Source: Bacteroidota bacterium
GTDB taxonomy: Bacteria; Bacteroidota; Bacteroidia; B-17B0; Aurantibacillaceae
NCBI GenBank assembly: GCA_029237825.1
Contig: JAQZBQ010000018.1
Location: 1 to 64,000, forward strand
Direction of reading: 5' to 3'
DNA length: 64,000 nt
In this document: one piece after another, positions 1 through 64,000 of the stretch
How positions within the stretch are numbered: position 1 is the stretch's first letter
How the letters are laid out: the number at the start of each line of letters is the position of its first letter
Translations under genes and position numbers: made by a program
Notes under the pieces: generated by a model
Told to the model about the DNA's origin: nothing
The model's database searches: none
The model's input: only the letters and a program-made list of their open reading frames with translations

Positions 1-46
1 TTGCCTCTCTTTTGAAGGCTTCGAAATCGAACTTTTCTTCTTTCAT
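1..46 (-). CDS. Start of a probable IS256-family transposase (partial)
   Basis: Only the first 15 residues are in the window (MKEEKFDFEAFKREA), reading off the left edge from an ATG at 46. IS256/Mutator-type transposases commonly begin with a short acidic/aromatic stretch of the form KFDFEKFKEEA before the catalytic DDE domain, and this matches well. The terminal-repeat-like sequence just upstream supports the call. No catalytic residue is visible, so the element cannot be judged intact or broken. The alternative is an unrelated short gene start. Confidence 0.45.
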   Translation of the reverse strand, partial: MKEEKFDFEAFKREA

Positions 47-100
47 ATATGTCAATTTAAAGGTTTTTCTTTAGTTGACACACTTTATTTTACACCCTCC
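1..100 (-). mobile_element. End of an IS256-like insertion sequence, cut by the window edge
   Basis: Read leftward, bases 100 to 74 give GGAGGGTGTAAAATAAAGTG followed by TGTCAAC. This has the look of an IS256-family terminal inverted repeat (GTGTAAA near the tip, TGTCAA inside). It lies about 28 bases outside an ATG that opens a reading frame into the window edge. The nine or so bases beyond 100 (TTCAAATGC) would be the target duplication if the tip is at 100, but the other end of the element is outside the window. Family assignment rests on the end sequence and a 15-residue protein start only. Confidence 0.5.
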
Positions 101-130
101 TTCAAATGCTAGCATAATCCTCCCGTACTT

Positions 131-370
131 TAACCCCACTTTTTATTTCTCAAAACTCACTTTTAGTTTTTTGAAACCTTCTTTTAAATTCTTAAATCCT
201 CATTTTAAAAATCTGTTGCTGCGTTTTAATTTCTTTCATCCTCATTTTAAGAACACGTCTATGTGTTTTAATTTCACGAAGCCTGTTTTTAATAACTGCA
301 ATCCCGTTTTTAAAAACCCTTAACATTCTTTTAGAAACTCGCATCCTGCTTTTAGTAACTGATGGTATTC
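131..370. repeat. Degenerate 21-bp tandem repeat, about 11 units
   Basis: A TTTTA core recurs close to every 21 bases (near 141, 161, 182, 203, 224, 245, 265, 286, 307, 328 and 349). Each is flanked by variable C/A-rich bases such as AATCCTCATTTTAAAAA. Units differ by many substitutions but almost no indels, so both strands translate as heptads: xPxFKNx on the plus strand, xMRxxxK on the minus strand. The plus frame ends at a stop at 321-323, before the last two units. The 21-bp period equals about two helical turns, so the T-tracts are phased as in curved DNA. I regard the array as non-coding but cannot exclude a small heptad-repeat protein on the minus strand (192-437). Confidence 0.75.
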
Positions 371-374
371 TTTT

Positions 375-402
375 TGTGTTTAACACAGGTATTATGTTAA
401 CA
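375..402 (+). promoter_or_regulatory. Palindromes at the start of the Cro/CI-type gene, probable autoregulatory operator
   Basis: TGTGTTTAACACA at 375-387 is a perfect palindrome around base 381. A shorter related palindrome, TGTTAACA, lies at 395-402 and overlaps the ATG at 394. Two similar GTT/AAC sites bracketing the start of a helix-turn-helix gene are typical of negative autoregulation. The role is inferred from position and symmetry only. Confidence 0.4.
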
Positions 403-747
403 CTCAATCTACAACCCATTTTTAAGGCTCGCGGCATTGATAAGCCCTACTCTTTTTTGGTAAGTGCTGGCTTTCCTTCCTTTACGGCTCATAATTTACT
501 CAATGCCAAAACGGTAAGTTTCCGATTAAGCCACATTGATAAGTTATGTGCCTTACTTAACTGTACACCCAACGAGTTGTTGGTTTGGACACCCAACCCT
601 AACGAGAAACTTGGAGACGATCATCCCATCACACGATTAAAAAAGTCAAATACTGATCTCAACTGGCAGGATACCATCAAGACAATTCCCCTGGATCAGT
701 TAAGTGAGATAGTGAAAATCATCAACGCCCATAAAAATTCTAAGTAA
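394..747 (+). CDS. Small Cro/CI-type helix-turn-helix regulator
   Basis: About 117 residues from the ATG at 394; a GTG at 376 would add six residues but lies inside a palindrome. Residues 1-65 fit the lambda-repressor-like fold: a first helix (LNLQPIFKARGI), a helix-turn-helix stretch (FTAHNLLNAKTVSFRLSHID), and the ending KLCALLNCTPNELLVW, which is typical of HTH_26/XRE proteins in Bacteroidota. The C-terminal half is charged and has no recognised domain. The gene follows the 21-bp repeat array and converges on polA with an 8-bp gap. It probably binds the palindromes at its own start. Target genes are unknown. Confidence 0.7.
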   Translation: MLTLNLQPIFKARGIDKPYSFLVSAGFPSFTAHNLLNAKTVSFRLSHIDKLCALLNCTPNELLVWTPNPNEKLGDDHPITRLKKSNTDLNWQDTIKTIPLDQLSEIVKIINAHKNSK

Positions 748-755
748 TCAAACGC

Positions 756-3602
756 TTAGTGCGCCTCCAGCCAGTTCACACCCACACCCATTCCTACTTC
801 TACAGGAACATTTAAGGGCAGCGCGTGCTTCATGTGCTTTTCAATAATCGGCTTAATGAGATCCAGCTCCGGCTTATACACATCAAACACCAATTCATCA
901 TGCACCTGCAAAATCATCCGCGACTTAATATCCATTCCTTTCAATTCTTTTTGAATATTAATCATTGCCGCCTTGATCATGTCGGCTGCTGAACCTTGTA
1001 TTGGCGCGTTAATTGCATTACGCTCCGCGAAAGAACGTACCGTTGCGTTTGCGGAATTAATATCCTTTAACCATCGCTTGCGACCCAGTAACGTTTGAAC
1101 GTAACCATGTTCCTTTGCAAAATTAATCTCCTTATCCATATAGTTTTTAATGGAGCCGTACTGAGCAAAATAATTATCAATGAGTTGCTTTGCTTCTGCA
1201 CGAGAAATATTTAAATTATCTGCTAAACCAAAAGCACCCTGTCCGTAAATAATTCCAAAGTTTACACTCTTGGCTTTGTAACGCATTTCTTTGGTGACTT
1301 CACTCTCATCAATACCATAAACTTTAGCAGCTGTTGCTGTATGAATATCCTTCCCGGAGTTGAATGCTTCACACATGTTCGGATCACCACTAATCGATGC
1401 CACAATACGCAACTCAATTTGTGAATAATCTGCGCTTAGCAAAATATAATCTTCATTCCTCGGAATAAAAGCTTTGCGGATTTGCCTCCCTCTTTCTGTT
1501 CTGATAGGAATATTTTGAAGGTTCGGATTATCGCTGCTCAACCGCCCTGTTACAGCAACCACCTGGTTAAACGTTGTGTGAACGCGGTTTGTTTTAGGGT
1601 TTACCAGTAAAGGCAATGTATCCACATAAGTTGATTTTAACTTCACTAATTCCCTGTAATCTAAAATCTTTGATATGATGGGATGTTTCCCTTCCAGTTT
1701 CGACAATACATCTTCACCGGTAGCATACTGACCTGTTTTTGTTTTCTTCGCTTTGTCAACAATTTTCAAATATTCAAACAATATTTCGCCGACCTGTTTG
1801 GGAGACGAAACATTAAATTTTGTTCCCGCCAGGGCTTGTATCTCCGCGTCTACCTTTGTAATATCTTCTTGAAGCTGTGCTGAAAATTCATTCAGCGATG
1901 CCACATCAAGATTAATGCCCTCGCGCTCCATACCAGCAAGAGCTTCAATCAGAGGAACTTCCACATCATGAAATAATTTTTCGGTTCCGGCGTTCTTCAG
2001 AAGTGGCACAAATACTTCCTTCAATTTTAACGTGACATCAGCGTCTTCAGCGGCATACTTTGTGATTACCTCAACCGGTACATCACGCATATTTAACTGA
2101 TCCTTACCTTTCTTTCCAATCAATTCTTCAATACTAATAGGAGAATAATTTAAATAGGTTTCAGCAAGAACATTCATATTGTGCCGCATGTCGGGCATAA
2201 ATAAAAAATGCGCTACCATGGTATCCCACAGTGTATTTCTAATCTCTACGCCATAATTTTTCAGTACCTGAAGATCATATTTTATATTTTGTCCAATCAA
2301 TACTTTTGATGCATCTGAAAACAGGGGCCTAAAACGTTCTATTAGAAGCAGGGCTTCCGATTGGTTAGCAGAAACCGGTACGTAATATGCTTCATTCGCT
2401 TTCACAGCAAACGACAAACCTACCAATTCAGCCGCAAGCGTATCTAAGGAGGTTGTTTCAGAATCGAAAGCAAATTCAGAACTTGTCATTAATACTTGCA
2501 ATAGGTTTTCAATTTTTTCGGCACTATCGCAAACCATGTAATTAGGATTAATATCCTTAATGGTTTGAAATGTTTTCGCGTCTTCCGTCAATACAAGATC
2601 CAAATGCTCCTCGCTGAACAAATCACCCCCATTGAACAAGTCTGCTTTCGTTTTGGAGTCATTTTTTTTGCCGGCTTTTGGCGGACTATTAAACGAATCT
2701 TTCCCTCCCCCAATATCCTCACCTAATACCTTTTGTGCGATAGTTCTGAATTCGAGCTCAGTAAATAGTTCCCTTAATACATCTTTATTAATTTCTTTCA
2801 GCGCCAATTCATTCTCGTTGAATTCAACAGGTACATCAAGAATAATCGTTGCCAGCCATTTGGATTGAATAGCCTTATCCCTATGCTCAATTACTTTTTC
2901 CTTAAGTTTTCCTTTTAACTTATCAGTGTTCGCGATAAGGTTCTCGATTGTTCCAAAATCCTTCACCAATTGAATTGCTGTCTTCTCTCCCACCCCTGGA
3001 ATACCAGGTATATTATCCACTTTATCTCCCATCAACCCCAAAATGTCAATTAACTGACTAACATGGGTGATCTCCCATTTTTTACATATCTCGGGTACTC
3101 CTAACACTTCGGCACCGGCTCCAAAACGTGCGGGTTTATAAATAAACGTGTTCTCATCAACTAATTGCCCGTAATCCTTATCGGGCGTCATCATATAAGT
3201 AGTAAATCCTCTTTGCTCTGCTACCTTTGCCAGCGTACCAATTGCATCATCAGCTTCATAACCGGGCGTTTTAATGATAGGTATGTTAAAACCTTCAATG
3301 AGTTGCATAATATAAGGAATGCATGTTCTTAAGTCTTCCGGCATTTCCTCACGTTGTGCTTTATATTCAACAAACTCAGTGTGTCTAACTGTTTGTTCAG
3401 GAGTATCAAACACAACCGCAATGTGCGTAGGCTTCTCTTTGTTTAAAATTTCAAGAAGTGTATTTGTAAAGCCAAAGATGGCCGAAGTATTCAAACCTTT
3501 TGATGTAACGCGTGGATTAGTGCTAAACGCGAAATAGGCTCTGTAAATTAATGCATAGGCATCAAGAAGAAATAATTTTTTAGGAGTATCTTTTGTTATC
3601 AT
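756..3602 (-). CDS. polA: DNA polymerase I
   Basis: 948 residues, full length. It fills gaps and removes RNA primers during replication and repair. Three modules are visible. Residues 1-290 are the 5'-3' exonuclease (FLLDAYALIYRAYFAF, YEADDAIGTLA, and the helix-hairpin GIPGVGEKTA). About 350-540 is a proofreading 3'-5' exonuclease that keeps its DEDD acids (FDSETTSLD, GQNIKYD, YAAEDADVTLK). About 560-945 is the polymerase with motif A (SADYSQIELR), motif B (RYKAKSVNFGIIYGQG) and motif C (QVHDELVFDV). A low-complexity Lys/Asp/Ser linker near 305-330 joins the first two. The retained DEDD residues suggest active proofreading, unlike Taq-type enzymes. The gene stands alone and converges on the regulator gene to its left. 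Confidence 0.98.
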   Translation of the reverse strand: MITKDTPKKLFLLDAYALIYRAYFAFSTNPRVTSKGLNTSAIFGFTNTLLEILNKEKPTHIAVVFDTPEQTVRHTEFVEYKAQREEMPEDLRTCIPYIMQLIEGFNIPIIKTPGYEADDAIGTLAKVAEQRGFTTYMMTPDKDYGQLVDENTFIYKPARFGAGAEVLGVPEICKKWEITHVSQLIDILGLMGDKVDNIPGIPGVGEKTAIQLVKDFGTIENLIANTDKLKGKLKEKVIEHRDKAIQSKWLATIILDVPVEFNENELALKEINKDVLRELFTELEFRTIAQKVLGEDIGGGKDSFNSPPKAGKKNDSKTKADLFNGGDLFSEEHLDLVLTEDAKTFQTIKDINPNYMVCDSAEKIENLLQVLMTSSEFAFDSETTSLDTLAAELVGLSFAVKANEAYYVPVSANQSEALLLIERFRPLFSDASKVLIGQNIKYDLQVLKNYGVEIRNTLWDTMVAHFLFMPDMRHNMNVLAETYLNYSPISIEELIGKKGKDQLNMRDVPVEVITKYAAEDADVTLKLKEVFVPLLKNAGTEKLFHDVEVPLIEALAGMEREGINLDVASLNEFSAQLQEDITKVDAEIQALAGTKFNVSSPKQVGEILFEYLKIVDKAKKTKTGQYATGEDVLSKLEGKHPIISKILDYRELVKLKSTYVDTLPLLVNPKTNRVHTTFNQVVAVTGRLSSDNPNLQNIPIRTERGRQIRKAFIPRNEDYILLSADYSQIELRIVASISGDPNMCEAFNSGKDIHTATAAKVYGIDESEVTKEMRYKAKSVNFGIIYGQGAFGLADNLNISRAEAKQLIDNYFAQYGSIKNYMDKEINFAKEHGYVQTLLGRKRWLKDINSANATVRSFAERNAINAPIQGSAADMIKAAMINIQKELKGMDIKSRMILQVHDELVFDVYKPELDLIKPIIEKHMKHALPLNVPVEVGMGVGVNWLEAH

Positions 3603-3688
3603 TTGTTTTTCTATCTAAAAAGCAACAATGATCGATCATATTCGTCTGCAGCCAAATATGCAGGCATAAAATAAAACCGCTCGAATTA

Positions 3689-4525
3689 CTAAAATGGGAA
3701 TTTTATCTCATAAATGGTTGGCCATAACTTACCGGTCACCATTACCTTGTTTGATAAGGAATCGTAAGCAATACCATTGGTTTCTAATGCATCAGGATTT
3801 CTTACTTTACTTTCATACAATAGCGAACTAAGATCCATTTTTCCGACAATATCTCCTGTGTTCGGATCTATTTTCACGATGAGATTTGTTGTCCAAATAT
3901 TGGCATATATATATCCTTTAATGAATTCAAGTTCATTGAGGTGCTCCTGAACTCTGCCAATCTCTGCTACATCAAGCGTTTTCACTACGCTAAAATTTGT
4001 AGGATCAATGAATGTGAGGTAACTTGTTCCATCACTCATAATTAAATGCGTTCCGTCTGTTGTTAAGCCCCAGCCTTCGCGGTTTGTGTAAGAAAATTTT
4101 CCTAAATTTTTAAACGAAGTTGCATCATAAATAAAACCCGTTTGGTTCTTATAGGTTAATTGATACACTTTTCCATTCAAAAACGTGATCCCTTCACCGA
4201 AATAAATATTTCGGTCAATTTCCGCTTTTACATTGATTTTCCCTGTTTCTAAATCCACCATACCAAAAACCGATTTAGTTTGAGGAAGATTGTCGGGAGA
4301 GCCTGTACTTTCAAACAGTTGGCCTTTATGAAATAACAAACCTTCCGTAAATGAATTTACGTCATGCGGGTATTGCCTTTCCACAGTAAACTTTATTTCA
4401 GGAGTTTTTGGTGTTGGATCCTCAAAAGATACACTTTCGGTTTGTTTTGGTTTATCAGGACCGCAGGAAGTCATTGTTAGTATAACTCCAAACACACACC
4501 AATAGTTTTTTAAAAATACTTTCAT
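3689..4525 (-). CDS. Lipoprotein glutaminyl-peptide cyclotransferase (beta-propeller type)
   Basis: 278 residues. A lipoprotein signal ends at LTMTSC, so the protein should be anchored in the envelope. The rest fits the plant/bacterial glutamine cyclotransferase family (five-bladed propeller), with the typical YPHDVNSFTEGLLF, LFESTG, YFGEGIT, GWGLTTDG, LNELEFI and NPDALETNGIAYD stretches. Such enzymes cyclise N-terminal glutamine of exported peptides or proteins to pyroglutamate. The gene starts 9 bases after the stop of cysS on the same strand, so the two are likely cotranscribed, though no functional link is obvious. The length is normal for the family. Family assignment is firm; the natural substrate is unknown. 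Confidence 0.88.
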   Translation of the reverse strand: MKVFLKNYWCVFGVILTMTSCGPDKPKQTESVSFEDPTPKTPEIKFTVERQYPHDVNSFTEGLLFHKGQLFESTGSPDNLPQTKSVFGMVDLETGKINVKAEIDRNIYFGEGITFLNGKVYQLTYKNQTGFIYDATSFKNLGKFSYTNREGWGLTTDGTHLIMSDGTSYLTFIDPTNFSVVKTLDVAEIGRVQEHLNELEFIKGYIYANIWTTNLIVKIDPNTGDIVGKMDLSSLLYESKVRNPDALETNGIAYDSLSNKVMVTGKLWPTIYEIKFPF

Positions 4526-4534
4526 GAGAAATGT

Positions 4535-6001
4535 TTAAATACTCCAGGTTGCGCCTTCCTTACTATCTTTCACTTGAATGTGGGCAGCGTTTAATTTATT
4601 GCGAATTTCATCAGAGGTTGCAAAATCTTTATTCGCTTTCGCTTTATCCCTGAGTTCTAATACCAAAGCCATCACATGTTCAAGAGCTGTATTCGCCTTT
4701 CCACTTTTTTCCATTTCTTTCTTTAAACCCATCACATCAAACACAAAATGCTGATAAATGTTTTTGAGCAATTCCAAATCTGATTGAGTAAGCAAAGCCT
4801 TTTTATCATTCGCCGAATTGATCATCCGGATTGCATCAAATAGATGCGCGATTAAAACGGGTGTATTAAAGTCGTCGTTCATGGCTGCATAACACAAGCG
4901 TTCTAACGCTGGCACATCTTCCGATGATTTGTCAGAAGCCTTGAGTGTTTGTAACACTTTGTAACTGTCCATTAATCGGTTATACGCTTTTTCAGAAGCC
5001 ATTAAAGCATCGTTGCTGAAATCCAGAGTACTGCGGTAATGTGTTTGCATCATGAAAAATCTTACTGCCATCGGGCTAAATCCCTTTGCTAATAACGGAT
5101 GTGAACCAGTGAACAATTCCATCGGAAGAAAACTATTTCCTAAGGATTTACTCATCTTCTGACCGTTCACTGTAAGCATATTTGTGTGTAACCAATAATT
5201 TGCCGGGCTTTTTCCGCAATACGCTATATTTTGGGCAATTTCATTTGTATGGTGAGTTGCCTGCAAATCCATTCCGCCGCCGTGGATATCAAACTGTTCA
5301 CCTAAATATTTAGTACTCATAGCTGAACATTCAATGTGCCAGCCCGGGAATCCAATGCCCCAGGGACTTGGCCATTTCATTAAATGTTCTGGCTTTGCTT
5401 TTATCCATAATGCGAAATCGAGCCTCCCTTTCTTATCGTCCTGACCTGAAAGCTCACGGGTATTTTCTAACAGCTCTTCGAGTTTACGATTTGTGAGAAC
5501 CGTGTAGTTATTTGATTTAGCAAATTTTTCTACGTCAAAATAAACGGTACCATTTTGCTCATAAGCTAAACCATTTTTGATAATCTGTTTCGTCATTTCC
5601 TGTTGCTCAATAATATGCCCGGTAGCAGTTGGTTCAATACTTGGAGGCAGATTATTAAACAACGACATGATATCCCTGAACCCAACCGTATATTTCTGAA
5701 CAATTTCCATGGGCTCCAGCTGCATAAGCTTGGCTTTTTTAGCAAATTTATCGTCACCCTCATCCCGGTCACCTTCCAGATGACCTGCGTCAGTAACGTT
5801 CCTTACGTAACGTACTTTATAGCCTAAATGAATCAAATACCTGTAAATAAGATCGAAAGACATAAAAGTGCGGCAGTTACCAAGATGAACATCGCTGTAT
5901 ACTGTTGGTCCGCAAACATACATTCCTAAAAAAGGCGGGTTGATAGGTTTAAATTCCTCTTTGGATCTGGTAAGCGTATTATAAATAAATAATTTTTCCA
6001 T
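4535..6001 (-). CDS. cysS: Cysteinyl-tRNA synthetase
   Basis: 488 residues, a class I aminoacyl-tRNA synthetase that charges tRNA-Cys in the cytoplasm. The HIGH-like motif is VYSDVHLGNCRTF near residue 36. The zinc ligands that recognise cysteine are in MYVCGPT, WHIECSAM and HGGGMDLQATHHTNEIAQ, and the KMSKS loop is GQKMSKSLGNS. The C-terminal helical anticodon region (about 350-488) is present, and the length is normal. A strong intrinsic terminator (6029-6057) separates it from the upstream MORN-repeat gene, so it must have its own promoter in the short gap 6002-6028, where I see no good match to the consensus. The glutaminyl cyclase gene follows closely. Confidence 0.98.
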   Translation of the reverse strand: MEKLFIYNTLTRSKEEFKPINPPFLGMYVCGPTVYSDVHLGNCRTFMSFDLIYRYLIHLGYKVRYVRNVTDAGHLEGDRDEGDDKFAKKAKLMQLEPMEIVQKYTVGFRDIMSLFNNLPPSIEPTATGHIIEQQEMTKQIIKNGLAYEQNGTVYFDVEKFAKSNNYTVLTNRKLEELLENTRELSGQDDKKGRLDFALWIKAKPEHLMKWPSPWGIGFPGWHIECSAMSTKYLGEQFDIHGGGMDLQATHHTNEIAQNIAYCGKSPANYWLHTNMLTVNGQKMSKSLGNSFLPMELFTGSHPLLAKGFSPMAVRFFMMQTHYRSTLDFSNDALMASEKAYNRLMDSYKVLQTLKASDKSSEDVPALERLCYAAMNDDFNTPVLIAHLFDAIRMINSANDKKALLTQSDLELLKNIYQHFVFDVMGLKKEMEKSGKANTALEHVMALVLELRDKAKANKDFATSDEIRNKLNAAHIQVKDSKEGATWSI

Positions 6002-6028
6002 AAAATTTCAGATTATAAAGCTAACAAA

Positions 6029-6057
6029 AAAAAAGACGGTAAAGAACCGTCTTTTTT
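6029..6057 (-). terminator. Intrinsic terminator downstream of the MORN-repeat gene
   Basis: AAAAAAGACGGT and ACCGTCTTTTTT form a 12-bp stem with a 5-base loop. A/T tracts on both sides mean it can work in either direction. It lies between the stop of the MORN-repeat gene and the start of cysS, so its main job should be ending the leftward MORN transcript. Confidence 0.85.
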
Positions 6058-6077
6058 TAGCAAAGGAATCAATAAGT

Positions 6078-6980
6078 TTAGTTTTCAACAGGTGTATCTC
6101 CTACGTATAAACCGTTACGGTACACCGATACGCGTTGTAAAATTCCATTTTCATCATAGATATAAGCTTTACCATCCATCAAACGGTTATCCTTAAAAAC
6201 ACCATCTTTGGTGATCTGTTTATTTTTATTATAGGTAATATGCTGACCATTTAATACCATTGGACCCTTAGTAGCTGCGCCATTCGGTTTTTCATCTGGT
6301 TTTAAAACAATTTTCGGTGCATTTTCAATGGGATTATCCTTGATTTTCACAATCGGCTTTTTAGGTTCAAATTCTTTTATGGAAGCAACATCCACCGACC
6401 CGTCATTATAGGTTTTTTCAGCTTTGATATCACCATTCTCATGGTATTCCTTAATTACGCCGGATTCCTTTCCATTCACAAAATTCCCCTCAATGGCTAA
6501 TTGTCCATTTTCGTGGAAATATTTCACAGGGCCTTCACGTTTTCCTGATGCATTAAAATTAAATTCATGCTGAGGCTGTCCATTCTCATAATATAATTTG
6601 TAAGGACCTGTCCAGCGGTTATTCTTCCAGTTACCTTCTTCAGAAATTTTACCATTTTCATGATACATTATCGCATAACCGTCAGGACGGCCATTTTGAA
6701 AGGTTAATTGATTCTTCATATTACCATTGCAGTAATATTCCAGCCATTTGCCCACTTTACGGTTATCGGCATACTTACCTTCTTCTACTTTTTGATCAGG
6801 AGCAAAGCAGGATCCAGGTTTGTGTTTACCTTTAATAATCCATTTACCTTGCTTTTTGCCTAAAACATCGATCAGGTTAATCGTATCTTTATTATTCGGC
6901 CCACCCCATTCAAACGACTGCGATTGTCCACGGCTTACCTGATAAATTAAAAAAATCAGGATTAAATATATTTTCTTCAT
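6078..6980 (-). CDS. Exported MORN_2-repeat protein (YwqK-like)
   Basis: About 300 residues from the ATG at 6980; an upstream in-frame TTG at 6986 is unlikely to be the start. A signal peptide (KKIYLILIFLIYQVSRG) precedes at least six repeats of roughly 23 residues built on YHENGxxxxEGxxxNGxxxG, the MORN_2 / YwqK pattern very common in exported Bacteroidota proteins. Residues 200-240 are a Lys/Pro-rich linker, followed by one more repeat-like segment ending in YRNGLYVGDT. These repeats form beta-hairpins, and their role in Bacteroidota envelopes is not settled. The antitoxin label often attached to YwqK proteins is not supported here, since no toxin gene adjoins. Confidence 0.8.
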   Translation of the reverse strand: MKKIYLILIFLIYQVSRGQSQSFEWGGPNNKDTINLIDVLGKKQGKWIIKGKHKPGSCFAPDQKVEEGKYADNRKVGKWLEYYCNGNMKNQLTFQNGRPDGYAIMYHENGKISEEGNWKNNRWTGPYKLYYENGQPQHEFNFNASGKREGPVKYFHENGQLAIEGNFVNGKESGVIKEYHENGDIKAEKTYNDGSVDVASIKEFEPKKPIVKIKDNPIENAPKIVLKPDEKPNGAATKGPMVLNGQHITYNKNKQITKDGVFKDNRLMDGKAYIYDENGILQRVSVYRNGLYVGDTPVEN

Positions 6981-7137
6981 AGGCAATTATCTTTTACTAA
7001 ATTATGTAATTTCTTTGTAGTCTTTAAATTAAATTAGACAAATCACCTAAAACCAACGATGATTGTAATATTCGTTTAAAGGGTATTATGCTTGTACGGA
7101 AGCCATAAAAAAATAGTTACAAAAAAGAGAGCATTTT

Positions 7138-8079
7138 TTATGCCAAGTTTTCTAACATATTCTGCACTAAGGACGAAAGATTATATTTAGCCGACCAACC
7201 CCAATCATTCCTCGCTGCATCCTCTGAAATACTTTTTGGCCAACTGTCCGCAATACCCTGTCGGAAATCCGGGTTATAAGATATTTGGAAATCCGGAATA
7301 TGTTTTCGGATTTCTTCAGCTATCTCACTGGGAGTGAAGCTAATACCAGCTAAATTATAGCTGCCGCGAATTTTAATCTGATCTGACGGAACATGCATGA
7401 TTTCAACGGTTGCCCTAATAGCGTCCTCCATATGCATCATTGGCAAAGCGGTATCTGCACTTAAAAAACATTCATATTTTTTATGCTTGATAGCTTCATG
7501 AAAAATATGAACCGCGTAATCAGTAGTACCACCGCCTGGAGCAGATTTCCATCCAATTAAACCAGGGTACCGTAAACTTCTTACATCAACCTTAAACTTG
7601 TTAAAATACCATTCGCACCAGCGTTCCCCCGCCTGTTTACTGATGCCATAAACTGTTGAGGGTTCCATAATCGTGTACTGGGGTGTGTTAATTTTTGGAG
7701 TCGTTGGACCAAATACCGCAATAGAACTTGGCCAGTACACTTTCGAAATATGTTTTTCTTTCGCAAGATCCAGCACATTAAACAAGCCTTCCATATTAAG
7801 CTTCCAGGCAAACATCGGATTTTGCTCTCCGGTTGCTGATAATAATGCAGCAAGCAGGTACACATGAGAAATCTGATGTTTTTTCACCACGTTTAATAAT
7901 GCGTCCTTATCTAATATGTCAAGTTTTTCAAACGGATTCAGTTCAAGTGCAGGAATGGGCTTTATATCAGCTGCAATCACATTACTGGATCCGTAATGTA
8001 CACTCAGTTCCTGCGTGAGTTCGATTCCAATTTGCCCGCCAGCGCCAATAATTAATATTTTATCCTCTTTATTGTACAT
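7138..8079 (-). CDS. tdh: L-threonine 3-dehydrogenase, short-chain (SDR) type
   Basis: 313 residues. It oxidises L-threonine to 2-amino-3-ketobutyrate with NAD+, the first step of threonine breakdown to glycine and acetyl-CoA. The extended-SDR Rossmann motif is IIGAGGQIGIELTQEL at the N-terminus. The catalytic Ser/Tyr/Lys are in WPSSIAVFG and TVYGISKQAGE, and RYPGLIGWKSAPGGGTTDYA is diagnostic of the TDH subgroup of the epimerase family. It is unrelated to the zinc-dependent E. coli enzyme. It is divergent from trhO across a 125-bp gap with back-to-back promoters. No kbl gene is adjacent. Confidence 0.92.
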   Translation of the reverse strand: MYNKEDKILIIGAGGQIGIELTQELSVHYGSSNVIAADIKPIPALELNPFEKLDILDKDALLNVVKKHQISHVYLLAALLSATGEQNPMFAWKLNMEGLFNVLDLAKEKHISKVYWPSSIAVFGPTTPKINTPQYTIMEPSTVYGISKQAGERWCEWYFNKFKVDVRSLRYPGLIGWKSAPGGGTTDYAVHIFHEAIKHKKYECFLSADTALPMMHMEDAIRATVEIMHVPSDQIKIRGSYNLAGISFTPSEIAEEIRKHIPDFQISYNPDFRQGIADSWPKSISEDAARNDWGWSAKYNLSSLVQNMLENLA

Positions 8080-8092
8080 GATAAAAATCAGG

Positions 8093-8120
8093 TTGGTTTT
8101 TTAGTTTTTAACTACCTTTG
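8093..8120 (+). promoter_or_regulatory. Predicted promoter of trhO
   Basis: TACCTTTG at 8113-8120 matches the Bacteroidota -7 element TAnnTTTG. A TTGG at 8093 lies about 17 bases upstream as a -33 element. It points at trhO and leaves an 85-base leader. It abuts the tdh promoter element on the other strand. Confidence 0.5.
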
Positions 8121-8128
8121 CAAACGTA
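8121..8128 (-). promoter_or_regulatory. Predicted -7 element of tdh
   Basis: Read leftward the bases are TACGTTTG, a TAnnTTTG match ending 41 bases before the tdh start. It directly abuts the trhO -7 element, making the near-palindrome TACCTTTGCAAACGTA. No clear TTTG appears at the ideal -33 distance. Confidence 0.45.
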
Positions 8129-8204
8129 ACTAAAAATGTCCTGATTTGAAAATCAAACGTTTTCAGCTACATAGTAAGTAGTATAACCTGCAATTATATC
8201 TATT

Positions 8205-9275
8205 ATGAAAATGCCAGAACTAAGAAACCGTATTAACAAAGACGAGCTGAAAGCCCGTTTAGCTCAGGAAACCATCGAGCGCGTAACATTCTCTTTTTAC
8301 AAGTATGTGAAAATTGAAAATCCAAAAGATTTAAGAGACCATTTATTTCAATCCTGGACGGCGTTAAATTGCTTTGGCAGGATATACATTGCGCATGAAG
8401 GCATAAATGCACAGATGAATGTACCTAAAGTTAACTGGGACACTTTTGTTAACCAACTTTACAGCGACGAACGCTTTAGCGGACTTCCGTTTAAAATAGC
8501 TGTTGATGATGACGGGAAATCGTTTTACAAACTGGTTATTAAAGTTAAAGAAAAAATTGTAGCGGATGGGATTACGGATCCGGATTTTGATCCTTCGAAT
8601 ACAGGAACTTATTTAGATGCTCAGGGGTTTAATAAAGCAATTGAAGATCCGAACACTATTGTTGTAGACATGCGCAATCATTACGAAAGTGAAGTGGGGC
8701 GATTTGATAATGCGTTTTGCCCGGATGCAGATACGTTTAGAGAAGAACTTCCTTTGGTAGTTGACCATTTAAAAGGGCAGGAAGATAAAAAAGTGATCAT
8801 GTATTGTACAGGTGGTATACGTTGTGAAAAAGCAAGTGCTTATCTTAAACACAAAGGGTTTAGCGATGTTAACCATTTAAAAGGTGGAATCATTCAATAT
8901 GCTAAGGAGGTAAAAGAACAAAATCTGGAAAGTAAATTCCGCGGTGTGAATTTTGTGTTTGACGAACGAATTGGTGAACGGATTACAGAGGACATTTTGA
9001 GTAAATGCCATCAATGCGGGGAACCCTGTGACAGTCATGTTAATTGTAAAAATGACGATTGCCACCTGCTATTTATACAATGTGAAAAATGTGCAACTAA
9101 AATGAATGGATGCTGCACTCCAAAATGTAAGGAAATTGCCGCGCTACCACTGGAAATGCAAAGGGAATTACGAAAAGGTAAAATCAAAAACGGGCCTGAA
9201 TGTTTATCCGTTTATAAAAGCAGGTTGCGCCCGAATTTAGCCGAAATCCTAAAAAATGACTTATCTTTAAAATAA
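8205..9275 (+). CDS. trhO: tRNA uridine(34) hydroxylase, rhodanese family
   Basis: 356 residues. TrhO (YceA) makes 5-hydroxyuridine at the wobble position of several tRNAs using oxygen. The N-terminal UPF0176 acylphosphatase-like domain (about 25-120) contains GRIYIAHEGINAQMNVP. The rhodanese domain (about 140-240) has the active-site loop MYCTGGIRCEKASAYL, and the C-terminus is cysteine-rich (CHQCGEPC, CEKCATKMNGCC), as in longer family members. It has its own predicted promoter. Two lipoprotein genes and hmgA follow with 5-11-bp gaps, so it appears to lead a four-gene transcript. Confidence 0.95.
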   Translation: MKMPELRNRINKDELKARLAQETIERVTFSFYKYVKIENPKDLRDHLFQSWTALNCFGRIYIAHEGINAQMNVPKVNWDTFVNQLYSDERFSGLPFKIAVDDDGKSFYKLVIKVKEKIVADGITDPDFDPSNTGTYLDAQGFNKAIEDPNTIVVDMRNHYESEVGRFDNAFCPDADTFREELPLVVDHLKGQEDKKVIMYCTGGIRCEKASAYLKHKGFSDVNHLKGGIIQYAKEVKEQNLESKFRGVNFVFDERIGERITEDILSKCHQCGEPCDSHVNCKNDDCHLLFIQCEKCATKMNGCCTPKCKEIAALPLEMQRELRKGKIKNGPECLSVYKSRLRPNLAEILKNDLSLK

Positions 9276-9285
9276 AATTAAAGAG

Positions 9286-9834
9286 ATGCTGAGACACATT
9301 GCACTATATACGATTACTTCTTTATTTTGTTTTATAATATCGTGTAAGAAAATTGGAAAACTAAAAGAATTTGATCTTCATTATTCAAATGAAGTAACCA
9401 TTCCTGCTTCGTCTTCCATAATCAGTCTTCCTTTTGATATCCGAACTCCTGAAACGACAACAGATACGAAAGATGACTATAAAAATGAAGGAACCACTTC
9501 AAAGCTGATTGAGCGTGTAACTTTAACGGACCTTACGCTTACCATTCAATCACCTCCCGGGGGGAATTTTGATTTTCTGAATTCAATCGAAATTTTTCTT
9601 GCCAGTCCAAATAATTCGGAAGTTATGGTTGCCTCAAAATATCATATCCCGGAAACCGGTTTATCCTCACTTTCTTTGGATGTAAAGGGAACAGACCTTA
9701 AAAACTATATGCAGGACAATTCGTTTAGCCTCCGATTAAAAATTACAACTGACCGGACACTTTCCAATGATCTCACAATCCGAGCTGACGAAACCTTTCG
9801 TGTAAAAGCCAGACTAAGGAATATGTTTAAATAG
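9286..9834 (+). CDS. Lipoprotein of unknown function, first of a tandem pair
   Basis: 182 residues with a lipoprotein signal (SLFCFIISC, Cys near residue 20, then KK). The mature part begins KEFDLHYSNEVTIP and contains SLSLDVKGTDLKNYM and a C-terminal DETFRVKARL. The same landmarks recur in the next gene (EFDLNYSTNLSIP, SLSLDLHETDLKSFI, DETVHVTAKL), so the two are tandem duplicates that have diverged strongly. The composition is beta-rich. No known domain is recognised. It lies 10 bp after trhO and 11 bp before its paralogue. The function is unknown. Confidence 0.8.
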   Translation: MLRHIALYTITSLFCFIISCKKIGKLKEFDLHYSNEVTIPASSSIISLPFDIRTPETTTDTKDDYKNEGTTSKLIERVTLTDLTLTIQSPPGGNFDFLNSIEIFLASPNNSEVMVASKYHIPETGLSSLSLDVKGTDLKNYMQDNSFSLRLKITTDRTLSNDLTIRADETFRVKARLRNMFK

Positions 9835-9845
9835 GGAGCGTAAAC

Positions 9846-10412
9846 ATGAACAAAACAGGATTATACTGCCTTTCGATTTTGCTTCTTGCAATTGGCGTTT
9901 CGTGTAAGAAGAAAGTGTTGTATAAGCTTACAGAATTTGATTTAAATTACAGTACCAACTTAAGTATTCCCACTGCCAGCATGGCTGTCAGCAATCCTTC
10001 TGCCACACCCAATACAATCGAATTTATCACCCCAAATATTTCCTCCCAGCAATCAAAGAATTTGAGTGAACAAAACACTGCCCAAAGTTTAGTTGATAAG
10101 ATCCTAATGAGCCGGTTTAACGTTTCAGCGGTTAGCAGCGGAACACATACTGCAAATCTCAATTATTTGAGTTCAATGAAAGTATATATCAATGCTTCCG
10201 GGCTTACAGAAACACTTGTTGCAGAAAAAGCAGTGATTCCAAACGGGATCTCATCGCTGTCCTTGGATCTCCATGAAACAGATCTTAAATCATTTATTTT
10301 AAAAGACAAATTTCAATTTAGGATAGCTACTACATTTGACAGCACCACAGCTACAAACCAGACATTAAAAATGGACGAAACAGTTCATGTAACAGCAAAA
10401 CTATTAAAATAA
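9846..10412 (+). CDS. Lipoprotein of unknown function, second of a tandem pair
   Basis: 188 residues with a lipobox at AIGVSC followed by KKK. It is a paralogue of the preceding gene: both open with EFDL.YS....IP, share the ISSLSLD....DLK signature, and end with DET.....A.L. A Ser/Thr/Asn-rich stretch near residues 50-75 is specific to this copy. Its stop lies 5 bp before the hmgA start, so translation may be coupled. No enzymatic motif is seen. A structural or ligand-binding role in the envelope is only a guess. Confidence 0.8.
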   Translation: MNKTGLYCLSILLLAIGVSCKKKVLYKLTEFDLNYSTNLSIPTASMAVSNPSATPNTIEFITPNISSQQSKNLSEQNTAQSLVDKILMSRFNVSAVSSGTHTANLNYLSSMKVYINASGLTETLVAEKAVIPNGISSLSLDLHETDLKSFILKDKFQFRIATTFDSTTATNQTLKMDETVHVTAKLLK

Positions 10413-10417
10413 AATCT

Positions 10418-11575
10418 ATGCCAATTTACCATCACGTTGGGAAAATCCCTCAAAAACGCCATACCATCTTTAAATCACCGGAAGGAAACCATTATTACGA
10501 ACAACTTTTCGGGACCGAAGGATTTAATAGTTTTTCTTCGCTGCTATACCATATTCACCGACCAACTCAGGTAAAGGAAATTATTAAGAGTTACGATGTT
10601 TCACCAAAAGTTGCGATTGAAAAAAATATTAAATCCCTCTTATTAAAAGGATTTGAAATTAAACCGGCCGACGATTTTTTAGAAAGCCGTAAAACGGTGT
10701 TGTTTAATAATGATTGCCACATTGGATTAGCAGCCCCCAAACAAAGTATGACGTCGTACTTTTATAAAAATGCAGACGCGGATGAAATGATCTTTATCCA
10801 TAAAGGAAAAGGAACATTGAAAACTTTTATGGGAAATATCCCTTTCGAATACGGTGACTATCTCGTAGTACCTCGTGGAATGATTTACCAGATGCACTTT
10901 GACACTACCGAGAATCGGATTTTCTATGTTGAAACGCCCCACCCGTTATATACACCAAAACGCTATAAAAGTTCAAGCGGTCAGCATCTGGAGCATTCTC
11001 CGTTTTGCGAACGAGACTTTAAATTACCGGGAAATATTGAGACCCATGATGAAAAAGGTGATTTCCTGATTAAAGTGAAGAAAGAAGGAATGATGCACGA
11101 AATTGTTTATGCAACTCACCCGTTTGATGTTGTTGGATGGGACGGTTACAATTTTCCCTGGGCTTTTTCAATTCACAACTTTGAACCTATTACAGGAAGA
11201 GTGCATCAACCACCTCCTGTCCATCAAACTTTTGAAACGCCGGCTTTTGTAGTGTGTTCTTTTGTACCAAGACTTTACGATTATCATCCGCTGGCAATTC
11301 CGGCACCTTACAACCATAGTAACATTGATAGCGATGAAGTACTGTATTATGTTGACGGCGATTTTATGAGCCGCAATAATATCGAACAGGGACACATCAC
11401 GCTACATCCAAAAGGTATTCCGCATGGTCCCGCTCCGGGTGCGATGGAACGTAGTATTGGACAAACCGTCACTCAGGAATTAGCTGTTATGGTTGATACC
11501 TTTAAGCCTTTAAAAGTAACTGAAGAAGCGATGGGCATTGATGACGGAAAGTACTATAAAAGCTGGGTAGAGTAA
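10418..11575 (+). CDS. hmgA: Homogentisate 1,2-dioxygenase
   Basis: 385 residues. It opens the homogentisate ring to maleylacetoacetate using Fe(II) and O2 in tyrosine/phenylalanine breakdown. The fold is a double-stranded beta-helix (cupin). The iron-ligand region YNHSNIDSDEVLYYVDGDF supplies His and Glu, and HPKGIPHGPAPG supplies the last His; GRVHQPPPVHQTFET is also conserved. The protein is about 50 residues shorter than the human enzyme, which I believe is usual for this bacterial group. It ends a run of closely spaced genes starting at trhO, and hppD (the preceding pathway step) follows 156 bp later. Fumarylacetoacetase is not in the window. Confidence 0.95.
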   Translation: MPIYHHVGKIPQKRHTIFKSPEGNHYYEQLFGTEGFNSFSSLLYHIHRPTQVKEIIKSYDVSPKVAIEKNIKSLLLKGFEIKPADDFLESRKTVLFNNDCHIGLAAPKQSMTSYFYKNADADEMIFIHKGKGTLKTFMGNIPFEYGDYLVVPRGMIYQMHFDTTENRIFYVETPHPLYTPKRYKSSSGQHLEHSPFCERDFKLPGNIETHDEKGDFLIKVKKEGMMHEIVYATHPFDVVGWDGYNFPWAFSIHNFEPITGRVHQPPPVHQTFETPAFVVCSFVPRLYDYHPLAIPAPYNHSNIDSDEVLYYVDGDFMSRNNIEQGHITLHPKGIPHGPAPGAMERSIGQTVTQELAVMVDTFKPLKVTEEAMGIDDGKYYKSWVE

Positions 11576-11686
11576 TGGTATTTCAACTCTTAAAAAACAA
11601 ATTAGAATTGCGGTCACATTATATGGCAATGTGGGATTTCATTACTGTTTGCAATTAGAATCGTTATGAAATTTTAAATACATTAT

Positions 11687-11694
11687 TAACTTTG
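11687..11694 (+). promoter_or_regulatory. Predicted -7 element of hppD
   Basis: TAACTTTG fits TAnnTTTG and lies 37 bases before the hppD start. The -33 position has only a weak match. An inverted repeat, CACATT...AATGTG, lies upstream at about 11615-11632 and could be an hmgA 3' hairpin or an operator. Confidence 0.45.
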
Positions 11695-11731
11695 ATCATT
11701 GGTAAAATGACTCTTAAAACACACATTAAAA

Positions 11732-12895
11732 ATGGCAACTAAAGAAATTAAAAACGTTGAGTACGGATTAGAAAAAATATTTGAAGGCGCGAAAGACTTC
11801 TTACCATTATTGGGTACCGATTATGTTGAATTTTACGTTGGGAATGCTAAACAATCTGCACATTACTATAAAACGGCGTTCGGATATCAGTCATACGCAT
11901 ACGCCGGGCTCGAGACTGGATTAACTGACCGTACATCTTACGTGCTGAAACAGGATAAAATCCGTATTGTTTTAACAACTGCTTTAAAAAGTGATTCTCC
12001 AATTGGCGAACATGTAAAAAAACATGGTGATGGCGTAAAAGTGATTGCCTTGTGGGTAGAGGATGCACGGAAATCTTACGAAGAAACCATCAAGCGTGGA
12101 GCAAAATCATTTATGGAGCCAACCGTTGAAAAAGATGAGAACGGTGAAGTAGTACGTGCAGGGATTTTTACCTATGGCGAAACTGTTCATATGTTTGTTG
12201 AGCGTAAAAATTATAAAGGCCATTTTTTACCTGGCTTCAGAGAATGGAAAAGTGACTACAATCCAACTCCTGTTGGCTTGAAATTTATTGATCACATGGT
12301 TGGAAATGTGGGTTGGAATCAAATGAACGCCACGGTTAAATGGTATGAAGATGTGATGGGCTTTGTGAACTTTTTATCGTTTGATGATAAACAAATTACT
12401 ACTGAATATTCTGCCTTAATGAGTAAAGTAATGAGTAACGGAAATGGGCGAATAAAATTTCCTATCAACGAGCCAGCAGAAGGAAAAAAGAAATCGCAAA
12501 TTGAAGAATACATCGATTTTTACGAAGGAGCAGGCGTTCAGCATTTAGCCTTGGCTACCGACGATATAATTAAAACGGTAACGGAATTAAAAGCACGGGG
12601 CGTTGAATTTTTACCGCCACCACCACAGGCTTACTATGACGATATTCCTCGTCGTTTGGGCGTTCATATGGAAATTATGAAAGAAGACATCAAAGAACTT
12701 CAGCGTTTATCCATTTTAGTAGATGCCGATGAGGAAGGCTATTTACTGCAAATTTTCACAAAACCTGTAGAAGACCGCCCTACATTATTTTATGAAATTA
12801 TTCAACGAATGGGTGCTAAGGGATTTGGAGCCGGGAACTTTAAAGCATTATTTGAATCTATTGAAAGGGAACAGGCTTTAAGAGGTACTTTATAA
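11732..12895 (+). CDS. hppD: 4-Hydroxyphenylpyruvate dioxygenase
   Basis: 387 residues. It converts 4-hydroxyphenylpyruvate to homogentisate, the substrate of the neighbouring HmgA, using Fe(II) and O2. Two vicinal-oxygen-chelate domains are visible. The N-terminal one is at about 20-160 (DYVEFYVGNAKQSAHYYKTAFGY). The catalytic C-terminal one carries the three iron ligands in FIDHMVGNV, VQHLALATDDI and PTLFYEIIQRMG. The C-terminal GAKGFGAGNFKALFESIEREQ is the classic family ending. Length is normal. It has its own predicted promoter, and its terminator hairpin sits inside the 3' end of the convergent priA gene. Confidence 0.97.
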   Translation: MATKEIKNVEYGLEKIFEGAKDFLPLLGTDYVEFYVGNAKQSAHYYKTAFGYQSYAYAGLETGLTDRTSYVLKQDKIRIVLTTALKSDSPIGEHVKKHGDGVKVIALWVEDARKSYEETIKRGAKSFMEPTVEKDENGEVVRAGIFTYGETVHMFVERKNYKGHFLPGFREWKSDYNPTPVGLKFIDHMVGNVGWNQMNATVKWYEDVMGFVNFLSFDDKQITTEYSALMSKVMSNGNGRIKFPINEPAEGKKKSQIEEYIDFYEGAGVQHLALATDDIIKTVTELKARGVEFLPPPPQAYYDDIPRRLGVHMEIMKEDIKELQRLSILVDADEEGYLLQIFTKPVEDRPTLFYEIIQRMGAKGFGAGNFKALFESIEREQALRGTL

Positions 12896-12913
12896 GAACG
12901 CTAATTTGCGACG

Positions 12914-14482
12914 TTACACAGGATCAGCATCTATCTGCAAACGGTAGATGCTTTTTTTATTGTTAAACTGTAGGGTGTCTATTTCCTGCTTTAATAAATT
13001 ACGGACTTGCTTTGGCGAATATTCGCGGTTTATTTTTAATAAAATCCTTTTATAGTATTGGTCTTTAATTTTTGCTACCAGTGGAAATTCTGGCCCTAAC
13101 ATCATTCCTCCAAACAACGGTTTAAGCTGATTAGCGAGTTGCTGTGATATATCATTAACCACATTTGAATCTTTCGACACAACCGATAATTCAATAATCC
13201 GTGTGAAAGGTGGGTAATGAAATTGTTCCCGTTCGTTAATCTGCGATTGATAAAACTGAAGGTAATCATCAGCCAGCACATGATTGATAACAGCGTGTTC
13301 AGGATGATTGGTTTGGATATATACTGTGCCTTTTTTGTTTTTGCGGCCTGCCCTACCGCTTACCTGTACAATCAACTGGTATGCCTTTTCAAAGGATCGA
13401 AAATCCGGAAAGTTCAAAACATTGTCAACATTTAATACACCAACAACACTCACATGGTCAAAATCCAACCCTTTTGTGACCATTTGAGTTCCAACCAGGA
13501 TGTCAATATTTCCAAGTTCAAATTCATCAATTAACTGCTTATACGCGTACTTACTCCGTGTGGTGTCTAAATCCATCCTGGCCACTTTAGCCGAAGGAAA
13601 CAATATTTCAATCTCTTCTTCAATTTTTTCCGTTCCAAAACCTTTATACCTCAAATTATTGGTTCCACAAGCGCCGCAGCTCGACGGAGGCTGTATATTA
13701 TAACCGCAGTAATGGCAGCTTAGGCGGTTTGTTTGCTTATGGTAAATCAGTGCCACGTCACAATGAACACAGTGCGGAATCCAGTTACAATTCACACATT
13801 CGGTATACGGCGCGAAGCCGCGTCTGTTTTGAAATAAAATTACCTGTTCTTTTTTAGCAAGTGCATCCTTTATCGCATCCACCAATTGATGGGAGAAAAT
13901 TCCTTTATTTTGTTGTTGCTGGGTTTCCTTTTTTAAATCGCAAATTATAGTATCTGGCAAACTGGCTTTCCCAAAACGCTCGTTTATCCTTACAAGTCCA
14001 AATTTATCGTGTAACGCGTTAAAATAGCTTTCAAATGAAGGCGTGGCTGTACCAAGTAAAACTTTAGCTTTATGCAAACCGGCCAGGTAAATTGCAGCAT
14101 CACGTGCGTGGTAACGCGGAGCAGGATCTTGCTGTTTATAAGAATTATCATGTTCTTCATCAATAATAATCAATCCCAGATTATTGAAGGGCAAAAATAA
14201 CGCAGAACGTGTACCCAGAACGATATTAAAATGCTTGGAATTCAACCGGTTTTCATTTTCACCAAGAATAGAATTCCAAATCTCCACCCGCTCATTTTCA
14301 CTAAACTTGGAATGGTATATTCCTACTGAATCACCAAAAACCGCACGGATACGGTTAATGAGTTGAGTAGTTAATGCTATTTCAGGAACCAGATAGAGAA
14401 CCTGCTTTCCTTCTGCTATAACCTGATTTATTAATTCAACATAGATCTCCGTTTTTCCGCTACCGGTAATTCCGTGCAACAA
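12914..14482 (-). CDS. priA: PriA helicase domain, C-terminal part of a disrupted priA
   Basis: 522 residues from an ATG at 14482, but the frame is open upstream to 14578 and conserved sequence (PGEKINPSQQKAFEEV) precedes this ATG, so it is not a natural start. PriA restarts stalled replication forks. All helicase elements are present: Walker A GITGSGKTE, DEEHDNSY, the zinc-binding cysteines between CVNCNWIPHCVHC and CGACGTNN, TKGLDFDHV and QVSGRAGR. The N-terminal half is in the next gene, in another frame. As assembled, no intact priA is encoded. A frameshift or deletion in the organism, a sequencing or assembly fault, or -1 frameshifting at a six-A run are the options. Confidence 0.9.
   Translation of the reverse strand: MLHGITGSGKTEIYVELINQVIAEGKQVLYLVPEIALTTQLINRIRAVFGDSVGIYHSKFSENERVEIWNSILGENENRLNSKHFNIVLGTRSALFLPFNNLGLIIIDEEHDNSYKQQDPAPRYHARDAAIYLAGLHKAKVLLGTATPSFESYFNALHDKFGLVRINERFGKASLPDTIICDLKKETQQQQNKGIFSHQLVDAIKDALAKKEQVILFQNRRGFAPYTECVNCNWIPHCVHCDVALIYHKQTNRLSCHYCGYNIQPPSSCGACGTNNLRYKGFGTEKIEEEIEILFPSAKVARMDLDTTRSKYAYKQLIDEFELGNIDILVGTQMVTKGLDFDHVSVVGVLNVDNVLNFPDFRSFEKAYQLIVQVSGRAGRKNKKGTVYIQTNHPEHAVINHVLADDYLQFYQSQINEREQFHYPPFTRIIELSVVSKDSNVVNDISQQLANQLKPLFGGMMLGPEFPLVAKIKDQYYKRILLKINREYSPKQVRNLLKQEIDTLQFNNKKSIYRLQIDADPV
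12926..12958 (+). terminator. Intrinsic terminator of hppD, inside the priA 3' coding end
   Basis: AGCATCTA and TAGATGCT pair around an 11-base loop and are followed on the plus strand by seven T. It starts 30 bases after the hppD stop. The same bases encode the last residues of the PriA helicase fragment on the other strand, so the site is doubly constrained. Confidence 0.75.
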
Positions 14483-14508
14483 AACAGCTTGCTTCTCCTC
14501 AAATTGTT

Positions 14509-15291
14509 TTAAAACTTCTTCAAACGCTTTCTGTTGTGAAGGGTTGATTTTTTCACCAGGCCTAATTGCTTTACTATTTCATCAGACCTTAATAAATGAA
14601 GGATACCTAACAATAATTCAGCCTGTTTAAAAGCTTTTTTTTCCAAGGCATCCAAAACATCTTTTAATTTGTGCTCATTTTCTAACAGTTCCATACTTAC
14701 TCCAAGATAAGACACAAGTTTTGGTTTGTATTTATCTTTAATTTCTTCATAAATCACAACCGCGCCTTTTTTGATCATTTTGTTAATAAAGACATGCACG
14801 GTTTTTATGCCGAGTAGTTCACCTACATCATCAAAACTTAACGAAGCCGATGCCTGCAATGCCTCTAAGATCAAATGTTCTTTTTCAGTAAAATGGTCGT
14901 AGGGCATTTCATCCAGACTAAAATCAGGATTCAAAGTTAAATGAGATGTACTGCTGAGTTTTAATCCACTCGGTAAAGCAGCATTCATCACATCACCCGG
15001 ATTGCATAAATAATAATAAGAAATCCAATCCCAGAGTTCCAGCTGAGCCTTAGCAACAATTGGCGTTTCATCGAGGACAGATTCAATATATTTCGCGGTA
15101 TATTCTTTTGGAGGATTCGAGTGAACCTGGTAAACAATGGCTGTATAAAACTTAGATTTACCAAACTGTACAATCACTCTTTTACCAACAGAAACCAAGT
15201 CATTCATTTCCCTGGGTACCCTGTAAGTATATTTATTAGCTACCGATAAAGGAACAATCACATCAATAAACAATGTATCGTGTTCAATCAT
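14509..15291 (-). CDS. priA: PriA N-terminal DNA-binding part of a disrupted priA
   Basis: 260 residues starting at a normal PriA N-terminus (FIDVIVPLSVANKYTYRVP, GKRVIVQFGKSKFYTAIV, ALPSGLKL): the 3'-DNA-binding domain and the start of the winged helix. After DEIVKQLGLVKK the frame runs into unrelated residues and stops at 14509, while the helicase part continues one base back in the -1 frame. Remembered Bacteroidota PriA proteins have roughly 35-45 more residues between these points, so this looks like a deletion plus frame change rather than a single-base slip. It starts 2 bp from the stop of the ZIP transporter gene on the same strand. Confidence 0.88.
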   Translation of the reverse strand: MIEHDTLFIDVIVPLSVANKYTYRVPREMNDLVSVGKRVIVQFGKSKFYTAIVYQVHSNPPKEYTAKYIESVLDETPIVAKAQLELWDWISYYYLCNPGDVMNAALPSGLKLSSTSHLTLNPDFSLDEMPYDHFTEKEHLILEALQASASLSFDDVGELLGIKTVHVFINKMIKKGAVVIYEEIKDKYKPKLVSYLGVSMELLENEHKLKDVLDALEKKAFKQAELLLGILHLLRSDEIVKQLGLVKKSTLHNRKRLKKF

Positions 15292-15293
15292 GC

Positions 15294-16037
15294 TTAACTG
15301 ATTAAGGCTGCAAGAAAAACACCAGCGACCATTGACATGATCTTCGCAAGGTTATACCGATGGTTTTCTCCGGTTTCAAACATAATTGCTGTAGAAATGT
15401 GAAGAAAAATACCAATTACCACAGCAAAAGATAACTTTAAGAAACCATCGTAATTCTGCACGCCAATCGAATTTAAAATATAACTGATTAGGCAACCAAG
15501 CGGGGCCATTAAAGCGAACCCAATTAAGAGTAAAAATGTCTTTAATTTAGATGTTTTGTGTTCCAACAGTAGAGTCACAAAGGCAATTGCAATGGGAATG
15601 TTATGAATACAAATACCAAACACCAGCGATTGCTGAATTGAAAAAACTGTATCTGTTGACTGAATAATTCCACTATGATAAATTGGTAAACCTTCCAGCA
15701 ACGAATGCAAATACAACCCCGCAATCATACCAAAGGGCAAATGTTTCCCGCATGAATCGGAATGCGCATGCGTATGTCCATGCTCAATTCCGGCGCTAAA
15801 ATATTCCAGCAAAATCTGGATAAAAAAACCAACCAGGATAAATAGCCCGATGGATTTTGCATTAGCACCTTCGTATGATTCGGGTAACAGATGCGTTACA
15901 GAAATTGCGAACAGGTAAGCGGCACTGAATGCAAGCAAAAACCTTAAATTATGAGCTTTAATTTTTAGCGAAAGAAAAATTGCTCCCGTCACAATAATGG
16001 GAAGTGCCAACAATATGGTTAAAAGCCACAGACTCAT
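15294..16037 (-). CDS. ZIP-family divalent metal transporter
   Basis: 247 residues with about eight membrane segments. A His-rich loop (GIEHGHTHAHSDSCGKH, near residue 90) lies between segments 3 and 4. The metal-binding helices contain HSLLEGLPI and HNIPIAIAF, the hallmark of ZIP transporters. These move zinc or related ions into the cytoplasm. The gene overlaps the methyltransferase gene upstream by 4 bp and lies 2 bp from priA, so the three probably form one transcript. The substrate ion cannot be told from sequence. Confidence 0.88.
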   Translation of the reverse strand: MSLWLLTILLALPIIVTGAIFLSLKIKAHNLRFLLAFSAAYLFAISVTHLLPESYEGANAKSIGLFILVGFFIQILLEYFSAGIEHGHTHAHSDSCGKHLPFGMIAGLYLHSLLEGLPIYHSGIIQSTDTVFSIQQSLVFGICIHNIPIAIAFVTLLLEHKTSKLKTFLLLIGFALMAPLGCLISYILNSIGVQNYDGFLKLSFAVVIGIFLHISTAIMFETGENHRYNLAKIMSMVAGVFLAALIS

Positions 16038-16765
16038 AATTTTCGCATAACTAGTATTAAACGCGGAGAAGAATTTGCTTTAAATTCATCTAATTGATAA
16101 CTTCCAAACACGTGCAAAATCTGCAGATTACATGCTTCTGCAAGACTTTCAAAATATGCTCTGTCAAACAATTTCACCCGCTCTTCGAAATGAAAATTTT
16201 TCCCACCGTCGCTAAAGTCAATATGTTTTACCACCGTGTTATCGGAAATCTGTTTAGAAATACGAAATGTGATATTCTCTTCCGTTTTCTCCTCGCTTTG
16301 TGATATCTCATTCCTCAACACCTCTGAATTCAAATAATCAAAGACGAATAGACCTCCTGGCAACAGGCTTTTTTGAACTGAATGAAAAACCTTGAGATCA
16401 TCGTGCTTTTTCTCAAAATAACCAAAACTGGTAAACAAGTTAAAGACGACATCAAAATAATTCGTTCTGAACAGATTTCTCATATCATGCCGATAAAACT
16501 GGAGAGTGTCGTTTGCAGAGGCACTTGCAATTAGAATACTTTGTGAAGACAAATCTGTTCCAATTACCCTGTATCCTTTTTGATTTAAATAAATGCTGTG
16601 CCGGCCCTTTCCACAGCATAAGTCCCAACATAATGCGCCGGGCTTTAGATTCAAAAATGCCGAAATTTTATCGATGAAGGCGGCCGCCTCAGAATGATCT
16701 CTGTTTTTATAAAGTATATGATAATACGGTGTATCAAACCAGGATGAAAACCAATCTTTTTGCAT
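16034..16765 (-). CDS. Class I SAM-dependent methyltransferase
   Basis: About 243 residues from the ATG at 16765. A longer in-frame reading from 16822 would run through a terminator and the promoter, so I reject it. The N-terminus (DWFSSWFDTPYYHILYKNRD) is typical of a widespread family found beside core genes. The SAM-binding motif I is ALCWDLCCGKGRHSIYL, with VIGTDLS as motif II. The substrate is unknown. A TAnnTTTG element ends 5 bases before the ATG, so the mRNA may be leaderless. It overlaps the ZIP gene by 4 bp. Confidence 0.82.
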   Translation of the reverse strand: MQKDWFSSWFDTPYYHILYKNRDHSEAAAFIDKISAFLNLKPGALCWDLCCGKGRHSIYLNQKGYRVIGTDLSSQSILIASASANDTLQFYRHDMRNLFRTNYFDVVFNLFTSFGYFEKKHDDLKVFHSVQKSLLPGGLFVFDYLNSEVLRNEISQSEEKTEENITFRISKQISDNTVVKHIDFSDGGKNFHFEERVKLFDRAYFESLAEACNLQILHVFGSYQLDEFKANSSPRLILVMRKL

Positions 16766-16770
16766 CAGTA

Positions 16771-16778
16771 CAAAGGTA
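16771..16778 (-). promoter_or_regulatory. Predicted -7 element of the methyltransferase-ZIP-priA operon
   Basis: Read leftward the bases are TACCTTTG, a full TAnnTTTG match. Transcription would start within a base or two of the ATG at 16765. No clear TTTG is seen at the -33 distance, where the neighbouring terminator lies. Confidence 0.45.
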
Positions 16779-16786
16779 TTAAAACA

Positions 16787-16818
16787 AAAACACCGAACAG
16801 GGATGCCCGGTGTTTTTT
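16787..16818 (-). terminator. Intrinsic terminator of the OmpA/PD40 gene
   Basis: AAAACACCG pairs with CGGTGTTTT around a 12-base loop. In the leftward direction it is followed by TTTTTGTTTT. It lies 20 bases past the stop of the OmpA/PD40 gene. Confidence 0.8.
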
Positions 16819-16837
16819 GCAATAAATTTTTTATTAA

Positions 16838-19156
16838 TTATCGGGCAATTACACGAACATACTGAAACGGCTTATATTTGTTTTTGTTTGTATAATCCGA
16901 GTTGTAAAGCGGTCCGCGCACAGCTGAAATCTTCTTAAAATTGATCTTGGAAGCGTCACCGCCTTTAGCCGTCACCGCAGCTTTTATTTTCTCTTCCATC
17001 TTGTTGGCACGAGATTCTGCCAGATCCTGATTGTTTGCAAAAGCCCTGGTAGGAACCTGAGAGGCACTCGACATAATCTTTACAGTTGGGTTACAATCCT
17101 TAATCTTGCTTACAATACTCTCAATTAACACTTCCCAGTCTTTTGCATCTTCGATGTCGCTAACATTATAATCAAAAAGATGTTTGTAGCTCACTGGTGA
17201 TCCGCACTTAACATCAGGCTTTAGTGCAGGCTCCTGAGGATCTTTTACAGTTCCTTCACTTGCATCGAGGTAAAGGGTTTGCGTGATTATCTTACTGCCT
17301 TTTATTCCAGCTGTAGTAAATGAACTTACATTCGATTTTTTTCCATTCAATTCTGCCACTAATGAATAGGATTTATCAGCAGATAACGGCGTTCCATCTT
17401 TACGTCCCACATTATCAACCTCAAACTTAATCTCAGATCCTTCTTTTTCGGTTAATGTTACCTGTGCATTTGCAACCGGCTTCTTTTCCTTACTATCGTT
17501 AAAAACGACTGTATTTAAAACGATATTCTTACTTTTAGCTTTTACGGAACCCAGCAATGATACCGGATCCAGATTTATTTCTTTTTTAATTTCCTGGTAT
17601 GCGATGTCATTTGTTACAAAAATATCTTCGCTATAAAACTCCTGTCCTTTCGACTGGTATGAAAAATTATAATTTTTGTTTGGAGCAAGAATTGTAGCGA
17701 ACGTTCCATTCTCTTTAGGCCTATATCTTCCTACAATCTCACCGGTTTCTTTATTGGTAACAAGAATTTCCAAATCTTCAGGTAACTTTTCACCCTCCGC
17801 AGGAAGAATAGACCCTTTAAATAACGCAAGCGGTTTTTCTTTTACGTCGGGAATAAACATTTTGTAGATGTCCTTTTCTCCAAATCCTCCGTCTTTAGCA
17901 GAAGAAAAATATCCTCTTTTACCATCCGGAGAAGTAACAAAGAATACATCATCATCAGGTGTATTAATCGGATATCCCAGGTTCTGTGGTTCAGAAAACT
18001 TTTTTTCTTCATCAATAAACGATGCAAAAATATCAAAGCCACCCATTGACTTATGCCCCACTGACGCAAAGATTAACGTAACTCCATCAGGATGAATAAA
18101 CGGACCGTCTTCATCGTATTTCGTATTAATTGTTGGACCTACATTCAGCGCTTTACTCCAGGCTCCGTTTGGAAGCCTTACACATCGGTAAATATCCCTG
18201 CCACCAAATCCACCCGGGCGATCAGAAACGAAATATAACGTATTGTTATCCGCGCTTAAACAAGCATGAGATTCCCAGTACTTTGTATTAATATCGGAAC
18301 CAAAGCTTTGCAAAATACTCCAGTCTTTACCATCCCAGGTACTGAAATAAACATTACCGTTACCACCGTCGTCCCTGTATACAATTAAAGTCTGACCATC
18401 GGGCGTTAAATTAATTGACCCTTCATGTCCATTTGTATTTACAAATTGTCCGATACCTTTTGGAGAAGACCATACTCCATTCTCATCTTTATAGGAAACA
18501 ACAATGTCTTCAAAAAACTGCCCGTCCGGAGTTTTATCTCCCCCCGTGCTGGTATTTCTTCTCGTCGTATAAATTAAGGTTGCTTCATCCGCACTTAACA
18601 CCGGGCTGTAGTCCGGGAAAGGACTGTTAATACTGTCCCCGAGATTTTCAATTTTTACATTAATAGGTGCCGCAATCAACTCTTTAGCAAAAACAGATTG
18701 TTGTTTAAAAAATGCTACGTCGGCCTTTGTCTCTTTATCACGGGCGTAATCTTTATCAAATAAATCATATTGCGCTATAGCCTCATCAAATTTGTAATTG
18801 AAATGTAATGACTTACCATAGTAAAATACAGCTAATGGCGGTGCAGCTTTTTCACTTGGATCATCGCTTCTGTAATTCTTCTTGATGTTTGTAACGGCTT
18901 TTTCTAAAAAACGTTCTGCCTGACCTTTATTTTGAGAGGAATTTAGGTAACAGTATCCGATATTAAAATTGATGTTAGCGGTAGAAGAATCAATTTTGTA
19001 AGCTTCGAGGTAATTTCTCAAAGCCATGTCGTAATTTTCCTCGCCAATCAAAAAATTTCCTTCTCTGAAAAAATCCGAATACTTGCCGCTGGTTAGCTGG
19101 GCATTAATAATATTGCCAAATAATAATGCGAGGATTAGTATACAAAATTTCTTCAT
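16838..19156 (-). CDS. Envelope protein with TPR, PD40 propeller and OmpA-like C-terminus
   Basis: 772 residues from the ATG at 19156, which begins a signal peptide (KKFCILILALLFGNIINA). Order of parts: TPR-like helices (about 25-160, LRNYLEAYKIDSSTANINFNIGYCYLNS); a WD40-like PD40 propeller (about 190-440, with repeats such as SADNNTLYFVSDRPGGFGGRDIY and TPDGQTLIVYRDDGG); carboxypeptidase-regulatory-like beta domains; and a C-terminal OmpA-like domain (about 650-772, ESRANKMEEKIKA) that may bind peptidoglycan. The same order occurs in the type IX secretion component PorE, but the OmpA part here is divergent, so I call only the architecture. It is monocistronic, between its own promoter and terminator. 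Confidence 0.85.
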   Translation of the reverse strand: MKKFCILILALLFGNIINAQLTSGKYSDFFREGNFLIGEENYDMALRNYLEAYKIDSSTANINFNIGYCYLNSSQNKGQAERFLEKAVTNIKKNYRSDDPSEKAAPPLAVFYYGKSLHFNYKFDEAIAQYDLFDKDYARDKETKADVAFFKQQSVFAKELIAAPINVKIENLGDSINSPFPDYSPVLSADEATLIYTTRRNTSTGGDKTPDGQFFEDIVVSYKDENGVWSSPKGIGQFVNTNGHEGSINLTPDGQTLIVYRDDGGNGNVYFSTWDGKDWSILQSFGSDINTKYWESHACLSADNNTLYFVSDRPGGFGGRDIYRCVRLPNGAWSKALNVGPTINTKYDEDGPFIHPDGVTLIFASVGHKSMGGFDIFASFIDEEKKFSEPQNLGYPINTPDDDVFFVTSPDGKRGYFSSAKDGGFGEKDIYKMFIPDVKEKPLALFKGSILPAEGEKLPEDLEILVTNKETGEIVGRYRPKENGTFATILAPNKNYNFSYQSKGQEFYSEDIFVTNDIAYQEIKKEINLDPVSLLGSVKAKSKNIVLNTVVFNDSKEKKPVANAQVTLTEKEGSEIKFEVDNVGRKDGTPLSADKSYSLVAELNGKKSNVSSFTTAGIKGSKIITQTLYLDASEGTVKDPQEPALKPDVKCGSPVSYKHLFDYNVSDIEDAKDWEVLIESIVSKIKDCNPTVKIMSSASQVPTRAFANNQDLAESRANKMEEKIKAAVTAKGGDASKINFKKISAVRGPLYNSDYTNKNKYKPFQYVRVIAR

Positions 19157-19178
19157 GAGATTTTTTTTACAAGACGAA

Positions 19179-19211
19179 CAAAAATAGTATAATTTTAGAC
19201 AAGTTAGACAA
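19179..19211 (-). promoter_or_regulatory. Predicted promoter of the OmpA/PD40 gene
   Basis: Read leftward, TATTTTTG (19186-19179) matches TAnnTTTG. TTG at 19211-19209 lies 22 bases upstream, a little longer than ideal. The -7 element ends 22 bases before the ATG. Confidence 0.45.
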
Positions 19212-19223
19212 TTAACCCGATAA

Positions 19224-19251
19224 AAAAATCCCATTCAATGATGGGATTTTT
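19224..19251 (-). terminator. Intrinsic terminator of the E2 acyltransferase gene
   Basis: AAAAATCCCAT and ATGGGATTTTT form a perfect 11-bp stem with a 6-base loop, 8 bases past the stop of the E2 gene. A/T tracts on both sides allow function in either direction. Confidence 0.85.
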
Positions 19252-19258
19252 AAGGCTT

Positions 19259-20596
19259 CTATGAGGTTCTGGTGACATCCCAGTTTTCCATGTAATCGGC
19301 AACCTTACGGAGGAAACTTCCACCTAATGAACCATCAACTACCCGATGATCATAAGATAGGGAAAGGAACATGAAATGACGGACAGCGATCACATCGCCT
19401 TGAGGTGTTTCAATCACAGCTGGTTTCTTTTTAATTGTTCCTACCGCTAAAATTGCAACTTGTGGTTGAAGGATGATTGGAGTTCCCATTACATTACCAA
19501 AACCGCCAACATTTGTAAGCGTAAATGTTCCTCCCTGAATTTCATCCGGAGCAAGTTTATTGGCCCGGGCCCGTGTAGCAAGGTCATTCACATCCTTGGT
19601 AATTCCAACAAGATTTTTTTGGTCGGCATTTTTTATTACCGGAACAATCAGGTTGCCGGTTGGCAAGGCAGCCGCCATACCAATATTGATATTTTTACGT
19701 TTAATTATTTTTGTTCCCGTTTGATCAACTGAAACATTGATCAGAGGGAAATCTTTAATCGCCTTTGCCACACATTCAATAAAGAGCGGTGTAAACGTGA
19801 TTTTTTCACCTTCCCGTTTTTCAAAATCTTTTTTAACTTTATCTCTCCACTGAACCAGGTTGGTTACATCGGCTTCAACAAACGACGTTACATGTGGGGA
19901 CACATGCTTACTCATTACCATATTATCGGCAATAATTTTTCGCATGCGATCCATCTCAATTATTTCGTCTCCGCCTCCAACTGATACTGCTGGCCGCTGC
20001 ACCAAAACTGTATTCTCTGGTACGCCCAAAGAACTTCCAGACTTAACTTCAGTTTTTTGAGCAACAGGTGCGGAAGAGCTACTTGTCGTTTGCGATTGTT
20101 TATTGCGGTTTGGTAAATAAGCAAGAATATCTGCTTTTGTGACGCGTCCATCCTGGCCTGTGCCTTTAATGCTATCCAATTCATCCAACGAAATCCCTTC
20201 TTCTTTGGCAATACTTTTTACCAGGGGAGAATAAAATTTGTCAGACCCGGAAAAGTCAACGTGTTCAGTTTTTGCCGCGACAGGTGAATCTGTTTCTGAT
20301 TTTGTATTTTGAGCAGGAGCAACCGTCTTCGGTGTTTCAGCAACCGAGGCATTTGCGTCAGATGAGATGATCGCAATTACTGCACCTACCTGTACTACAT
20401 CATTTTCATTAAATAATTTCTTAACTAACTTGCCTTCAAAAGGGGATGGAATTTCAGAATCTACTTTATCCGTTGCAATTTCCAGAACGGTTTCATCAAT
20501 TTTAATGGTATCTCCTTCGTTTTTGGTCCACTTAATGATCGTTGCCTCAGCAACACTTTCGCCCATTTTAGGCATTGTTAATTCAAATTGAGCCAT
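19259..20596 (-). CDS. Dihydrolipoamide acyltransferase, E2 of a 2-oxoacid dehydrogenase
   Basis: 445 residues. E2 passes acyl groups from the E1 component to CoA through a swinging lipoyl arm. Residues 1-77 are a lipoyl domain with the modified lysine in ATDKVDSE (Lys44). After an Ala/Thr/Ser-rich linker comes the E1/E3-binding domain (SPLVKSIAKEEGISLDEL...GRVTKADILAYL, about 118-157). After a second linker comes the catalytic domain (about 210-445) with the active site SYDHRVVDGSLGGSFL. The single lipoyl domain and short form resemble branched-chain or generic E2 proteins more than pyruvate E2. No E1 or E3 gene is adjacent, so the exact complex is open. It has a strong predicted promoter and a terminator. 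Confidence 0.9.
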   Translation of the reverse strand: MAQFELTMPKMGESVAEATIIKWTKNEGDTIKIDETVLEIATDKVDSEIPSPFEGKLVKKLFNENDVVQVGAVIAIISSDANASVAETPKTVAPAQNTKSETDSPVAAKTEHVDFSGSDKFYSPLVKSIAKEEGISLDELDSIKGTGQDGRVTKADILAYLPNRNKQSQTTSSSSAPVAQKTEVKSGSSLGVPENTVLVQRPAVSVGGGDEIIEMDRMRKIIADNMVMSKHVSPHVTSFVEADVTNLVQWRDKVKKDFEKREGEKITFTPLFIECVAKAIKDFPLINVSVDQTGTKIIKRKNINIGMAAALPTGNLIVPVIKNADQKNLVGITKDVNDLATRARANKLAPDEIQGGTFTLTNVGGFGNVMGTPIILQPQVAILAVGTIKKKPAVIETPQGDVIAVRHFMFLSLSYDHRVVDGSLGGSFLRKVADYMENWDVTRTS

Positions 20597-20619
20597 TTTC
20601 TAAAAAATAATGTAGAACG

Positions 20620-20650
20620 CAAAAATAACGTAATATCACTAGTACGCAAA
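20620..20650 (-). promoter_or_regulatory. Strong predicted promoter of the E2 gene
   Basis: Read leftward, TTTG (20650-20647), 19 bases, then TATTTTTG (20627-20620): a full match to the Bacteroidota -33/-7 consensus with ideal spacing. The -7 element ends 23 bases before the ATG. Confidence 0.7.
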
Positions 20651-20710
20651 TTTATTAACCAAGAATTTAGATCCCAGGCGCATTTCACATATCCAGAAGA
20701 TTTTTCAGGC

Positions 20711-20893
20711 TTAACTGGATACAACCTCAATAAATCCTACCAGAACGGATTTTTCTACCGAAAGCGACTTTGAGTAATTTAAAATGTTTTGCACGAGGTA
20801 ATCCGGCAATTCGGGTTCTTCAACTGGAATAATCCGTTGCTTGTCTTTTGAGGATTTGTAATCTAAAGAAACAAGAGTAGAGGTTTGATGCAT
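20711..20893 (-). CDS. Possible 60-residue protein of unknown function
   Basis: The frame MHQTSTLVSLDYKSS...VEEPELPDYLVQNILNYSKSLSVEKS has ordinary amino-acid composition and a plausible amphipathic helix (LPDYLVQNILNYSKSL). It occupies a gap that nothing else explains. I have a vague memory of similar 60-residue Bacteroidota proteins but cannot confirm it. No consensus promoter is visible in the 150 bases upstream, and there is no obvious terminator. It could be a real small cytoplasmic protein or chance. Confidence 0.45.
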   Translation of the reverse strand: MHQTSTLVSLDYKSSKDKQRIIPVEEPELPDYLVQNILNYSKSLSVEKSVLVGFIEVVSS

Positions 20894-21043
20894 AGGCAGT
20901 ATTAGGGGTTTATATATAGAAAACGATAGGAATTCCGTTTTATTGTGTAGGAAGTAATTTTTCGCCCTACCGTTAAATAAATTACCGAAAGCGCTTTTTA
21001 AGGGTATTTTATTTAATTTCGTTTTAATCCATCTTTCAATTTT

Positions 21044-24000
21044 ATGTCGATTAAAACTATCCTTGCTGTGTTTTTGATCACAGTTGTTTCCATTTGCGGC
21101 TTAACCTATTTTTCATCCACAAAAGCAAAAATTCATTCAACGCAGATTAACCCTGCTTTTAAAGAATACATTGCCGCTTACACGGCCGGCTTTATTTCCG
21201 TGGAAAACAGTATTACCATTGCGCTCCGAAATGAAGCAACCTCAGAGGTTGAAATAGGGAAAGAAATAGAAAATACCTTATTTGAATTTTCTCCACGGAT
21301 TGAGGGGAAAATGATTTGGCTGGATAAAAAGACCATTGAATTTAAACCTTCGAAACACCTGGAAAACGATAAACATTACAAGGCAACGTTTCATTTAAAT
21401 CAAGTGTTAACGGTAAGTAAAGATTTAAACGATTTCGAATTCGAATTTTCCACGTTGAAGCAAGCCATGGAGCTTATCGTAAATGATTATAAAACAGATA
21501 ATCAGAACAATCTTTTAATTGGCGGTGTGATTACCACTGCTGACATTTCAGAAAACGCACTCACAGAAAAAACATTGCAAGCTCTCCAATCAGGCCGAAG
21601 GTTGACAGTGAAATGGTTTCATGATAATTCTACAACACACCGGTTCGAAGTGCAAGGGATAATAAAAGGAAGTGGCAATCTTTCTCTTTCGTATAATGGT
21701 GAAAGTATAAACGCTACTGAAAAAGATACAAAGGAAATTCAGATTCCCGATAAAGGCGAATTTGTATTGCTCAACACCCTGATCGAAAACGATCCTGATC
21801 AGTATGTAACGCTTCAGTTTTCTGATAAACTGGATCCGCATCAGAACCTCCATGGCTTAATCTTCTTTGCAAATTCAGTAATTACACCCATTTCTCAGTA
21901 CAACGAATATGGCGATGAAATAAGTGAGGCGCTTCCTCAGAAAGAACATGAACTAACTTACCTTATTGAAAATAATACGATTAAAGTTTATACCGGTGAG
22001 CGTTTTACCGAAGTCCGAGACTTACAGATCAGTAACAATGTAAAAAACGATGAAGGGAAGCCGTTAAAGAATTCGGAAACACGATCCATTCTTTTTGAGG
22101 ACCTCAAACCAAATGTCAGGCTAACAGGCAAAGGCGTAATCCTACCAAACTCAAAAAACCTCATGTTTCCATTTGAAGCAGTGAATCTTAATGCGGTAGA
22201 TGTAATAATTACCAGAATTTATGAAGACAATATTCTTCAGTTTTTGCAGGTTAATAGTCTTGACGGAAACCAGGAATTGCGGCGTGTAGGAAAACGCATT
22301 GTGAAAAAGAAAGTGATGTTACAGTTGAGTGGCAACCCCTCTAGAAACAAATGGAATAAATACTCAATTGATTTGTCAGCTTTAGTTAATGCTGAACCCG
22401 GGGCTTTATATAACGTTCGAATTGGATTTAACCGTAACTATTCAATTTATAATTGCCAGGGCGATACCCTGGTGGATTCGGCTAACGAAATTTTATCCGA
22501 AAACGACGAAGAGGACGACGAAAAAGACTGGGATTACTATAATTCCTACGATGATTACTATGATGATTATTACTATTATAATTACCGACAAAGAAACAAT
22601 CCCTGCTCGCGTGCCTACTACAATAACAAATCGGTAAACAGAAATATCCTTTCAACCAATATTGGGTTAATTGTAAAACGTGGGAATTCAGGCGACATTA
22701 CCGTATTCGCTTCAGACATTCTTTCAACTAAGCCAATGGCTAATGTTGCCATTGAAGCCTTTGATTATCAACAACAAAAAATCAAACACACCATTACTAA
22801 TGCCGATGGCTTAGCCCATATCGAAACCAAATATAAACCATTTGTACTCATTGCTAAAAGAGGTAAGGAGCGCACGTACTTAAAATTGGAAGATGGAAAT
22901 TCCCTGCTCTTAAGTTCGTTCGAAGTAGACGGAGATATTGTACAAAAAGGCATTAAAGGTTTCATCTATGGCGAACGTGGTGTATGGCGGCCGGGAGATA
23001 GTTTATTCCTTTCATTTATTTTAGAAAATAAAACAGCGGAATTCCCCGAAAACTATCCAGCTTCACTTGAACTGATTAATCCACAGGGACAAGTTGTACA
23101 AAAAATAAATCGGACCACACATACTGACGGATTCTATAATTTTTCTACTAAAACCGAGAACACTGCAATTACCGGCATTTATCAGGCAAAAGTTAAGGTA
23201 GGAGGCGCTGTATTTACTAAAAATGTCCGTATAGAAACAATTATACCGAATCGTTTGAAAATTAATTTACAGCCGGTTGCCACCGGAAAAAAAGATAAAA
23301 TTTACAGTGGAGATCTTTCTTTAAATCGCGAACTTTTTATTAATTGGCTACATGGCGCTCCAGGGAGAAACCTCGAAACAAAAATTGATGTTTCTTTATC
23401 ACAAATCAACACGGAGTTCAAAGGATATAAAGGTTACACCTTCGATAACCCTGCGCAAAATTTCTTTTCGGAGACCCAAACCATTTTTAGTGGCCGTACA
23501 GATGAAAGCGGAAGAGCTATTGTAAACGCGCAATTAAGTGACACAAAATCAGCTCCGGGATTTCTGGCTGCAAACTTTACTATCAGGGCTTTTGAAGATG
23601 GAGGTTCCTTCAGTACTGATCGGTTCACCATGCCGGTTTCGCCTTTTTCAAATTATGTGGGCATCAAAACACCACAAACAAAAGATCTGGAACATTACCT
23701 GGAAACCGACACGGACCATCCTATTCAAATTGCCACAGTAGATGAATTTGGCAATGCTACCTCGCGTTCAAACCTTGAAGTGAAAGTTTATAAATTAAAT
23801 TGGCGCTGGTGGTGGGACAACTACAACCAGGATCTTTCCTCCTATATTGGAAGTAACTACCATGAGCCCGTTTACAGCGAACATTTGTCCTCTTTGAATG
23901 GTAAAGCAAATTTTAAACTTCGTGTCAACCGGCCATCATGGGGGCGATTCCTTATTTATGTGAAAGATGTTGAAAGTGGGCACGCCTGTGGTAAGGTAGT

Positions 24001-26683
24001 TTATATCGACTGGCCAAGCTGGGCCGGCAAATCGCCAAAAGGAAATGAAGGCAGCAATGTATTAATGGTTAATACAGACAAACAGGAATATAAAGTTGGG
24101 GAAAAAGTAAAGGTTTTAATTCCGAGCCCTGCGGGCGGTAAAGCGCTCGTAAATATTGAAAGCGGATCGCGCACGTTACAAAATACTTGGCTGGAAACAA
24201 AAGGAGGCACTACCGAATATGAATTTACAGTGACCAAAGAAATGACCCCCAACATTTATGTATTTGTTCATCTCATACAGCCACACTCCCAAACTGTGAA
24301 CGACCTACCGATACGATTATACGGTGTAGCTTCTTTAATGATCAAGGATGAAAACACGATCCTTAAACCGGTTATTAAAACCGAGGCAGTTTGGAAGCCT
24401 GAAAGTGTTGCCAGTATTAATGTAAGCGAAGCAAATGGAAAAGAAATGGCGTATACACTCGCGGTCGTTGATGAGGGATTATTAGACATCACCCGTTTTA
24501 AGACTCCGGATCCCTGGAATACTTTATACGCGAAAGAGGCACTGGGAGTAAAAACATGGGACGTTTACGATCAGGTAATCGGATCATTTGGTAATACCAT
24601 GAGCCGCATTCTTTCAATCGGTGGCGACGATGCGATTAATAATAAACCAGAAAACAGCGCCCGAAGATTTAAACCAATGGTTCGTTTTGCAGGGCCTTTT
24701 CATTTAAAGAAAGGTGAAAAAGCCAATCATAAGATTGATATTCCACAATACGTTGGTTCAGTAAGAATAATGGTTGTAGCAGGACACCAGGGGGCCTACG
24801 GAAATTCAGAAAAGGCAGTTCCTGTAAAAAAACCATTAATGATCCTTTCCACTTTACCGCGCGTGCTTGGCCCGGGAGAAGAGGTCAATCTTCCCGTAAC
24901 CGTGTTTGCCATAGATAAAAAAGTAAAAAATGCCTCTATTACTGTTACCACTGATAAATTTTCTGAGGTCGTTGAAGGCAAAACCCAAACCGTTAGTTTT
25001 CCTTCGATTGGCGACAAGGTAGTTAATTTCAAACTTAAAACTAAGGAAGCATTAGGTATATCCAAGATAAGAATCGTCGCCACAAGTGGTGGAGAAACGG
25101 CTTCTGAAACAATTGAAATTGCCGTTAGGGCCAATAACCCATCCATCACTGATGTTGACGAATTTGTACTAACTGCTGTGAAAGATTTATCTGTTACCTA
25201 CACTCCAATTGGTTTAAAAGGAACAAACAAAGCCTTTGTGGAACTATCAACACTTCCGCCTATAAACTTGTCACAGCGCCTCGAATATTTAATTCAGTAC
25301 CCGCACGGTTGTGTTGAACAAACAACATCTTCTGTTTTTGCAGGATTATACCTTAACGACATTTCGGAATTAAGTTCGAATCAAAAAACCTTCATAGATA
25401 AAGCAACCAAAGCGGCTATTCAGCGGTTGAAGAGTTTTCAAACACCTGAAGGAGGGCTAGCATATTGGCCTGGATTAAATACTCCTGACGAATGGGGAAC
25501 AAATTATGCCGGACATTTTTTACTTGAGGCAAAAGCAAAAGGCTATAGTCTGCCCTATGGCTTACTCGACAACTGGAAAAAATTCCAAAAACAAAAAGCC
25601 CAAAATTATAATGGTAATAAGAACACTGCCTATTACGGAGAAGATCTTACACAAGCCTATCGTCTTTACATATTAGCTTTAGCAGGATCTCCCGAATTAG
25701 GGGCCATGAACAGACTTAAAGAGAAATCAACATTAAGTAATGAAGTGAAATGGCGATTAGCCGCTACGTACGCTGTTATTGGTCAAACGGAACTGGCCAG
25801 GAAAATGATTGCTAAACTGGCGTTAAAAGCAAAGCCTTATCCGGATTATTACTACACGTACGGCAGTATGGAACGTGACGACGCGATGATTCTGGAAACG
25901 CTCACACTCTTAAAGGATAATACGAATGCTTTTTTGAAAGTGAAAGACCTTGCGGCAAAATTAAGTGAACATGATTATTGGCTAAGTACACAATCTACCG
26001 CCTACAGTTTGCTGGCCATTAGTAAGTATATAAAAACAAACGCTCCGGCATCAACGGTACAGGCTGAAATAAAAATTGGCAACGAAATGGTAGTAGTTAA
26101 TGATTTTAATAAATCCCGCTTTAAACTTTTAGAAATCAAAAACGCGAATGGTTCAACTCCCGTTAAAGTATCAGTAAAAGGTCAGGGAAATTTGTTCGTT
26201 AGGTTGGTTAAACAGGGAGTGCCGCATTCGGGCCTCGAAACAGATAAATTTACGAATCTCGAGCTGAGTGTAAATTATAAAACTTTAAACGGAACCCCAC
26301 TTGATGTATCGCAGTTAGAACAGGGCACCGATTTTATGGCCGAAGTCACTGTTAAAAATCCAGGGTTGCGAGGTATGTACCGAAACCTCGCGCTTGCACA
26401 GATTTTTGCTAGCGGCTGGGAGATACGCAACCAGCGACTCGACAATATCACTTATGCCAACGGGGCGGTTCCAACGTACCAGGATATCAGGGATGATCGC
26501 GTTTATACGTATTTTGATTTGGGACCTGGTTCTGCAAAGACCTTTAAAGTTTTGCTGAACGCCTCTTATGTAGGAAAGTTCTATCTGCCCGGGATAAGTT
26601 GCACCGCAATGTACGACAACAGTGTTTCAGCACATATTTCAGGGAAATGGGTCACCATTAAAAAACCCGGAAATATATTGTAA
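21044..26683 (+). CDS. Giant alpha-2-macroglobulin family protein with thioester motif
   Basis: 1879 residues. Bacterial alpha-2-macroglobulins trap proteases in the periplasm or at the cell surface. The N-terminus (IKTILAVFLITVVSICGLTYF) is a signal or anchor segment without a good lipobox. Many beta-sandwich MG domains follow, including KGFIYGERGVWRPGDSLFLS, the bait-region side. The thioester motif YPHGCVEQTT has Cys1423 and Gln1426, the reactive bond that covalently captures attackers, followed by the alpha-helical TED (GGLAYWPG). A run of Asp/Glu/Tyr near residues 484-525 is an unusual acidic, aromatic insertion. The gene is alone: the penicillin-binding protein gene (pbpC) often paired with it is not in the window. 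Confidence 0.95.
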   Translation: MSIKTILAVFLITVVSICGLTYFSSTKAKIHSTQINPAFKEYIAAYTAGFISVENSITIALRNEATSEVEIGKEIENTLFEFSPRIEGKMIWLDKKTIEFKPSKHLENDKHYKATFHLNQVLTVSKDLNDFEFEFSTLKQAMELIVNDYKTDNQNNLLIGGVITTADISENALTEKTLQALQSGRRLTVKWFHDNSTTHRFEVQGIIKGSGNLSLSYNGESINATEKDTKEIQIPDKGEFVLLNTLIENDPDQYVTLQFSDKLDPHQNLHGLIFFANSVITPISQYNEYGDEISEALPQKEHELTYLIENNTIKVYTGERFTEVRDLQISNNVKNDEGKPLKNSETRSILFEDLKPNVRLTGKGVILPNSKNLMFPFEAVNLNAVDVIITRIYEDNILQFLQVNSLDGNQELRRVGKRIVKKKVMLQLSGNPSRNKWNKYSIDLSALVNAEPGALYNVRIGFNRNYSIYNCQGDTLVDSANEILSENDEEDDEKDWDYYNSYDDYYDDYYYYNYRQRNNPCSRAYYNNKSVNRNILSTNIGLIVKRGNSGDITVFASDILSTKPMANVAIEAFDYQQQKIKHTITNADGLAHIETKYKPFVLIAKRGKERTYLKLEDGNSLLLSSFEVDGDIVQKGIKGFIYGERGVWRPGDSLFLSFILENKTAEFPENYPASLELINPQGQVVQKINRTTHTDGFYNFSTKTENTAITGIYQAKVKVGGAVFTKNVRIETIIPNRLKINLQPVATGKKDKIYSGDLSLNRELFINWLHGAPGRNLETKIDVSLSQINTEFKGYKGYTFDNPAQNFFSETQTIFSGRTDESGRAIVNAQLSDTKSAPGFLAANFTIRAFEDGGSFSTDRFTMPVSPFSNYVGIKTPQTKDLEHYLETDTDHPIQIATVDEFGNATSRSNLEVKVYKLNWRWWWDNYNQDLSSYIGSNYHEPVYSEHLSSLNGKANFKLRVNRPSWGRFLIYVKDVESGHACGKVVYIDWPSWAGKSPKGNEGSNVLMVNTDKQEYKVGEKVKVLIPSPAGGKALVNIESGSRTLQNTWLETKGGTTEYEFTVTKEMTPNIYVFVHLIQPHSQTVNDLPIRLYGVASLMIKDENTILKPVIKTEAVWKPESVASINVSEANGKEMAYTLAVVDEGLLDITRFKTPDPWNTLYAKEALGVKTWDVYDQVIGSFGNTMSRILSIGGDDAINNKPENSARRFKPMVRFAGPFHLKKGEKANHKIDIPQYVGSVRIMVVAGHQGAYGNSEKAVPVKKPLMILSTLPRVLGPGEEVNLPVTVFAIDKKVKNASITVTTDKFSEVVEGKTQTVSFPSIGDKVVNFKLKTKEALGISKIRIVATSGGETASETIEIAVRANNPSITDVDEFVLTAVKDLSVTYTPIGLKGTNKAFVELSTLPPINLSQRLEYLIQYPHGCVEQTTSSVFAGLYLNDISELSSNQKTFIDKATKAAIQRLKSFQTPEGGLAYWPGLNTPDEWGTNYAGHFLLEAKAKGYSLPYGLLDNWKKFQKQKAQNYNGNKNTAYYGEDLTQAYRLYILALAGSPELGAMNRLKEKSTLSNEVKWRLAATYAVIGQTELARKMIAKLALKAKPYPDYYYTYGSMERDDAMILETLTLLKDNTNAFLKVKDLAAKLSEHDYWLSTQSTAYSLLAISKYIKTNAPASTVQAEIKIGNEMVVVNDFNKSRFKLLEIKNANGSTPVKVSVKGQGNLFVRLVKQGVPHSGLETDKFTNLELSVNYKTLNGTPLDVSQLEQGTDFMAEVTVKNPGLRGMYRNLALAQIFASGWEIRNQRLDNITYANGAVPTYQDIRDDRVYTYFDLGPGSAKTFKVLLNASYVGKFYLPGISCTAMYDNSVSAHISGKWVTIKKPGNIL

Positions 26684-26717
26684 TGAATCAGCAACCGTAT
26701 GATTGTAAGTTCTTAAT

Positions 26718-26725
26718 TATATTTG
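26718..26725 (+). promoter_or_regulatory. Predicted -7 element of bshB1
   Basis: TATATTTG matches TAnnTTTG and ends only 4 bases before the ATG at 26730, implying a leaderless or near-leaderless mRNA. No good TTTG is seen at the -33 distance. Confidence 0.45.
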
Positions 26726-26729
26726 CGAC

Positions 26730-27446
26730 ATGAAACTAGATATTTTAGCCATAGGTATTCATCCCGATGATGTAGAACTCTCAGCCTCCGGAACCATTTT
26801 AAAGCACATCGCCTTTGGCAAAAAAGTCGGTATTCTTGACCTCTCGAGGGGAGAACTTGGAACACGCGGTAATGCCACACTCCGCTCACAGGAAGCCAAC
26901 GCCTCAGCAAAAATACTGGGTGTATCGATGAGAGAACAATTGACTATGCGCGATGGCTTTTTTGAAAACGATGAACGTCACCAGAAGCAAATCATTGAAG
27001 TGATTCGAAAATTCCAGCCCGAAATAGTTCTCGCTAACGCCATTTCAGACAGGCACCCGGATCATGGGCGTGCTGCAAAATTAATAGCGGACGCATGTTT
27101 CTACAGCGGTTTGATTAAAATTGAAACAAAAGTGGGGAACCAAACACAGGAGGCGTGGCGTCCGAAGGCCGTTTACCATTATATTCAGGATCAGTTTATG
27201 AAGCCTGATTTTGTTGTAGACATAACACAGTTCATGGACAAAAAAATGGAATCGATTCTCGCCTATTCTTCTCAATTTTATGATCCAAATTCTAATGAAC
27301 CGGAAACCCCGATTTCTTCAAAAAACTTTATTGAAAATGTGAAAGCCAAATGCGCAATTTTTGGAAGAGCTATCAATTGCGATTATGCGGAGGGTTTTAC
27401 AGTTAACCGTTATATCGGCGTTGAAAACCTTTTTGATTTAAGGTAA
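26730..27446 (+). CDS. bshB1: Bacillithiol biosynthesis deacetylase
   Basis: 238 residues of the PIG-L/LmbE zinc deacetylase family. BshB1 removes the acetyl group from GlcNAc-malate to give GlcN-malate, the middle step of bacillithiol synthesis. Zinc ligands are in AIGIHPDDVELSASG near the N-terminus, and the catalytic AISDRHPDHGRAAKL is near residue 110. LSRGELGTRGNATLR is a signature of the BshB1 subgroup. The length matches the family. BshA and BshC genes are not in the window. It follows the alpha-2-macroglobulin gene by 46 bp but has its own promoter-like element. Confidence 0.95.
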   Translation: MKLDILAIGIHPDDVELSASGTILKHIAFGKKVGILDLSRGELGTRGNATLRSQEANASAKILGVSMREQLTMRDGFFENDERHQKQIIEVIRKFQPEIVLANAISDRHPDHGRAAKLIADACFYSGLIKIETKVGNQTQEAWRPKAVYHYIQDQFMKPDFVVDITQFMDKKMESILAYSSQFYDPNSNEPETPISSKNFIENVKAKCAIFGRAINCDYAEGFTVNRYIGVENLFDLR

Positions 27447-27484
27447 ATCTCTGAAAATTTAGAAACAAAAGGACTAAAACAAAA

Positions 27485-27509
27485 ACAATTTACATCACGT
27501 GTAAATTGT
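27485..27509 (-). terminator. Terminator hairpin overlapping the stop codon of the small exported protein
   Basis: ACAATTTACA and TGTAAATTGT form a perfect 10-bp stem with a 5-base loop. Read leftward it is followed by TTTTGTTTT. The stop codon of the 92-residue gene lies inside the hairpin, so termination and the last codons share sequence. Confidence 0.7.
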
Positions 27510-27768
27510 CCAGCGTGTCTTTGGTATAGAAAAAATTGATAAAATTTAACACACTAAAATGAGGAATAGAGGCTGCACCACGATAAGAAGTTGTGGATTT
27601 AACTACCTTTTCTGTCACAACTTTTGACTTTTCGGGTGTGGCTTTAACAATCTGAGGATGTTTCACACAATCTTTCGGTTGCTGCTGCGTCTTAGGCTGT
27701 GGCTGAGTTGCATGCATTTTAAATAAACATGCAAAAAGGAAAACATAAATAAAAACTACTGATTTCAT
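27490..27768 (-). CDS. Small exported protein of unknown function
   Basis: 92 residues. A signal peptide (KSVVFIYVFLFACLFKMHA) is followed by a Gln/Pro/Lys-rich stretch (TQPQPKTQQQPKDCVKHP), one cysteine, and a hydrophobic aromatic C-terminus (FSVLNFINFFYTKDTLDNLHVM). No known domain is recognised. The gene is well supported by its flanks: a perfect TTTG-N19-TATTTTTG promoter upstream and a terminator hairpin overlapping its stop. It is therefore a discrete transcription unit that is probably processed and exported. The function cannot be inferred. Confidence 0.7.
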   Translation of the reverse strand: MKSVVFIYVFLFACLFKMHATQPQPKTQQQPKDCVKHPQIVKATPEKSKVVTEKVVKSTTSYRGAASIPHFSVLNFINFFYTKDTLDNLHVM

Positions 27769-27791
27769 TTCGTTTTAAATTTTAACTATAC

Positions 27792-27822
27792 CAAAAATAG
27801 GATTTATTTTATAATAAACAAA
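27792..27822 (-). promoter_or_regulatory. Strong predicted promoter of the small exported protein
   Basis: Read leftward, TTTG (27822-27819), 19 bases, TATTTTTG (27799-27792). This is the same ideal arrangement as the E2 gene promoter. The -7 element ends 23 bases before the ATG. Confidence 0.7.
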
Positions 27823-27853
27823 TATCCTCCCTTATAGATTATACATTTACAGA

Positions 27854-29962
27854 TCAGCCAATTTTGCTCCAGGAGCTTCTGCTTTTTCCCTGTACCTGAA
27901 GTTGGTGAACAAGCAACTGATTTTCTGACGCCGCTAATTCAGGATCTTCATTTAAAACAGCTTGTGCCGAGGATCGTGCTAATTGCAAAATTTGTCCATC
28001 CTGTGCCAAATCAGCAATTTTAAGATCAATCACGCCGCTTTGTTGAGTTCCGTCAAGATCTCCTGGGCCTCTCAATTTCAAATCCACTTCACTGATTTCA
28101 AATCCGTCATTTGTTCTTACCATAGTTTCCATTCGCAATTTACTGTCGGCGCCAAGCTTGTAAGACGTCATTAAAACGCAATACGATTTATCTGCACCGC
28201 GGCCAACCCGTCCCCGTAACTGATGTAATTGCGACAAACCAAACCGTTCAGCACTCTCTATTACCATAACAGATGCGTTGGGAATATTCACGCCAACTTC
28301 AATAACGGTTGTCGCAACCATAATTTGTGTTTCTTTTTTTATGAAGCGCTGCATTTCAAACTCCTTTTCCGCCGGTTTCAATTTTCCGTGAACAATGCTA
28401 ATCTGATACTGAGGTGGTTTAAAATCGTCGAGCAGTGCATCATAACCATTTTGAAGGTTCTGGTAATCCATTTTTTCGCTCTCCTGAATTAACGGATACA
28501 CAACATACACTTGCCGTCCTAAAGCAATTTGCTCTTTCATGAAGCCAATAAGGCGCAGACGCTGCCCTTCCATAAAATGCATGGTCGTAATTGGCTTCCG
28601 GCCAGGCGGTAGTTCATCAATAACTGATGTATCAAGATCGCCATAAAGTGTCATTGCCAGAGTTCTTGGAATAGGCGTTGCGGTCATAATCAACACGTGT
28701 GGCGGTTGAATATTCTTTTTGTGCATTTTGCCGCGTTGCGCTACTCCAAAACGGTGTTGCTCATCAATTACCACCATTCCCAGATTCTTAAAAATAACAG
28801 TATCTTCAATCAGCGCATGTGTTCCTACTAAAATATGGATTGCTCCCGATTGAAGTTCATCATGCAAAATTTTTCGCTCTTTAGTCTTTGATGAGCCGGT
28901 TAAAAGTGCAACGTTTATACCCATAGGGGCTAACAATTCGGCAATGGTAACGAAGTGCTGTTTTGCTAAAATTTCGGTTGGTGCCATTAAACAAGCCTGG
29001 AACCCATTATCAATTGCCAACAACATGCTTAATAAAGCCACCAGTGTCTTTCCGCTGCCAACATCACCTTGCACAAGCCTGCTCATTTGCCTGCCCGACC
29101 CCATATCAACCCTGATTTCTTTGACAACACGCTTTTGCGCATTCGTGAGCTGAAACGGCAAATGTTGATTATAAAAGGTGTTGAAAGCCTCTCCTACCCG
29201 GTTAAATACAAAGCCCTGAATGGATTGATGCCTTACCAGATTTGACTTTAATAATTTCAACTGAACATAAAACAACTCCTCAAATTTTAACCGGAACCTG
29301 GCTTTTTCCAACATTTGCTTTGATTCCGGAAAATGAATGTACCGCAAAGCATCTAAGCGTGATAACAAGCCGAAATCCTTAATAATGGGTTCGGTGAGGG
29401 TTTCACGAATTGTATGTTCATTTAACTGCAGGGTTAAAATCCTCAGGCTTTTTCTCAGTCCGTCACTATCAAGATTCTTGTATTTCAATTTCTCGGTACT
29501 ATTGTAAACCGATTGAAAAGTGGATTGATTGGCGAGCAATTCCGGTGTCACCACGTCTATATCTGGATGAGCCATGTTAAAGCGGCCCATAAATGAAGTA
29601 ACTTTCCCGTAAACAATATACTCGGTGTTCGCTTTAAGTTTTTCGGCCATCCATTTCGCACCCTGAAACCATACCAGTTCGATGATGCCACTACTGTCCC
29701 TAAATTTAGCAACCAGCCGACGGGCGCGTTTCTCCCCAACAAAATTAATTTCAACAATATGGCCTCTTAACTGATAGTACGCGGAATCTTCCGTAACTTC
29801 TTTCACGCTTTGAAAATGGGTGCGGTCGATATAACGAAAAGGGTAATGGGTTAAAAGGTCCTTATAGGTGAAAATACCAAGCTCTTTCTGGAGCGCCTCT
29901 GCCCGTTGTGGTCCAATTCCTTTAAGAAATTCGATTGGCGTATCTAAAAAAGCAATGTTCAT
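27854..29962 (-). CDS. recG: ATP-dependent DNA helicase RecG
   Basis: 702 residues. RecG remodels stalled replication forks and branched DNA. The N-terminal wedge OB-fold (about 1-180) starts with FLKGIGPQRAEALQKELGI. Helicase motifs follow in order: Walker A VQGDVGSGKTLVAL, DEQHRFGV, TATPIPRTLAM, VYVVYPLIQESE, ATTVIEVGVNIPNA and HQLRGRVGRG. The C-terminal GPGDLDGTQQSG matches the RecG TRG region. The length is typical. A predicted promoter ends 10 bases before the ATG. Another fork-restart helicase, PriA, is broken in this window, so RecG may be worth noting functionally. Confidence 0.97.
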   Translation of the reverse strand: MNIAFLDTPIEFLKGIGPQRAEALQKELGIFTYKDLLTHYPFRYIDRTHFQSVKEVTEDSAYYQLRGHIVEINFVGEKRARRLVAKFRDSSGIIELVWFQGAKWMAEKLKANTEYIVYGKVTSFMGRFNMAHPDIDVVTPELLANQSTFQSVYNSTEKLKYKNLDSDGLRKSLRILTLQLNEHTIRETLTEPIIKDFGLLSRLDALRYIHFPESKQMLEKARFRLKFEELFYVQLKLLKSNLVRHQSIQGFVFNRVGEAFNTFYNQHLPFQLTNAQKRVVKEIRVDMGSGRQMSRLVQGDVGSGKTLVALLSMLLAIDNGFQACLMAPTEILAKQHFVTIAELLAPMGINVALLTGSSKTKERKILHDELQSGAIHILVGTHALIEDTVIFKNLGMVVIDEQHRFGVAQRGKMHKKNIQPPHVLIMTATPIPRTLAMTLYGDLDTSVIDELPPGRKPITTMHFMEGQRLRLIGFMKEQIALGRQVYVVYPLIQESEKMDYQNLQNGYDALLDDFKPPQYQISIVHGKLKPAEKEFEMQRFIKKETQIMVATTVIEVGVNIPNASVMVIESAERFGLSQLHQLRGRVGRGADKSYCVLMTSYKLGADSKLRMETMVRTNDGFEISEVDLKLRGPGDLDGTQQSGVIDLKIADLAQDGQILQLARSSAQAVLNEDPELAASENQLLVHQLQVQGKSRSSWSKIG

Positions 29963-29972
29963 CTTGGATTGG

Positions 29973-30003
29973 CAAAATTACTACACACTTGCTGTTAATA
30001 CAA
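29973..30003 (-). promoter_or_regulatory. Predicted promoter of recG
   Basis: Read leftward, TTG (30003-30001), 20 bases, then TAATTTTG (29980-29973), a TAnnTTTG match. The element ends 10 bases before the recG ATG. Confidence 0.55.
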
Positions 30004-30039
30004 TTATGTACAGGTGAATTATAAACAATCATTCTTCTC

Positions 30040-30047
30040 TATTTTTG
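30040..30047 (+). promoter_or_regulatory. Predicted -7 element of the exported barrel-like protein
   Basis: TATTTTTG matches TAnnTTTG. It ends 4 bases before a GTG (30052) and 10 bases before an ATG (30058), so the leader would be very short or absent. No -33 TTTG is obvious. Confidence 0.4.
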
Positions 30048-30057
30048 TACGGTGAGA

Positions 30058-30720
30058 ATGCATTTGATAATGGCTTTATTGTTTCTCTGTCACTTTTCAA
30101 AAGGTCAGTTCCTCGATACCTTCAAAGTGCTCCTGCATTCTCGCCCAAGTATCGACGCACGTCTTGAATCCCGGTATTCGTTTTTAAATCATAATGCCAC
30201 AAAGGTTACGGGTGTACGACTGGGCTTAAGCTTCCGAAGAAAACTTCGCGTAGGTTTTGGTTATAGCTGGTTAGCCACAGATGTATCCGACAAAAAATTA
30301 GTGCCTGACGCTTATGGCAATATCCGCGTTGTAAATAATTACCTGAAATTTGGATACGTGTGCTACTATGCTGATTTTGTTTTTCATAAAACAAAACGCT
30401 GGCAACTCAGTGTACCTATACAAGTTGGAACTGGAATGTACTGGACCCAATACCATGATGGATTACAAACTGTAAAGTCGAAAAAACGGCTATTACTGTT
30501 TTACGAACCCGGCATCACAGTGCAATTTAAAGTAACCCGATGGTGTGGACTGGGGCTGGATGTGTGCGCCAGGCTGGCACTCCGAAATACCAACTACGTG
30601 GGCGAAAAACTAAATTCTTTTGTATTGGCGCCAAAACTTCTCATCTGGTTTGATCAGATTTTTTTCATGGCCCTGCCCAATTCCAAACTTTCAAAAAAAT
30701 TCGGACCATCTTACTGGTAG
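30058..30720 (+). CDS. Exported protein, probably a small outer-membrane beta-barrel
   Basis: 220 residues from the ATG at 30058; a GTG at 30052 would add two. A signal peptide (LIMALLFLCHFSKG) precedes alternating aromatic/hydrophobic strands such as GVRLGLSFRRKLRVGFGYSW, LKFGYVCYYADFVF and WQLSVPIQVGTGMYWTQY, as expected for an eight-stranded barrel. The C-terminus is polar (KLSKKFGPSYW) rather than a perfect terminal barrel strand. No named family is recognised. It is divergent from recG with a 95-bp gap. The fold is inferred from strand pattern only. Confidence 0.65.
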   Translation: MHLIMALLFLCHFSKGQFLDTFKVLLHSRPSIDARLESRYSFLNHNATKVTGVRLGLSFRRKLRVGFGYSWLATDVSDKKLVPDAYGNIRVVNNYLKFGYVCYYADFVFHKTKRWQLSVPIQVGTGMYWTQYHDGLQTVKSKKRLLLFYEPGITVQFKVTRWCGLGLDVCARLALRNTNYVGEKLNSFVLAPKLLIWFDQIFFMALPNSKLSKKFGPSYW

Positions 30721-30751
30721 AACAACTTCTTATTATTCAAGACCTTTGATT

Positions 30752-30768
30752 TGCTATAATTTATAGCA
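30752..30768. repeat. 17-bp palindrome upstream of ruvB
   Basis: TGCTATAA T TTATAGCA is a perfect inverted repeat 46 bases before the ruvB start. It has no T-run beside it, so an operator is more likely than a terminator. No regulator is identified. Confidence 0.45.
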
Positions 30769-30814
30769 TGCCGGTACATTTTAAATCTGTATTTTTACTC
30801 ATCTTCCTTTAAAC

Positions 30815-31843
30815 ATGAACGAAAATTTAGACGCTAATAATGAAAAGTTAAATGGAACGGATAAGGAGTACGAACGCGCCTTGCGTCCTTCTGAGTTCAA
30901 TGATTTTAGTGGCCAGCAATCTGTTGTAGATAATCTTTTAGTGTTTGTTCAGGCAGCCAAAAAAAGAGAAGAAGCACTTGACCATGTTTTGCTGCATGGG
31001 CCACCAGGCCTTGGAAAAACTACTTTAGCCCATATCATTTCAAATGACCTTGGCGTAAATTTAAAAGTTACCAGCGGCCCTGTTTTAGATAAGCCAGGAG
31101 ATCTTGCAGGACTTCTTACCAACCTTGAACCCTTTGATGTACTTTTTGTTGATGAAATTCACCGCCTCAGCCCCATCGTAGAAGAATATTTATATTCCGC
31201 GATGGAGGATTACAAAATTGATATCATGATTGATAGCGGACCTAATGCACGTACGGTTCAGATAAAATTAAACCCCTTTACACTGGTTGGCGCTACTACC
31301 CGTAGCGGACTTTTGACAGCGCCACTCCGTGCCCGTTTCGGGATCACTTCACGATTAAATTATTACGACAGTAAAGTATTAACCGGAATTGTTCAACGGA
31401 GTTCAGGGATACTTGGTGTTGAAATTGCAGAAGAAGCCGCCTATGAAATCGCCAGAAGAAGTCGCGGCACGCCAAGGATTGCTAATGCCCTCCTACGAAG
31501 GGTTAGGGATTTTGCACAGATAAAAGGCGATGGAACCATAACACTTGATATCGCTACATACGGATTAAAAGCTTTGAACGTCGATAAAAATGGTTTAGAT
31601 GAAATGGACATCCGAATCCTCTCGGCCATTATTGAAAAGTTTAAAGGTGGCCCTGTTGGTATCACCACCATCAGTACAGCCGTTGGTGAAGAAGCAGGAA
31701 CCATAGAAGAGGTATACGAGCCGTTTTTAATACAGGAAGGCTATTTAGCCCGTACACCGAGGGGCAGAGAAGCGACAGAGAAAGCTTACAAGCATCTTGG
31801 AAAATCTTTTAGAGGAAGATTAGGGGGATTGTTCGAAGATTAA
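30815..31843 (+). CDS. ruvB: Holliday junction branch migration helicase RuvB
   Basis: 342 residues. RuvB is the hexameric motor that drives branch migration of recombination intermediates with RuvA. The AAA+ features are Walker [14 protein letters not shown], Walker [12 protein letters not shown], sensor 1 [19 protein letters not shown], and the arginine-finger/winged-helix end [13 protein letters not shown]. The N-terminal [12 protein letters not shown] is typical. The length is normal. It stands alone with no ruvA or ruvC nearby. A palindrome lies upstream and a perfect GC-containing hairpin lies just after its stop. Confidence 0.98.
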
Positions 31844-31850
31844 ATAGTAA

Positions 31851-31868
31851 ATACCCTCCCGAGGGTAT
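31851..31868. repeat. Perfect 18-bp inverted repeat just after ruvB
   Basis: ATACCCTC CC GAGGGTAT begins 8 bases after the ruvB stop. It would make a tight GC-rich RNA hairpin but has no T-run, so it is at best a weak terminator. It might instead be a stability element or a protein-binding site. Confidence 0.5.
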
Positions 31869-31934
31869 GCTGCGGCGTATTAGTTACACTAATTTCGCTT
31901 GTAGTTCAATATTTAACACTTCAAACAAGGGTAT

Positions 31935-32936
31935 ATGAATTTCAATACTACCATCAAATTTATTCAGGCGGGTGCTATTTCATGTTTAATATCAAATAGT
32001 AGCATTGGACAAAATCCATTCAAAAAAGCTATGGAAATCGTTCCGGGCGACTATTACACGGTTAGTTTTTCACCGGATAGCAAATATGTAGTTGGAACAA
32101 GTTTTTCAAATCTTAAATACAGTGAAACACTGACTATGAGGGCAGGAGGCACTCAAGTATTTAATATTGAAACAGGAGTTAAAGAATTAGCGATAACTGA
32201 TCGACCTGCATTGTGTGCTGTTTTCAGGCCAGATGGCAAGGAAATTTTGTCTGCTGAATTATCGAATGGGCCAAGAACTTTTTCATTTAAAGATGGTGCC
32301 GAGAAGTCAATAAAATCTCAGAATGAGGAGGTAACTTTTACAACGTTATACTCAGAAAACGGTATGGATGCTATTACAGGTACAGTAAAGGGAAATGTTT
32401 ATATCACAGACATTGCCACGGGTAAGCTCAAAAACACAATAAAAACAAACGACTCAGCTCAGATTGTTATTAGTTTACATTTATTTAATAACGGCAAAAA
32501 TCTTATCACGCATTCGGCTGGAGCGATACAATTTTGGGACCTTGCTTCTGGAAAATTAACTAAGTATTATACTCCTGCAAATGGTAAATCCGTATCATAT
32601 GTTGCCGTTAGTGGTGACAAAAAAACAATGATAAGCCAAAGTGGGAAGACTGTTTCTATTTGGAATTTAGAAACGATGGATATTAAAACAACCTTCGAAA
32701 CGAGTTGGAAATATTGTGGTGCGATCTCACCTGACGGATCGCTCATTGCCTTAGGGTTCGACGGGGGCTTTTATACCTTTAATAATAAGGGCGAAGTTAT
32801 CAGAGGTTGGGGAGGAGACGATGTGGATGTAAAATCTCTATCCTTTTCTCCGGATGGAAGACTTTGTGCTGCTGGATTATCTTCAGGCCGACTATATATT
32901 TTTGACGCAGCTGTATTGGCGACAAGTGCTGAATAG
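31935..32936 (+). CDS. Exported WD40-repeat protein
   Basis: 333 residues with a signal-peptide-like N-terminus (TTIKFIQAGAISCLISNSSIGQ). The rest is a beta-propeller with recurring blades: YTVSFSPDSKYVVGTSF, CAVFRPDGKEILSAE, QFWDLASGKLTKYY, VSIWNLETMDIKTTF, CGAISPDGSLIALGF and LSFSPDGRLCAAGLSSGRLYIFD. About seven blades fit the length. WD40 proteins are binding platforms and no catalytic residues are seen. Bacteroidota export several such proteins and the partner is unknown. The gene is flanked by ruvB and the convergent AI-2E family transporter and seems to be a single transcript. Confidence 0.78.
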   Translation: MNFNTTIKFIQAGAISCLISNSSIGQNPFKKAMEIVPGDYYTVSFSPDSKYVVGTSFSNLKYSETLTMRAGGTQVFNIETGVKELAITDRPALCAVFRPDGKEILSAELSNGPRTFSFKDGAEKSIKSQNEEVTFTTLYSENGMDAITGTVKGNVYITDIATGKLKNTIKTNDSAQIVISLHLFNNGKNLITHSAGAIQFWDLASGKLTKYYTPANGKSVSYVAVSGDKKTMISQSGKTVSIWNLETMDIKTTFETSWKYCGAISPDGSLIALGFDGGFYTFNNKGEVIRGWGGDDVDVKSLSFSPDGRLCAAGLSSGRLYIFDAAVLATSAE

Positions 32937-33033
32937 AACTGTCATATAAAAGACTTTGCTGAAAGAGGTGATCTAATCCACTTATCATTACAAAAGGGCA
33001 TAAACAACCAAGGCAGTTGAATGGTAATTTAAT

Positions 33034-34149
33034 TTATGATTGAGGTTTTCCTTTTCCCTTATTTGATGGAAATTTTCTACTATAGATAAAAGGTAAACCC
33101 AGCTCCAACACAGTTTCTTTTACTTTTGCTTTTGTGGTAAGATTGTGATAATCCGCGTAATATATTTTTACAAGGATAACAAAGTAAGAAATCAATAAAG
33201 GACCGAAGATGAGACCTGTAATACCCATATATTCTAATCCTAAAATTATCCCTAATACTGTAACTACAGGGTGTACATCGGCCATTTTCTTCGCTAGTAA
33301 AAAACGAATTACATTATCCATGCTACCCATAACAATGACACTCCATGCCAGCACTGTGATTCCCTGCCAGGCCTCGGCGGTTATAAAAAGATAAATACAA
33401 ACCGGTGCCCAGATAAGAGCCGTGCCTACAATCGGAATAACAGAGGCTGCCCCTGTAAGGATTGCCCAGAATCCAGCTTCAGGAACGGAAGTTATTAAAT
33501 AAATAAGGTACGCAAAAAAACCCTGCACCACAGCAATCAGCGGAATACCGATGGCATTACTGAATGTTTGAGCTTTCAACTCTTCTCCAAACATTTTTAT
33601 TTTGCTTTTCTTAAATGGCAGGGATAAAAGGATAGAAGCCTCCATGCGGTTAAAATTGATTAGCATGAAATAAAGAAAAAAATACAGCATCACAATTGAG
33701 GAAAAGAATGCCAGACCCTGATTAAGTGCACCGGAAAACACTTTTGTAGTTTCTGCTTTGACAAGATCCAGATTTTCGACAGTTAATATTTTTATACCAT
33801 ATTGGTGCTGAAGCGTTGAATCCATGTGATGAACATAAGGCTTAAGCATATCCGGATTTGAAGCAATAGGCATAACTTTATTGTAAATCATAGAAACAAA
33901 AAATGAAATAGGAAGCAGGATAATAAAAAAAGAGATGATACTGATGAGAACCGCTGCGTAACTTTTTTTCCATTTGTAGAAATTAACCAGGCGGTACATC
34001 CACTTCTTGAACAGCACATAAAAAATAACACTGCCTAAAAAGGCCGAAAAATATTCTTTTAGTGAGAAAGCCAAAAATAAACCGAACAAAAGAATAATAC
34101 CTAAGAGTATTGTTTTATTGAGATTAAATGGAGGCTTCGTGTGCTGCAT
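33034..34149 (-). CDS. AI-2E family (TqsA/PerM-like) membrane transporter
   Basis: 371 residues with about eight membrane segments: two at the N-terminus (TILLGIILLFGLFLAFSL, YFSAFLGSVIFYVLF), a soluble stretch near 80-130, and a C-terminal cluster containing GFWAILTGAASVIPIVGTALIW and GLIFGPLLISYFVI. These match the family signature (P-x-V-G, GLIFGP). Family members export autoinducer-2 or act as Na+/H+ antiporters, and the function of this one is open. It is divergent from the YtxH cassette with a 73-bp gap in which I see no consensus promoter. Confidence 0.88.
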   Translation of the reverse strand: MQHTKPPFNLNKTILLGIILLFGLFLAFSLKEYFSAFLGSVIFYVLFKKWMYRLVNFYKWKKSYAAVLISIISFFIILLPISFFVSMIYNKVMPIASNPDMLKPYVHHMDSTLQHQYGIKILTVENLDLVKAETTKVFSGALNQGLAFFSSIVMLYFFLYFMLINFNRMEASILLSLPFKKSKIKMFGEELKAQTFSNAIGIPLIAVVQGFFAYLIYLITSVPEAGFWAILTGAASVIPIVGTALIWAPVCIYLFITAEAWQGITVLAWSVIVMGSMDNVIRFLLAKKMADVHPVVTVLGIILGLEYMGITGLIFGPLLISYFVILVKIYYADYHNLTTKAKVKETVLELGLPFIYSRKFPSNKGKGKPQS

Positions 34150-34222
34150 GATAGAAATCAGTGGTATAGGTGAAATAGTAATTTTTCAGTAAATTAGTGT
34201 AAATATTCAATATACCAAAACC

Positions 34223-34450
34223 ATGAGCGATAAAGGGAAAATAATGGGAGCACTTGTTCTTGGTGCCATTGCCGGAGCAGCTATTGTGAAACTGCTCGAA
34301 ACAGAAAAAGGCAAAGAATTTGTTGCAAACGTGAAAGAGAAAGCCGAGGCTGCCACCGAGGACATTAAACTAAAACTAAAACAACTGGAGTCTGAGTTAG
34401 CTGACCTTTTAAAAACCGATAAAACTAATAACGCTAATAATGAGGCTTAA
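34223..34450 (+). CDS. YtxH-domain small membrane protein
   Basis: 75 residues. A glycine/alanine-rich membrane segment (KIMGALVLGAIAGAAIVKLL) is followed by a charged helix (KGKEFVANVKEKAEAATEDIKLKLKQLESEL) likely to form a coiled coil. This is the YtxH pattern, often stress-related in other bacteria. Its last base is the first base of the next gene's ATG, so translation is probably coupled. It is the first gene of a three-gene cassette. Confidence 0.8.
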   Translation: MSDKGKIMGALVLGAIAGAAIVKLLETEKGKEFVANVKEKAEAATEDIKLKLKQLESELADLLKTDKTNNANNEA

Positions 34451-34827
34451 TGGAAAATTTCAATTCCTATTTTGATGATACCTACGGGCTGCTAAAGAAA
34501 TATACAGACGACCGTATTCAACTTTTGAAGATACAGTCGGCAAAAAAAACTGCACTAGTGAGCAGCAAGCTGGTTTATATTTTCATTACCTCAATCATTG
34601 TGTTTTTCATATTGATGTTTTTTGGTTTTATGACGGCTTACTACCTTGCTGAAAAATTTGATAGTACGAGTTTTGGCTTTGCAATTGTGTCAATTAGTTT
34701 TATCGCTTTGCTTCTACTATTTATCGTGTTTTATAAAACATACTTATCGGTGAAAGTGAAAGACCTCATCACGCGGGCATTTTTCGAAACTGAACCGTTG
34801 GACTTAAACTCTGAAAATGAAATCTAA
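34450..34827 (+). CDS. Holin-superfamily-like (phage_holin_3_6 type) membrane protein
   Basis: 125 residues. An N-terminal amphipathic helix (YTDDRIQLLKIQSAKKTALVSSKL) leads to two membrane helices (YIFITSIIVFFILMFFGFMTAYYL and FGFAIVSISFIALLLLFIVFYK). This matches the family often annotated as phage holin 3_6 / Act-membrane in Bacteroidota genomes. There is no lysin or phage gene nearby, so a host envelope role is more likely than lysis. It overlaps the genes on both sides (1 and 11 bp). Confidence 0.75.
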   Translation: MENFNSYFDDTYGLLKKYTDDRIQLLKIQSAKKTALVSSKLVYIFITSIIVFFILMFFGFMTAYYLAEKFDSTSFGFAIVSISFIALLLLFIVFYKTYLSVKVKDLITRAFFETEPLDLNSENEI

Positions 34828-35116
34828 TTCTATCTCAACATACGCTGACCTGGAACGCGAAGAAATCCGGATTAAATTAAGGCTGAAAACACAGGAAGAT
34901 GCCATTAAAACACAACTAAAAAATCTCCCGGAGGAACTGCTGTCTGCGGGCATCGTAAAAATGATTGGCGGTTTTTTAAATGGAAATTTTGTAAATTCCG
35001 CAGTATCCGTCATTAAATTTTTGAGCACTTTTATCAAAGGGAATAAAGATGCTTCCGGAACCGGAGGTGGAATATTACACCTGATAAAATCCATAATAAA
35101 AGCGAAATTTTCATAG
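34817..35116 (+). CDS. Small protein of unknown function, third gene of the YtxH cassette
   Basis: 99 residues starting inside the end of the holin-like gene (11-bp overlap). The N-terminal half is a charged helix (YADLEREEIRIKLRLKTQEDAIKTQLKNLPEELLSAGI). The C-terminal half is weakly hydrophobic and glycine-rich (KMIGGFLNGNFVNSAVSVIKFLSTFIKG, GTGGGILHLIKSIIKAKF), perhaps membrane-associated. No family is recognised. The overlap and order YtxH / holin-like / this protein suggest a three-part membrane system. Confidence 0.7.
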   Translation: MKSNSISTYADLEREEIRIKLRLKTQEDAIKTQLKNLPEELLSAGIVKMIGGFLNGNFVNSAVSVIKFLSTFIKGNKDASGTGGGILHLIKSIIKAKFS

Positions 35117-35128
35117 TTAGTCCATTTT

Positions 35129-36061
35129 TTGTTACGTTCGCAGTATACGCAGATTATTAAAAACGAAGCAAAGCGGTTGGGCTTTGACTTCTGTGGTATT
35201 TCGAAAGCAGAATTTTTGTCGGAAGAAGCTCCCCGTTTGGAAGCCTGGCTTACAGCAGGAAGACATGGAAAAATGGAATACATGGAGAATCACTTCGACA
35301 AACGGCTCGATCCAACGCTTCTGGTTGAAGGTGCCAAATCAATAGTATCCTTGCTTTATAATTATTATCCCGAACAGACACAAAATCCGGATGCTCCAAA
35401 AATTTCAAAATATGCATACGGGCTCGATTACCATGATATCATCAAAGATAAACTAAAAGAGTTCTTACAGACTTTGCGCAAAAAGATTGGTGAAGTCAAT
35501 GGTCGTGCATTTGTGGACAGTGCTCCCGTATTGGATAAAGCGTGGGCAAAAAAAAGCGGACTGGGTTGGGTTGGCAAACACTCCAATTTAATCACTAAAG
35601 AGCATGGATCATTTTTCTTCATCGCCGAACTTATTATTGATCTCGATCTGGACTATGACGGGCCTATTAAAGATTATTGTGGAACATGTACCAGATGCAT
35701 TGACGCGTGCCCAACCGAGGCAATTGTAGACCCGTATATAGTAGATGGGAGTAAATGCATTAGCTATTTAACAATCGAATTAAAAGAAGCGATTCCTTCC
35801 CATTTTAGAAACAAGATGGATAATTGGGTATTCGGTTGCGATGTTTGTCAGGATGTTTGTCCCTGGAACAGGTTTAGTGAATTCCATCACGAACCGAAAT
35901 TCATCAATAAGCAAGGGGTCCTGGATTTTACCCCCGATGAATGGTTTGAATTAAGCGAAGAGCTTTTCACCAAAGTATTTAAAGGGACTGCTGTAAAACG
36001 TACGAAATACAAAGGGTTAAAAAGAAATCTTGAATTCTTAAAGCAGCGCCCGTCATTTTAA
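35129..36061 (+). CDS. queG: Epoxyqueuosine reductase
   Basis: 310 residues. QueG carries out the last step of queuosine synthesis, reducing epoxyqueuosine in tRNA with cobalamin and two [4Fe-4S] clusters. Cluster ligands are [16 protein letters not shown] (about 188-205), then Cys in [10 protein letters not shown], and [13 protein letters not shown]. The N-terminal [23 protein letters not shown] is characteristic. The only usable in-frame start is TTG at 35129: upstream a stop lies at 35114-35116 and there is no ATG or GTG between. It follows the YtxH cassette by 12 bp and converges on the AAA+ gene with a 7-bp gap. Confidence 0.96.
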
Positions 36062-36068
36062 CTCCATG

Positions 36069-38699
36069 CTATTGCGAGCCAAATCTGAAGCCAAGAGCCG
36101 GCCTCGATTCCGATTCTTCGATAACAAGATGCTTTACATCATCAAACGTGAGGTGAATTAAATCTTCAGCACTACGGTCAGTACTGGCAATAGACGCCAT
36201 TCTCAAATTTTGTTTCATCACACACTCACTGATTGTTTGCCGGACAGTTCGGGCATTCCCGAAAAATTTATCCTTTTTATTGATCAATGAAGTAAAATAG
36301 GCATTGAGATGGTCTACCGCTTCCTGCGTCGCAGTTAGGCCTTCTTTCTTAAGCAGCTGATGAGCAATTGTTAAGAGTTGATCTACGTTATAATCCTGAA
36401 ACGAATACGTTTTATCAAATCGTGATTTTAAACCCGGATTCATTTCTACAAAACGGTGCATATTTTCAGGATACCCGGCAACGATAACGCCAAACTGTCC
36501 GCGCTTATCTTCCATTTGTTTTAGGATTACCTCAATGGCTTCTTTGCCGAAACCATTTTGTCCGTCTTCCGATAAAGCATAGGCTTCATCAATAAACAAT
36601 ACACCGCCCATTGCGGCATCCACTTTCTCCTTCGTTTTAAGAGCAGTTTGCCCAATGTATCCTGCAATTAACCCTTCCCTGTCTACTTCCACAACATGAC
36701 CGCGTTCCAATAATCCCAACGACTTATATATCTTAGCAATGATACGCGCCAGCGTTGTTTTTCCTGTTCCTGGATTACCGGTAAACACGGAGTGCAGGGA
36801 AAATTTATTCACCACATCTTTTCCTGTCTCATTATAGAAACGAATCAATTTTACCAGTTCATTTACGTCCTGTTTGATATTTTCCATACCAACCAATTCA
36901 TTCAATTCAGCAAGCGCCAGGTTTAATTCTTTTTCATTTACGGAAAGCTTCAATTTCTTCTTCTCTGTGGCCATGAAAACATTCTTCATATCTGCCAACG
37001 TAATAGTGGAAAGGTCTTCTTTGGTTAGGGCATCCATATTTTCAGATTTCATCAGACGTAAACCCATGTCCTGTTTAGCCTCCTCAATTACAGCGTTCAC
37101 AAAACGGGCATTCCCAAAACTATTGTCTCGCTTACGATAAGCTTCTGTGAGTTGTTCCTGTAAATACACCTGCGCTTCCGGAGCAATGGTAAGTTGTTTT
37201 TGTTCGGCGCAGTAAGTAGCAATTTGAAATAACTCATCAGGCATATAATCATCAAAATGAAAATAGTCTGAGAACCTTGACTTGAGACCAGGATTGCTGT
37301 CGATGAACGTATTCATTTCTTTAGGGTACCCTGCAACTATAATGGCAAGATCACCTTTTCCGTCACTCATTTCCTTTAATAAAATCTCGATCACTTCTTT
37401 ACCAAAATCTTTGCTGTCCTCTCCCGAACGTGCCAAAGAATACGCTTCGTCAATAAAAAGTATTCCGCCCCGTGCTTCATCTATAGCTTTTTTCACTTTA
37501 GGTGCAGTTTGCCCTATGTATTCGCCAACTAATACTGAACGATCAACCTCATATACATGCCCTTTACTTAAAAGACCCATTTTCTGATAAATCTTTCCTA
37601 ATTTTTTTACGACGGTTGTTTTGCCGGTACCAGGATTACCGGTAAAAACTGAATGGAGCGACAAAACTGATCCATCATCAAATCCCTTTTCTTTTCTGAG
37701 TTTAGTAAAATTAAGGTAGGTAATATTCTCATGGATGCTTTTCTTAACGTTCTCCAGGCCAATCAACGCGTCCACTTCCTTTAAAAGCTCATCCAGTGTT
37801 TTTTCGGATGGGTCAATCGTATTACCAACAATTGGCGAAGAAGTTCCCGAATTGATGGCAATGGTTTGATCGATGCTACTGATTAATTGTAGTTCCCCTT
37901 CCTCTTCCACGTTTTTACATTCGAATGTAACTGCGCCAATTAAAACATCCATGAACACAATTTCCAAAGCGTATTTATCGTCTTTCCATGACCCGGGAAT
38001 GGCGTTGCCCCAACCCAGATCCAGTGTATAGGAATAATCCTTTTTATTTGCATCAATGTAGCCGGTTTTCACCTGATGGGCTTTATGCTGTCCGGCATCA
38101 TCTACGTAATTTAAAAACAATTCGTAATTAAAGGCGAGGTTGGTTTGCGCTTTGATTTTAATTTCAGCCCAAACGTATTGTGTTTGCTCTTTATTAAAAC
38201 TTTTAAGGTATTTCCTCTGGCGCTGGTTCCATCCATCCACATCACCATGATAAAGTTTAACATGTTCAATTGAAAAGTAAGGATTAGAATCTTTTGTCAC
38301 TAGTCCAACATCCTCAACAAAAAATCGCTGTGATCCAACCACAACGCCATCTATGATTGCCACCCATTGATAGGTGCCCTTTTTCCAGAAAGCACCGAGG
38401 TTTGGAGTTCCCCAACCATCACGCACATAAAAGATATTTTCTTCTTTGCTTACCTTCAGTTCCGAGTCTAATGTGCAAATGGTTAAATTGCCTGAAGGAA
38501 GTATTTCTTCACATTTTACAGATACTTTGGCAGTCCAGTCTTCTTCATCAAATAATTTATTGTAAAGTGCCAGTTCGAAACGTAGGTAAGTTGTTTCTGC
38601 CTTATCAAAAATTGTGCGGTAACGCTTGGTTGAATTCGCCATCCACTCATCCGAAGAATAAGCAGAAAGGCTTTTAAATTTATATCGTCTATCCATCAT
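36069..38699 (-). CDS. Tandem AAA+ ATPase (CbbX/SpoVK type) with duplicated N-terminal domain
   Basis: 876 residues from the ATG at 38699, 4 bp after galE; a longer reading from 38744 would overlap galE. The N-terminus contains two related beta-rich repeats (about 5-130 and 135-255). Both have a basic-aromatic start (KRYRTIFDK / RKYLKSFNK), a GWG...G.WK...Y core and a closing F..E/K.V. Two CbbX-like AAA+ modules follow, each with GNPGTGKTT (near 350 and 640) and LFIDEAY (near 411 and 700), so both should bind and hydrolyse ATP. The second ends in a helical lid. CbbX-type ATPases remodel proteins, for example Rubisco activation. The target here is unknown. The glycan-locus context suggests an envelope or polysaccharide role. 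Confidence 0.88.
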   Translation of the reverse strand: MMDRRYKFKSLSAYSSDEWMANSTKRYRTIFDKAETTYLRFELALYNKLFDEEDWTAKVSVKCEEILPSGNLTICTLDSELKVSKEENIFYVRDGWGTPNLGAFWKKGTYQWVAIIDGVVVGSQRFFVEDVGLVTKDSNPYFSIEHVKLYHGDVDGWNQRQRKYLKSFNKEQTQYVWAEIKIKAQTNLAFNYELFLNYVDDAGQHKAHQVKTGYIDANKKDYSYTLDLGWGNAIPGSWKDDKYALEIVFMDVLIGAVTFECKNVEEEGELQLISSIDQTIAINSGTSSPIVGNTIDPSEKTLDELLKEVDALIGLENVKKSIHENITYLNFTKLRKEKGFDDGSVLSLHSVFTGNPGTGKTTVVKKLGKIYQKMGLLSKGHVYEVDRSVLVGEYIGQTAPKVKKAIDEARGGILFIDEAYSLARSGEDSKDFGKEVIEILLKEMSDGKGDLAIIVAGYPKEMNTFIDSNPGLKSRFSDYFHFDDYMPDELFQIATYCAEQKQLTIAPEAQVYLQEQLTEAYRKRDNSFGNARFVNAVIEEAKQDMGLRLMKSENMDALTKEDLSTITLADMKNVFMATEKKKLKLSVNEKELNLALAELNELVGMENIKQDVNELVKLIRFYNETGKDVVNKFSLHSVFTGNPGTGKTTLARIIAKIYKSLGLLERGHVVEVDREGLIAGYIGQTALKTKEKVDAAMGGVLFIDEAYALSEDGQNGFGKEAIEVILKQMEDKRGQFGVIVAGYPENMHRFVEMNPGLKSRFDKTYSFQDYNVDQLLTIAHQLLKKEGLTATQEAVDHLNAYFTSLINKKDKFFGNARTVRQTISECVMKQNLRMASIASTDRSAEDLIHLTFDDVKHLVIEESESRPALGFRFGSQ

Positions 38700-38703
38700 A
38701 GTA

Positions 38704-39744
38704 CTATTGTTCTTCTTTAAGATGCATCTGCCATTTCCAGGCACTTAACATCATATCATCCAGGTTATATTTTGGCTCCCAGTTAAGTTCCCGTTTAACC
38801 AAATCGTTGTTTGCGTAAATGCTGATTACATCACCAGCCCTTCGAGGCCCAATTTTATAATTTAATTTTTGTTGTGCCACTTTCTCAAAAGATCGAATTG
38901 CTTCCAACACACTAACGCCTTCTCCTGTTCCTAAATTAAAAATAGTGTTCTGAGCCTTTTGCTTATTTTCGATCAAGTAGTTTAAAGCTTTGACATGTGC
39001 GTCTGCAATATCGCTCACATGGATGTAATCGCGAATGCATGAACCATCGCGTGTATTGTAGTCATCGCCAAAAACAGTGAGTTGTTGCAAAATGCCCGCA
39101 GCGGTTTGGGTAATATAAGGTACAAGATTGTCTGGCCGATTTCGCGGAAGCTCCCCGTTGAAACCCGTTGGGTGCGCTCCAACAGGATTAAAGTAACGCA
39201 ATAGAACCGAGTTGAATCCGGAGGAAAACTTTGTATAATTTTCAACGATTTCTTCGCCCATCTGTTTAGTATGTGCATAAGGCGACTCCGCTTTAGAAAA
39301 AGGAGTTTGTTCTGTTACAGGCAAGGACTCTACATTTCCGTAAACCGAACATGACGAAGAAAATATGAAATTAGAAATCTCGAGGGCTTTGGAAATTTTT
39401 AAAATATTTACAAGCGAGGCAATGTTATTGTGGTAATATAACAGTGGATCAGCCACAGATTGAGGAACGGATTTAAATGCAGCGAAGTGGATAATACCTA
39501 TGGGATTTTTAACCTGCTCAATGGCGAGCTCCAACGCCTCGAGGTTACAGATGTCAACATTCAGATTTTTAACTTCCCTACCGGTGATAGCTTGTATCCG
39601 TTCAAAGGTTTTGGAAGTTGAATTTGAATAATTATCGATGGAAACAATGTTGTAATCTGTTTGTTTCAGCAGTTCTATAATGGTATGAGAGCCGATATAC
39701 CCTGCGCCGCCGGTAACGATAATAGTTGGGTTCTGGTTTGACAT
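38704..39744 (-). CDS. galE: UDP-glucose 4-epimerase
   Basis: 346 residues. It interconverts UDP-glucose and UDP-galactose (some also the N-acetyl forms), supplying sugars for the surface glycan. The NAD-binding motif is VTGGAGYIGSHTIIEL. The catalytic region is SSSCSVYGN and SPYAHTKQMGEE (Tyr/Lys). Substrate-side motifs are RYFNPVGAHPTG and DGSCIRDYIHVSDIADAH. The length is normal. It sits between the glycosyltransferase gene (3-bp gap) and the tandem AAA+ gene (4-bp gap), so the three form a tight operon. Confidence 0.96.
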   Translation of the reverse strand: MSNQNPTIIVTGGAGYIGSHTIIELLKQTDYNIVSIDNYSNSTSKTFERIQAITGREVKNLNVDICNLEALELAIEQVKNPIGIIHFAAFKSVPQSVADPLLYYHNNIASLVNILKISKALEISNFIFSSSCSVYGNVESLPVTEQTPFSKAESPYAHTKQMGEEIVENYTKFSSGFNSVLLRYFNPVGAHPTGFNGELPRNRPDNLVPYITQTAAGILQQLTVFGDDYNTRDGSCIRDYIHVSDIADAHVKALNYLIENKQKAQNTIFNLGTGEGVSVLEAIRSFEKVAQQKLNYKIGPRRAGDVISIYANNDLVKRELNWEPKYNLDDMMLSAWKWQMHLKEEQ

Positions 39745-39747
39745 AAA

Positions 39748-40980
39748 TTAATTAAATGAGTTATATATTTTTGAGTAACGATCAATTCCTTCATTCAGAG
39801 AGAAAAACTGATGCGCCGTGGATACCGTATTTTTTTGATACAAGTTAATATTTTCTACCAATTCATCGGCAACTATTCGATAATCGTTTTCATTAAAACC
39901 ACGAACAAGGATTCCACATTGGGATTTTGTAACAATGTCATCAACATCGCCAACCCCGGAATTTGTCACAACAGGAATTCCCATCGACAATAATTCGCCC
40001 ATTTTTGTGGGTGAAGATGCCGATTTTGAGAAACTTGGTTTAATAAAAAAAATAGAGGCTGAGGAAAGTGCAATATAACTCGGCATTTCATCCCTGGAAG
40101 CAGAAACCACCGTTATTTTTTCCAATGGAATTTCCTGCTTACTCGCAGCATCCAGTACCAGGTGGGGATCATCTTTAGTAATACACAGAAAGACAGCGTT
40201 AACTTTATTGGTTAGCACTTGAAAGAATTGAAGCATTTCATCGGCCATATACCAGGTACCTAAAGAACCGACATAACACAAAACGAATTTGCCGGATAAC
40301 TGGGGCAAACTGTTTTTTAAATGATTTAATTTTCCTGAATCAAGGCTGGAGTTTGAAAAATGCTTTAGATCAGCACAGCAAGGTATGACGTGAATTTTGC
40401 TTACGGCAATTCCCAGTTGCCAGTCCAGTATAATATCTTTAGCTTTTTTGGTGAGTGAAACAATTGAATCGGCCTCGCGGAGCATTGCTTTTTCCTTGTT
40501 TTTAAAGTAGGCGTACAAGAGTGCCCCAATAGGATTAGATTTCTTCCATATACCACCCTCGATGCGTTCATCCGCCCAAAAGCCCCTCATGTCAAAGATA
40601 AAGCGGATTTTAAATTTTTGCTTAAAATGAAGTCCTATTAATCCGGGCAAATAACTTCTGCAATGAAGAATGGTTCGTTCGTTTTGGAAAGCAAGCATTT
40701 TTGATACCTGTTGTTTCAATGCACAAAAATTCCGGTATTGTGAAATAAAAGGTAAGCCAGCGTGGTAAAAAGAAAATGTCCAGGAGATACCGGCTTTTTT
40801 CAGAATAGATTCAACGACCGAATGGTTTATACTCCAATTGGTCCTTTTCTCGCAGCTCACGATACCGATTTTGTACCCCTTTTGCGACAAACCAATAAGG
40901 TAGGGTAGCACCTGTGATTGCCCAAGTGGATCAGTCATACCATCAATGGAAACAAAGAGGAAGGTGGTGTTAGCGGCCAT
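39748..40980 (-). CDS. Glycosyltransferase, GT4-like GT-B fold
   Basis: 410 residues. The N-terminal half has a Rossmann-like acceptor domain (TTFLFVSIDGMTDPLGQSQVLPYLIGLSQKGY). The C-terminal donor domain contains GKFVLCYVGSLGTWYM and the nucleotide-sugar loop SPTKMGELLSMGIPVVTNSGVGDVDD, with the EX7E-like pattern weakened. Such enzymes add a sugar to a lipid-linked glycan at the membrane. The donor and acceptor cannot be read from sequence. It is first in the operon with galE and the AAA+ ATPase and is divergent from the multispanning protein by 32 bp. Confidence 0.85.
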   Translation of the reverse strand: MAANTTFLFVSIDGMTDPLGQSQVLPYLIGLSQKGYKIGIVSCEKRTNWSINHSVVESILKKAGISWTFSFYHAGLPFISQYRNFCALKQQVSKMLAFQNERTILHCRSYLPGLIGLHFKQKFKIRFIFDMRGFWADERIEGGIWKKSNPIGALLYAYFKNKEKAMLREADSIVSLTKKAKDIILDWQLGIAVSKIHVIPCCADLKHFSNSSLDSGKLNHLKNSLPQLSGKFVLCYVGSLGTWYMADEMLQFFQVLTNKVNAVFLCITKDDPHLVLDAASKQEIPLEKITVVSASRDEMPSYIALSSASIFFIKPSFSKSASSPTKMGELLSMGIPVVTNSGVGDVDDIVTKSQCGILVRGFNENDYRIVADELVENINLYQKNTVSTAHQFFSLNEGIDRYSKIYNSFN

Positions 40981-41012
40981 AATTGAAGTAAAAATAGTAT
41001 TTTTATAGTTCC

Positions 41013-42353
41013 ATGAATCCCCTTTTAAGCATTTTTGATCTGCTGCTAACCCCTGTATATATTTTAGGGGCGTATATGTATGCGTACTGGGTTACAAAAC
41101 GAAATATCCGCCAAAAACCGGAGTATGCGTATTTTACAAAAGGTTTAATGGTACGGATTGGGGGCGCCATCGCCCTGGGGTTGGTGTATTTTTTTTATTA
41201 TAGCGGTGGCGATACGACGAATTATTTTCAGACTTCATCAGCCTATTCCAAACTTTTTTTTAAGGATCAGGAAAGCTTTTGGATTGGCTGGTTAGGGAAC
41301 GCAAAAGAACATTATTTTACTTTTGATGAAACAACGGGCTACCCCGTCTATGGAGCAAGGGATCACCATTCATTTTTTGTGGTGCGTTTATTAATTCCCA
41401 TTGTTACCCTTGGTTTCCATTCCTATTTTGCAACTGCGGTATTGGTAGCATGTATAACTTATGGTGGTTTATGGAAATTATACCAAACCTTCTTGCAGGA
41501 GTTTCCCCATCTCAAAAAAGAATTTGCCATTGCATGTCTGTTCATTCCATCCTGCGTGTTTTGGGGTTCCGGCCTGATGAAAGATTCATTTACTTTATCA
41601 GCTGTGGGATGGTTCACCTATGCGTTTTACCATTTTTTTATCAAAAAGAACCGAAACTTTGCATACAGTGCTTATTTACTTATTTCGGCCTTTATCATCC
41701 TTGCCATTAAGCCCTATATATTCTTTGCACTTCTTCCAGGTTCAATATTATGGCTAAGCAATAATCTGGTGAAAAAAATTAACCATGGTTTTGTGCGGTT
41801 GATAGCAACACCCATTATTTTAACGTTCGGTGCAATTGCCGCCTATTTTGCATTAGATCAAATGGGCGAAAACTTGGGGCAATATCAATTGGATAATGTA
41901 TTAGACAAAGCTGTCGTAACTCAAAAAGACATGAAAGCAGAGTATTACGGCGGAAAAACTTATGATATCGGAGAATTTGACGCTTCGATTGGCGGTGTCC
42001 TTTCTAAAGCCCCAATAGCTATTTTTTCTGGAATTTTTCGGCCGGGTTTATGGGATGTAAGGAATGCGGTTATGCTAATATCCTCCCTTGAGAATTCCTA
42101 TTTGTTAGTCCTAACTATTTTTCTGCTCATTAAACTTAAATTCTTTGGTTTTTTTACTTTGATTCGGAAAAACCCAATGCTCTTATTTTGTATGCTCTTT
42201 TCAATATTCTTTGCATTTTCGGTTGGACTAACAGTAGCCAATTTTGGATCACTTGTGAGGCTTCGATTGCCGGAACTTCCATTTTTTGTTGCGGGAATTT
42301 TCATGCTCAAGCATCTCTACGAAAAACAAAGCGGGGCAAAGATAAAATATTAG
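41013..42353 (+). CDS. Multispanning membrane protein, candidate polysaccharide polymerase
   Basis: 446 residues with about ten membrane segments (for example LLTPVYILGAYMYAYWV, FAYSAYLLISAFIILAIKPYIFFALLP). A large hydrophilic loop (about 285-335, DKAVVTQKDMKAEYYGGKTYD) lies before the last segments, as in Wzy and EpsG-type polymerases. The motif YYSGGDTTNYFQTS follows segment 2. No named family is recognised, so the polymerase idea rests on topology and on the position among glycosyltransferases. A flippase or ligase is equally possible. It overlaps the convergent transglutaminase-like gene by 4 bp. Confidence 0.7.
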   Translation: MNPLLSIFDLLLTPVYILGAYMYAYWVTKRNIRQKPEYAYFTKGLMVRIGGAIALGLVYFFYYSGGDTTNYFQTSSAYSKLFFKDQESFWIGWLGNAKEHYFTFDETTGYPVYGARDHHSFFVVRLLIPIVTLGFHSYFATAVLVACITYGGLWKLYQTFLQEFPHLKKEFAIACLFIPSCVFWGSGLMKDSFTLSAVGWFTYAFYHFFIKKNRNFAYSAYLLISAFIILAIKPYIFFALLPGSILWLSNNLVKKINHGFVRLIATPIILTFGAIAAYFALDQMGENLGQYQLDNVLDKAVVTQKDMKAEYYGGKTYDIGEFDASIGGVLSKAPIAIFSGIFRPGLWDVRNAVMLISSLENSYLLVLTIFLLIKLKFFGFFTLIRKNPMLLFCMLFSIFFAFSVGLTVANFGSLVRLRLPELPFFVAGIFMLKHLYEKQSGAKIKY

Positions 42354-43165
42354 CGAAATTGCTTTTTTCTTTTAAAAACACAAAATAAAAATAGAGATAA
42401 AAAAGTGAAAGGTAAAGCGGATGTAAAAAACTTTGTCGCTTTATGAAATAGCAACATATTTCTCGCCGGTAATTCATTAGCATTCCCGTATTCGACCTTC
42501 TCTAAGATTTTATCGAATACTGGTCGACTCAATTTACCTTCATATGCAAGGAATAATGAATCTTTATTCGATAAATAGTATTCCATACTTAAATGATGAT
42601 TAACAACTTTATGCCAATGAGGTTCCTTTGTCACGTCGTGTATATGCCAATCATGATTATATTTGATCTCGCTTAAGAAATGTCCAGGACCTTCTTTATA
42701 GCCCAGCCCAACACTGCGGACACTAATTTGCTTGCGTCTTAATATCTCCATAAAAACGATAGTCTGTTGACTGCACAAACCATCAGGATGCTTTAAAATA
42801 TCATTTGGACAAACTATTGCAGACATGTGTGACCAAAATATTTTCGCACATGCAACGGCAAGCCAATTTTCGGCAAATGAATATCGTGATAAACCATGAT
42901 AAAATCTCTCTTTGGTAAATTTACTGGCTATGTAAACATACTGCGCAGTATCAAATGCTTGAAACCCAAAAGTGCTGTAAACACTATCAACGTAATTAAC
43001 AGCTTTTTCCATTGAATTAATCCGCGATAATGAACGATCAAATAATTCCGGCTTATTTTCTGGCTCCTTTTTTACTGAAAAAAAATAACCAAAAAAAGGT
43101 ATAATACTAACAACCAAAAGAATCCCGAAGATATAATGACACTTTCCCTTGAAAAAATCAACCAC
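42350..43165 (-). CDS. Membrane protein with a transglutaminase-like Cys-His-Asp domain
   Basis: 271 residues. One membrane segment at each end (YIFGILLVVSIIPFFGYFF, ALPFTFLSLFLFCVF) brackets a soluble domain, probably periplasmic. That domain has Cys in HPDGLCSQQTIVFMEILRR, His in GPGHFLSEIKYN and Asp in WHIHDVTKEPHW, spaced as in transglutaminase-like/papain-fold enzymes. Such domains hydrolyse or form amide bonds. Its place among glycan genes suggests modification or attachment of the polysaccharide or a partner protein. The family is not firmly identified. It is last in the leftward operon, 11 bp after the GT2 gene. Confidence 0.65.
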   Translation of the reverse strand: MVDFFKGKCHYIFGILLVVSIIPFFGYFFSVKKEPENKPELFDRSLSRINSMEKAVNYVDSVYSTFGFQAFDTAQYVYIASKFTKERFYHGLSRYSFAENWLAVACAKIFWSHMSAIVCPNDILKHPDGLCSQQTIVFMEILRRKQISVRSVGLGYKEGPGHFLSEIKYNHDWHIHDVTKEPHWHKVVNHHLSMEYYLSNKDSLFLAYEGKLSRPVFDKILEKVEYGNANELPARNMLLFHKATKFFTSALPFTFLSLFLFCVFKRKKQFR

Positions 43166-43176
43166 CCGTTACAGTT

Positions 43177-44037
43177 TTAAATCCAACATTTCTTTATAAA
43201 TCCAAACGGATTTTTAAAAAAACCCTTTATAGCAAATTTCAAAGATCTTATTTTACTCCCCGTTTTCCAGTAAGACGCAAATAATATAAAATCGCGTAAA
43301 AATAAGGTTTTATTTTGAATGGATTTCGGTATTAAGCCTGTTTTAACTAATTGCTGATAGTACATTTCATTATCTAATACAAGACTTTTTGTTAATTTAT
43401 GAGACATGCTGTTTTGAGCAACTCTATAGTGTAATGGTATTGAGTGAGGGATGAATAATGAATTTCCAGCTTTTGCACATTGTAATAAAAAATACTTGTC
43501 TGCAGTACTGGATAGTTTTGTATTAAATAAGAGGTGATTTGATCTTAAGAAATCGCTTTTAAACATATAATTGGATGGACACGTTACTATTTCTGGGGCA
43601 TACAACAGTACTTCTTCTGCAGCATTTGCACCTGCTCCCCTAAAATACCCTACGATCAAGCCATTCTCATTAAACTTCTGAACTGTACCGAATACATAAT
43701 CCAAATTAATTTCTGTGCTTAGGACTTTAAACCTTGATAACAAAAAACCACTGGGCATAATGTCATCAGCATCGAAAAAAACAACGTATAATCCTTTAAC
43801 AAAAGAAAGCCCATTATTACGGGCCGTTGACACCCCCTGATTTTTTTGATAGACATATTTAATCCGATTATCTTCAAAAGAATAAATTATTTTTTTTGTA
43901 TCATCTGTACTTCCATCATCCACGAAAATTATTTCATACACTATCCCTCCCTGGGATAATATGGATTGCAACATTTCTCCAATATAATGCGATCCATTAT
44001 AACATGGAATAATTATGCTAATTAAAGGTGCTGCCAT
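43177..44037 (-). CDS. Glycosyltransferase family 2
   Basis: 286 residues with the classic GT-A start PLISIIIPCYNGSHYIGEML, the nucleotide-binding FVDDGSTDDTKKII and the metal-binding DXD-type YVVFFDADDIMPSG. It probably transfers one sugar during repeat-unit assembly at the cytoplasmic face of the membrane. The C-terminus has a short hydrophobic/basic tail (IKGFFKNPFGFIKKCW) that may bind the membrane. It starts directly after the methyltransferase stop. The donor and linkage are unknown. The DNA is AT-rich like the rest of the island. Confidence 0.92.
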   Translation of the reverse strand: MAAPLISIIIPCYNGSHYIGEMLQSILSQGGIVYEIIFVDDGSTDDTKKIIYSFEDNRIKYVYQKNQGVSTARNNGLSFVKGLYVVFFDADDIMPSGFLLSRFKVLSTEINLDYVFGTVQKFNENGLIVGYFRGAGANAAEEVLLYAPEIVTCPSNYMFKSDFLRSNHLLFNTKLSSTADKYFLLQCAKAGNSLFIPHSIPLHYRVAQNSMSHKLTKSLVLDNEMYYQQLVKTGLIPKSIQNKTLFLRDFILFASYWKTGSKIRSLKFAIKGFFKNPFGFIKKCWI

Positions 44038-44790
44038 TCAGGGTTTACAAATAGCGAAAAAAGTTTTACACGCTTTAATTTCATTTATATCTTCTGTAAA
44101 TGAATAATCGCAAGATAAGGGGTACATGGGTTCACCTATAATCATTTTCATGATTCTATCCTGAAAGACAATAGGTAATTTTCGAATGCCCTTAGTATAT
44201 AGCAATCTTTCTATAATCCGGCCAATTTTATACTTTACTTGTGGTTTGTTACTATACCTGGAATATTTTTGACCTAATAATTTTACATCGGAAAATGTAT
44301 TATTCAATATAGCGAGTACTTCCTCGTACTTCCATTCCTGAGTATGATAAGGATTAATAATGACACCGTGAGGGCTATTAACAAGAAAATTAGGCGTTGA
44401 CAAAATAACTAACCCTTCTTTTTTTACTACACGCTTAAACTCATTTAGCATTTTTTGATAATCAGTCGTATGTTCTATTGTTTCGAAAGAAATAACAGCA
44501 TCAAAAAAAATGTCAGGATATGGTAAAGCTGTGCCATCCATTTGCTCAAAAGATAACTGAGAATGTTTAAATTTATTCTTACAATCACTTATTGTTTCTT
44601 CTGATAGATCACCGCCAAAAACAGTATTTCCTGCTTGAACAAGGAAATTAGAGCCAAAGCCACTTCCGCAAGCAATGTCTAAAACTTTTAACTTTTTACC
44701 TGAAAACAAACGCACAGCTTCTTCATATCTGTGCAAATGTTCACCCCACCAGGGAGTATTTGTATTATCTAATTGCCTTTCGGAAGACAT
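44038..44790 (-). CDS. Class I SAM-dependent methyltransferase of the glycan locus
   Basis: 250 residues. SAM motif I is KLKVLDIACGSGFGSNFL. Motif II is VFGGDLSEETI, and the post-motif SFETIEHTTDYQKMLNEFKRVVKKEGLVILSTPN is typical of the Methyltransf_11 group. In polysaccharide loci such enzymes methylate a sugar or cap the chain end, controlling length. Neighbouring glycosyltransferases on both sides (0 and 7 bp) support a role in glycan decoration. The exact acceptor is unknown. Confidence 0.85.
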   Translation of the reverse strand: MSSERQLDNTNTPWWGEHLHRYEEAVRLFSGKKLKVLDIACGSGFGSNFLVQAGNTVFGGDLSEETISDCKNKFKHSQLSFEQMDGTALPYPDIFFDAVISFETIEHTTDYQKMLNEFKRVVKKEGLVILSTPNFLVNSPHGVIINPYHTQEWKYEEVLAILNNTFSDVKLLGQKYSRYSNKPQVKYKIGRIIERLLYTKGIRKLPIVFQDRIMKMIIGEPMYPLSCDYSFTEDINEIKACKTFFAICKP

Positions 44791-44797
44791 AGTAAAA

Positions 44798-45913
44798 TTA
44801 ACTTAAGTATAACTCTTCGGTTTTGTTTGTACAAGTACTCATATCAAATTGTTTTATCGACACCTTTCCGTTAGCAATCAACGTTTTACAAAGTAAATCG
44901 TTTATCATTAATTCGATAATTGCCGATTTAATAGCATTTGCATTCTTATGCTTAACAACAATTGCGTTATAATTATTCACTATAAATTCATTTGCTACTC
45001 CAGATAAAGTAAAAATTGACGGCACACCCATAGCTAAAGCTTCAATATACGTTTGTCCAAAGGCTTCAATATCTTGATCGATCGGGACGTGAATAAATAT
45101 ATTAAATAACTTATATAATGCAAAAACATCCTCCTCAAATATAATTTCAAAATAAGTATTTTCTGGTAAAGATTTTAATTTCGTTTTGATAACTCCAGAA
45201 TACTCACCTATGGCATTTGCCAACAACAAAACTGAATTTGGATTTACATCTAAAACTTCTTTAAAAGCCTCAATAATATAGGTAACCCCTTTTAAATGCA
45301 AATATCGAGATATTACACCAACAACGTATGCGTTTTCCGGAATGTTATATCTTTCCCGAAGATGTTCAATTCTTTTTAAAGATATATTCTCAAACTTTTT
45401 TAGGTCAAACCCATGGTGAATTAAAACAACTTTTTCATTATCAACTCCCTCCAGGTCAATCAAAGTTCTTTTTACGACTTCGCTAATAGCAATAATATGT
45501 GTAGCCATTTTATTACACCATAAATCATATTTAACACCATTTGGGTAATATGTATGCTGAAGTGTACTATGATGACGAGTGTATATTCTCTTTTTTATAC
45601 TCGCCAGCTTTGCCGCAGTTAATCCTAAAACACAGGCATCAAACAAATGACAATGAACAACATCAGGTTTATTTTTCAAAAACAGAATAAATAATCTAGC
45701 AAGGACATTTAATGAAGAAAATTTACCTCCATATTTAATTCTAGTTACTTTATGTTTTTGTATGATCAAATAATTTTCGAACGCTGTTGACTTATTATTT
45801 AATAAAATATAATGAATATCTAATTTTTCGTCATTTAAATATTCAGCAGCCCATTCAAAAGCTAACGCTTTTGAAACATTTGAAAAAACAATAAAAATCT
45901 TTTTAGGGTTCAT
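44798..45913 (-). CDS. Glycosyltransferase family 4
   Basis: 371 residues from the ATG at 45913, preferred over an in-frame TTG three codons upstream. The start NPKKIFIVFSNVSKALAFEWA and the HCHLFDACVLGL/RHHSTLQHTYYPNG acceptor-side stretches resemble hexosyltransferases acting on lipid-linked sugars. The donor-side domain has VGVISRYLHLKGVTYIIEAF and the EX7E motif EAFGQTYIEALAMGVPSI. This is a retaining GT-B enzyme. The acceptor and sugar are unknown. It lies 13 bp from the FkbM gene and 7 bp from the methyltransferase. Confidence 0.92.
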   Translation of the reverse strand: MNPKKIFIVFSNVSKALAFEWAAEYLNDEKLDIHYILLNNKSTAFENYLIIQKHKVTRIKYGGKFSSLNVLARLFILFLKNKPDVVHCHLFDACVLGLTAAKLASIKKRIYTRHHSTLQHTYYPNGVKYDLWCNKMATHIIAISEVVKRTLIDLEGVDNEKVVLIHHGFDLKKFENISLKRIEHLRERYNIPENAYVVGVISRYLHLKGVTYIIEAFKEVLDVNPNSVLLLANAIGEYSGVIKTKLKSLPENTYFEIIFEEDVFALYKLFNIFIHVPIDQDIEAFGQTYIEALAMGVPSIFTLSGVANEFIVNNYNAIVVKHKNANAIKSAIIELMINDLLCKTLIANGKVSIKQFDMSTCTNKTEELYLS

Positions 45914-45926
45914 GAAAACCAAATAA

Positions 45927-46802
45927 TCATATTAATTTTAAGAATCGTGCAGTTGCTTTATCGCATAACAAGAAATTGAAGTGATCGCTTTTAGTAATGT
46001 TGTTAACCTGTCGAATCCCATTTGATTCCCCAATATTAAAATACAAAAAATTAAGAGGAGCTATAATTTCTTGAATTCTTTTTCCTATTTCATCACTCAA
46101 AATTTCTATCAATATAGAAGGTTTATGAGCTAATAAGTGATTTTTATACCCTTCTAACACTTCTGGTTCATGCGTTTCAACATCAATTTTTATTAAATCA
46201 ATTTTTGCTATTTTCTCTTGTTCAACAATATGATCTAAAGTAGTTGTTTCTATTTCAATTATTCGTATATTTTCTGTTTCCGGATTTAAATTTTTATTAA
46301 CGGTCACAGAATAGGTGTGATCAGCGTCTGTATCATATATATTTGCCTTCCCAATATAATTTGATGCGGCTATAGGAAGACAATTTATATCAAAATTGTT
46401 TAATTGGTTGTTGGCCATAAGTTTTGCAAAGACTCTCTTTACCGGCTCTAAAGCAAAAACCGTAGCATTTTTGTTAACACTTTTTGCTATTAATGAATAT
46501 ACTCCGGTATTAGAACCGATATCAAAAACCACATCAGCCTTCTTGCAAAGCTTTATCCAAATATTAAGCGATTCTTTTTCCCATTCACCTGTTAATCCTG
46601 ACCAGAAAATATCATTTTCAACTTGAAAACCATAATGATTCATTTTAAACGAACTTTCTGCATCTACGGGCACTGTAATAATTCCTTTAAAGTGCAAATG
46701 TTTGTATATATATGGTTTAGGTTTCCAAAATCGCTTTAAAAAAGTAAATAATTCTTTCTTAAGGGGAATAATCTCATAAATACGTTTAAAATATATTTTC
46801 AT
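45927..46802 (-). CDS. FkbM-family methyltransferase
   Basis: 291 residues. The SAM-binding region DVVFDIGSNTGVYSLIAKSVN and ATVFALEPVKRVFAKLMANN are FkbM signatures. The family-specific LDHIV...KIDLIKIDVETHEPEVLEGY follows. FkbM enzymes O-methylate sugars or small molecules, here probably a residue of the surface glycan. A 108-bp AT-rich gap separates it from the upstream glycosyltransferase gene. I see no promoter, hairpin or reading frame of note there. Confidence 0.9.
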   Translation of the reverse strand: MKIYFKRIYEIIPLKKELFTFLKRFWKPKPYIYKHLHFKGIITVPVDAESSFKMNHYGFQVENDIFWSGLTGEWEKESLNIWIKLCKKADVVFDIGSNTGVYSLIAKSVNKNATVFALEPVKRVFAKLMANNQLNNFDINCLPIAASNYIGKANIYDTDADHTYSVTVNKNLNPETENIRIIEIETTTLDHIVEQEKIAKIDLIKIDVETHEPEVLEGYKNHLLAHKPSILIEILSDEIGKRIQEIIAPLNFLYFNIGESNGIRQVNNITKSDHFNFLLCDKATARFLKLI

Positions 46803-46910
46803 ATTTAGTTATTAATATTTTTTAGCCGCTATTGTACTGCTATAACTTAGCCTAATACAATCATTCGTTTTTAATGCAAGAAAGGAAGATAGCTTTGACC
46901 TAAATATTAG

Positions 46911-48191
46911 TTACATCTTTTTAATTAGATCACAAAATAAATCATTTTGATTTTCTCTTGAATAAAAATCAATATTTTCTCTTAAACCACGATATTCTAC
47001 ACTTCCTGTGCTTTTCCATTCTATATACCATTTCTCAAGTATTGCAGCAAACTCCTCTTCTGAATTTGCAATTTTTCCTGTTCCTGTTCTTAGAATTAAA
47101 TCGTCAACAATATCATTATTCCCAGGAACCATAAGAATGTTTCTTCCCGCTCCAAGGTATTCAAATATTTTTGCAGTATAATAATCCTTATATCCTTTAT
47201 AGCAAGGAAATAATAATATATTTGCGGCGAGTGTCATTTCTACCGACTCGTCCATACTTACCCGATCCGAAATATATACGAACTTATCAGGAAGAGCAGC
47301 CTTTACTTTTCGTGAACTTTCCGGAACAGAATTAAGCCCTATGAAATTTACCCTTACTAATTCAGGATCCTTACCATTTAAAAACAGATTTAATCCTTTA
47401 AGCATCATTGTTATATCCTGAATTGGATGTACAGTTCCCATTAGAGAGATATTAAAATATGAATTTGTCGCTTTTACGGGGGTTGTTGTGTATTTTTCTT
47501 TCTCAAATCCGTTGGTAATGATCCTAACAGGTTTTTCAGTGACTTTTTCAATAAGATCAGCTATTGAAGGTGTAACTGTTATTATGAATGAAACTTTACT
47601 TAACCATTTTTGCAAGTACCATAGTTTCATCGAATTGTAAAACTTTTCTTTCCTGCATGGATTATAATTTTCTGAAAGCATCAGATTATTCCATGAGTCC
47701 TGAAAATCAACTATGAATGGAATTTTAAATTCTTTATTAACGGCTACAGCAAGTTTTAATATATTTAACGGGGGTGAAGTAACAATAATAACTTTATATT
47801 TTTCGTTTTGAAGATGTTTAAAAAGGTATTCTTTAAAACAAGCATACGCGTCTACCTCTGGCTGGAAATTACCGGTAATGGTTAAAAATAAATGTATCAA
47901 TTTATTAAAACCTAATAGCCTCATCCATTTTTTTTCACTAAGCATTAAATACTTATTCTTTCGGTAGGGTAAATAGATCGTTTTTGAATTGTTTTCGTTA
48001 ACAATTTTTATATCCCAATCTAATTCTTTTTGATAATCAGTCCATACATTTTCATTCCCTTCCCATTGACGTGTAATAGTAGTTGTTTTAAAATTATGCT
48101 TCTGGAAATCTTTTGCCCATGATGACGGCCTGTAAGCGGCTACACCTCTGCAAGGAGCATAATAATAAGCAAGTATTAAAATGTTTTCCAT
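46911..48191 (-). CDS. Glycosyltransferase (GT4-like)
   Basis: 426 residues. The N-terminus ILILAYYYAPCRGVAAYRPSSWAKDFQKHNF is typical of GT4-like enzymes from Bacteroidota glycan loci. VIIVTSPPLNILKLAVAVNKEFKIPFIVDFQDSW forms the acceptor-domain core. The donor domain has NISLMGTVHPIQDITMMLKGL and a degenerate ExxE region (AKIFEYLGAGRNILMVPGNN). It probably adds one sugar to the repeat unit. It starts 3 bp after the GT61 gene. The specificity is unknown. Confidence 0.88.
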   Translation of the reverse strand: MENILILAYYYAPCRGVAAYRPSSWAKDFQKHNFKTTTITRQWEGNENVWTDYQKELDWDIKIVNENNSKTIYLPYRKNKYLMLSEKKWMRLLGFNKLIHLFLTITGNFQPEVDAYACFKEYLFKHLQNEKYKVIIVTSPPLNILKLAVAVNKEFKIPFIVDFQDSWNNLMLSENYNPCRKEKFYNSMKLWYLQKWLSKVSFIITVTPSIADLIEKVTEKPVRIITNGFEKEKYTTTPVKATNSYFNISLMGTVHPIQDITMMLKGLNLFLNGKDPELVRVNFIGLNSVPESSRKVKAALPDKFVYISDRVSMDESVEMTLAANILLFPCYKGYKDYYTAKIFEYLGAGRNILMVPGNNDIVDDLILRTGTGKIANSEEEFAAILEKWYIEWKSTGSVEYRGLRENIDFYSRENQNDLFCDLIKKM

Positions 48192-48194
48192 TTC

Positions 48195-49265
48195 TTACTT
48201 ATCAATTGAATCCAAAACTCCCTGAATTACTTTTATATCGACCGTGATATTATTATATGCGGGGCCGAGTTTCCCAGTGCCTTCACAGTTGATGTGAGTG
48301 TAATTCATATTCGCCGCAGCCGCCAGCGGAAGGCAAAAATAGTCATGGTGATGATAACTGGCAAGATTAATAATATGAGTCCCCGGCCGCATAAATAGCG
48401 CATTAGCCAACCCGGAGCCATGGCTACTGATTACTATACTTGCATTATTCAACACTTGAACCTGCTCATCAAATGAGATGTCTTCAAGAAATATTTTTAC
48501 GAATCCACGTTGAATCAAAATCTTTTCAAATTCAAGTTCATTTATAATTTTCATATGCCGTGCTTTTCCGCGGCTTATATAAACCTTACCAATATCATAT
48601 CCAAACTGATTTGTTATTAATGGATTTTTACTTTTAAACCATTGTGTCATTTCTCTCATGACTGAATAATTAATGTTTAATTCAGTTGTTTTTATATACT
48701 GTGAGTCAAGAGATAAAGTTTGATTAATATAATAATTAGGGAAGGAAGTAAAGTAAACGGTTTCACACCGGATTAATTCATCATCTTCAATAAAAACGAT
48801 GTCCTTGAAATTAAATTTGGTTAACATCTCAAGATGAAATCCTAAAAGATCCTTGTGTATTACAAGGCGCTTGCCTGATAGCTCATCTTTTATTAAAAAC
48901 AGTCTGGGAATTATTTCAGTTAACCAATGACCGTAACTGTGGTACCACGAATGATTTATCACTACACAATCACCCTCTATCATTCTGACTTTATTCCTTA
49001 ATATTTTTTTACAGAAAGAAAGAAAAACCGCAGTTCTTTTTTTAGTAGAACATTTATAAACAGATTCTCTATATACAATCCCGTTTTTGAAAACCGGCCC
49101 ATAAGGTGAAACATAAGCATTAGATAAACAGAATAAAAAGATTGGAGGTTGTTTTTTTTCCTTCAATTCAATTAACTTTAAAACAGGGGCTTCAATGTTA
49201 CTAAAAAAAGGATTGACGATTGCTTCGTTAGTTGTTGCCGGATATATTTTTACTTTTTTAATCAC
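48195..49265 (-). CDS. Glycosyltransferase family 61 (DUF563)
   Basis: 356 residues. The signature region NHSWYHSYGHWLTEIIPRLFLIKDEL, the YISRGKARHMKIINELE stretch and the late SSHGSGLANALFMRPGTHIINL match GT61, a family of inverting enzymes (xylosyl- or GlcNAc-transferases in eukaryotes; surface-glycan enzymes in bacteria). It lies between fdtB and a GT4-like gene in the leftward operon. Its donor might be one of the unusual sugars made by the Fdt enzymes, but that is a guess from position. Confidence 0.88.
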   Translation of the reverse strand: MIKKVKIYPATTNEAIVNPFFSNIEAPVLKLIELKEKKQPPIFLFCLSNAYVSPYGPVFKNGIVYRESVYKCSTKKRTAVFLSFCKKILRNKVRMIEGDCVVINHSWYHSYGHWLTEIIPRLFLIKDELSGKRLVIHKDLLGFHLEMLTKFNFKDIVFIEDDELIRCETVYFTSFPNYYINQTLSLDSQYIKTTELNINYSVMREMTQWFKSKNPLITNQFGYDIGKVYISRGKARHMKIINELEFEKILIQRGFVKIFLEDISFDEQVQVLNNASIVISSHGSGLANALFMRPGTHIINLASYHHHDYFCLPLAAAANMNYTHINCEGTGKLGPAYNNITVDIKVIQGVLDSIDK

Positions 49266-49288
49266 TGTTTTGTTTTTACAATGTGATT

Positions 49289-50401
49289 TTAAGAATTAAA
49301 AAATTGTTTAATTGTTAAACAGATAAACTCAATTTCTTCTTCTTTTAATCCGGGATATAATGGCAAACTTAAACAAGTTCCTGCAATTTCTTCAGCAATA
49401 GGAAAATCTCCTTTTTCATATCCTAAATCACTAAATGCTTCTTGTAAATGTGGTGGAACGGGATAGTGAATTACTGTACCGATTCCTCTCTCAGTTAAAT
49501 AAGCTTGGAGTTCATCTCTTTTTTGAGTTCTAATAACATAAAGATGATAAACAGAAGTAGACTTTGTGGCAATTTTTGGTAAAATTATTTCACGGTTGTT
49601 GTTTAGCAAATTATTGTACTGGTCGGCTATCTTATTTCGTTCCTTATTCCACTTTTCCAAATGCTTTAATTTAACAGACAAAAAGGCAGCCTGTAATTCA
49701 TCCAACCTTGAGTTATATCCCTTTACTTGATTAAAGTATTTCTTCTCTGATCCATAATTCCTCAAGCGTTTTCCTTTTTCAAATAATGCTTTATCGTTTG
49801 TTGTTATTACCCCTGCATCACCCAAAGCCCCAAGATTTTTTCCCGGATAAAAGCTTGTTCCATTTATATTTCCGAAGCTACCTGTCAGTTTTCCATTATA
49901 AGTTGCTCCCTGTGCTTGTGCATTATCCTCTATAACAAATAATTTATGTTTGTTGGCAATAAACATAATCGATTCCATTTCACAGGCTTGCCCATAAAGA
50001 TGTACTGGCATTATAGCTTTTGTATTTGAAGTAATTGCATTTTCGATTAAGGCCGGATCAATATTATAAGTAGTGATACAGGGTTCAACTAAAACCGGTT
50101 TTGCTCCAACAGCCGAAATTGCAAGTAAAGAAGCTATAAATGTATTTGAGGGCACAATTACTTCATGTCCATTTCCTATCTCTAAAGCTCTTAAAGAAAT
50201 AATTAACGCATCAAGGCCGTTTCCAACCCCTATACAATAATTCGTTTTGTTAAAATCTGCGTAAAATTTTTCAAAAATTTTGACTTTATCTCCAAGTATA
50301 AAGTAATTACTTTCATAAACACTTTCAAACGCTTCATAAATTCCAAGTTTGGTTTCTTCGTGCATTTTCGAAAAAGAGAGAAAAGGAATTTGCTTAATCA
50401 T
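49289..50401 (-). CDS. fdtB: dTDP-3-amino-3,6-dideoxy-galactose aminotransferase (FdtB-like)
   Basis: 370 residues of the DegT/DnrJ/EryC1/StrS PLP-dependent family. It should transaminate dTDP-3-keto-6-deoxy-galactose to the 3-amino sugar. Landmarks are [35 protein letters not shown], the PLP-lysine segment [19 protein letters not shown], and [12 protein letters not shown]. The 3-amino rather than 4-amino assignment rests on the neighbours: FdtA-type ketoisomerase and a hexapeptide N-acetyltransferase, overlapping or a few bases away. The genes for dTDP-glucose synthesis (rmlA, rmlB) are not here. Confidence 0.85.
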
Positions 50402-50954
50402 GTTTTATAAGTCCATTAGCAGTTTCTTTATATACTATTCCTTTGGAGGAAATCCAGTCCCCAGCTTCATTTTTCTTCAGTTTGTTTCCTTCTTCATCAA
50501 TCCATCCATGTTGTTTTGCAGGATTACCATATACAAGTGCATAGCTCTTAACATTACGCGTAATAACGGAACCAATACCTGTCATTGCATATTGACCTAT
50601 TTCAACTCCTGCCAAAATTGTAGAATTTGCACCAATACTAGCGCCTTTCCGAATAGTTATTTTCTTAAGATCAAATTTTTGTTTACTTCGAGGGTGAATA
50701 TCATTGGTAAATACTACGCTTGGCCCTATAAAAACATTATCTTCAACTATCACTCCAGTCCATATATGAACTCCAGATTTTACAGTAACATTATTTCCAA
50801 TAAAAACTCCGCTTTCAATCAAACAATGATCACATATATTGCAATTATGTCCAATCTTCACATCTTTAAATATGTGAACAAAAGCCCAAATTCTCGTATC
50901 TTCTCCAATATTCGCACTCTCGATAATTGAATTTTGGTGTAAAAAAGGTTTCAT
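50394..50954 (-). CDS. fdtC: dTDP-3-amino-3,6-dideoxyhexose N-acetyltransferase (FdtC-like)
   Basis: 186 residues forming a left-handed beta-helix of hexapeptide repeats ([LIV]-G-x-x-x-x), for example [20 protein letters not shown] and [12 protein letters not shown], with the loop [22 protein letters not shown] and [10 protein letters not shown]. Trimeric acyltransferases of this kind use acetyl-CoA to N-acetylate the amino sugar. It overlaps fdtB by 8 bp and follows fdtA by 2 bp, giving the three-enzyme set for dTDP-Fuc3NAc. Fuc3NAc versus its epimer Qui3NAc is decided by the ketoisomerase, called FdtA here by similarity only. Confidence 0.85.
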
Positions 50955-50956
50955 TA

Positions 50957-51364
50957 CTAAATAGCGTTTTTAAATTCAGAATAATCCCGTATATAGTCGT
51001 CTTTATCGTACTTTAACGATGCTAAACATAACAGAACAGTATTTGGGGCGAACTGGATGGTGCGCCAATAACCTTTTGGAATGTACAGCCCCTTACTTGG
51101 ATGGTCAAGCGTAAAGTTTAAAAATTTTCCATCTTTTGATTCCAAAACAAATTCTAATTTCCCTGCAACAGCAACAATAAATTGTTCTAACTCTTTATGA
51201 GCGTGGCTACCTCTTTCAATATCCTTGGGAGTTAAATATGTCCAATATGCTCTTTTTATCTCAAAAGGAACAATTGAAGGGAATTCCACTACAGTTAAAA
51301 AACCGATCTGATCTGAACCAATAGCCTCGAGATCTATTAAATATGGGGTAATCGTATTTGTCAC
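50957..51364 (-). CDS. fdtA: dTDP-6-deoxy-hexulose 3,4-ketoisomerase (FdtA-like)
   Basis: 135 residues, a small cupin of the WxcM/FdtA/QdtA family. It shifts the keto group of dTDP-4-keto-6-deoxyglucose from C4 to C3. Signatures are FEIKRAYWTYLTPKDIERGSHAHKELEQFIVAV, with the catalytic histidines in GSHAHK, and the C-terminal ASLKYDKDDYIRDYSEF. It starts the biosynthetic part of the operon, directly downstream of a good TAnnTTTG element. FdtA (galacto) and QdtA (gluco) differ by few residues, so the sugar could be Fuc3NAc or Qui3NAc. Confidence 0.88.
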   Translation of the reverse strand: MTNTITPYLIDLEAIGSDQIGFLTVVEFPSIVPFEIKRAYWTYLTPKDIERGSHAHKELEQFIVAVAGKLEFVLESKDGKFLNFTLDHPSKGLYIPKGYWRTIQFAPNTVLLCLASLKYDKDDYIRDYSEFKNAI

Positions 51365-51408
51365 ACTATTATTTATAAGGATTCAAGCAATAAAACCGTA
51401 AGAAGAAA

Positions 51409-51416
51409 CAAAGGTA
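51409..51416 (-). promoter_or_regulatory. Predicted -7 element of the fdt/glycosyltransferase operon
   Basis: Read leftward the bases are TACCTTTG, a full TAnnTTTG match ending 44 bases before the fdtA start. No TTTG is found at the usual -33 distance. It could drive the whole leftward run to about 42.35 kb. Confidence 0.45.
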
Positions 51417-51459
51417 AAAAAAAATGCATAACAGTTTCTTATTTATCCGTGTTAACAAA

Positions 51460-53253
51460 TTAATCTAGTTTAATTTCACCGTTTTCTAACTTATAAACTG
51501 CATCGCAGTATTTTAAGGTTTGTATTCTGTGGGCAACAATAATTACTGTAAATTCCTTATTTGAAATATTATTTATTGCCTCGGTTAACATTTCCTCTGT
51601 TTCTGAATCAAGAGAACTTGTAGCTTCATCAAATATTAAAATTTTACCCCCATGATAAAGCGCCCTAGCAATCCCAATTCGCTGTCTCTGCCCTCCTGAA
51701 ATTTTTATACCTTTTTCACCAATTTGAGTTTGTTGTCCTTCGGGTAATTCATTAATAAAATTCTCTAATTGCGACTGCTTAATTACGTAATTCAATAAAT
51801 CTATATTTATCTTATTCGTATTAATTCCAAAAGCAATGTTTTCCATAATAGAGCCGTCTAATAAAGTAATGTTTTGAGGAACATAACTTATCAACTGATA
51901 CCAGGCACCCAACATATATTTTTCAATTTTTGTCCCGTCAATATATATTCCTCCACTTTTTTCCTCATATAACCTCAATAAAATATTTAGTAGCGTGCTT
52001 TTGCCCGCTCCTGAAGAACCAATGATTCCTATCGTTTGCCCTTTGTTAATTACGAGATTCAAATTGTTCAGAATATTACCTTTCTGATTATTAAAGCTAA
52101 AAGATAACTCCCTAATTTCTAATTTTTCTTTGAATTCAATAGGGTCTGAAAATTCTACACTTTCTCTATTTATAACTTCTTCAGTCGTTATTTCAAAATG
52201 TTGAAATATATAAGAACTTGATTTAATATAATTTGAAGAGAGAATGATTTTATTCAAAGAGGGTATTATTCTAAATGCTGCGATTGCAAATATGATTAAA
52301 AACTGTGCAAGTGCTGTTAGATCTTTATTTAATATATAACCTGAAATAAAAATGGAGAATATGGCTAATACGGCAACAGTCTCAACAAACTTTGGTGAAA
52401 AGGAATTCATCAAGTAAGTCTCAGACATTGATTTACTATATTTGTCAATTATTTTTTTAAACATAGGTTTAAAATAGTTTTTTTTATCAAATACAGTAAT
52501 TTCCCTGAACGCTTCCATAGATTGAAGTCCGATTTTAAACATACTAGCGCTTTCCTCATCGCGTGAAGACGATATATTTTTCAATTTTTTTTTATAAAAC
52601 TTATTGTAAATTAATAAAAAAGGGGCTGTGAAAAGAACGAGAGAAAAGAATAATAAAGGGTCATAAAGGGCAATCGTTCCAATTATCAAAGTTATAATAA
52701 ACATCTCATTTACTAAAGCTATAAAGGGCAAAACACAATAGTTAATCAATTCAAATGGTATCTGAGTGAAGTTTCTTAACAATAATGCTGTGTTACTATC
52801 TGCATGAAAACTATAAGGCTTGCCTAAATAAGAATTATATTTTTCTAAGGATAGACGGCTTGCCAACTTATAAGCAATTGTTATTTGTTTTTTCGAAATC
52901 AGATAAATAAGAAAATTCTTTAAAACAAATAATAAAGTAACAGAACAAAATAAAAATAATACTAAACTTATATTACTATTAAAATGAAGTGCCTCATAAA
53001 TACGATTAAGATATTTATTCGTTTGAATAAGAGAAGGATCTAAGATTACTTTTATTAAAGGAAATAATACAAAAAGTCCAAATATTTCAAAAATTGAAGA
53101 AATTAAATAAATAGGTATAAGTCGGAAAATGGCTTGAATTACATAATGAGGTAATTTCCATTTAATATTTCTATATACTTCAAATAAAAAAAAACGATTA
53201 CTACTCATAAAATTCCAAAAGATCTTTTTAATTAGATGCTTAAAATTGTACAA
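51460..53253 (-). CDS. ABC transporter with fused membrane and ATPase domains (PglK/MsbA-like flippase)
   Basis: 597 residues. The N-terminal half has six membrane segments (for example YVIQAIFRLIPIYLISSIFEIFGLFVLFPL and FLIIFAIAAFRIIPSLN). The C-terminal ATPase (about 360-597) has Walker A GSSGAGKST, signature SGGQRQRIGIARAL, Walker B LIFDEATSSLD and the switch His in VAHRIQTL. The membrane half resembles PglK-type flippases that turn lipid-linked oligosaccharides across the inner membrane, fitting its place at the head of the glycan genes. It is divergent from the PKD gene by 116 bp. This is one of the most AT-rich genes: one 60-base line (52921-52980) has only about 8 G/C by hand count. 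Confidence 0.9.
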   Translation of the reverse strand: MYNFKHLIKKIFWNFMSSNRFFLFEVYRNIKWKLPHYVIQAIFRLIPIYLISSIFEIFGLFVLFPLIKVILDPSLIQTNKYLNRIYEALHFNSNISLVLFLFCSVTLLFVLKNFLIYLISKKQITIAYKLASRLSLEKYNSYLGKPYSFHADSNTALLLRNFTQIPFELINYCVLPFIALVNEMFIITLIIGTIALYDPLLFFSLVLFTAPFLLIYNKFYKKKLKNISSSRDEESASMFKIGLQSMEAFREITVFDKKNYFKPMFKKIIDKYSKSMSETYLMNSFSPKFVETVAVLAIFSIFISGYILNKDLTALAQFLIIFAIAAFRIIPSLNKIILSSNYIKSSSYIFQHFEITTEEVINRESVEFSDPIEFKEKLEIRELSFSFNNQKGNILNNLNLVINKGQTIGIIGSSGAGKSTLLNILLRLYEEKSGGIYIDGTKIEKYMLGAWYQLISYVPQNITLLDGSIMENIAFGINTNKINIDLLNYVIKQSQLENFINELPEGQQTQIGEKGIKISGGQRQRIGIARALYHGGKILIFDEATSSLDSETEEMLTEAINNISNKEFTVIIVAHRIQTLKYCDAVYKLENGEIKLD

Positions 53254-53369
53254 TACTGAAAATTTAAATTTAATTAATATTCTTATTACACACTCAATAC
53301 AAATTAGAATTTAATTCGTAACTTTAATAGCTAAAGTGATTTATTTTCTTAAGTATGTAATTCAATCAA

Positions 53370-56300
53370 ATGTTTTATTTTATTAAAAAAATACATAGGA
53401 TTACTTTTCTAATAACCATCGTATTAAATAATTTAGCAACTATTTCTCAAACCTCTTTTAGGCCTTCCGATATTCCTGGCTTGAAATTGTGGCTTCGATC
53501 AGATACAGGGATTGCTTTGAGCGGAAATCTGGTGAATTATTGGAATGATATAAGCGGCAATAATAACAATGCATTTCAAACCATCAACTCTATAATGCCA
53601 ACTTGGATTGTTTCCGATACATTGCTTAACAATTATCCGGCTGTTAAATTTGATGGTGCTGGTTCAATGATGCAAACAATGTTTGGCCAGCCCGATGCGT
53701 ATACCATATTTATAATATATTCGCACAGATCTGGAGTTAACGGATCATTTTACAGCACTAATCAGTCAGGTTATCCACTCCAAAGAAATTCTACAATATG
53801 GCCAAATTCAAATGTTGCGCCTTACAACATAGGAGGGGGAGATTTGTTAAATATAAGAAATCTTTATGTTGATGTGCACGATTTCCTGAATGATAGCTAT
53901 GCGACATATTTAAATGGAATAAACCGGGGTGGCTTTAACGTTCCCATTTCAAAGAGTGGAGGAGTCTTTAATATAGGCTCGGGTGGCGGGGAACCACTTG
54001 ATGCAAATATTGCTGAATTTTTAATTTACGATCAACCTCTATTGGATTCTTCAAGAATTAAAGTGGAAAACTATTTAATGGGTCGATATGCGCCTCCAGT
54101 GAGTTTAGGAGCAGATAAAATAGTTTGCAGTCTCCCAATTACATTGAAGGCAAAAAAAAATCACTTCACTAATTATCTATGGCAGAATGGGTCAACCGCT
54201 GATTCAATAGTGGTAACTACCCAAGGGGATTATTATGTAAAAACTCAGGATATATTTGGGAAGGTCAGTTTTGATACTATAAATGTAACTTTAGATAACT
54301 CAACTTGGGTTGTCAGTTTACCAAATGATACAACGATTTGTTTAGGAAAATCTATTAAAATAACTGCTGGTCCTGATCATTTAAGTTATTATTGGTCACA
54401 TGGTTCAACTTCAAATTTAATAACCGCTAATCTATCCGGTTTATACAAAGTCTTGGTGACAGATTGTTTTGGGAATTTATCAAGTGACTCCATACAGATA
54501 AATATACAACCTTTACCATCATTTAACTTTGGAGGCAATGACACAATTATTTGTCACAACTCCAATTTTGTCCTAGATCCTGATTTTTTAAATTCAATTC
54601 CTTTCAACTTCTACTGGAATGATAATACCCATGATTCTATCCATCCCATATCCCAAAACGGGCTATATATTTTAAATGTGGTGGACAATATTGGCTGTTC
54701 GTTTTCGGATACAATAAATATACAAATAGACACATTATTGAAAACAGCATCCCTCGGCCCCGACGTTTCCCTTTGTGCCGGCAACTCCATTTCTTTAATC
54801 AATGGTGCTTCATCCGCGTCCAGTTACACCTGGAACACCGGTTCGAATAACGATTCGCTTCTCATTACCAACGCCGGGCAATATTCGGTTATTGTCACCA
54901 ATACCAATAACTGCATTGCCAAAGACACGATCAATGTATCTATTCAGGGACAGGCTCCTGTTGCGAATTTTAGCAGCAGCGTTGGCTGCCAAAACAAAGC
55001 CTTAAGTTTCACCAATTTGTCCTCTCCTCCATCCGGTAATATAATAAACTCAAGCTACTGGGATTTTGGGGATATAGCATCCCCAACAAACACCTCAACA
55101 GCTTCGAATCCATTCCATACCTATTCGGACACCGGAACCTATACGGTTCGCCTGAATGTTATGACAGACGCCGGTTGCCAGCAAGCCATTACCAAAACCA
55201 TCCATATCGCGCCTAACCCAACTGTTAATTTTTCAATTGGCAATTCCTGCCAAAATGATAGTACAGCCTTTTCAAACCAGAGCACCAGTCTTAACGGTTA
55301 TCCAAATACTTCCATTAACTGGAACTTTGGCGATCCTGCAAGTGGGTCATCCAATATTTCCACAAAGGTAAACCCAAAGCACCTTTTTAGTTCGGCCTCA
55401 AATTATACAATAACCCTAAGTGTTAGTAATGCTGCATCCTGTACTGCTTCATTAACCAACATCATTTCCGTAAAGCCCCAGGTGAAAGCAGATTTTAATT
55501 ACTCGACGCCATGCACTAATACCACCACTGTTTTTCAGGATAATTCCATTGCATCATCGTCGGCAGCAAATACACGATCCTGGAATTTTGGTGGACCTTT
55601 AGCATCAGGATTAACTGTTTCCAGGACTTATACAGCAACCGGCCCTTATAATGTTTCCCTGACAGTCAACGTCAACGGATGTATATCCACTAAAACGAAA
55701 ATCGTCACCATTTTCTCACCTCCGATTTCCAACTTTACAGTGCCTACCATCTGTGCTAAAGATACCGTTACGCTGGTTAACTCATCCTTAGCACAAAGCG
55801 GAATACTTTCATCTTTCAACTGGAAACTTAATGGCAATACCTTCTCGTCTGTTTCCAATCCCACATTGGCACTCATGGCACCGGGAAATTACCCGGTTAA
55901 GTTAACCGTCACAAACTCCTACGGATGCACGGATTCAATTTCCAAATCACTTTTAGTCAATTCTTTACCAAACGCTGCCTTTACTACAAACCCTCCAGAT
56001 TATTACTATCTGAATGAACCGGTTCAGTTTATTCCGGTTGTTACCAACGCTGCTTCCTACAATTGGAGTTTAGGAAATGGCTCTACTTCAACGCTTCAAA
56101 GTCCCTCCATTTCATTTAATTCAGAAAATTCCTTTACGGTTTCCCTCACACTTTCGGATGCTCAGGGATGTCAAAATTCCTTAACAAAAACCATTTTTAT
56201 TTCAAAACGCTTTCTTGACCTTGCACTGTTAAACATATCCTCTATCAAAGACGATGATGGTTTTATAACTGTTGTGGCCGACATTGCCAATTACGGAACC

Positions 56301-56795
56301 GTTAAGGCTTCGCAAATGGAATTACAATACCAGATCAGTGATGGCGGAACAAATAAAGAAAACTGGAGCGGTGTTCTTAACCCGAATGCTTTTTTTACTT
56401 ACACCTTTAATTCCAAAAGCGTTTCCGATCAAACTAATGCCAATCCGATCACCTGCGTGACAATAAAAAAGGTAAATGGCGGGATGGATGAAAGATTAGA
56501 TAATAATGAGTTGTGCAGTGCCTTAATTTATGATGAGATTTCGGTGTTAAACCCATTTCCGAATCCTACATATGAGAATCTGAACATTCCTGTAATTCTG
56601 AATAAGGATGCGGAAATCAGTTTAACGATTTATAATTCAACCGGCCAATTAATACAGGAAAAAACGGGTCAAAAAGGCACAGCCGGATTGACTTTTATCT
56701 CAATTCCAACAATCACTTACAGTTGGGGAACTTACCTCATTAAAATAACCATCGACGACAAGGTATTTATTAAAAAGTTCGTCAAGGCCAATTAA
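53370..56795 (+). CDS. Large secreted PKD-repeat protein with type IX secretion sorting domain
   Basis: 1141 residues. After a signal peptide (FLITIVLNNLATISQ) comes a LamG/concanavalin-like domain (about 30-240, GLKLWLRSDTG, YWNDISGNNNNAFQ, PAVKFDG). Then follow SprB-like Ig repeats (about 245-520; LGADKIVC, YLWQNGSTADSI, GDYYVKTQD). Next are PKD domains (about 525-940; SSYWDFGD, FHTYSDTGTYTVRL, NFGDPASGSSN), a CARDB-like segment (about 945-1050) and a C-terminal Por sorting domain (about 1060-1141, NPFPNPTYENLNI, ISLTIYNSTGQLI, GTYLIKITIDDKVFIKKFVK). It should be exported by type IX secretion and attached to the surface as an adhesin. Base composition changes sharply near codon 457. Confidence 0.93.
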   Translation: MFYFIKKIHRITFLITIVLNNLATISQTSFRPSDIPGLKLWLRSDTGIALSGNLVNYWNDISGNNNNAFQTINSIMPTWIVSDTLLNNYPAVKFDGAGSMMQTMFGQPDAYTIFIIYSHRSGVNGSFYSTNQSGYPLQRNSTIWPNSNVAPYNIGGGDLLNIRNLYVDVHDFLNDSYATYLNGINRGGFNVPISKSGGVFNIGSGGGEPLDANIAEFLIYDQPLLDSSRIKVENYLMGRYAPPVSLGADKIVCSLPITLKAKKNHFTNYLWQNGSTADSIVVTTQGDYYVKTQDIFGKVSFDTINVTLDNSTWVVSLPNDTTICLGKSIKITAGPDHLSYYWSHGSTSNLITANLSGLYKVLVTDCFGNLSSDSIQINIQPLPSFNFGGNDTIICHNSNFVLDPDFLNSIPFNFYWNDNTHDSIHPISQNGLYILNVVDNIGCSFSDTINIQIDTLLKTASLGPDVSLCAGNSISLINGASSASSYTWNTGSNNDSLLITNAGQYSVIVTNTNNCIAKDTINVSIQGQAPVANFSSSVGCQNKALSFTNLSSPPSGNIINSSYWDFGDIASPTNTSTASNPFHTYSDTGTYTVRLNVMTDAGCQQAITKTIHIAPNPTVNFSIGNSCQNDSTAFSNQSTSLNGYPNTSINWNFGDPASGSSNISTKVNPKHLFSSASNYTITLSVSNAASCTASLTNIISVKPQVKADFNYSTPCTNTTTVFQDNSIASSSAANTRSWNFGGPLASGLTVSRTYTATGPYNVSLTVNVNGCISTKTKIVTIFSPPISNFTVPTICAKDTVTLVNSSLAQSGILSSFNWKLNGNTFSSVSNPTLALMAPGNYPVKLTVTNSYGCTDSISKSLLVNSLPNAAFTTNPPDYYYLNEPVQFIPVVTNAASYNWSLGNGSTSTLQSPSISFNSENSFTVSLTLSDAQGCQNSLTKTIFISKRFLDLALLNISSIKDDDGFITVVADIANYGTVKASQMELQYQISDGGTNKENWSGVLNPNAFFTYTFNSKSVSDQTNANPITCVTIKKVNGGMDERLDNNELCSALIYDEISVLNPFPNPTYENLNIPVILNKDAEISLTIYNSTGQLIQEKTGQKGTAGLTFISIPTITYSWGTYLIKITIDDKVFIKKFVKAN

Positions 56796-57926
56796 TCATT
56801 TCGATTTATAGAATTCAAGAACAGCCTCAATGACACATGCCTGTTCTGAAGATTTTAATTCATAAAATAAAGGCAGTCTTACCAGGCGTTCTGAATATTT
56901 TTCGGCATTAGGGAAAGCAAGGCCATTCTGGTCATTGAAATACGGGCTCTGGTGAAGGCATAAATAATGAAACACCGCTAGTACTCCCCGACTTTTCAAA
57001 TAAGTAATGAGCGCATTTCTTTCTTCCCGAGAAACACATACCAAATAAAAAATATGGGCGTTGTTCGTTGAATCATTTGGTATTACCGGTAACTTCACCA
57101 TCTGTAGTTTCTCCAACTTCAAAAATGCTTCATAGTACCTGTTCCAAATTATCAAACGTTTAGCTTGAATTTTCTGGAGCTTTTCCAGTTGTGCGAAAAG
57201 ATAAGCAGCAGTGATGTCGGAAGGCAAATAAGAGGAACCTATGTCTACCCACTGGTACTGGCTTATTTCACCCCTGAAAAAACGGGAACGATTTGTGCCT
57301 TTCTCACGAATTACCTCCGAACGTTCGATAAATTGTTCGTCATTAATGACCAGCATTCCCCCTTCTCCTGCATTAATGTTTTTAGTTTCATGGAAAGAAA
57401 AAGCGGCCAAATGTCCGAAGCTTCCTAATGGCTTGTCTTTATAAAATCCATTAATAGCCTGAGCTGCATCTTCGATAACAAATAATTTAAATTTATTAGC
57501 CAACGCCATCACGGCCGCCATATCGCAAGCCATGCCTGCATAATGAACTACTACAATTGCCTTGGTATTTGGTGTAATCAGGGATTCAATTTTAGAGGCA
57601 TCGATATTTGGATGAACTTGATTGCTGTCACAAAAAACTATTTTCGCTCCTCTCAATACAAACGCGTTCGCAGTAGACACAAATGTGTAGGAAGGCATAA
57701 TCACTTCGTCGCCCTCCCTGGCCTCAATTAAGATAGCGGCCATCTCTAAAGCAGCCGTACAGGAAGGTGTTAGGAGTACTTTCTTAAAACCATAATGCTT
57801 CTCAAAATAAGTATGGCATTTCTTAGTGAATACACCATCTCCGGATATTTTCCCCGACTTTACAGCCCGTGAAATATACGTTAATTCATTCCCTGCAAAA
57901 AAGGGTTTATTAAATGGCACCTTCAT
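56796..57926 (-). CDS. wecE: dTDP-4-amino-4,6-dideoxygalactose aminotransferase (WecE/RffA-like)
   Basis: 376 residues from the ATG at 57926 (VPFNKPFFAGNELTYI, the standard WecE start). A longer reading from 58046 would collide with rdgB on the other strand. It converts dTDP-4-keto-6-deoxyglucose to dTDP-Fuc4N with PLP. Landmarks are LLTPSCTAALEMAAIL, EVIMPSYTFVSTANAFV, VIEDAAQAINGFY, and the PLP-lysine region AAFSFHETKNINAGEGGM. Together with the fdt genes, the locus appears able to make both a 3-amino and a 4-amino dideoxyhexose. Its stop abuts the stop of the PKD gene. Confidence 0.92.
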   Translation of the reverse strand: MKVPFNKPFFAGNELTYISRAVKSGKISGDGVFTKKCHTYFEKHYGFKKVLLTPSCTAALEMAAILIEAREGDEVIMPSYTFVSTANAFVLRGAKIVFCDSNQVHPNIDASKIESLITPNTKAIVVVHYAGMACDMAAVMALANKFKLFVIEDAAQAINGFYKDKPLGSFGHLAAFSFHETKNINAGEGGMLVINDEQFIERSEVIREKGTNRSRFFRGEISQYQWVDIGSSYLPSDITAAYLFAQLEKLQKIQAKRLIIWNRYYEAFLKLEKLQMVKLPVIPNDSTNNAHIFYLVCVSREERNALITYLKSRGVLAVFHYLCLHQSPYFNDQNGLAFPNAEKYSERLVRLPLFYELKSSEQACVIEAVLEFYKSK

Positions 57927-57995
57927 AAAGAAATATCGTAATTTTAAAATTACTAATTTATCCTTCAACATTACCCTTTCATACACGCTTTTCAG

Positions 57996-58580
57996 ATGAC
58001 ATTTATTTTCGCTACTCACAACCAACATAAACTGAAAGAAGTGCAAAGTCTCCTTCCGGAAAAAATAAACGTCCTGAGTTTGGATGACATTCAGTTTAAT
58101 CAGGAAATCGAGGAAACAGAACCGACAATAGAAGGAAATGCCTTGATAAAAGCAAAGGCAGTTTCGTTAACAAGCGGGTATCCGTGTTTTTCCGATGACA
58201 GCGGACTGTTGGTTGAAGCTTTAAACAGAGAACCGGGAGTGCATTCGGCCAGATACGCTGGTCCGCAAAAAAATGATGAAGACAATATTCAAAAATTATT
58301 AACCAATTTAAAAGACACCACTAACCGTATCGCCTACTTTAAAACCGTAATGGCCCTCGTGTTTAATGAAAAAACGTATCTTTTTGAAGGAATTGTAAAT
58401 GGTTCAATTACTGAAAAAAAGCGCGGTTCAAATGGATTTGGTTATGACCCCGTTTTTTTACCAGACGGCTTTAATCAAACCTTCGCTGAAATGGATGCCG
58501 CCACTAAAAATACTATTTCGCATCGTGGCATTGCACTAAAAAAACTCATTAATTTTTTAACGACATCAAATTATCTCTGA
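57996..58580 (+). CDS. rdgB: Non-canonical purine NTP pyrophosphatase
   Basis: 194 residues of the Ham1/RdgB family. It hydrolyses ITP, dITP and XTP to monophosphates, keeping deaminated purines out of DNA and RNA. The start IFATHNQHKLKEVQSLLP, the substrate loop SGYPCFSDDSGLLVEALNREPGVHSARYAG and GSNGFGYDPVFLPDGFNQTFAEM are diagnostic, and the C-terminal KNTISHRGIALKKL is present. Length is normal. It is divergent from wecE (69-bp gap) and convergent with asnB (17-bp gap). Confidence 0.97.
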   Translation: MTFIFATHNQHKLKEVQSLLPEKINVLSLDDIQFNQEIEETEPTIEGNALIKAKAVSLTSGYPCFSDDSGLLVEALNREPGVHSARYAGPQKNDEDNIQKLLTNLKDTTNRIAYFKTVMALVFNEKTYLFEGIVNGSITEKKRGSNGFGYDPVFLPDGFNQTFAEMDAATKNTISHRGIALKKLINFLTTSNYL

Positions 58581-58597
58581 GGATGACATATTCGCTT

Positions 58598-60511
58598 TCA
58601 GAAATCGTTTGCCATATTTTTTTCATACCACATCTGAAACATAAGCACGTACCATAATTTCTGTGCTAATTCTGTTTTACCCGAATAAAAATCCCGTTTC
58701 AACTTTTTGATGAATTCCGCCTTAAACAAACCCTGGCGTTTAATTCTGTCATCATTCAGGTAATATTGCACTTTGTCTTTTAAACTCGTCGCAAGCCATT
58801 TGCCAACCGGAATGGCGAAGCCCTGTTTAGGCCGATCCATCAATTCTTTGGGAAGGTATTGATGGGTAATTTCCTTTAATATGTGCTTTTTATTGCCTTT
58901 AAAATATTTAAAGCTGTCTGGCAATTGCCCTGCCCATTCAATAATCCGATGATCCAAAAATGGTTCTCTGGCTTCGAGACTGCACGACATAGAAGCACGG
59001 TCGACTTTTTGTAAAATATCATCGAGAAGATACGTTTGATAATCGATTGCCATCATGTAGGCTAAGGGCGAATAAAAGTCAGTTTTTAATTCTTCACTCA
59101 AATAATCCGTTATGAAAGGTTTAACCGGAAAAGCCAACACCTCATTGAGCTGCTCCTCACTGTATTGCCTGCTGAGGTTAAACATCATGTTTTTCGGGGA
59201 AGGATCATGCAACAAACCCTTCAACTTTTCGTAACGGTTCGAGAAATTGTATTTGTTCTTCAGAATAGGAATTTTTTCAGCAGGAACAATATTCATGGCT
59301 TGAACTGCGATCGTTCTTAAAAAATAAGGAATCTGGTTAAGCTTTTTGCCATGGCGCATGAGGTAATCGTACCGGTTATAACCGGCAAATATTTCATCGC
59401 CCGCATCGGCACTTAGTGCCACAGTAACTTGCTTTCTGGCCATTCTACAAACCAGGGTTGTTGGAATGGCACTACTGTCGGCAAAAGGTTCGTCGTAATA
59501 ATGAGGTAAATCATCAATTATTTCCAGAGCTTCTTTTTCGGAACAGGTAAATTCATAATGATCGGTTCCAAGATACCGGGAAACATCTTTGGCATATCCA
59601 GCTTCGTTTAACCCAATATCAGGAACACCAATTGTAAATGTCTTTAGTTTTTCAGATCGGCTTTTCTGAAGCATGGCAGTAAGCAGTGAACTGTCGTAAC
59701 CTCCACTGAGAAATACACCCACGGGTACATCAGCCACCAATCGGTAATTGAATGCAGATGACAGAATTTTCTCAGTTTGTATTTTAGCCTCATGAAACGA
59801 CAGATCCAGTTTCGGTCTATTATAGGCATCGTACACATTCCAATACTGAGTGTGATTGAAAGCCTTAGTTTTTAAATCAATGGTAAGCGCATGACCAGGC
59901 TTTAGCTTAAAACAATTTTTATAAATGCAATGAGGTGTTGGCACATTCCCAAATTGCATGAACGCTGCGACTGCATTGGGATTAATTTCCTTTTTAAAAC
60001 ACGGATGATCCTGAAAGGATTTTAGTTCCGACGCAAATAAAAAAAGATTTGCATCCCAGTAGTAGAAAAAAGGTTTTACGCCTGCTCTATCCCTCACACA
60101 TGTTACCTTCTCTGTAAACGAATCATAGATGACAAAAGCAAACATGCCAATAAACCGATCAACACACCGGATTCCCCACTCAGAAAATGCATGCAAAATA
60201 ACTTCGGTATCAGAATGGCCAATGAACCGATGGTTCAACAATTCAAGCTCTTTTTTAATCTCCTGAAAATTATAAACCTCGCCATTAAATGTAATCCATA
60301 AGTTGTTAAACTTCATGGGTTGCTTGCCGGTTTCTGATAAATCAATAATGGATAATCTTCTATGTCCTAAACCAATTGAATACTCCGGAAACTCAAAATA
60401 CTCATAACCACTTCCATCCGGGCCACGATGAATTAAGGCATCCGTCATTCTTTTCAAAACGTCTTTTGAAGTGGTCTTGTTAAAATCTATAAATCCGGAA
60501 ATTCCGCACAT
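58598..60511 (-). CDS. asnB: Asparagine synthetase, glutamine-hydrolysing
   Basis: 637 residues. The N-terminal glutaminase domain begins MCGISGFIDF, with catalytic Cys2 after Met removal, and contains GLGHRRLSIIDLS and FNGEVYN. The C-terminal synthetase domain has the ATP-binding loop PVGVFLSGGYDSSLL and SADAGDEIFAGYNRY. It makes asparagine from aspartate, glutamine and ATP. Members of this size class in polysaccharide loci sometimes amidate sugar acids, so a glycan role is possible given the nearby genes. It follows the rRNA methyltransferase gene by 15 bp on the same strand. Confidence 0.93.
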   Translation of the reverse strand: MCGISGFIDFNKTTSKDVLKRMTDALIHRGPDGSGYEYFEFPEYSIGLGHRRLSIIDLSETGKQPMKFNNLWITFNGEVYNFQEIKKELELLNHRFIGHSDTEVILHAFSEWGIRCVDRFIGMFAFVIYDSFTEKVTCVRDRAGVKPFFYYWDANLFLFASELKSFQDHPCFKKEINPNAVAAFMQFGNVPTPHCIYKNCFKLKPGHALTIDLKTKAFNHTQYWNVYDAYNRPKLDLSFHEAKIQTEKILSSAFNYRLVADVPVGVFLSGGYDSSLLTAMLQKSRSEKLKTFTIGVPDIGLNEAGYAKDVSRYLGTDHYEFTCSEKEALEIIDDLPHYYDEPFADSSAIPTTLVCRMARKQVTVALSADAGDEIFAGYNRYDYLMRHGKKLNQIPYFLRTIAVQAMNIVPAEKIPILKNKYNFSNRYEKLKGLLHDPSPKNMMFNLSRQYSEEQLNEVLAFPVKPFITDYLSEELKTDFYSPLAYMMAIDYQTYLLDDILQKVDRASMSCSLEAREPFLDHRIIEWAGQLPDSFKYFKGNKKHILKEITHQYLPKELMDRPKQGFAIPVGKWLATSLKDKVQYYLNDDRIKRQGLFKAEFIKKLKRDFYSGKTELAQKLWYVLMFQMWYEKNMANDF

Positions 60512-60526
60512 GCTGCACTTCGAATG

Positions 60527-61714
60527 TTAGGTATCACTTTTTCCCTGTTTGGATGCTTTTTTTGAACCACCATACATTTCGTATTTCAGCAATTTACACT
60601 CCAACGAGGCATTAAATAAGGTAATTTTTTTGCTTGGGTGCAAGCCAATAGATTTGATTGCCTCCATATTGGATGATATGATCCAGGCTGTCCAACCACC
60701 GAAATCTTTTTTCAGTTTATCACCGATCTGTTTATAAAACGCATTGGTATCTTCCATTTTTATACGTTCATCATAAGGAGGGTTTAATAAAATCGTTCCG
60801 TGTGGTTTAGTAGGCATGAGATCAAAAAATGATTTGTGCTCATACTGAATTACATCATCCACCTTGGCTACTGCTCCATTTCGCTTTGCCATTTCCAATG
60901 GAATGCTATCAATATCACAGGAAATAATGGTAGGCATGTCGTCTTTAATGCGGTTAATGGAACTTTCATAAATTTTGTCCCACAAATCTTTATCAAAGTC
61001 GTGCCATTTCATGAATCCAAACTCTTCCCTGAAAACTCCGGGAGGGATATTATTAGCATACAACGCCGCTTCAATTCCTAATGTCCCGCTTCCACACATG
61101 CCATCAATTAATGGTAAGTGAGGCTGCCAATTGGATAATAAAATCATCCCTGCGGCTAATACTTCTTTCATCGGAGCAGTATCAATATCCACCCGATAAC
61201 CGCGCTTAAAAAGAGAATCGCCGCTACTATCAAGACTTACGTTCACCTGATTTCTAAAAATATGCACATAAATCCGCAATGTCGGCCTGTCAAGGTCAAC
61301 ATTCGGACGGACATCAAATTTATCTACAAAACGATCACAGATTGCATCTTTGGTTTTCTGAGAAACATACAGGGAATGATTGAATTCCTCAGAATTCACG
61401 GTTGCATTTATAGCCAATGTATCATCTGCGCTCAACAATTCTTCCCATTCGTATTCTTTCATCTTGTCGTAAAGCTCATGTTCGTTGTTAGCAGTAAAAG
61501 AATAAATAGGAACTAACACTTTTAAGGCCGTACGTAAACACAAATTGGCTTTGTACATGAACCCTTTATCGCCCGTAAATGATACGCCACGTTTAAAGGG
61601 GACAATATCCCTTGCTCCAAGTTTCATCAATTCACCTGCCAACACGTCTTCCAATCCATGGAAGGTTGTAGCCTTCATTTCAAAATCGTGCTCAGTGTTC
61701 TTTTTATCTTTCAA
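60527..61714 (-). CDS. RlmL-like THUMP RNA methyltransferase
   Basis: 395 residues. An N-terminal ferredoxin-like/THUMP module (about 10-165, TTFHGLEDVLAGELMKLGARDI, LRIYVHIFRNQVNVSLDSSGDSLFKRGYR) is followed by a Rossmann methyltransferase. The latter has LIDGMCGSGTLGIEAALYA as the SAM site and the NPPY motif LLNPPYDERI of N-methylating enzymes. This is the short Bacteroidota/Firmicutes form related to the m2G2445 domain of E. coli RlmL, without the second (RlmK) domain. The probable target is 23S rRNA. The C-terminus is Lys/Ser-rich. Confidence 0.9.
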   Translation of the reverse strand: MKDKKNTEHDFEMKATTFHGLEDVLAGELMKLGARDIVPFKRGVSFTGDKGFMYKANLCLRTALKVLVPIYSFTANNEHELYDKMKEYEWEELLSADDTLAINATVNSEEFNHSLYVSQKTKDAICDRFVDKFDVRPNVDLDRPTLRIYVHIFRNQVNVSLDSSGDSLFKRGYRVDIDTAPMKEVLAAGMILLSNWQPHLPLIDGMCGSGTLGIEAALYANNIPPGVFREEFGFMKWHDFDKDLWDKIYESSINRIKDDMPTIISCDIDSIPLEMAKRNGAVAKVDDVIQYEHKSFFDLMPTKPHGTILLNPPYDERIKMEDTNAFYKQIGDKLKKDFGGWTAWIISSNMEAIKSIGLHPSKKITLFNASLECKLLKYEMYGGSKKASKQGKSDT

Positions 61715-61767
61715 AATACTTTTTTTATGAGGTCTTAATTACCACTTACAAGGATGTAAGAGGCGTT

Positions 61768-62526
61768 CTACTTTTTAACGACATTAAATACTTCTTTCAT
61801 AAAACCGGATGCAAAAACAAAATCAACCAATTCAGGGTTTGTTGTTTTTAAAATCTCTTTACTATTACCTGTCCACCAATGCTTTCCCTTGTAGATGTAA
61901 AGTATCTTTTCACCGATTTCAACCACCGAATTCATGTCGTGTGTTATGACTATGGTTGTTATATTAAATTCCTTTGTTAAACTCTGGATGAGGTTATCAA
62001 TTACAATAGATGTTTTGGGATCCAATCCGGAGTTGGGTTCATCGCAAAACAAATATTGCGGACTGTTAGCAATGGCTCTTGCTAGTGCCGCACGTTTCTT
62101 CATACCGCCGGATAATTCACCGGGATACAAGTTGTTTTTATTTGTCAGCTGCACTTTTTCAAGACAGAAATTTACCCTTTCCAGTTTTTCCTCTTTACTC
62201 ATTGTAGTAAACATGTCTAAAGGAAAGCGCACATTTTCTTCCAGGGTTTGTGAATCGAACAGCGCGCCACCCTGAAACAGCATGCCGATTTTCTTGCGCA
62301 CTTCCTGCTTTTCTTTTACGCCCAATGTAGGAAAGTTGAGTCCATCGTACAGCACTTCACCACTATCGACGCTGTGTAGTCCTACCATTAACTTCATAAT
62401 GGTAGTTTTTCCGCTACCGCTTTCCCCGATGATAAGATTTGTTTTACCCTGTTCAAAAACATAGGAAACATCGTCAATTACCTTAGTTGCCCCAAAACTT
62501 TTTGATATATTTTTAATCTCAATCAT
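61768..62526 (-). CDS. mlaF: MlaF-type ABC transporter ATPase for phospholipid transport
   Basis: 252 residues. Walker A is IGESGSGKTTIMKLMVGL, the signature is ELSGGMKKRAALARAI, Walker B is LFCDEPNSGLDP, and the switch His is in VITHDMNSV. The GGMKKR signature is characteristic of MlaF/Mce-associated ATPases. It powers the MlaE permease encoded just upstream (4-bp ATGA overlap), moving phospholipids between inner and outer membranes. The MlaD/MCE substrate-binding protein normally encoded with them is not seen in this window. Confidence 0.93.
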   Translation of the reverse strand: MIEIKNISKSFGATKVIDDVSYVFEQGKTNLIIGESGSGKTTIMKLMVGLHSVDSGEVLYDGLNFPTLGVKEKQEVRKKIGMLFQGGALFDSQTLEENVRFPLDMFTTMSKEEKLERVNFCLEKVQLTNKNNLYPGELSGGMKKRAALARAIANSPQYLFCDEPNSGLDPKTSIVIDNLIQSLTKEFNITTIVITHDMNSVVEIGEKILYIYKGKHWWTGNSKEILKTTNPELVDFVFASGFMKEVFNVVKK

Positions 62527-63263
62527 GTGAGGAACAATTGTGTTAACAGGAAATTAAAAATCAAAATTAAGATGCTGCTGTATACAACCGCTGCCGTGCT
62601 GCTTTTTCCTACTTCCAAAGCACCACCATGTGTGTAATATCCAAAATAAGATGAAATAGAAGTAATCAGAAAAGCAAAAGTAAGGACCTTTGTAAACGAA
62701 TAATATAATTTCCAGGGTTCAAAAAACGCCTGGATTCCGTAAATATATTCGTATGACGAACAGGCACCGGTAGCAATTCCCATAACATAGCCTCCCAAAA
62801 TTCCCAGAAACATGCTTATAGCAATAAGAAAAGGCATTATGAATACACCAGCCGCAATTTTTGGAAGAATCAGGTACCCCGCAGAGTTTATTCCCATAAT
62901 TTCAAGTGCATCGATCTGCTCGGTAATTCGCATGGAACCAATTTCAGAAGCAATGTTGGACCCGATTTTTCCGGCTAGGATTAAACATACGATGGTTGGA
63001 GAAAACTCCAGAAGCATGGATTCACGTGCTGTAAAACCTACTGCATACAGTGGCACTAAAGGGCTGGTAAAACCAAACGCTGATTGAATGGTGATAACCC
63101 CTCCCATAAAGAAAGAAATAATAGCAATAATAGGAAGGGAACTTATACCGATATTATCGATTTCATGGATTATTTGTTTGAAATAGACAGATAGTTTTTC
63201 CGGCTTACTAAACACACGCTTAATAAGGATAAAATAACGACCCAGGTGGAAAAACAGATTCAT
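62523..63263 (-). CDS. mlaE: MlaE-family lipid transport permease
   Basis: 246 residues. It has five or six membrane segments (SLPIIAIISFFMGGVITIQSAF, IAAGVFIMPFLIAISMFLGILGGY, VLTFAFLITSISSYFGYYTHGG). The conserved cytoplasmic segment GKIGSNIASEIGSMRITEQIDALEIMGINS contacts the ATPase and is the family hallmark. It forms the inner-membrane part of the Mla outer-membrane lipid asymmetry system. It overlaps mlaF by 4 bp. An intrinsic terminator of the stress-protein gene separates it from what lies upstream. Confidence 0.94.
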   Translation of the reverse strand: MNLFFHLGRYFILIKRVFSKPEKLSVYFKQIIHEIDNIGISSLPIIAIISFFMGGVITIQSAFGFTSPLVPLYAVGFTARESMLLEFSPTIVCLILAGKIGSNIASEIGSMRITEQIDALEIMGINSAGYLILPKIAAGVFIMPFLIAISMFLGILGGYVMGIATGACSSYEYIYGIQAFFEPWKLYYSFTKVLTFAFLITSISSYFGYYTHGGALEVGKSSTAAVVYSSILILIFNFLLTQLFLT

Positions 63264-63316
63264 AATTAGAATCGCTAATATACGATTATCGTTTAATTTA
63301 TCTTCTTTTAGTCCAT

Positions 63317-63341
63317 AAAAAACGCCTTCCAGAGAAGGCGT
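63317..63341 (-). terminator. Intrinsic terminator of the universal stress protein gene
   Basis: ACGCCTTC and GAAGGCGT form an 8-bp GC-rich stem with a 4-base loop. Read leftward it is followed by a run of T. It lies 28 bases past the stop of the stress-protein gene. Confidence 0.85.
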
Positions 63342-63368
63342 CTTGATGTATGAATGCTAGGGAATAGC

Positions 63369-64000
63369 TTATAATCCCGTACCAAAACTGTTTAAACTTA
63401 CTTTCTTTGTCGGGTTAATTGTCATAACCGGCAGATTGCTGATATCAACTACTTTCTGAGCTTCAGTGCCACTGAAAAATTCTTTAATACTCAAGGTTGG
63501 CTTATTCATAATTACTATCAGGTCCGACTCAATTTTATTTGCGTATTCAACAATTGTATCCGCAACACTATCACTTGCCAATGATTTGTTTGAACAGGAA
63601 ATCCCTTTCCCCTTTATATACTGTTTCACCTGATGTGAATATGCTAATAATTGGTTTTCATAAGCCGCGTCAGATAAACTAAATACACCTAAAATACGGA
63701 TGGACGCCCCAAAGTAATGAGCAAATTGTACGGCAACATCTACTTTTTCACGCGATTCGCGGGACAAATCAAGTGGTAATAAAATATTTTCACATCCGTC
63801 TTTATGCTCTTTGCCGCGAATGGAAATAACCGGGCATGTACATTCACGAATCATTTTTGAAGCACTTGCTCCGACAATGTTTTTTGCGCTCATATGGCTT
63901 TCAAGGCCTACCATCACTAAAGTTGCTTTTATTTCCTCAGCAACCCTTGGTACTTCAACATAAATATTCCCTTTTACGTTCATAAATTCGGTTGGCACGC
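63369..64000 (-). CDS. Tandem universal stress protein (UspA family), cut by the right edge
   Basis: At least 209 residues, with the frame open to the window edge, so the real start lies outside. The visible part covers the end of one Usp domain (ATLVMVGLESHMSAKNIVGASASKMIRECTCPVISIRG, the family GxxG-type loop and C-terminal strand). A complete second domain follows (NILLPLDLSRESREKVDVAVQFAHYFGASIRILGVF...SDLIVIMNKPTLSIKEFFSGTEAQKVVDISNLPVMTI). Two-domain Usp proteins are common in Bacteroidota and respond to stress by binding nucleotides or partner proteins. The second domain lacks a clean G-2x-G-9x-G ATP motif. A strong terminator follows. Confidence 0.88.
   Translation of the reverse strand, partial: VPTEFMNVKGNIYVEVPRVAEEIKATLVMVGLESHMSAKNIVGASASKMIRECTCPVISIRGKEHKDGCENILLPLDLSRESREKVDVAVQFAHYFGASIRILGVFSLSDAAYENQLLAYSHQVKQYIKGKGISCSNKSLASDSVADTIVEYANKIESDLIVIMNKPTLSIKEFFSGTEAQKVVDISNLPVMTINPTKKVSLNSFGTGL

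Follow-up and report, generated by a model that had tools for sequence, protein, structure and literature searches.

The characterised AAA+ ATPases of the SpoVK/CbbX/EccA clade are narrow chaperones that recruit their clients through diverse N-terminal domains, SpoVK activating the glycosyltransferase MurG, and the main study of the clade reports no association with a peptidase (PMC10659427). Threading by CbbX requires its pore-loop tyrosine, Y114 (PMC5437159). Clp ATPases engage ClpP via flexible loops carrying the tripeptide (L/I/V)-G-(F/L) (PMC8745299; PMC9035409), which has also served as a marker that sets ClpP partners apart from ClpB, an independent disaggregase (PMC10149685), and Cdc48 is a type II AAA protein whose C-terminal tripeptide docks it on a peptidase (PMC6008533).

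The window, i.e. the whole 64,000-nt stretch of DNA that was analysed, carries on its minus strand a gene for a tandem AAA+ protein in which two N-terminal beta domains (N1 and N2), two AAA+ modules (D1 and D2) and a short tail follow one another (Table 1). The frame starts with the ATG at 38699 and ends with the stop codon at 36069-36071; an in-frame GTG at 38744 is a possible alternative start, but relatives begin at the ATG. One copy of the gene is present in the 3.55-Mb genome, which is 99.7% complete, and the family to which it belongs is a single-copy, uncharacterised one of Bacteroidota. The 2+2 layout claimed in the first-pass annotation is real, as evidenced by Pfam, NCBIfam and an hhalign comparison of the two N-terminal domains. 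AlphaFold2 (AF2) modelling of the full chain gave confident domains in an arrangement that is not fixed (pTM 0.38). Functionally the protein resembles a type II AAA+ unfoldase of the SpoVK/CbbX clade; by the defining tests it is a member of none of CbbX, SpoVK and Hsp100/Clp. No description of such a protein came up in the open full texts searched.

Table 1. Features of the tandem AAA+ gene and its upstream neighbours (positions in the window).
Feature	Position	Strand	Remark
Whole gene, tandem AAA+ ATPase N1-N2-D1-D2-tail	36069..38699	(-)	876 aa, stop codon included
N1, first beta-sandwich domain	38307..38687	(-)	residues ~5-131; AF2 pLDDT ~90, conserved, homologous to N2
N2, second beta-sandwich domain	37905..38288	(-)	residues ~138-265
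N2-D1 linker	37800..37904	(-)	poorly conserved; AF2 pLDDT < 50 at residues 276-298
D1, SpoVK/CbbX-clade AAA+ module	36984..37799	(-)	Pfam, PDB match to CbbX, motifs
D1 Walker A GNPGTGKTT	37614-37640	(-)	
D1 pore loop EYIGQT	37506-37523	(-)	
D1 Walker B	37446-37463	(-)	
D2, second AAA+ module	36150..36932	(-)	Pfam, PDB match, motifs
D2 Walker A	36753-36779	(-)	
D2 Walker B	36585-36602	(-)	
D2 lid end and C-terminal tail	36072..36149	(-)	residues 851-876
LGF tripeptide	36087..36095	(-)	residues 869-871; sole conserved tail element, ClpP-docking-like
galE-like epimerase	38704..39744	(-)	4 nt between its stop codon and the AAA+ ATG
GT4-type glycosyltransferase	39748..40980	(-)	3 nt upstream of galE

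Both AAA+ modules are intact, as had been claimed, with Pfam AAA and AAA_lid_6 each found twice, and the NCBIfam models of SpoVK, CbbX and EccA each match the protein twice. The description of the protein as CbbX-like was borne out by PDB matches of the modules to CbbX at 5e-55 and 6e-48; both modules also match EccA1 in the PDB. In addition to the motifs in Table 1, D1 carries NPGLKSR and the lid motif GNAR with its sensor-2 arginine, and D2 the pore loop GYIGQT, NPGLKSR and GNAR, of which NPGLKSR and GNAR, together with a sensor-1 AGY present in both modules, are signatures of the SpoVK-EccA-CbbX clade. Walker A and B, sensor-1 GY, NPG..SR (with the candidate arginine finger) and GNAR are kept in both modules in at least 78 of 79 members of the double type, i.e. 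proteins with two AAA+ modules. Position Asn+4 is Lys in most members, while Asn+6 is an invariant Arg and the candidate for the finger, and the pore-loop aromatic residue (Tyr/Phe) and the arginine of both modules align with CbbX.

Scores against the individual families stay below their cut-offs. With the SpoVK orthologue model (TIGR02881) the modules reach 284.5 and 262.3 bits against a cut-off of 422.95, which is passed only by the sum of the two; the CbbX model gives 441.5 bits even over two modules against a cut-off of 459.25; and the EccA score lies below its cut-off. The protein also contains no TPR, which EccA has at its N-terminus. EccB had no match in the genome, but the search control was also silent. 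A role as Rubisco activase, encoded in the case of CbbX together with a red-type Rubisco, was rejected because the genome has no RuBisCO large subunit (search control positive), and a sporulation role as for SpoVK of sporulating Firmicutes because it has no SpoIVA (control positive in B. subtilis). Hsp100/Clp identity was likewise rejected, PF10431 (ClpB_D2-small) being found at three places in the same genome and at none in the AAA+ gene. PADLOC matched only generic AAA entries (IetA and TRIP13, partial, E 1e-12 to 1e-17) and no defence neighbours of the gene were seen, so that anti-phage defence was set aside, and so was a plasmid-borne family, for no PLSDB record in a tblastn search covers 80% of the query and the best matches fall in the AAA region.

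N1 and N2 were modelled as Ig/FnIII-like beta sandwiches of ~125 residues (AF2, mean pLDDT 88.6). That the N-terminal domain is duplicated was corroborated by hhalign of the N1 and N2 sub-alignments (probability 97.6, E 3e-12), and the repeat cores pointed out at first pass (KRY..FDK / RKY..FNK and GWG..G.(F)WK) proved to be conserved across relatives. The domain also deserves to be called unrecognised: residues 1-295 match no Pfam family at cut-off, and a profile search with the N-terminal repeats, as proposed in the first-pass annotation, matched no PDB sequence. Tag1_N, DUF3859 and PapC_N were considered and rejected with E-values of 0.034, 0.0024 and 5e-5, all below cut-off; DUF3859 has no match in the genome, though its control was silent too. 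A conserved NKLFDEEDW segment in N1, mostly placed within a loop of the AF2 model, is a good candidate for an interaction site. Pairs of the beta domain also occur without AAA+ modules, in stand-alone and probably exported proteins (L175:8475-9311, L178:8526-9362, L245:3170-3997 and L177:8113-10098 (-)) whose layout recalls RbmA; those of 275-278 aa start with a signal-like stretch.

The N-terminal region is present in 39 of 100 relatives and in 22 of 395 genomes of the phylum, and a GTDB contig scan returned 423 confirmed matches, the best 80 of which all come from records labelled Bacteroidota or Chlorobiota. The lineage is uncultured, its named relatives being metagenome bins. The presence of the tandem AAA+ gene is patchy, within the genus too, suggesting that it serves an accessory function. 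A different class of the phylum has the beta domain in 46 of 197 genomes, some families having the double type and others a triple type of ~1300 aa, in which a TPR region and one beta domain precede three SpoVK/CbbX-type AAA+ modules (L176, L179-L184, L186 and L187); domain E-values in triple-type and stand-alone proteins range from 1e-9 to 1e-23. In a tree of 89 AAA+ modules from the double and triple types, double D1 groups with triple D1 (support 99/99) and the D2 modules of both types split off together from the rest (100/99), from which it appears that the D1-D2 tandem is older than the split of the two forms. The same tree ruled out a recent duplication of one AAA module. Catalytic motifs are lost in some triple-type D2 and D3 modules, the Walker motifs of such modules in L182 being an example. 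A shortened member of 764 aa (L185:8201-10495 (-)) has one beta domain, one intact AAA+ module and one degenerate AAA+ module, the last grouping with D3 in the tree. In two genomes (L182 and L185) the multi-AAA gene is immediately preceded, on its own strand, by groES-groEL.

An LGF-type motif in the C-terminal tail was overlooked in the first-pass annotation. After the D2 lid there are ~20-25 poorly conserved residues, 863-876 being predicted to be disordered, with one fixed element, [LIVMF]-Gly-[Phe/Tyr]. Of 97 distinct double-type proteins, 96 have it (LGF 57, IGF 16, MGF 13, VGF 6, FGF 3 and LGY 1); the exception, L124, has an aberrant end of sequence and may be frame-shifted. Within the motif Gly is found in 96/96 and Phe in 95/96, the ten residues preceding it include none common to more than one third of the proteins, and it is followed by 0-8 residues, forming the very C-terminal end in 15 proteins. 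It is also carried by each of the 19 double-type proteins that were added from other families, 14 of these belonging to a second class, against a background of 8 in 902 other ORFs of the fetched loci with [LIVM]GF within the last 22 residues. Hydrophobic-Gly-Phe/Tyr has practically no other occurrence within the tandem AAA+ protein, and the tail motif was seen in none of ten triple-type relatives examined and none of four outside members of the clade. As the tripeptide stays fixed while the disordered tail around it drifts, it reads as the signature of a short docking motif.

The ATPases that feed ClpP are a small, well-studied set of Hsp100 proteins whose docking motif sits in an internal loop rather than C-terminally, and the usual docking tripeptide of ClpX is IGF or LGF. 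In the genome analysed here, the corresponding regions of ClpC and ClpX read VGF and VGY, respectively (ClpX at G000:C20, locus L251:281-1522 (+)), so that the lone LGY among the tails fits too. Judged from its sequence, the tandem AAA+ protein probably works like a ClpP partner. We put at about 0.55 the probability that it is a double-ring unfoldase of the SpoVK/CbbX/EccA clade whose beta domains recruit clients for delivery to ClpP. The wider proposal that it represents a third, phylogenetically independent kind of bacterial ClpP unfoldase, with a paired beta-sandwich receptor and an LGF tail and older than the split of the two classes, is an even bet. ClpP is encoded in 13 of 13 genomes checked, which does not discriminate because ClpP is near-universal; no clp gene was seen beside the tandem AAA+ gene, the hydrophobic-Gly-Phe tail could bind another pocket, and partnership with ClpP runs against the current description of the clade. 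In this assembly the clpP frame (G000:C33, L254:681-1307 (+)) departs from all relatives after KELYEI and has lost the usual C-terminal part, including the region of the catalytic Asp; clpP is intact in relatives of the same genus, and the lesion is either an assembly error or real.

By analogy with the clade and with type II AAA proteins, six subunits would stack two AAA+ rings, D1 on D2, while the paired N1-N2 domains on their flexible linker would recruit a narrow set of clients. Both ATP-driven rings would grip the client by the pore-loop Tyr/Phe and thread it, as extrapolated from CbbX, and the hydrophobic-Gly-Phe of the D2 tail would dock in the hydrophobic pockets of ClpP, thereby coupling threading to degradation. 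The order N domains-D1-D2-tail would put the receptor at one end and the peptidase at the other, as in ClpA/ClpC. In the clade of the window, clients may perhaps include enzymes of the adjacent surface-glycan locus.

The strongest rival to the ClpP reading draws on that locus: a non-proteolytic remodelling chaperone for an envelope or surface-glycan enzyme, whose LGF tail would serve ring assembly or partner binding. SpoVK with MurG and CbbX with Rubisco are precedents. At first pass the gene was described as cotranscribed with galE and a glycosyltransferase; it is tightly packed behind them, and from the spacings given in Table 1 cotranscription of galE and the AAA+ gene may be inferred. Farther out lie GT2, GT4 and GT61 glycosyltransferases, methyltransferases, two DegT aminotransferases, an asparagine-synthase-like protein and an ABC exporter, so that the gene sits at the edge of a surface-glycan locus. 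A PKD-repeat protein of 1141 aa, whose C-terminal domain is of the type IX secretion kind, is also encoded inside the locus (53370-56795 (+)). Opposite to the glycan genes lies a 446-aa hydrophobic protein without Pfam match (41013-42353 (+)), conserved in most galE-linked loci and possibly a polymerase or flippase.

How far the glycan link extends was seen when the neighbourhood was mapped on a tree of 79 full-length proteins. Adjacency to galE is kept in 14 of the 15 rows of one clade, the remaining row being cut off by its contig end, and in two rows of the sister clade, 12 rows of which have another glycosyltransferase downstream; one extra row scored as galE has it two genes away, probably incidentally. 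Main-clade rows with galE right beside the gene have gaps of 1-22 nt, negative values reflecting alternative starts farther upstream or a contig end left open, and galE is kept in its clade while other neighbours change. Elsewhere the neighbours, as named from their sequences, are a nitronate monooxygenase-like protein, an acyl-CoA ligase-like protein, peptide deformylase, an RNA polymerase sigma factor and a CheR-like methyltransferase, and no universal operon partner was found across ~95 loci. The neighbourhood survey proposed at first pass thus gives unrelated contexts for most relatives, which refutes a family-wide tie to galE and surface glycans; such a role may still hold at the level of one clade. 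The more general suggestion of a partner remodeler with a doubled, unrecognised N-terminal domain is supported by the varied recruiting domains of known clade members, by the full set of catalytic motifs in both motors and by the tight packing at the edge of the glycan locus. The glycan link may be real for the clade of the window but does not define the family. The link on which a glycan-enzyme chaperone draws is limited to a lineage, and this account leaves the invariant hydrophobic-Gly-Phe tail unexplained; we consider it possible but rather unlikely, though compatible with the ClpP reading should the clients be glycan enzymes that undergo degradation.

It is improbable that the N domains bind sugars or a lipid-linked glycan in the cytosol and gate the motor in the way that CbbX is gated by RuBP. 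The top PDB match of N1-N2 in Foldseek (E 4e-9) is RbmA, which has tandem FnIII domains and binds a biofilm polysaccharide (PMC5605196), the carbohydrate-binding domain of Wzt, cytosolic and ATPase-attached, ranks high among the structural matches (Z 10.2), and pairs of the domain stand alone in the probably exported proteins mentioned above. However, many unrelated Ig-like proteins came up at Z 9-11 in structural re-alignment, and as functional evidence the RbmA match was indistinguishable from generic Ig matches in the first fold search; no sequence profile connects the domain with RbmA or with any chain in the PDB, and no binding site was identified in N1-N2. The modelled beta sandwich is a common fold, from which no function of N1-N2 follows. 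Still less probable is a tail that keeps the double ring assembled as a structural latch, docked on D2 of the next subunit, since its position directly after D2 and its absence from triple-AAA forms, which have a third ring there instead, are outweighed by the varying distance of the motif from the C-terminus (0-8 residues follow it) in a tail otherwise devoid of conserved residues, by the disorder predicted for the monomer and by a likeness to the Clp tripeptide that would have to be coincidence.

If the ClpP reading is true, Bacteroidota would have an extra route of protein degradation, arising from a clade so far described as peptidase-free, and a new substrate-receptor domain, with some clients perhaps in surface-glycan synthesis. 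The clade has in any case evolved stacked two- and three-motor forms, the tail motif being seen in those with two.

Compared with known systems, N1-N2 resembles RbmA in having two tandem beta sandwiches, but RbmA is secreted, lacks AAA+ modules and gives no sequence-profile match, and whole-chain superposition is poor (TM 0.26). The triple form shares a homologous beta domain (HMM E 1e-9 to 1e-17) and D1 and D2 modules that group with those of the double type, from which it differs in its TPR N-terminus, single beta domain, extra D3 and missing tail motif. Cdc48/VCP, with its HbYX tripeptide, is likewise a type II AAA protein with a C-terminal tripeptide and a known peptidase docking (PMC6008533), whereas it belongs to another AAA subfamily, has another N domain and has the 20S proteasome rather than ClpP as partner. 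ClpA/ClpC (Hsp100, including ClpI) share the order N domain, D1 and D2, two active motors and a flexible hydrophobic-Gly-Phe motif on D2; in contrast, the motors of the tandem protein are of the SpoVK/CbbX type with AAA_lid_6 and without ClpB_D2-small, its motif is on the C-terminal tail and it has no M domain. The SpoVK/CbbX/EccA clade itself is the closest in its motors, by the NCBIfam and PDB matches of both and by GY, NPG..SR and GNAR, and in having a variable N-terminal recruiting domain (PMC10659427); unlike SpoVK and CbbX systems, the tandem protein occurs in a genome without Rubisco and SpoIVA, and unlike the single-module members of the clade it combines two AAA+ modules with a new paired beta-sandwich N-terminus and a hydrophobic-Gly-Phe tail.
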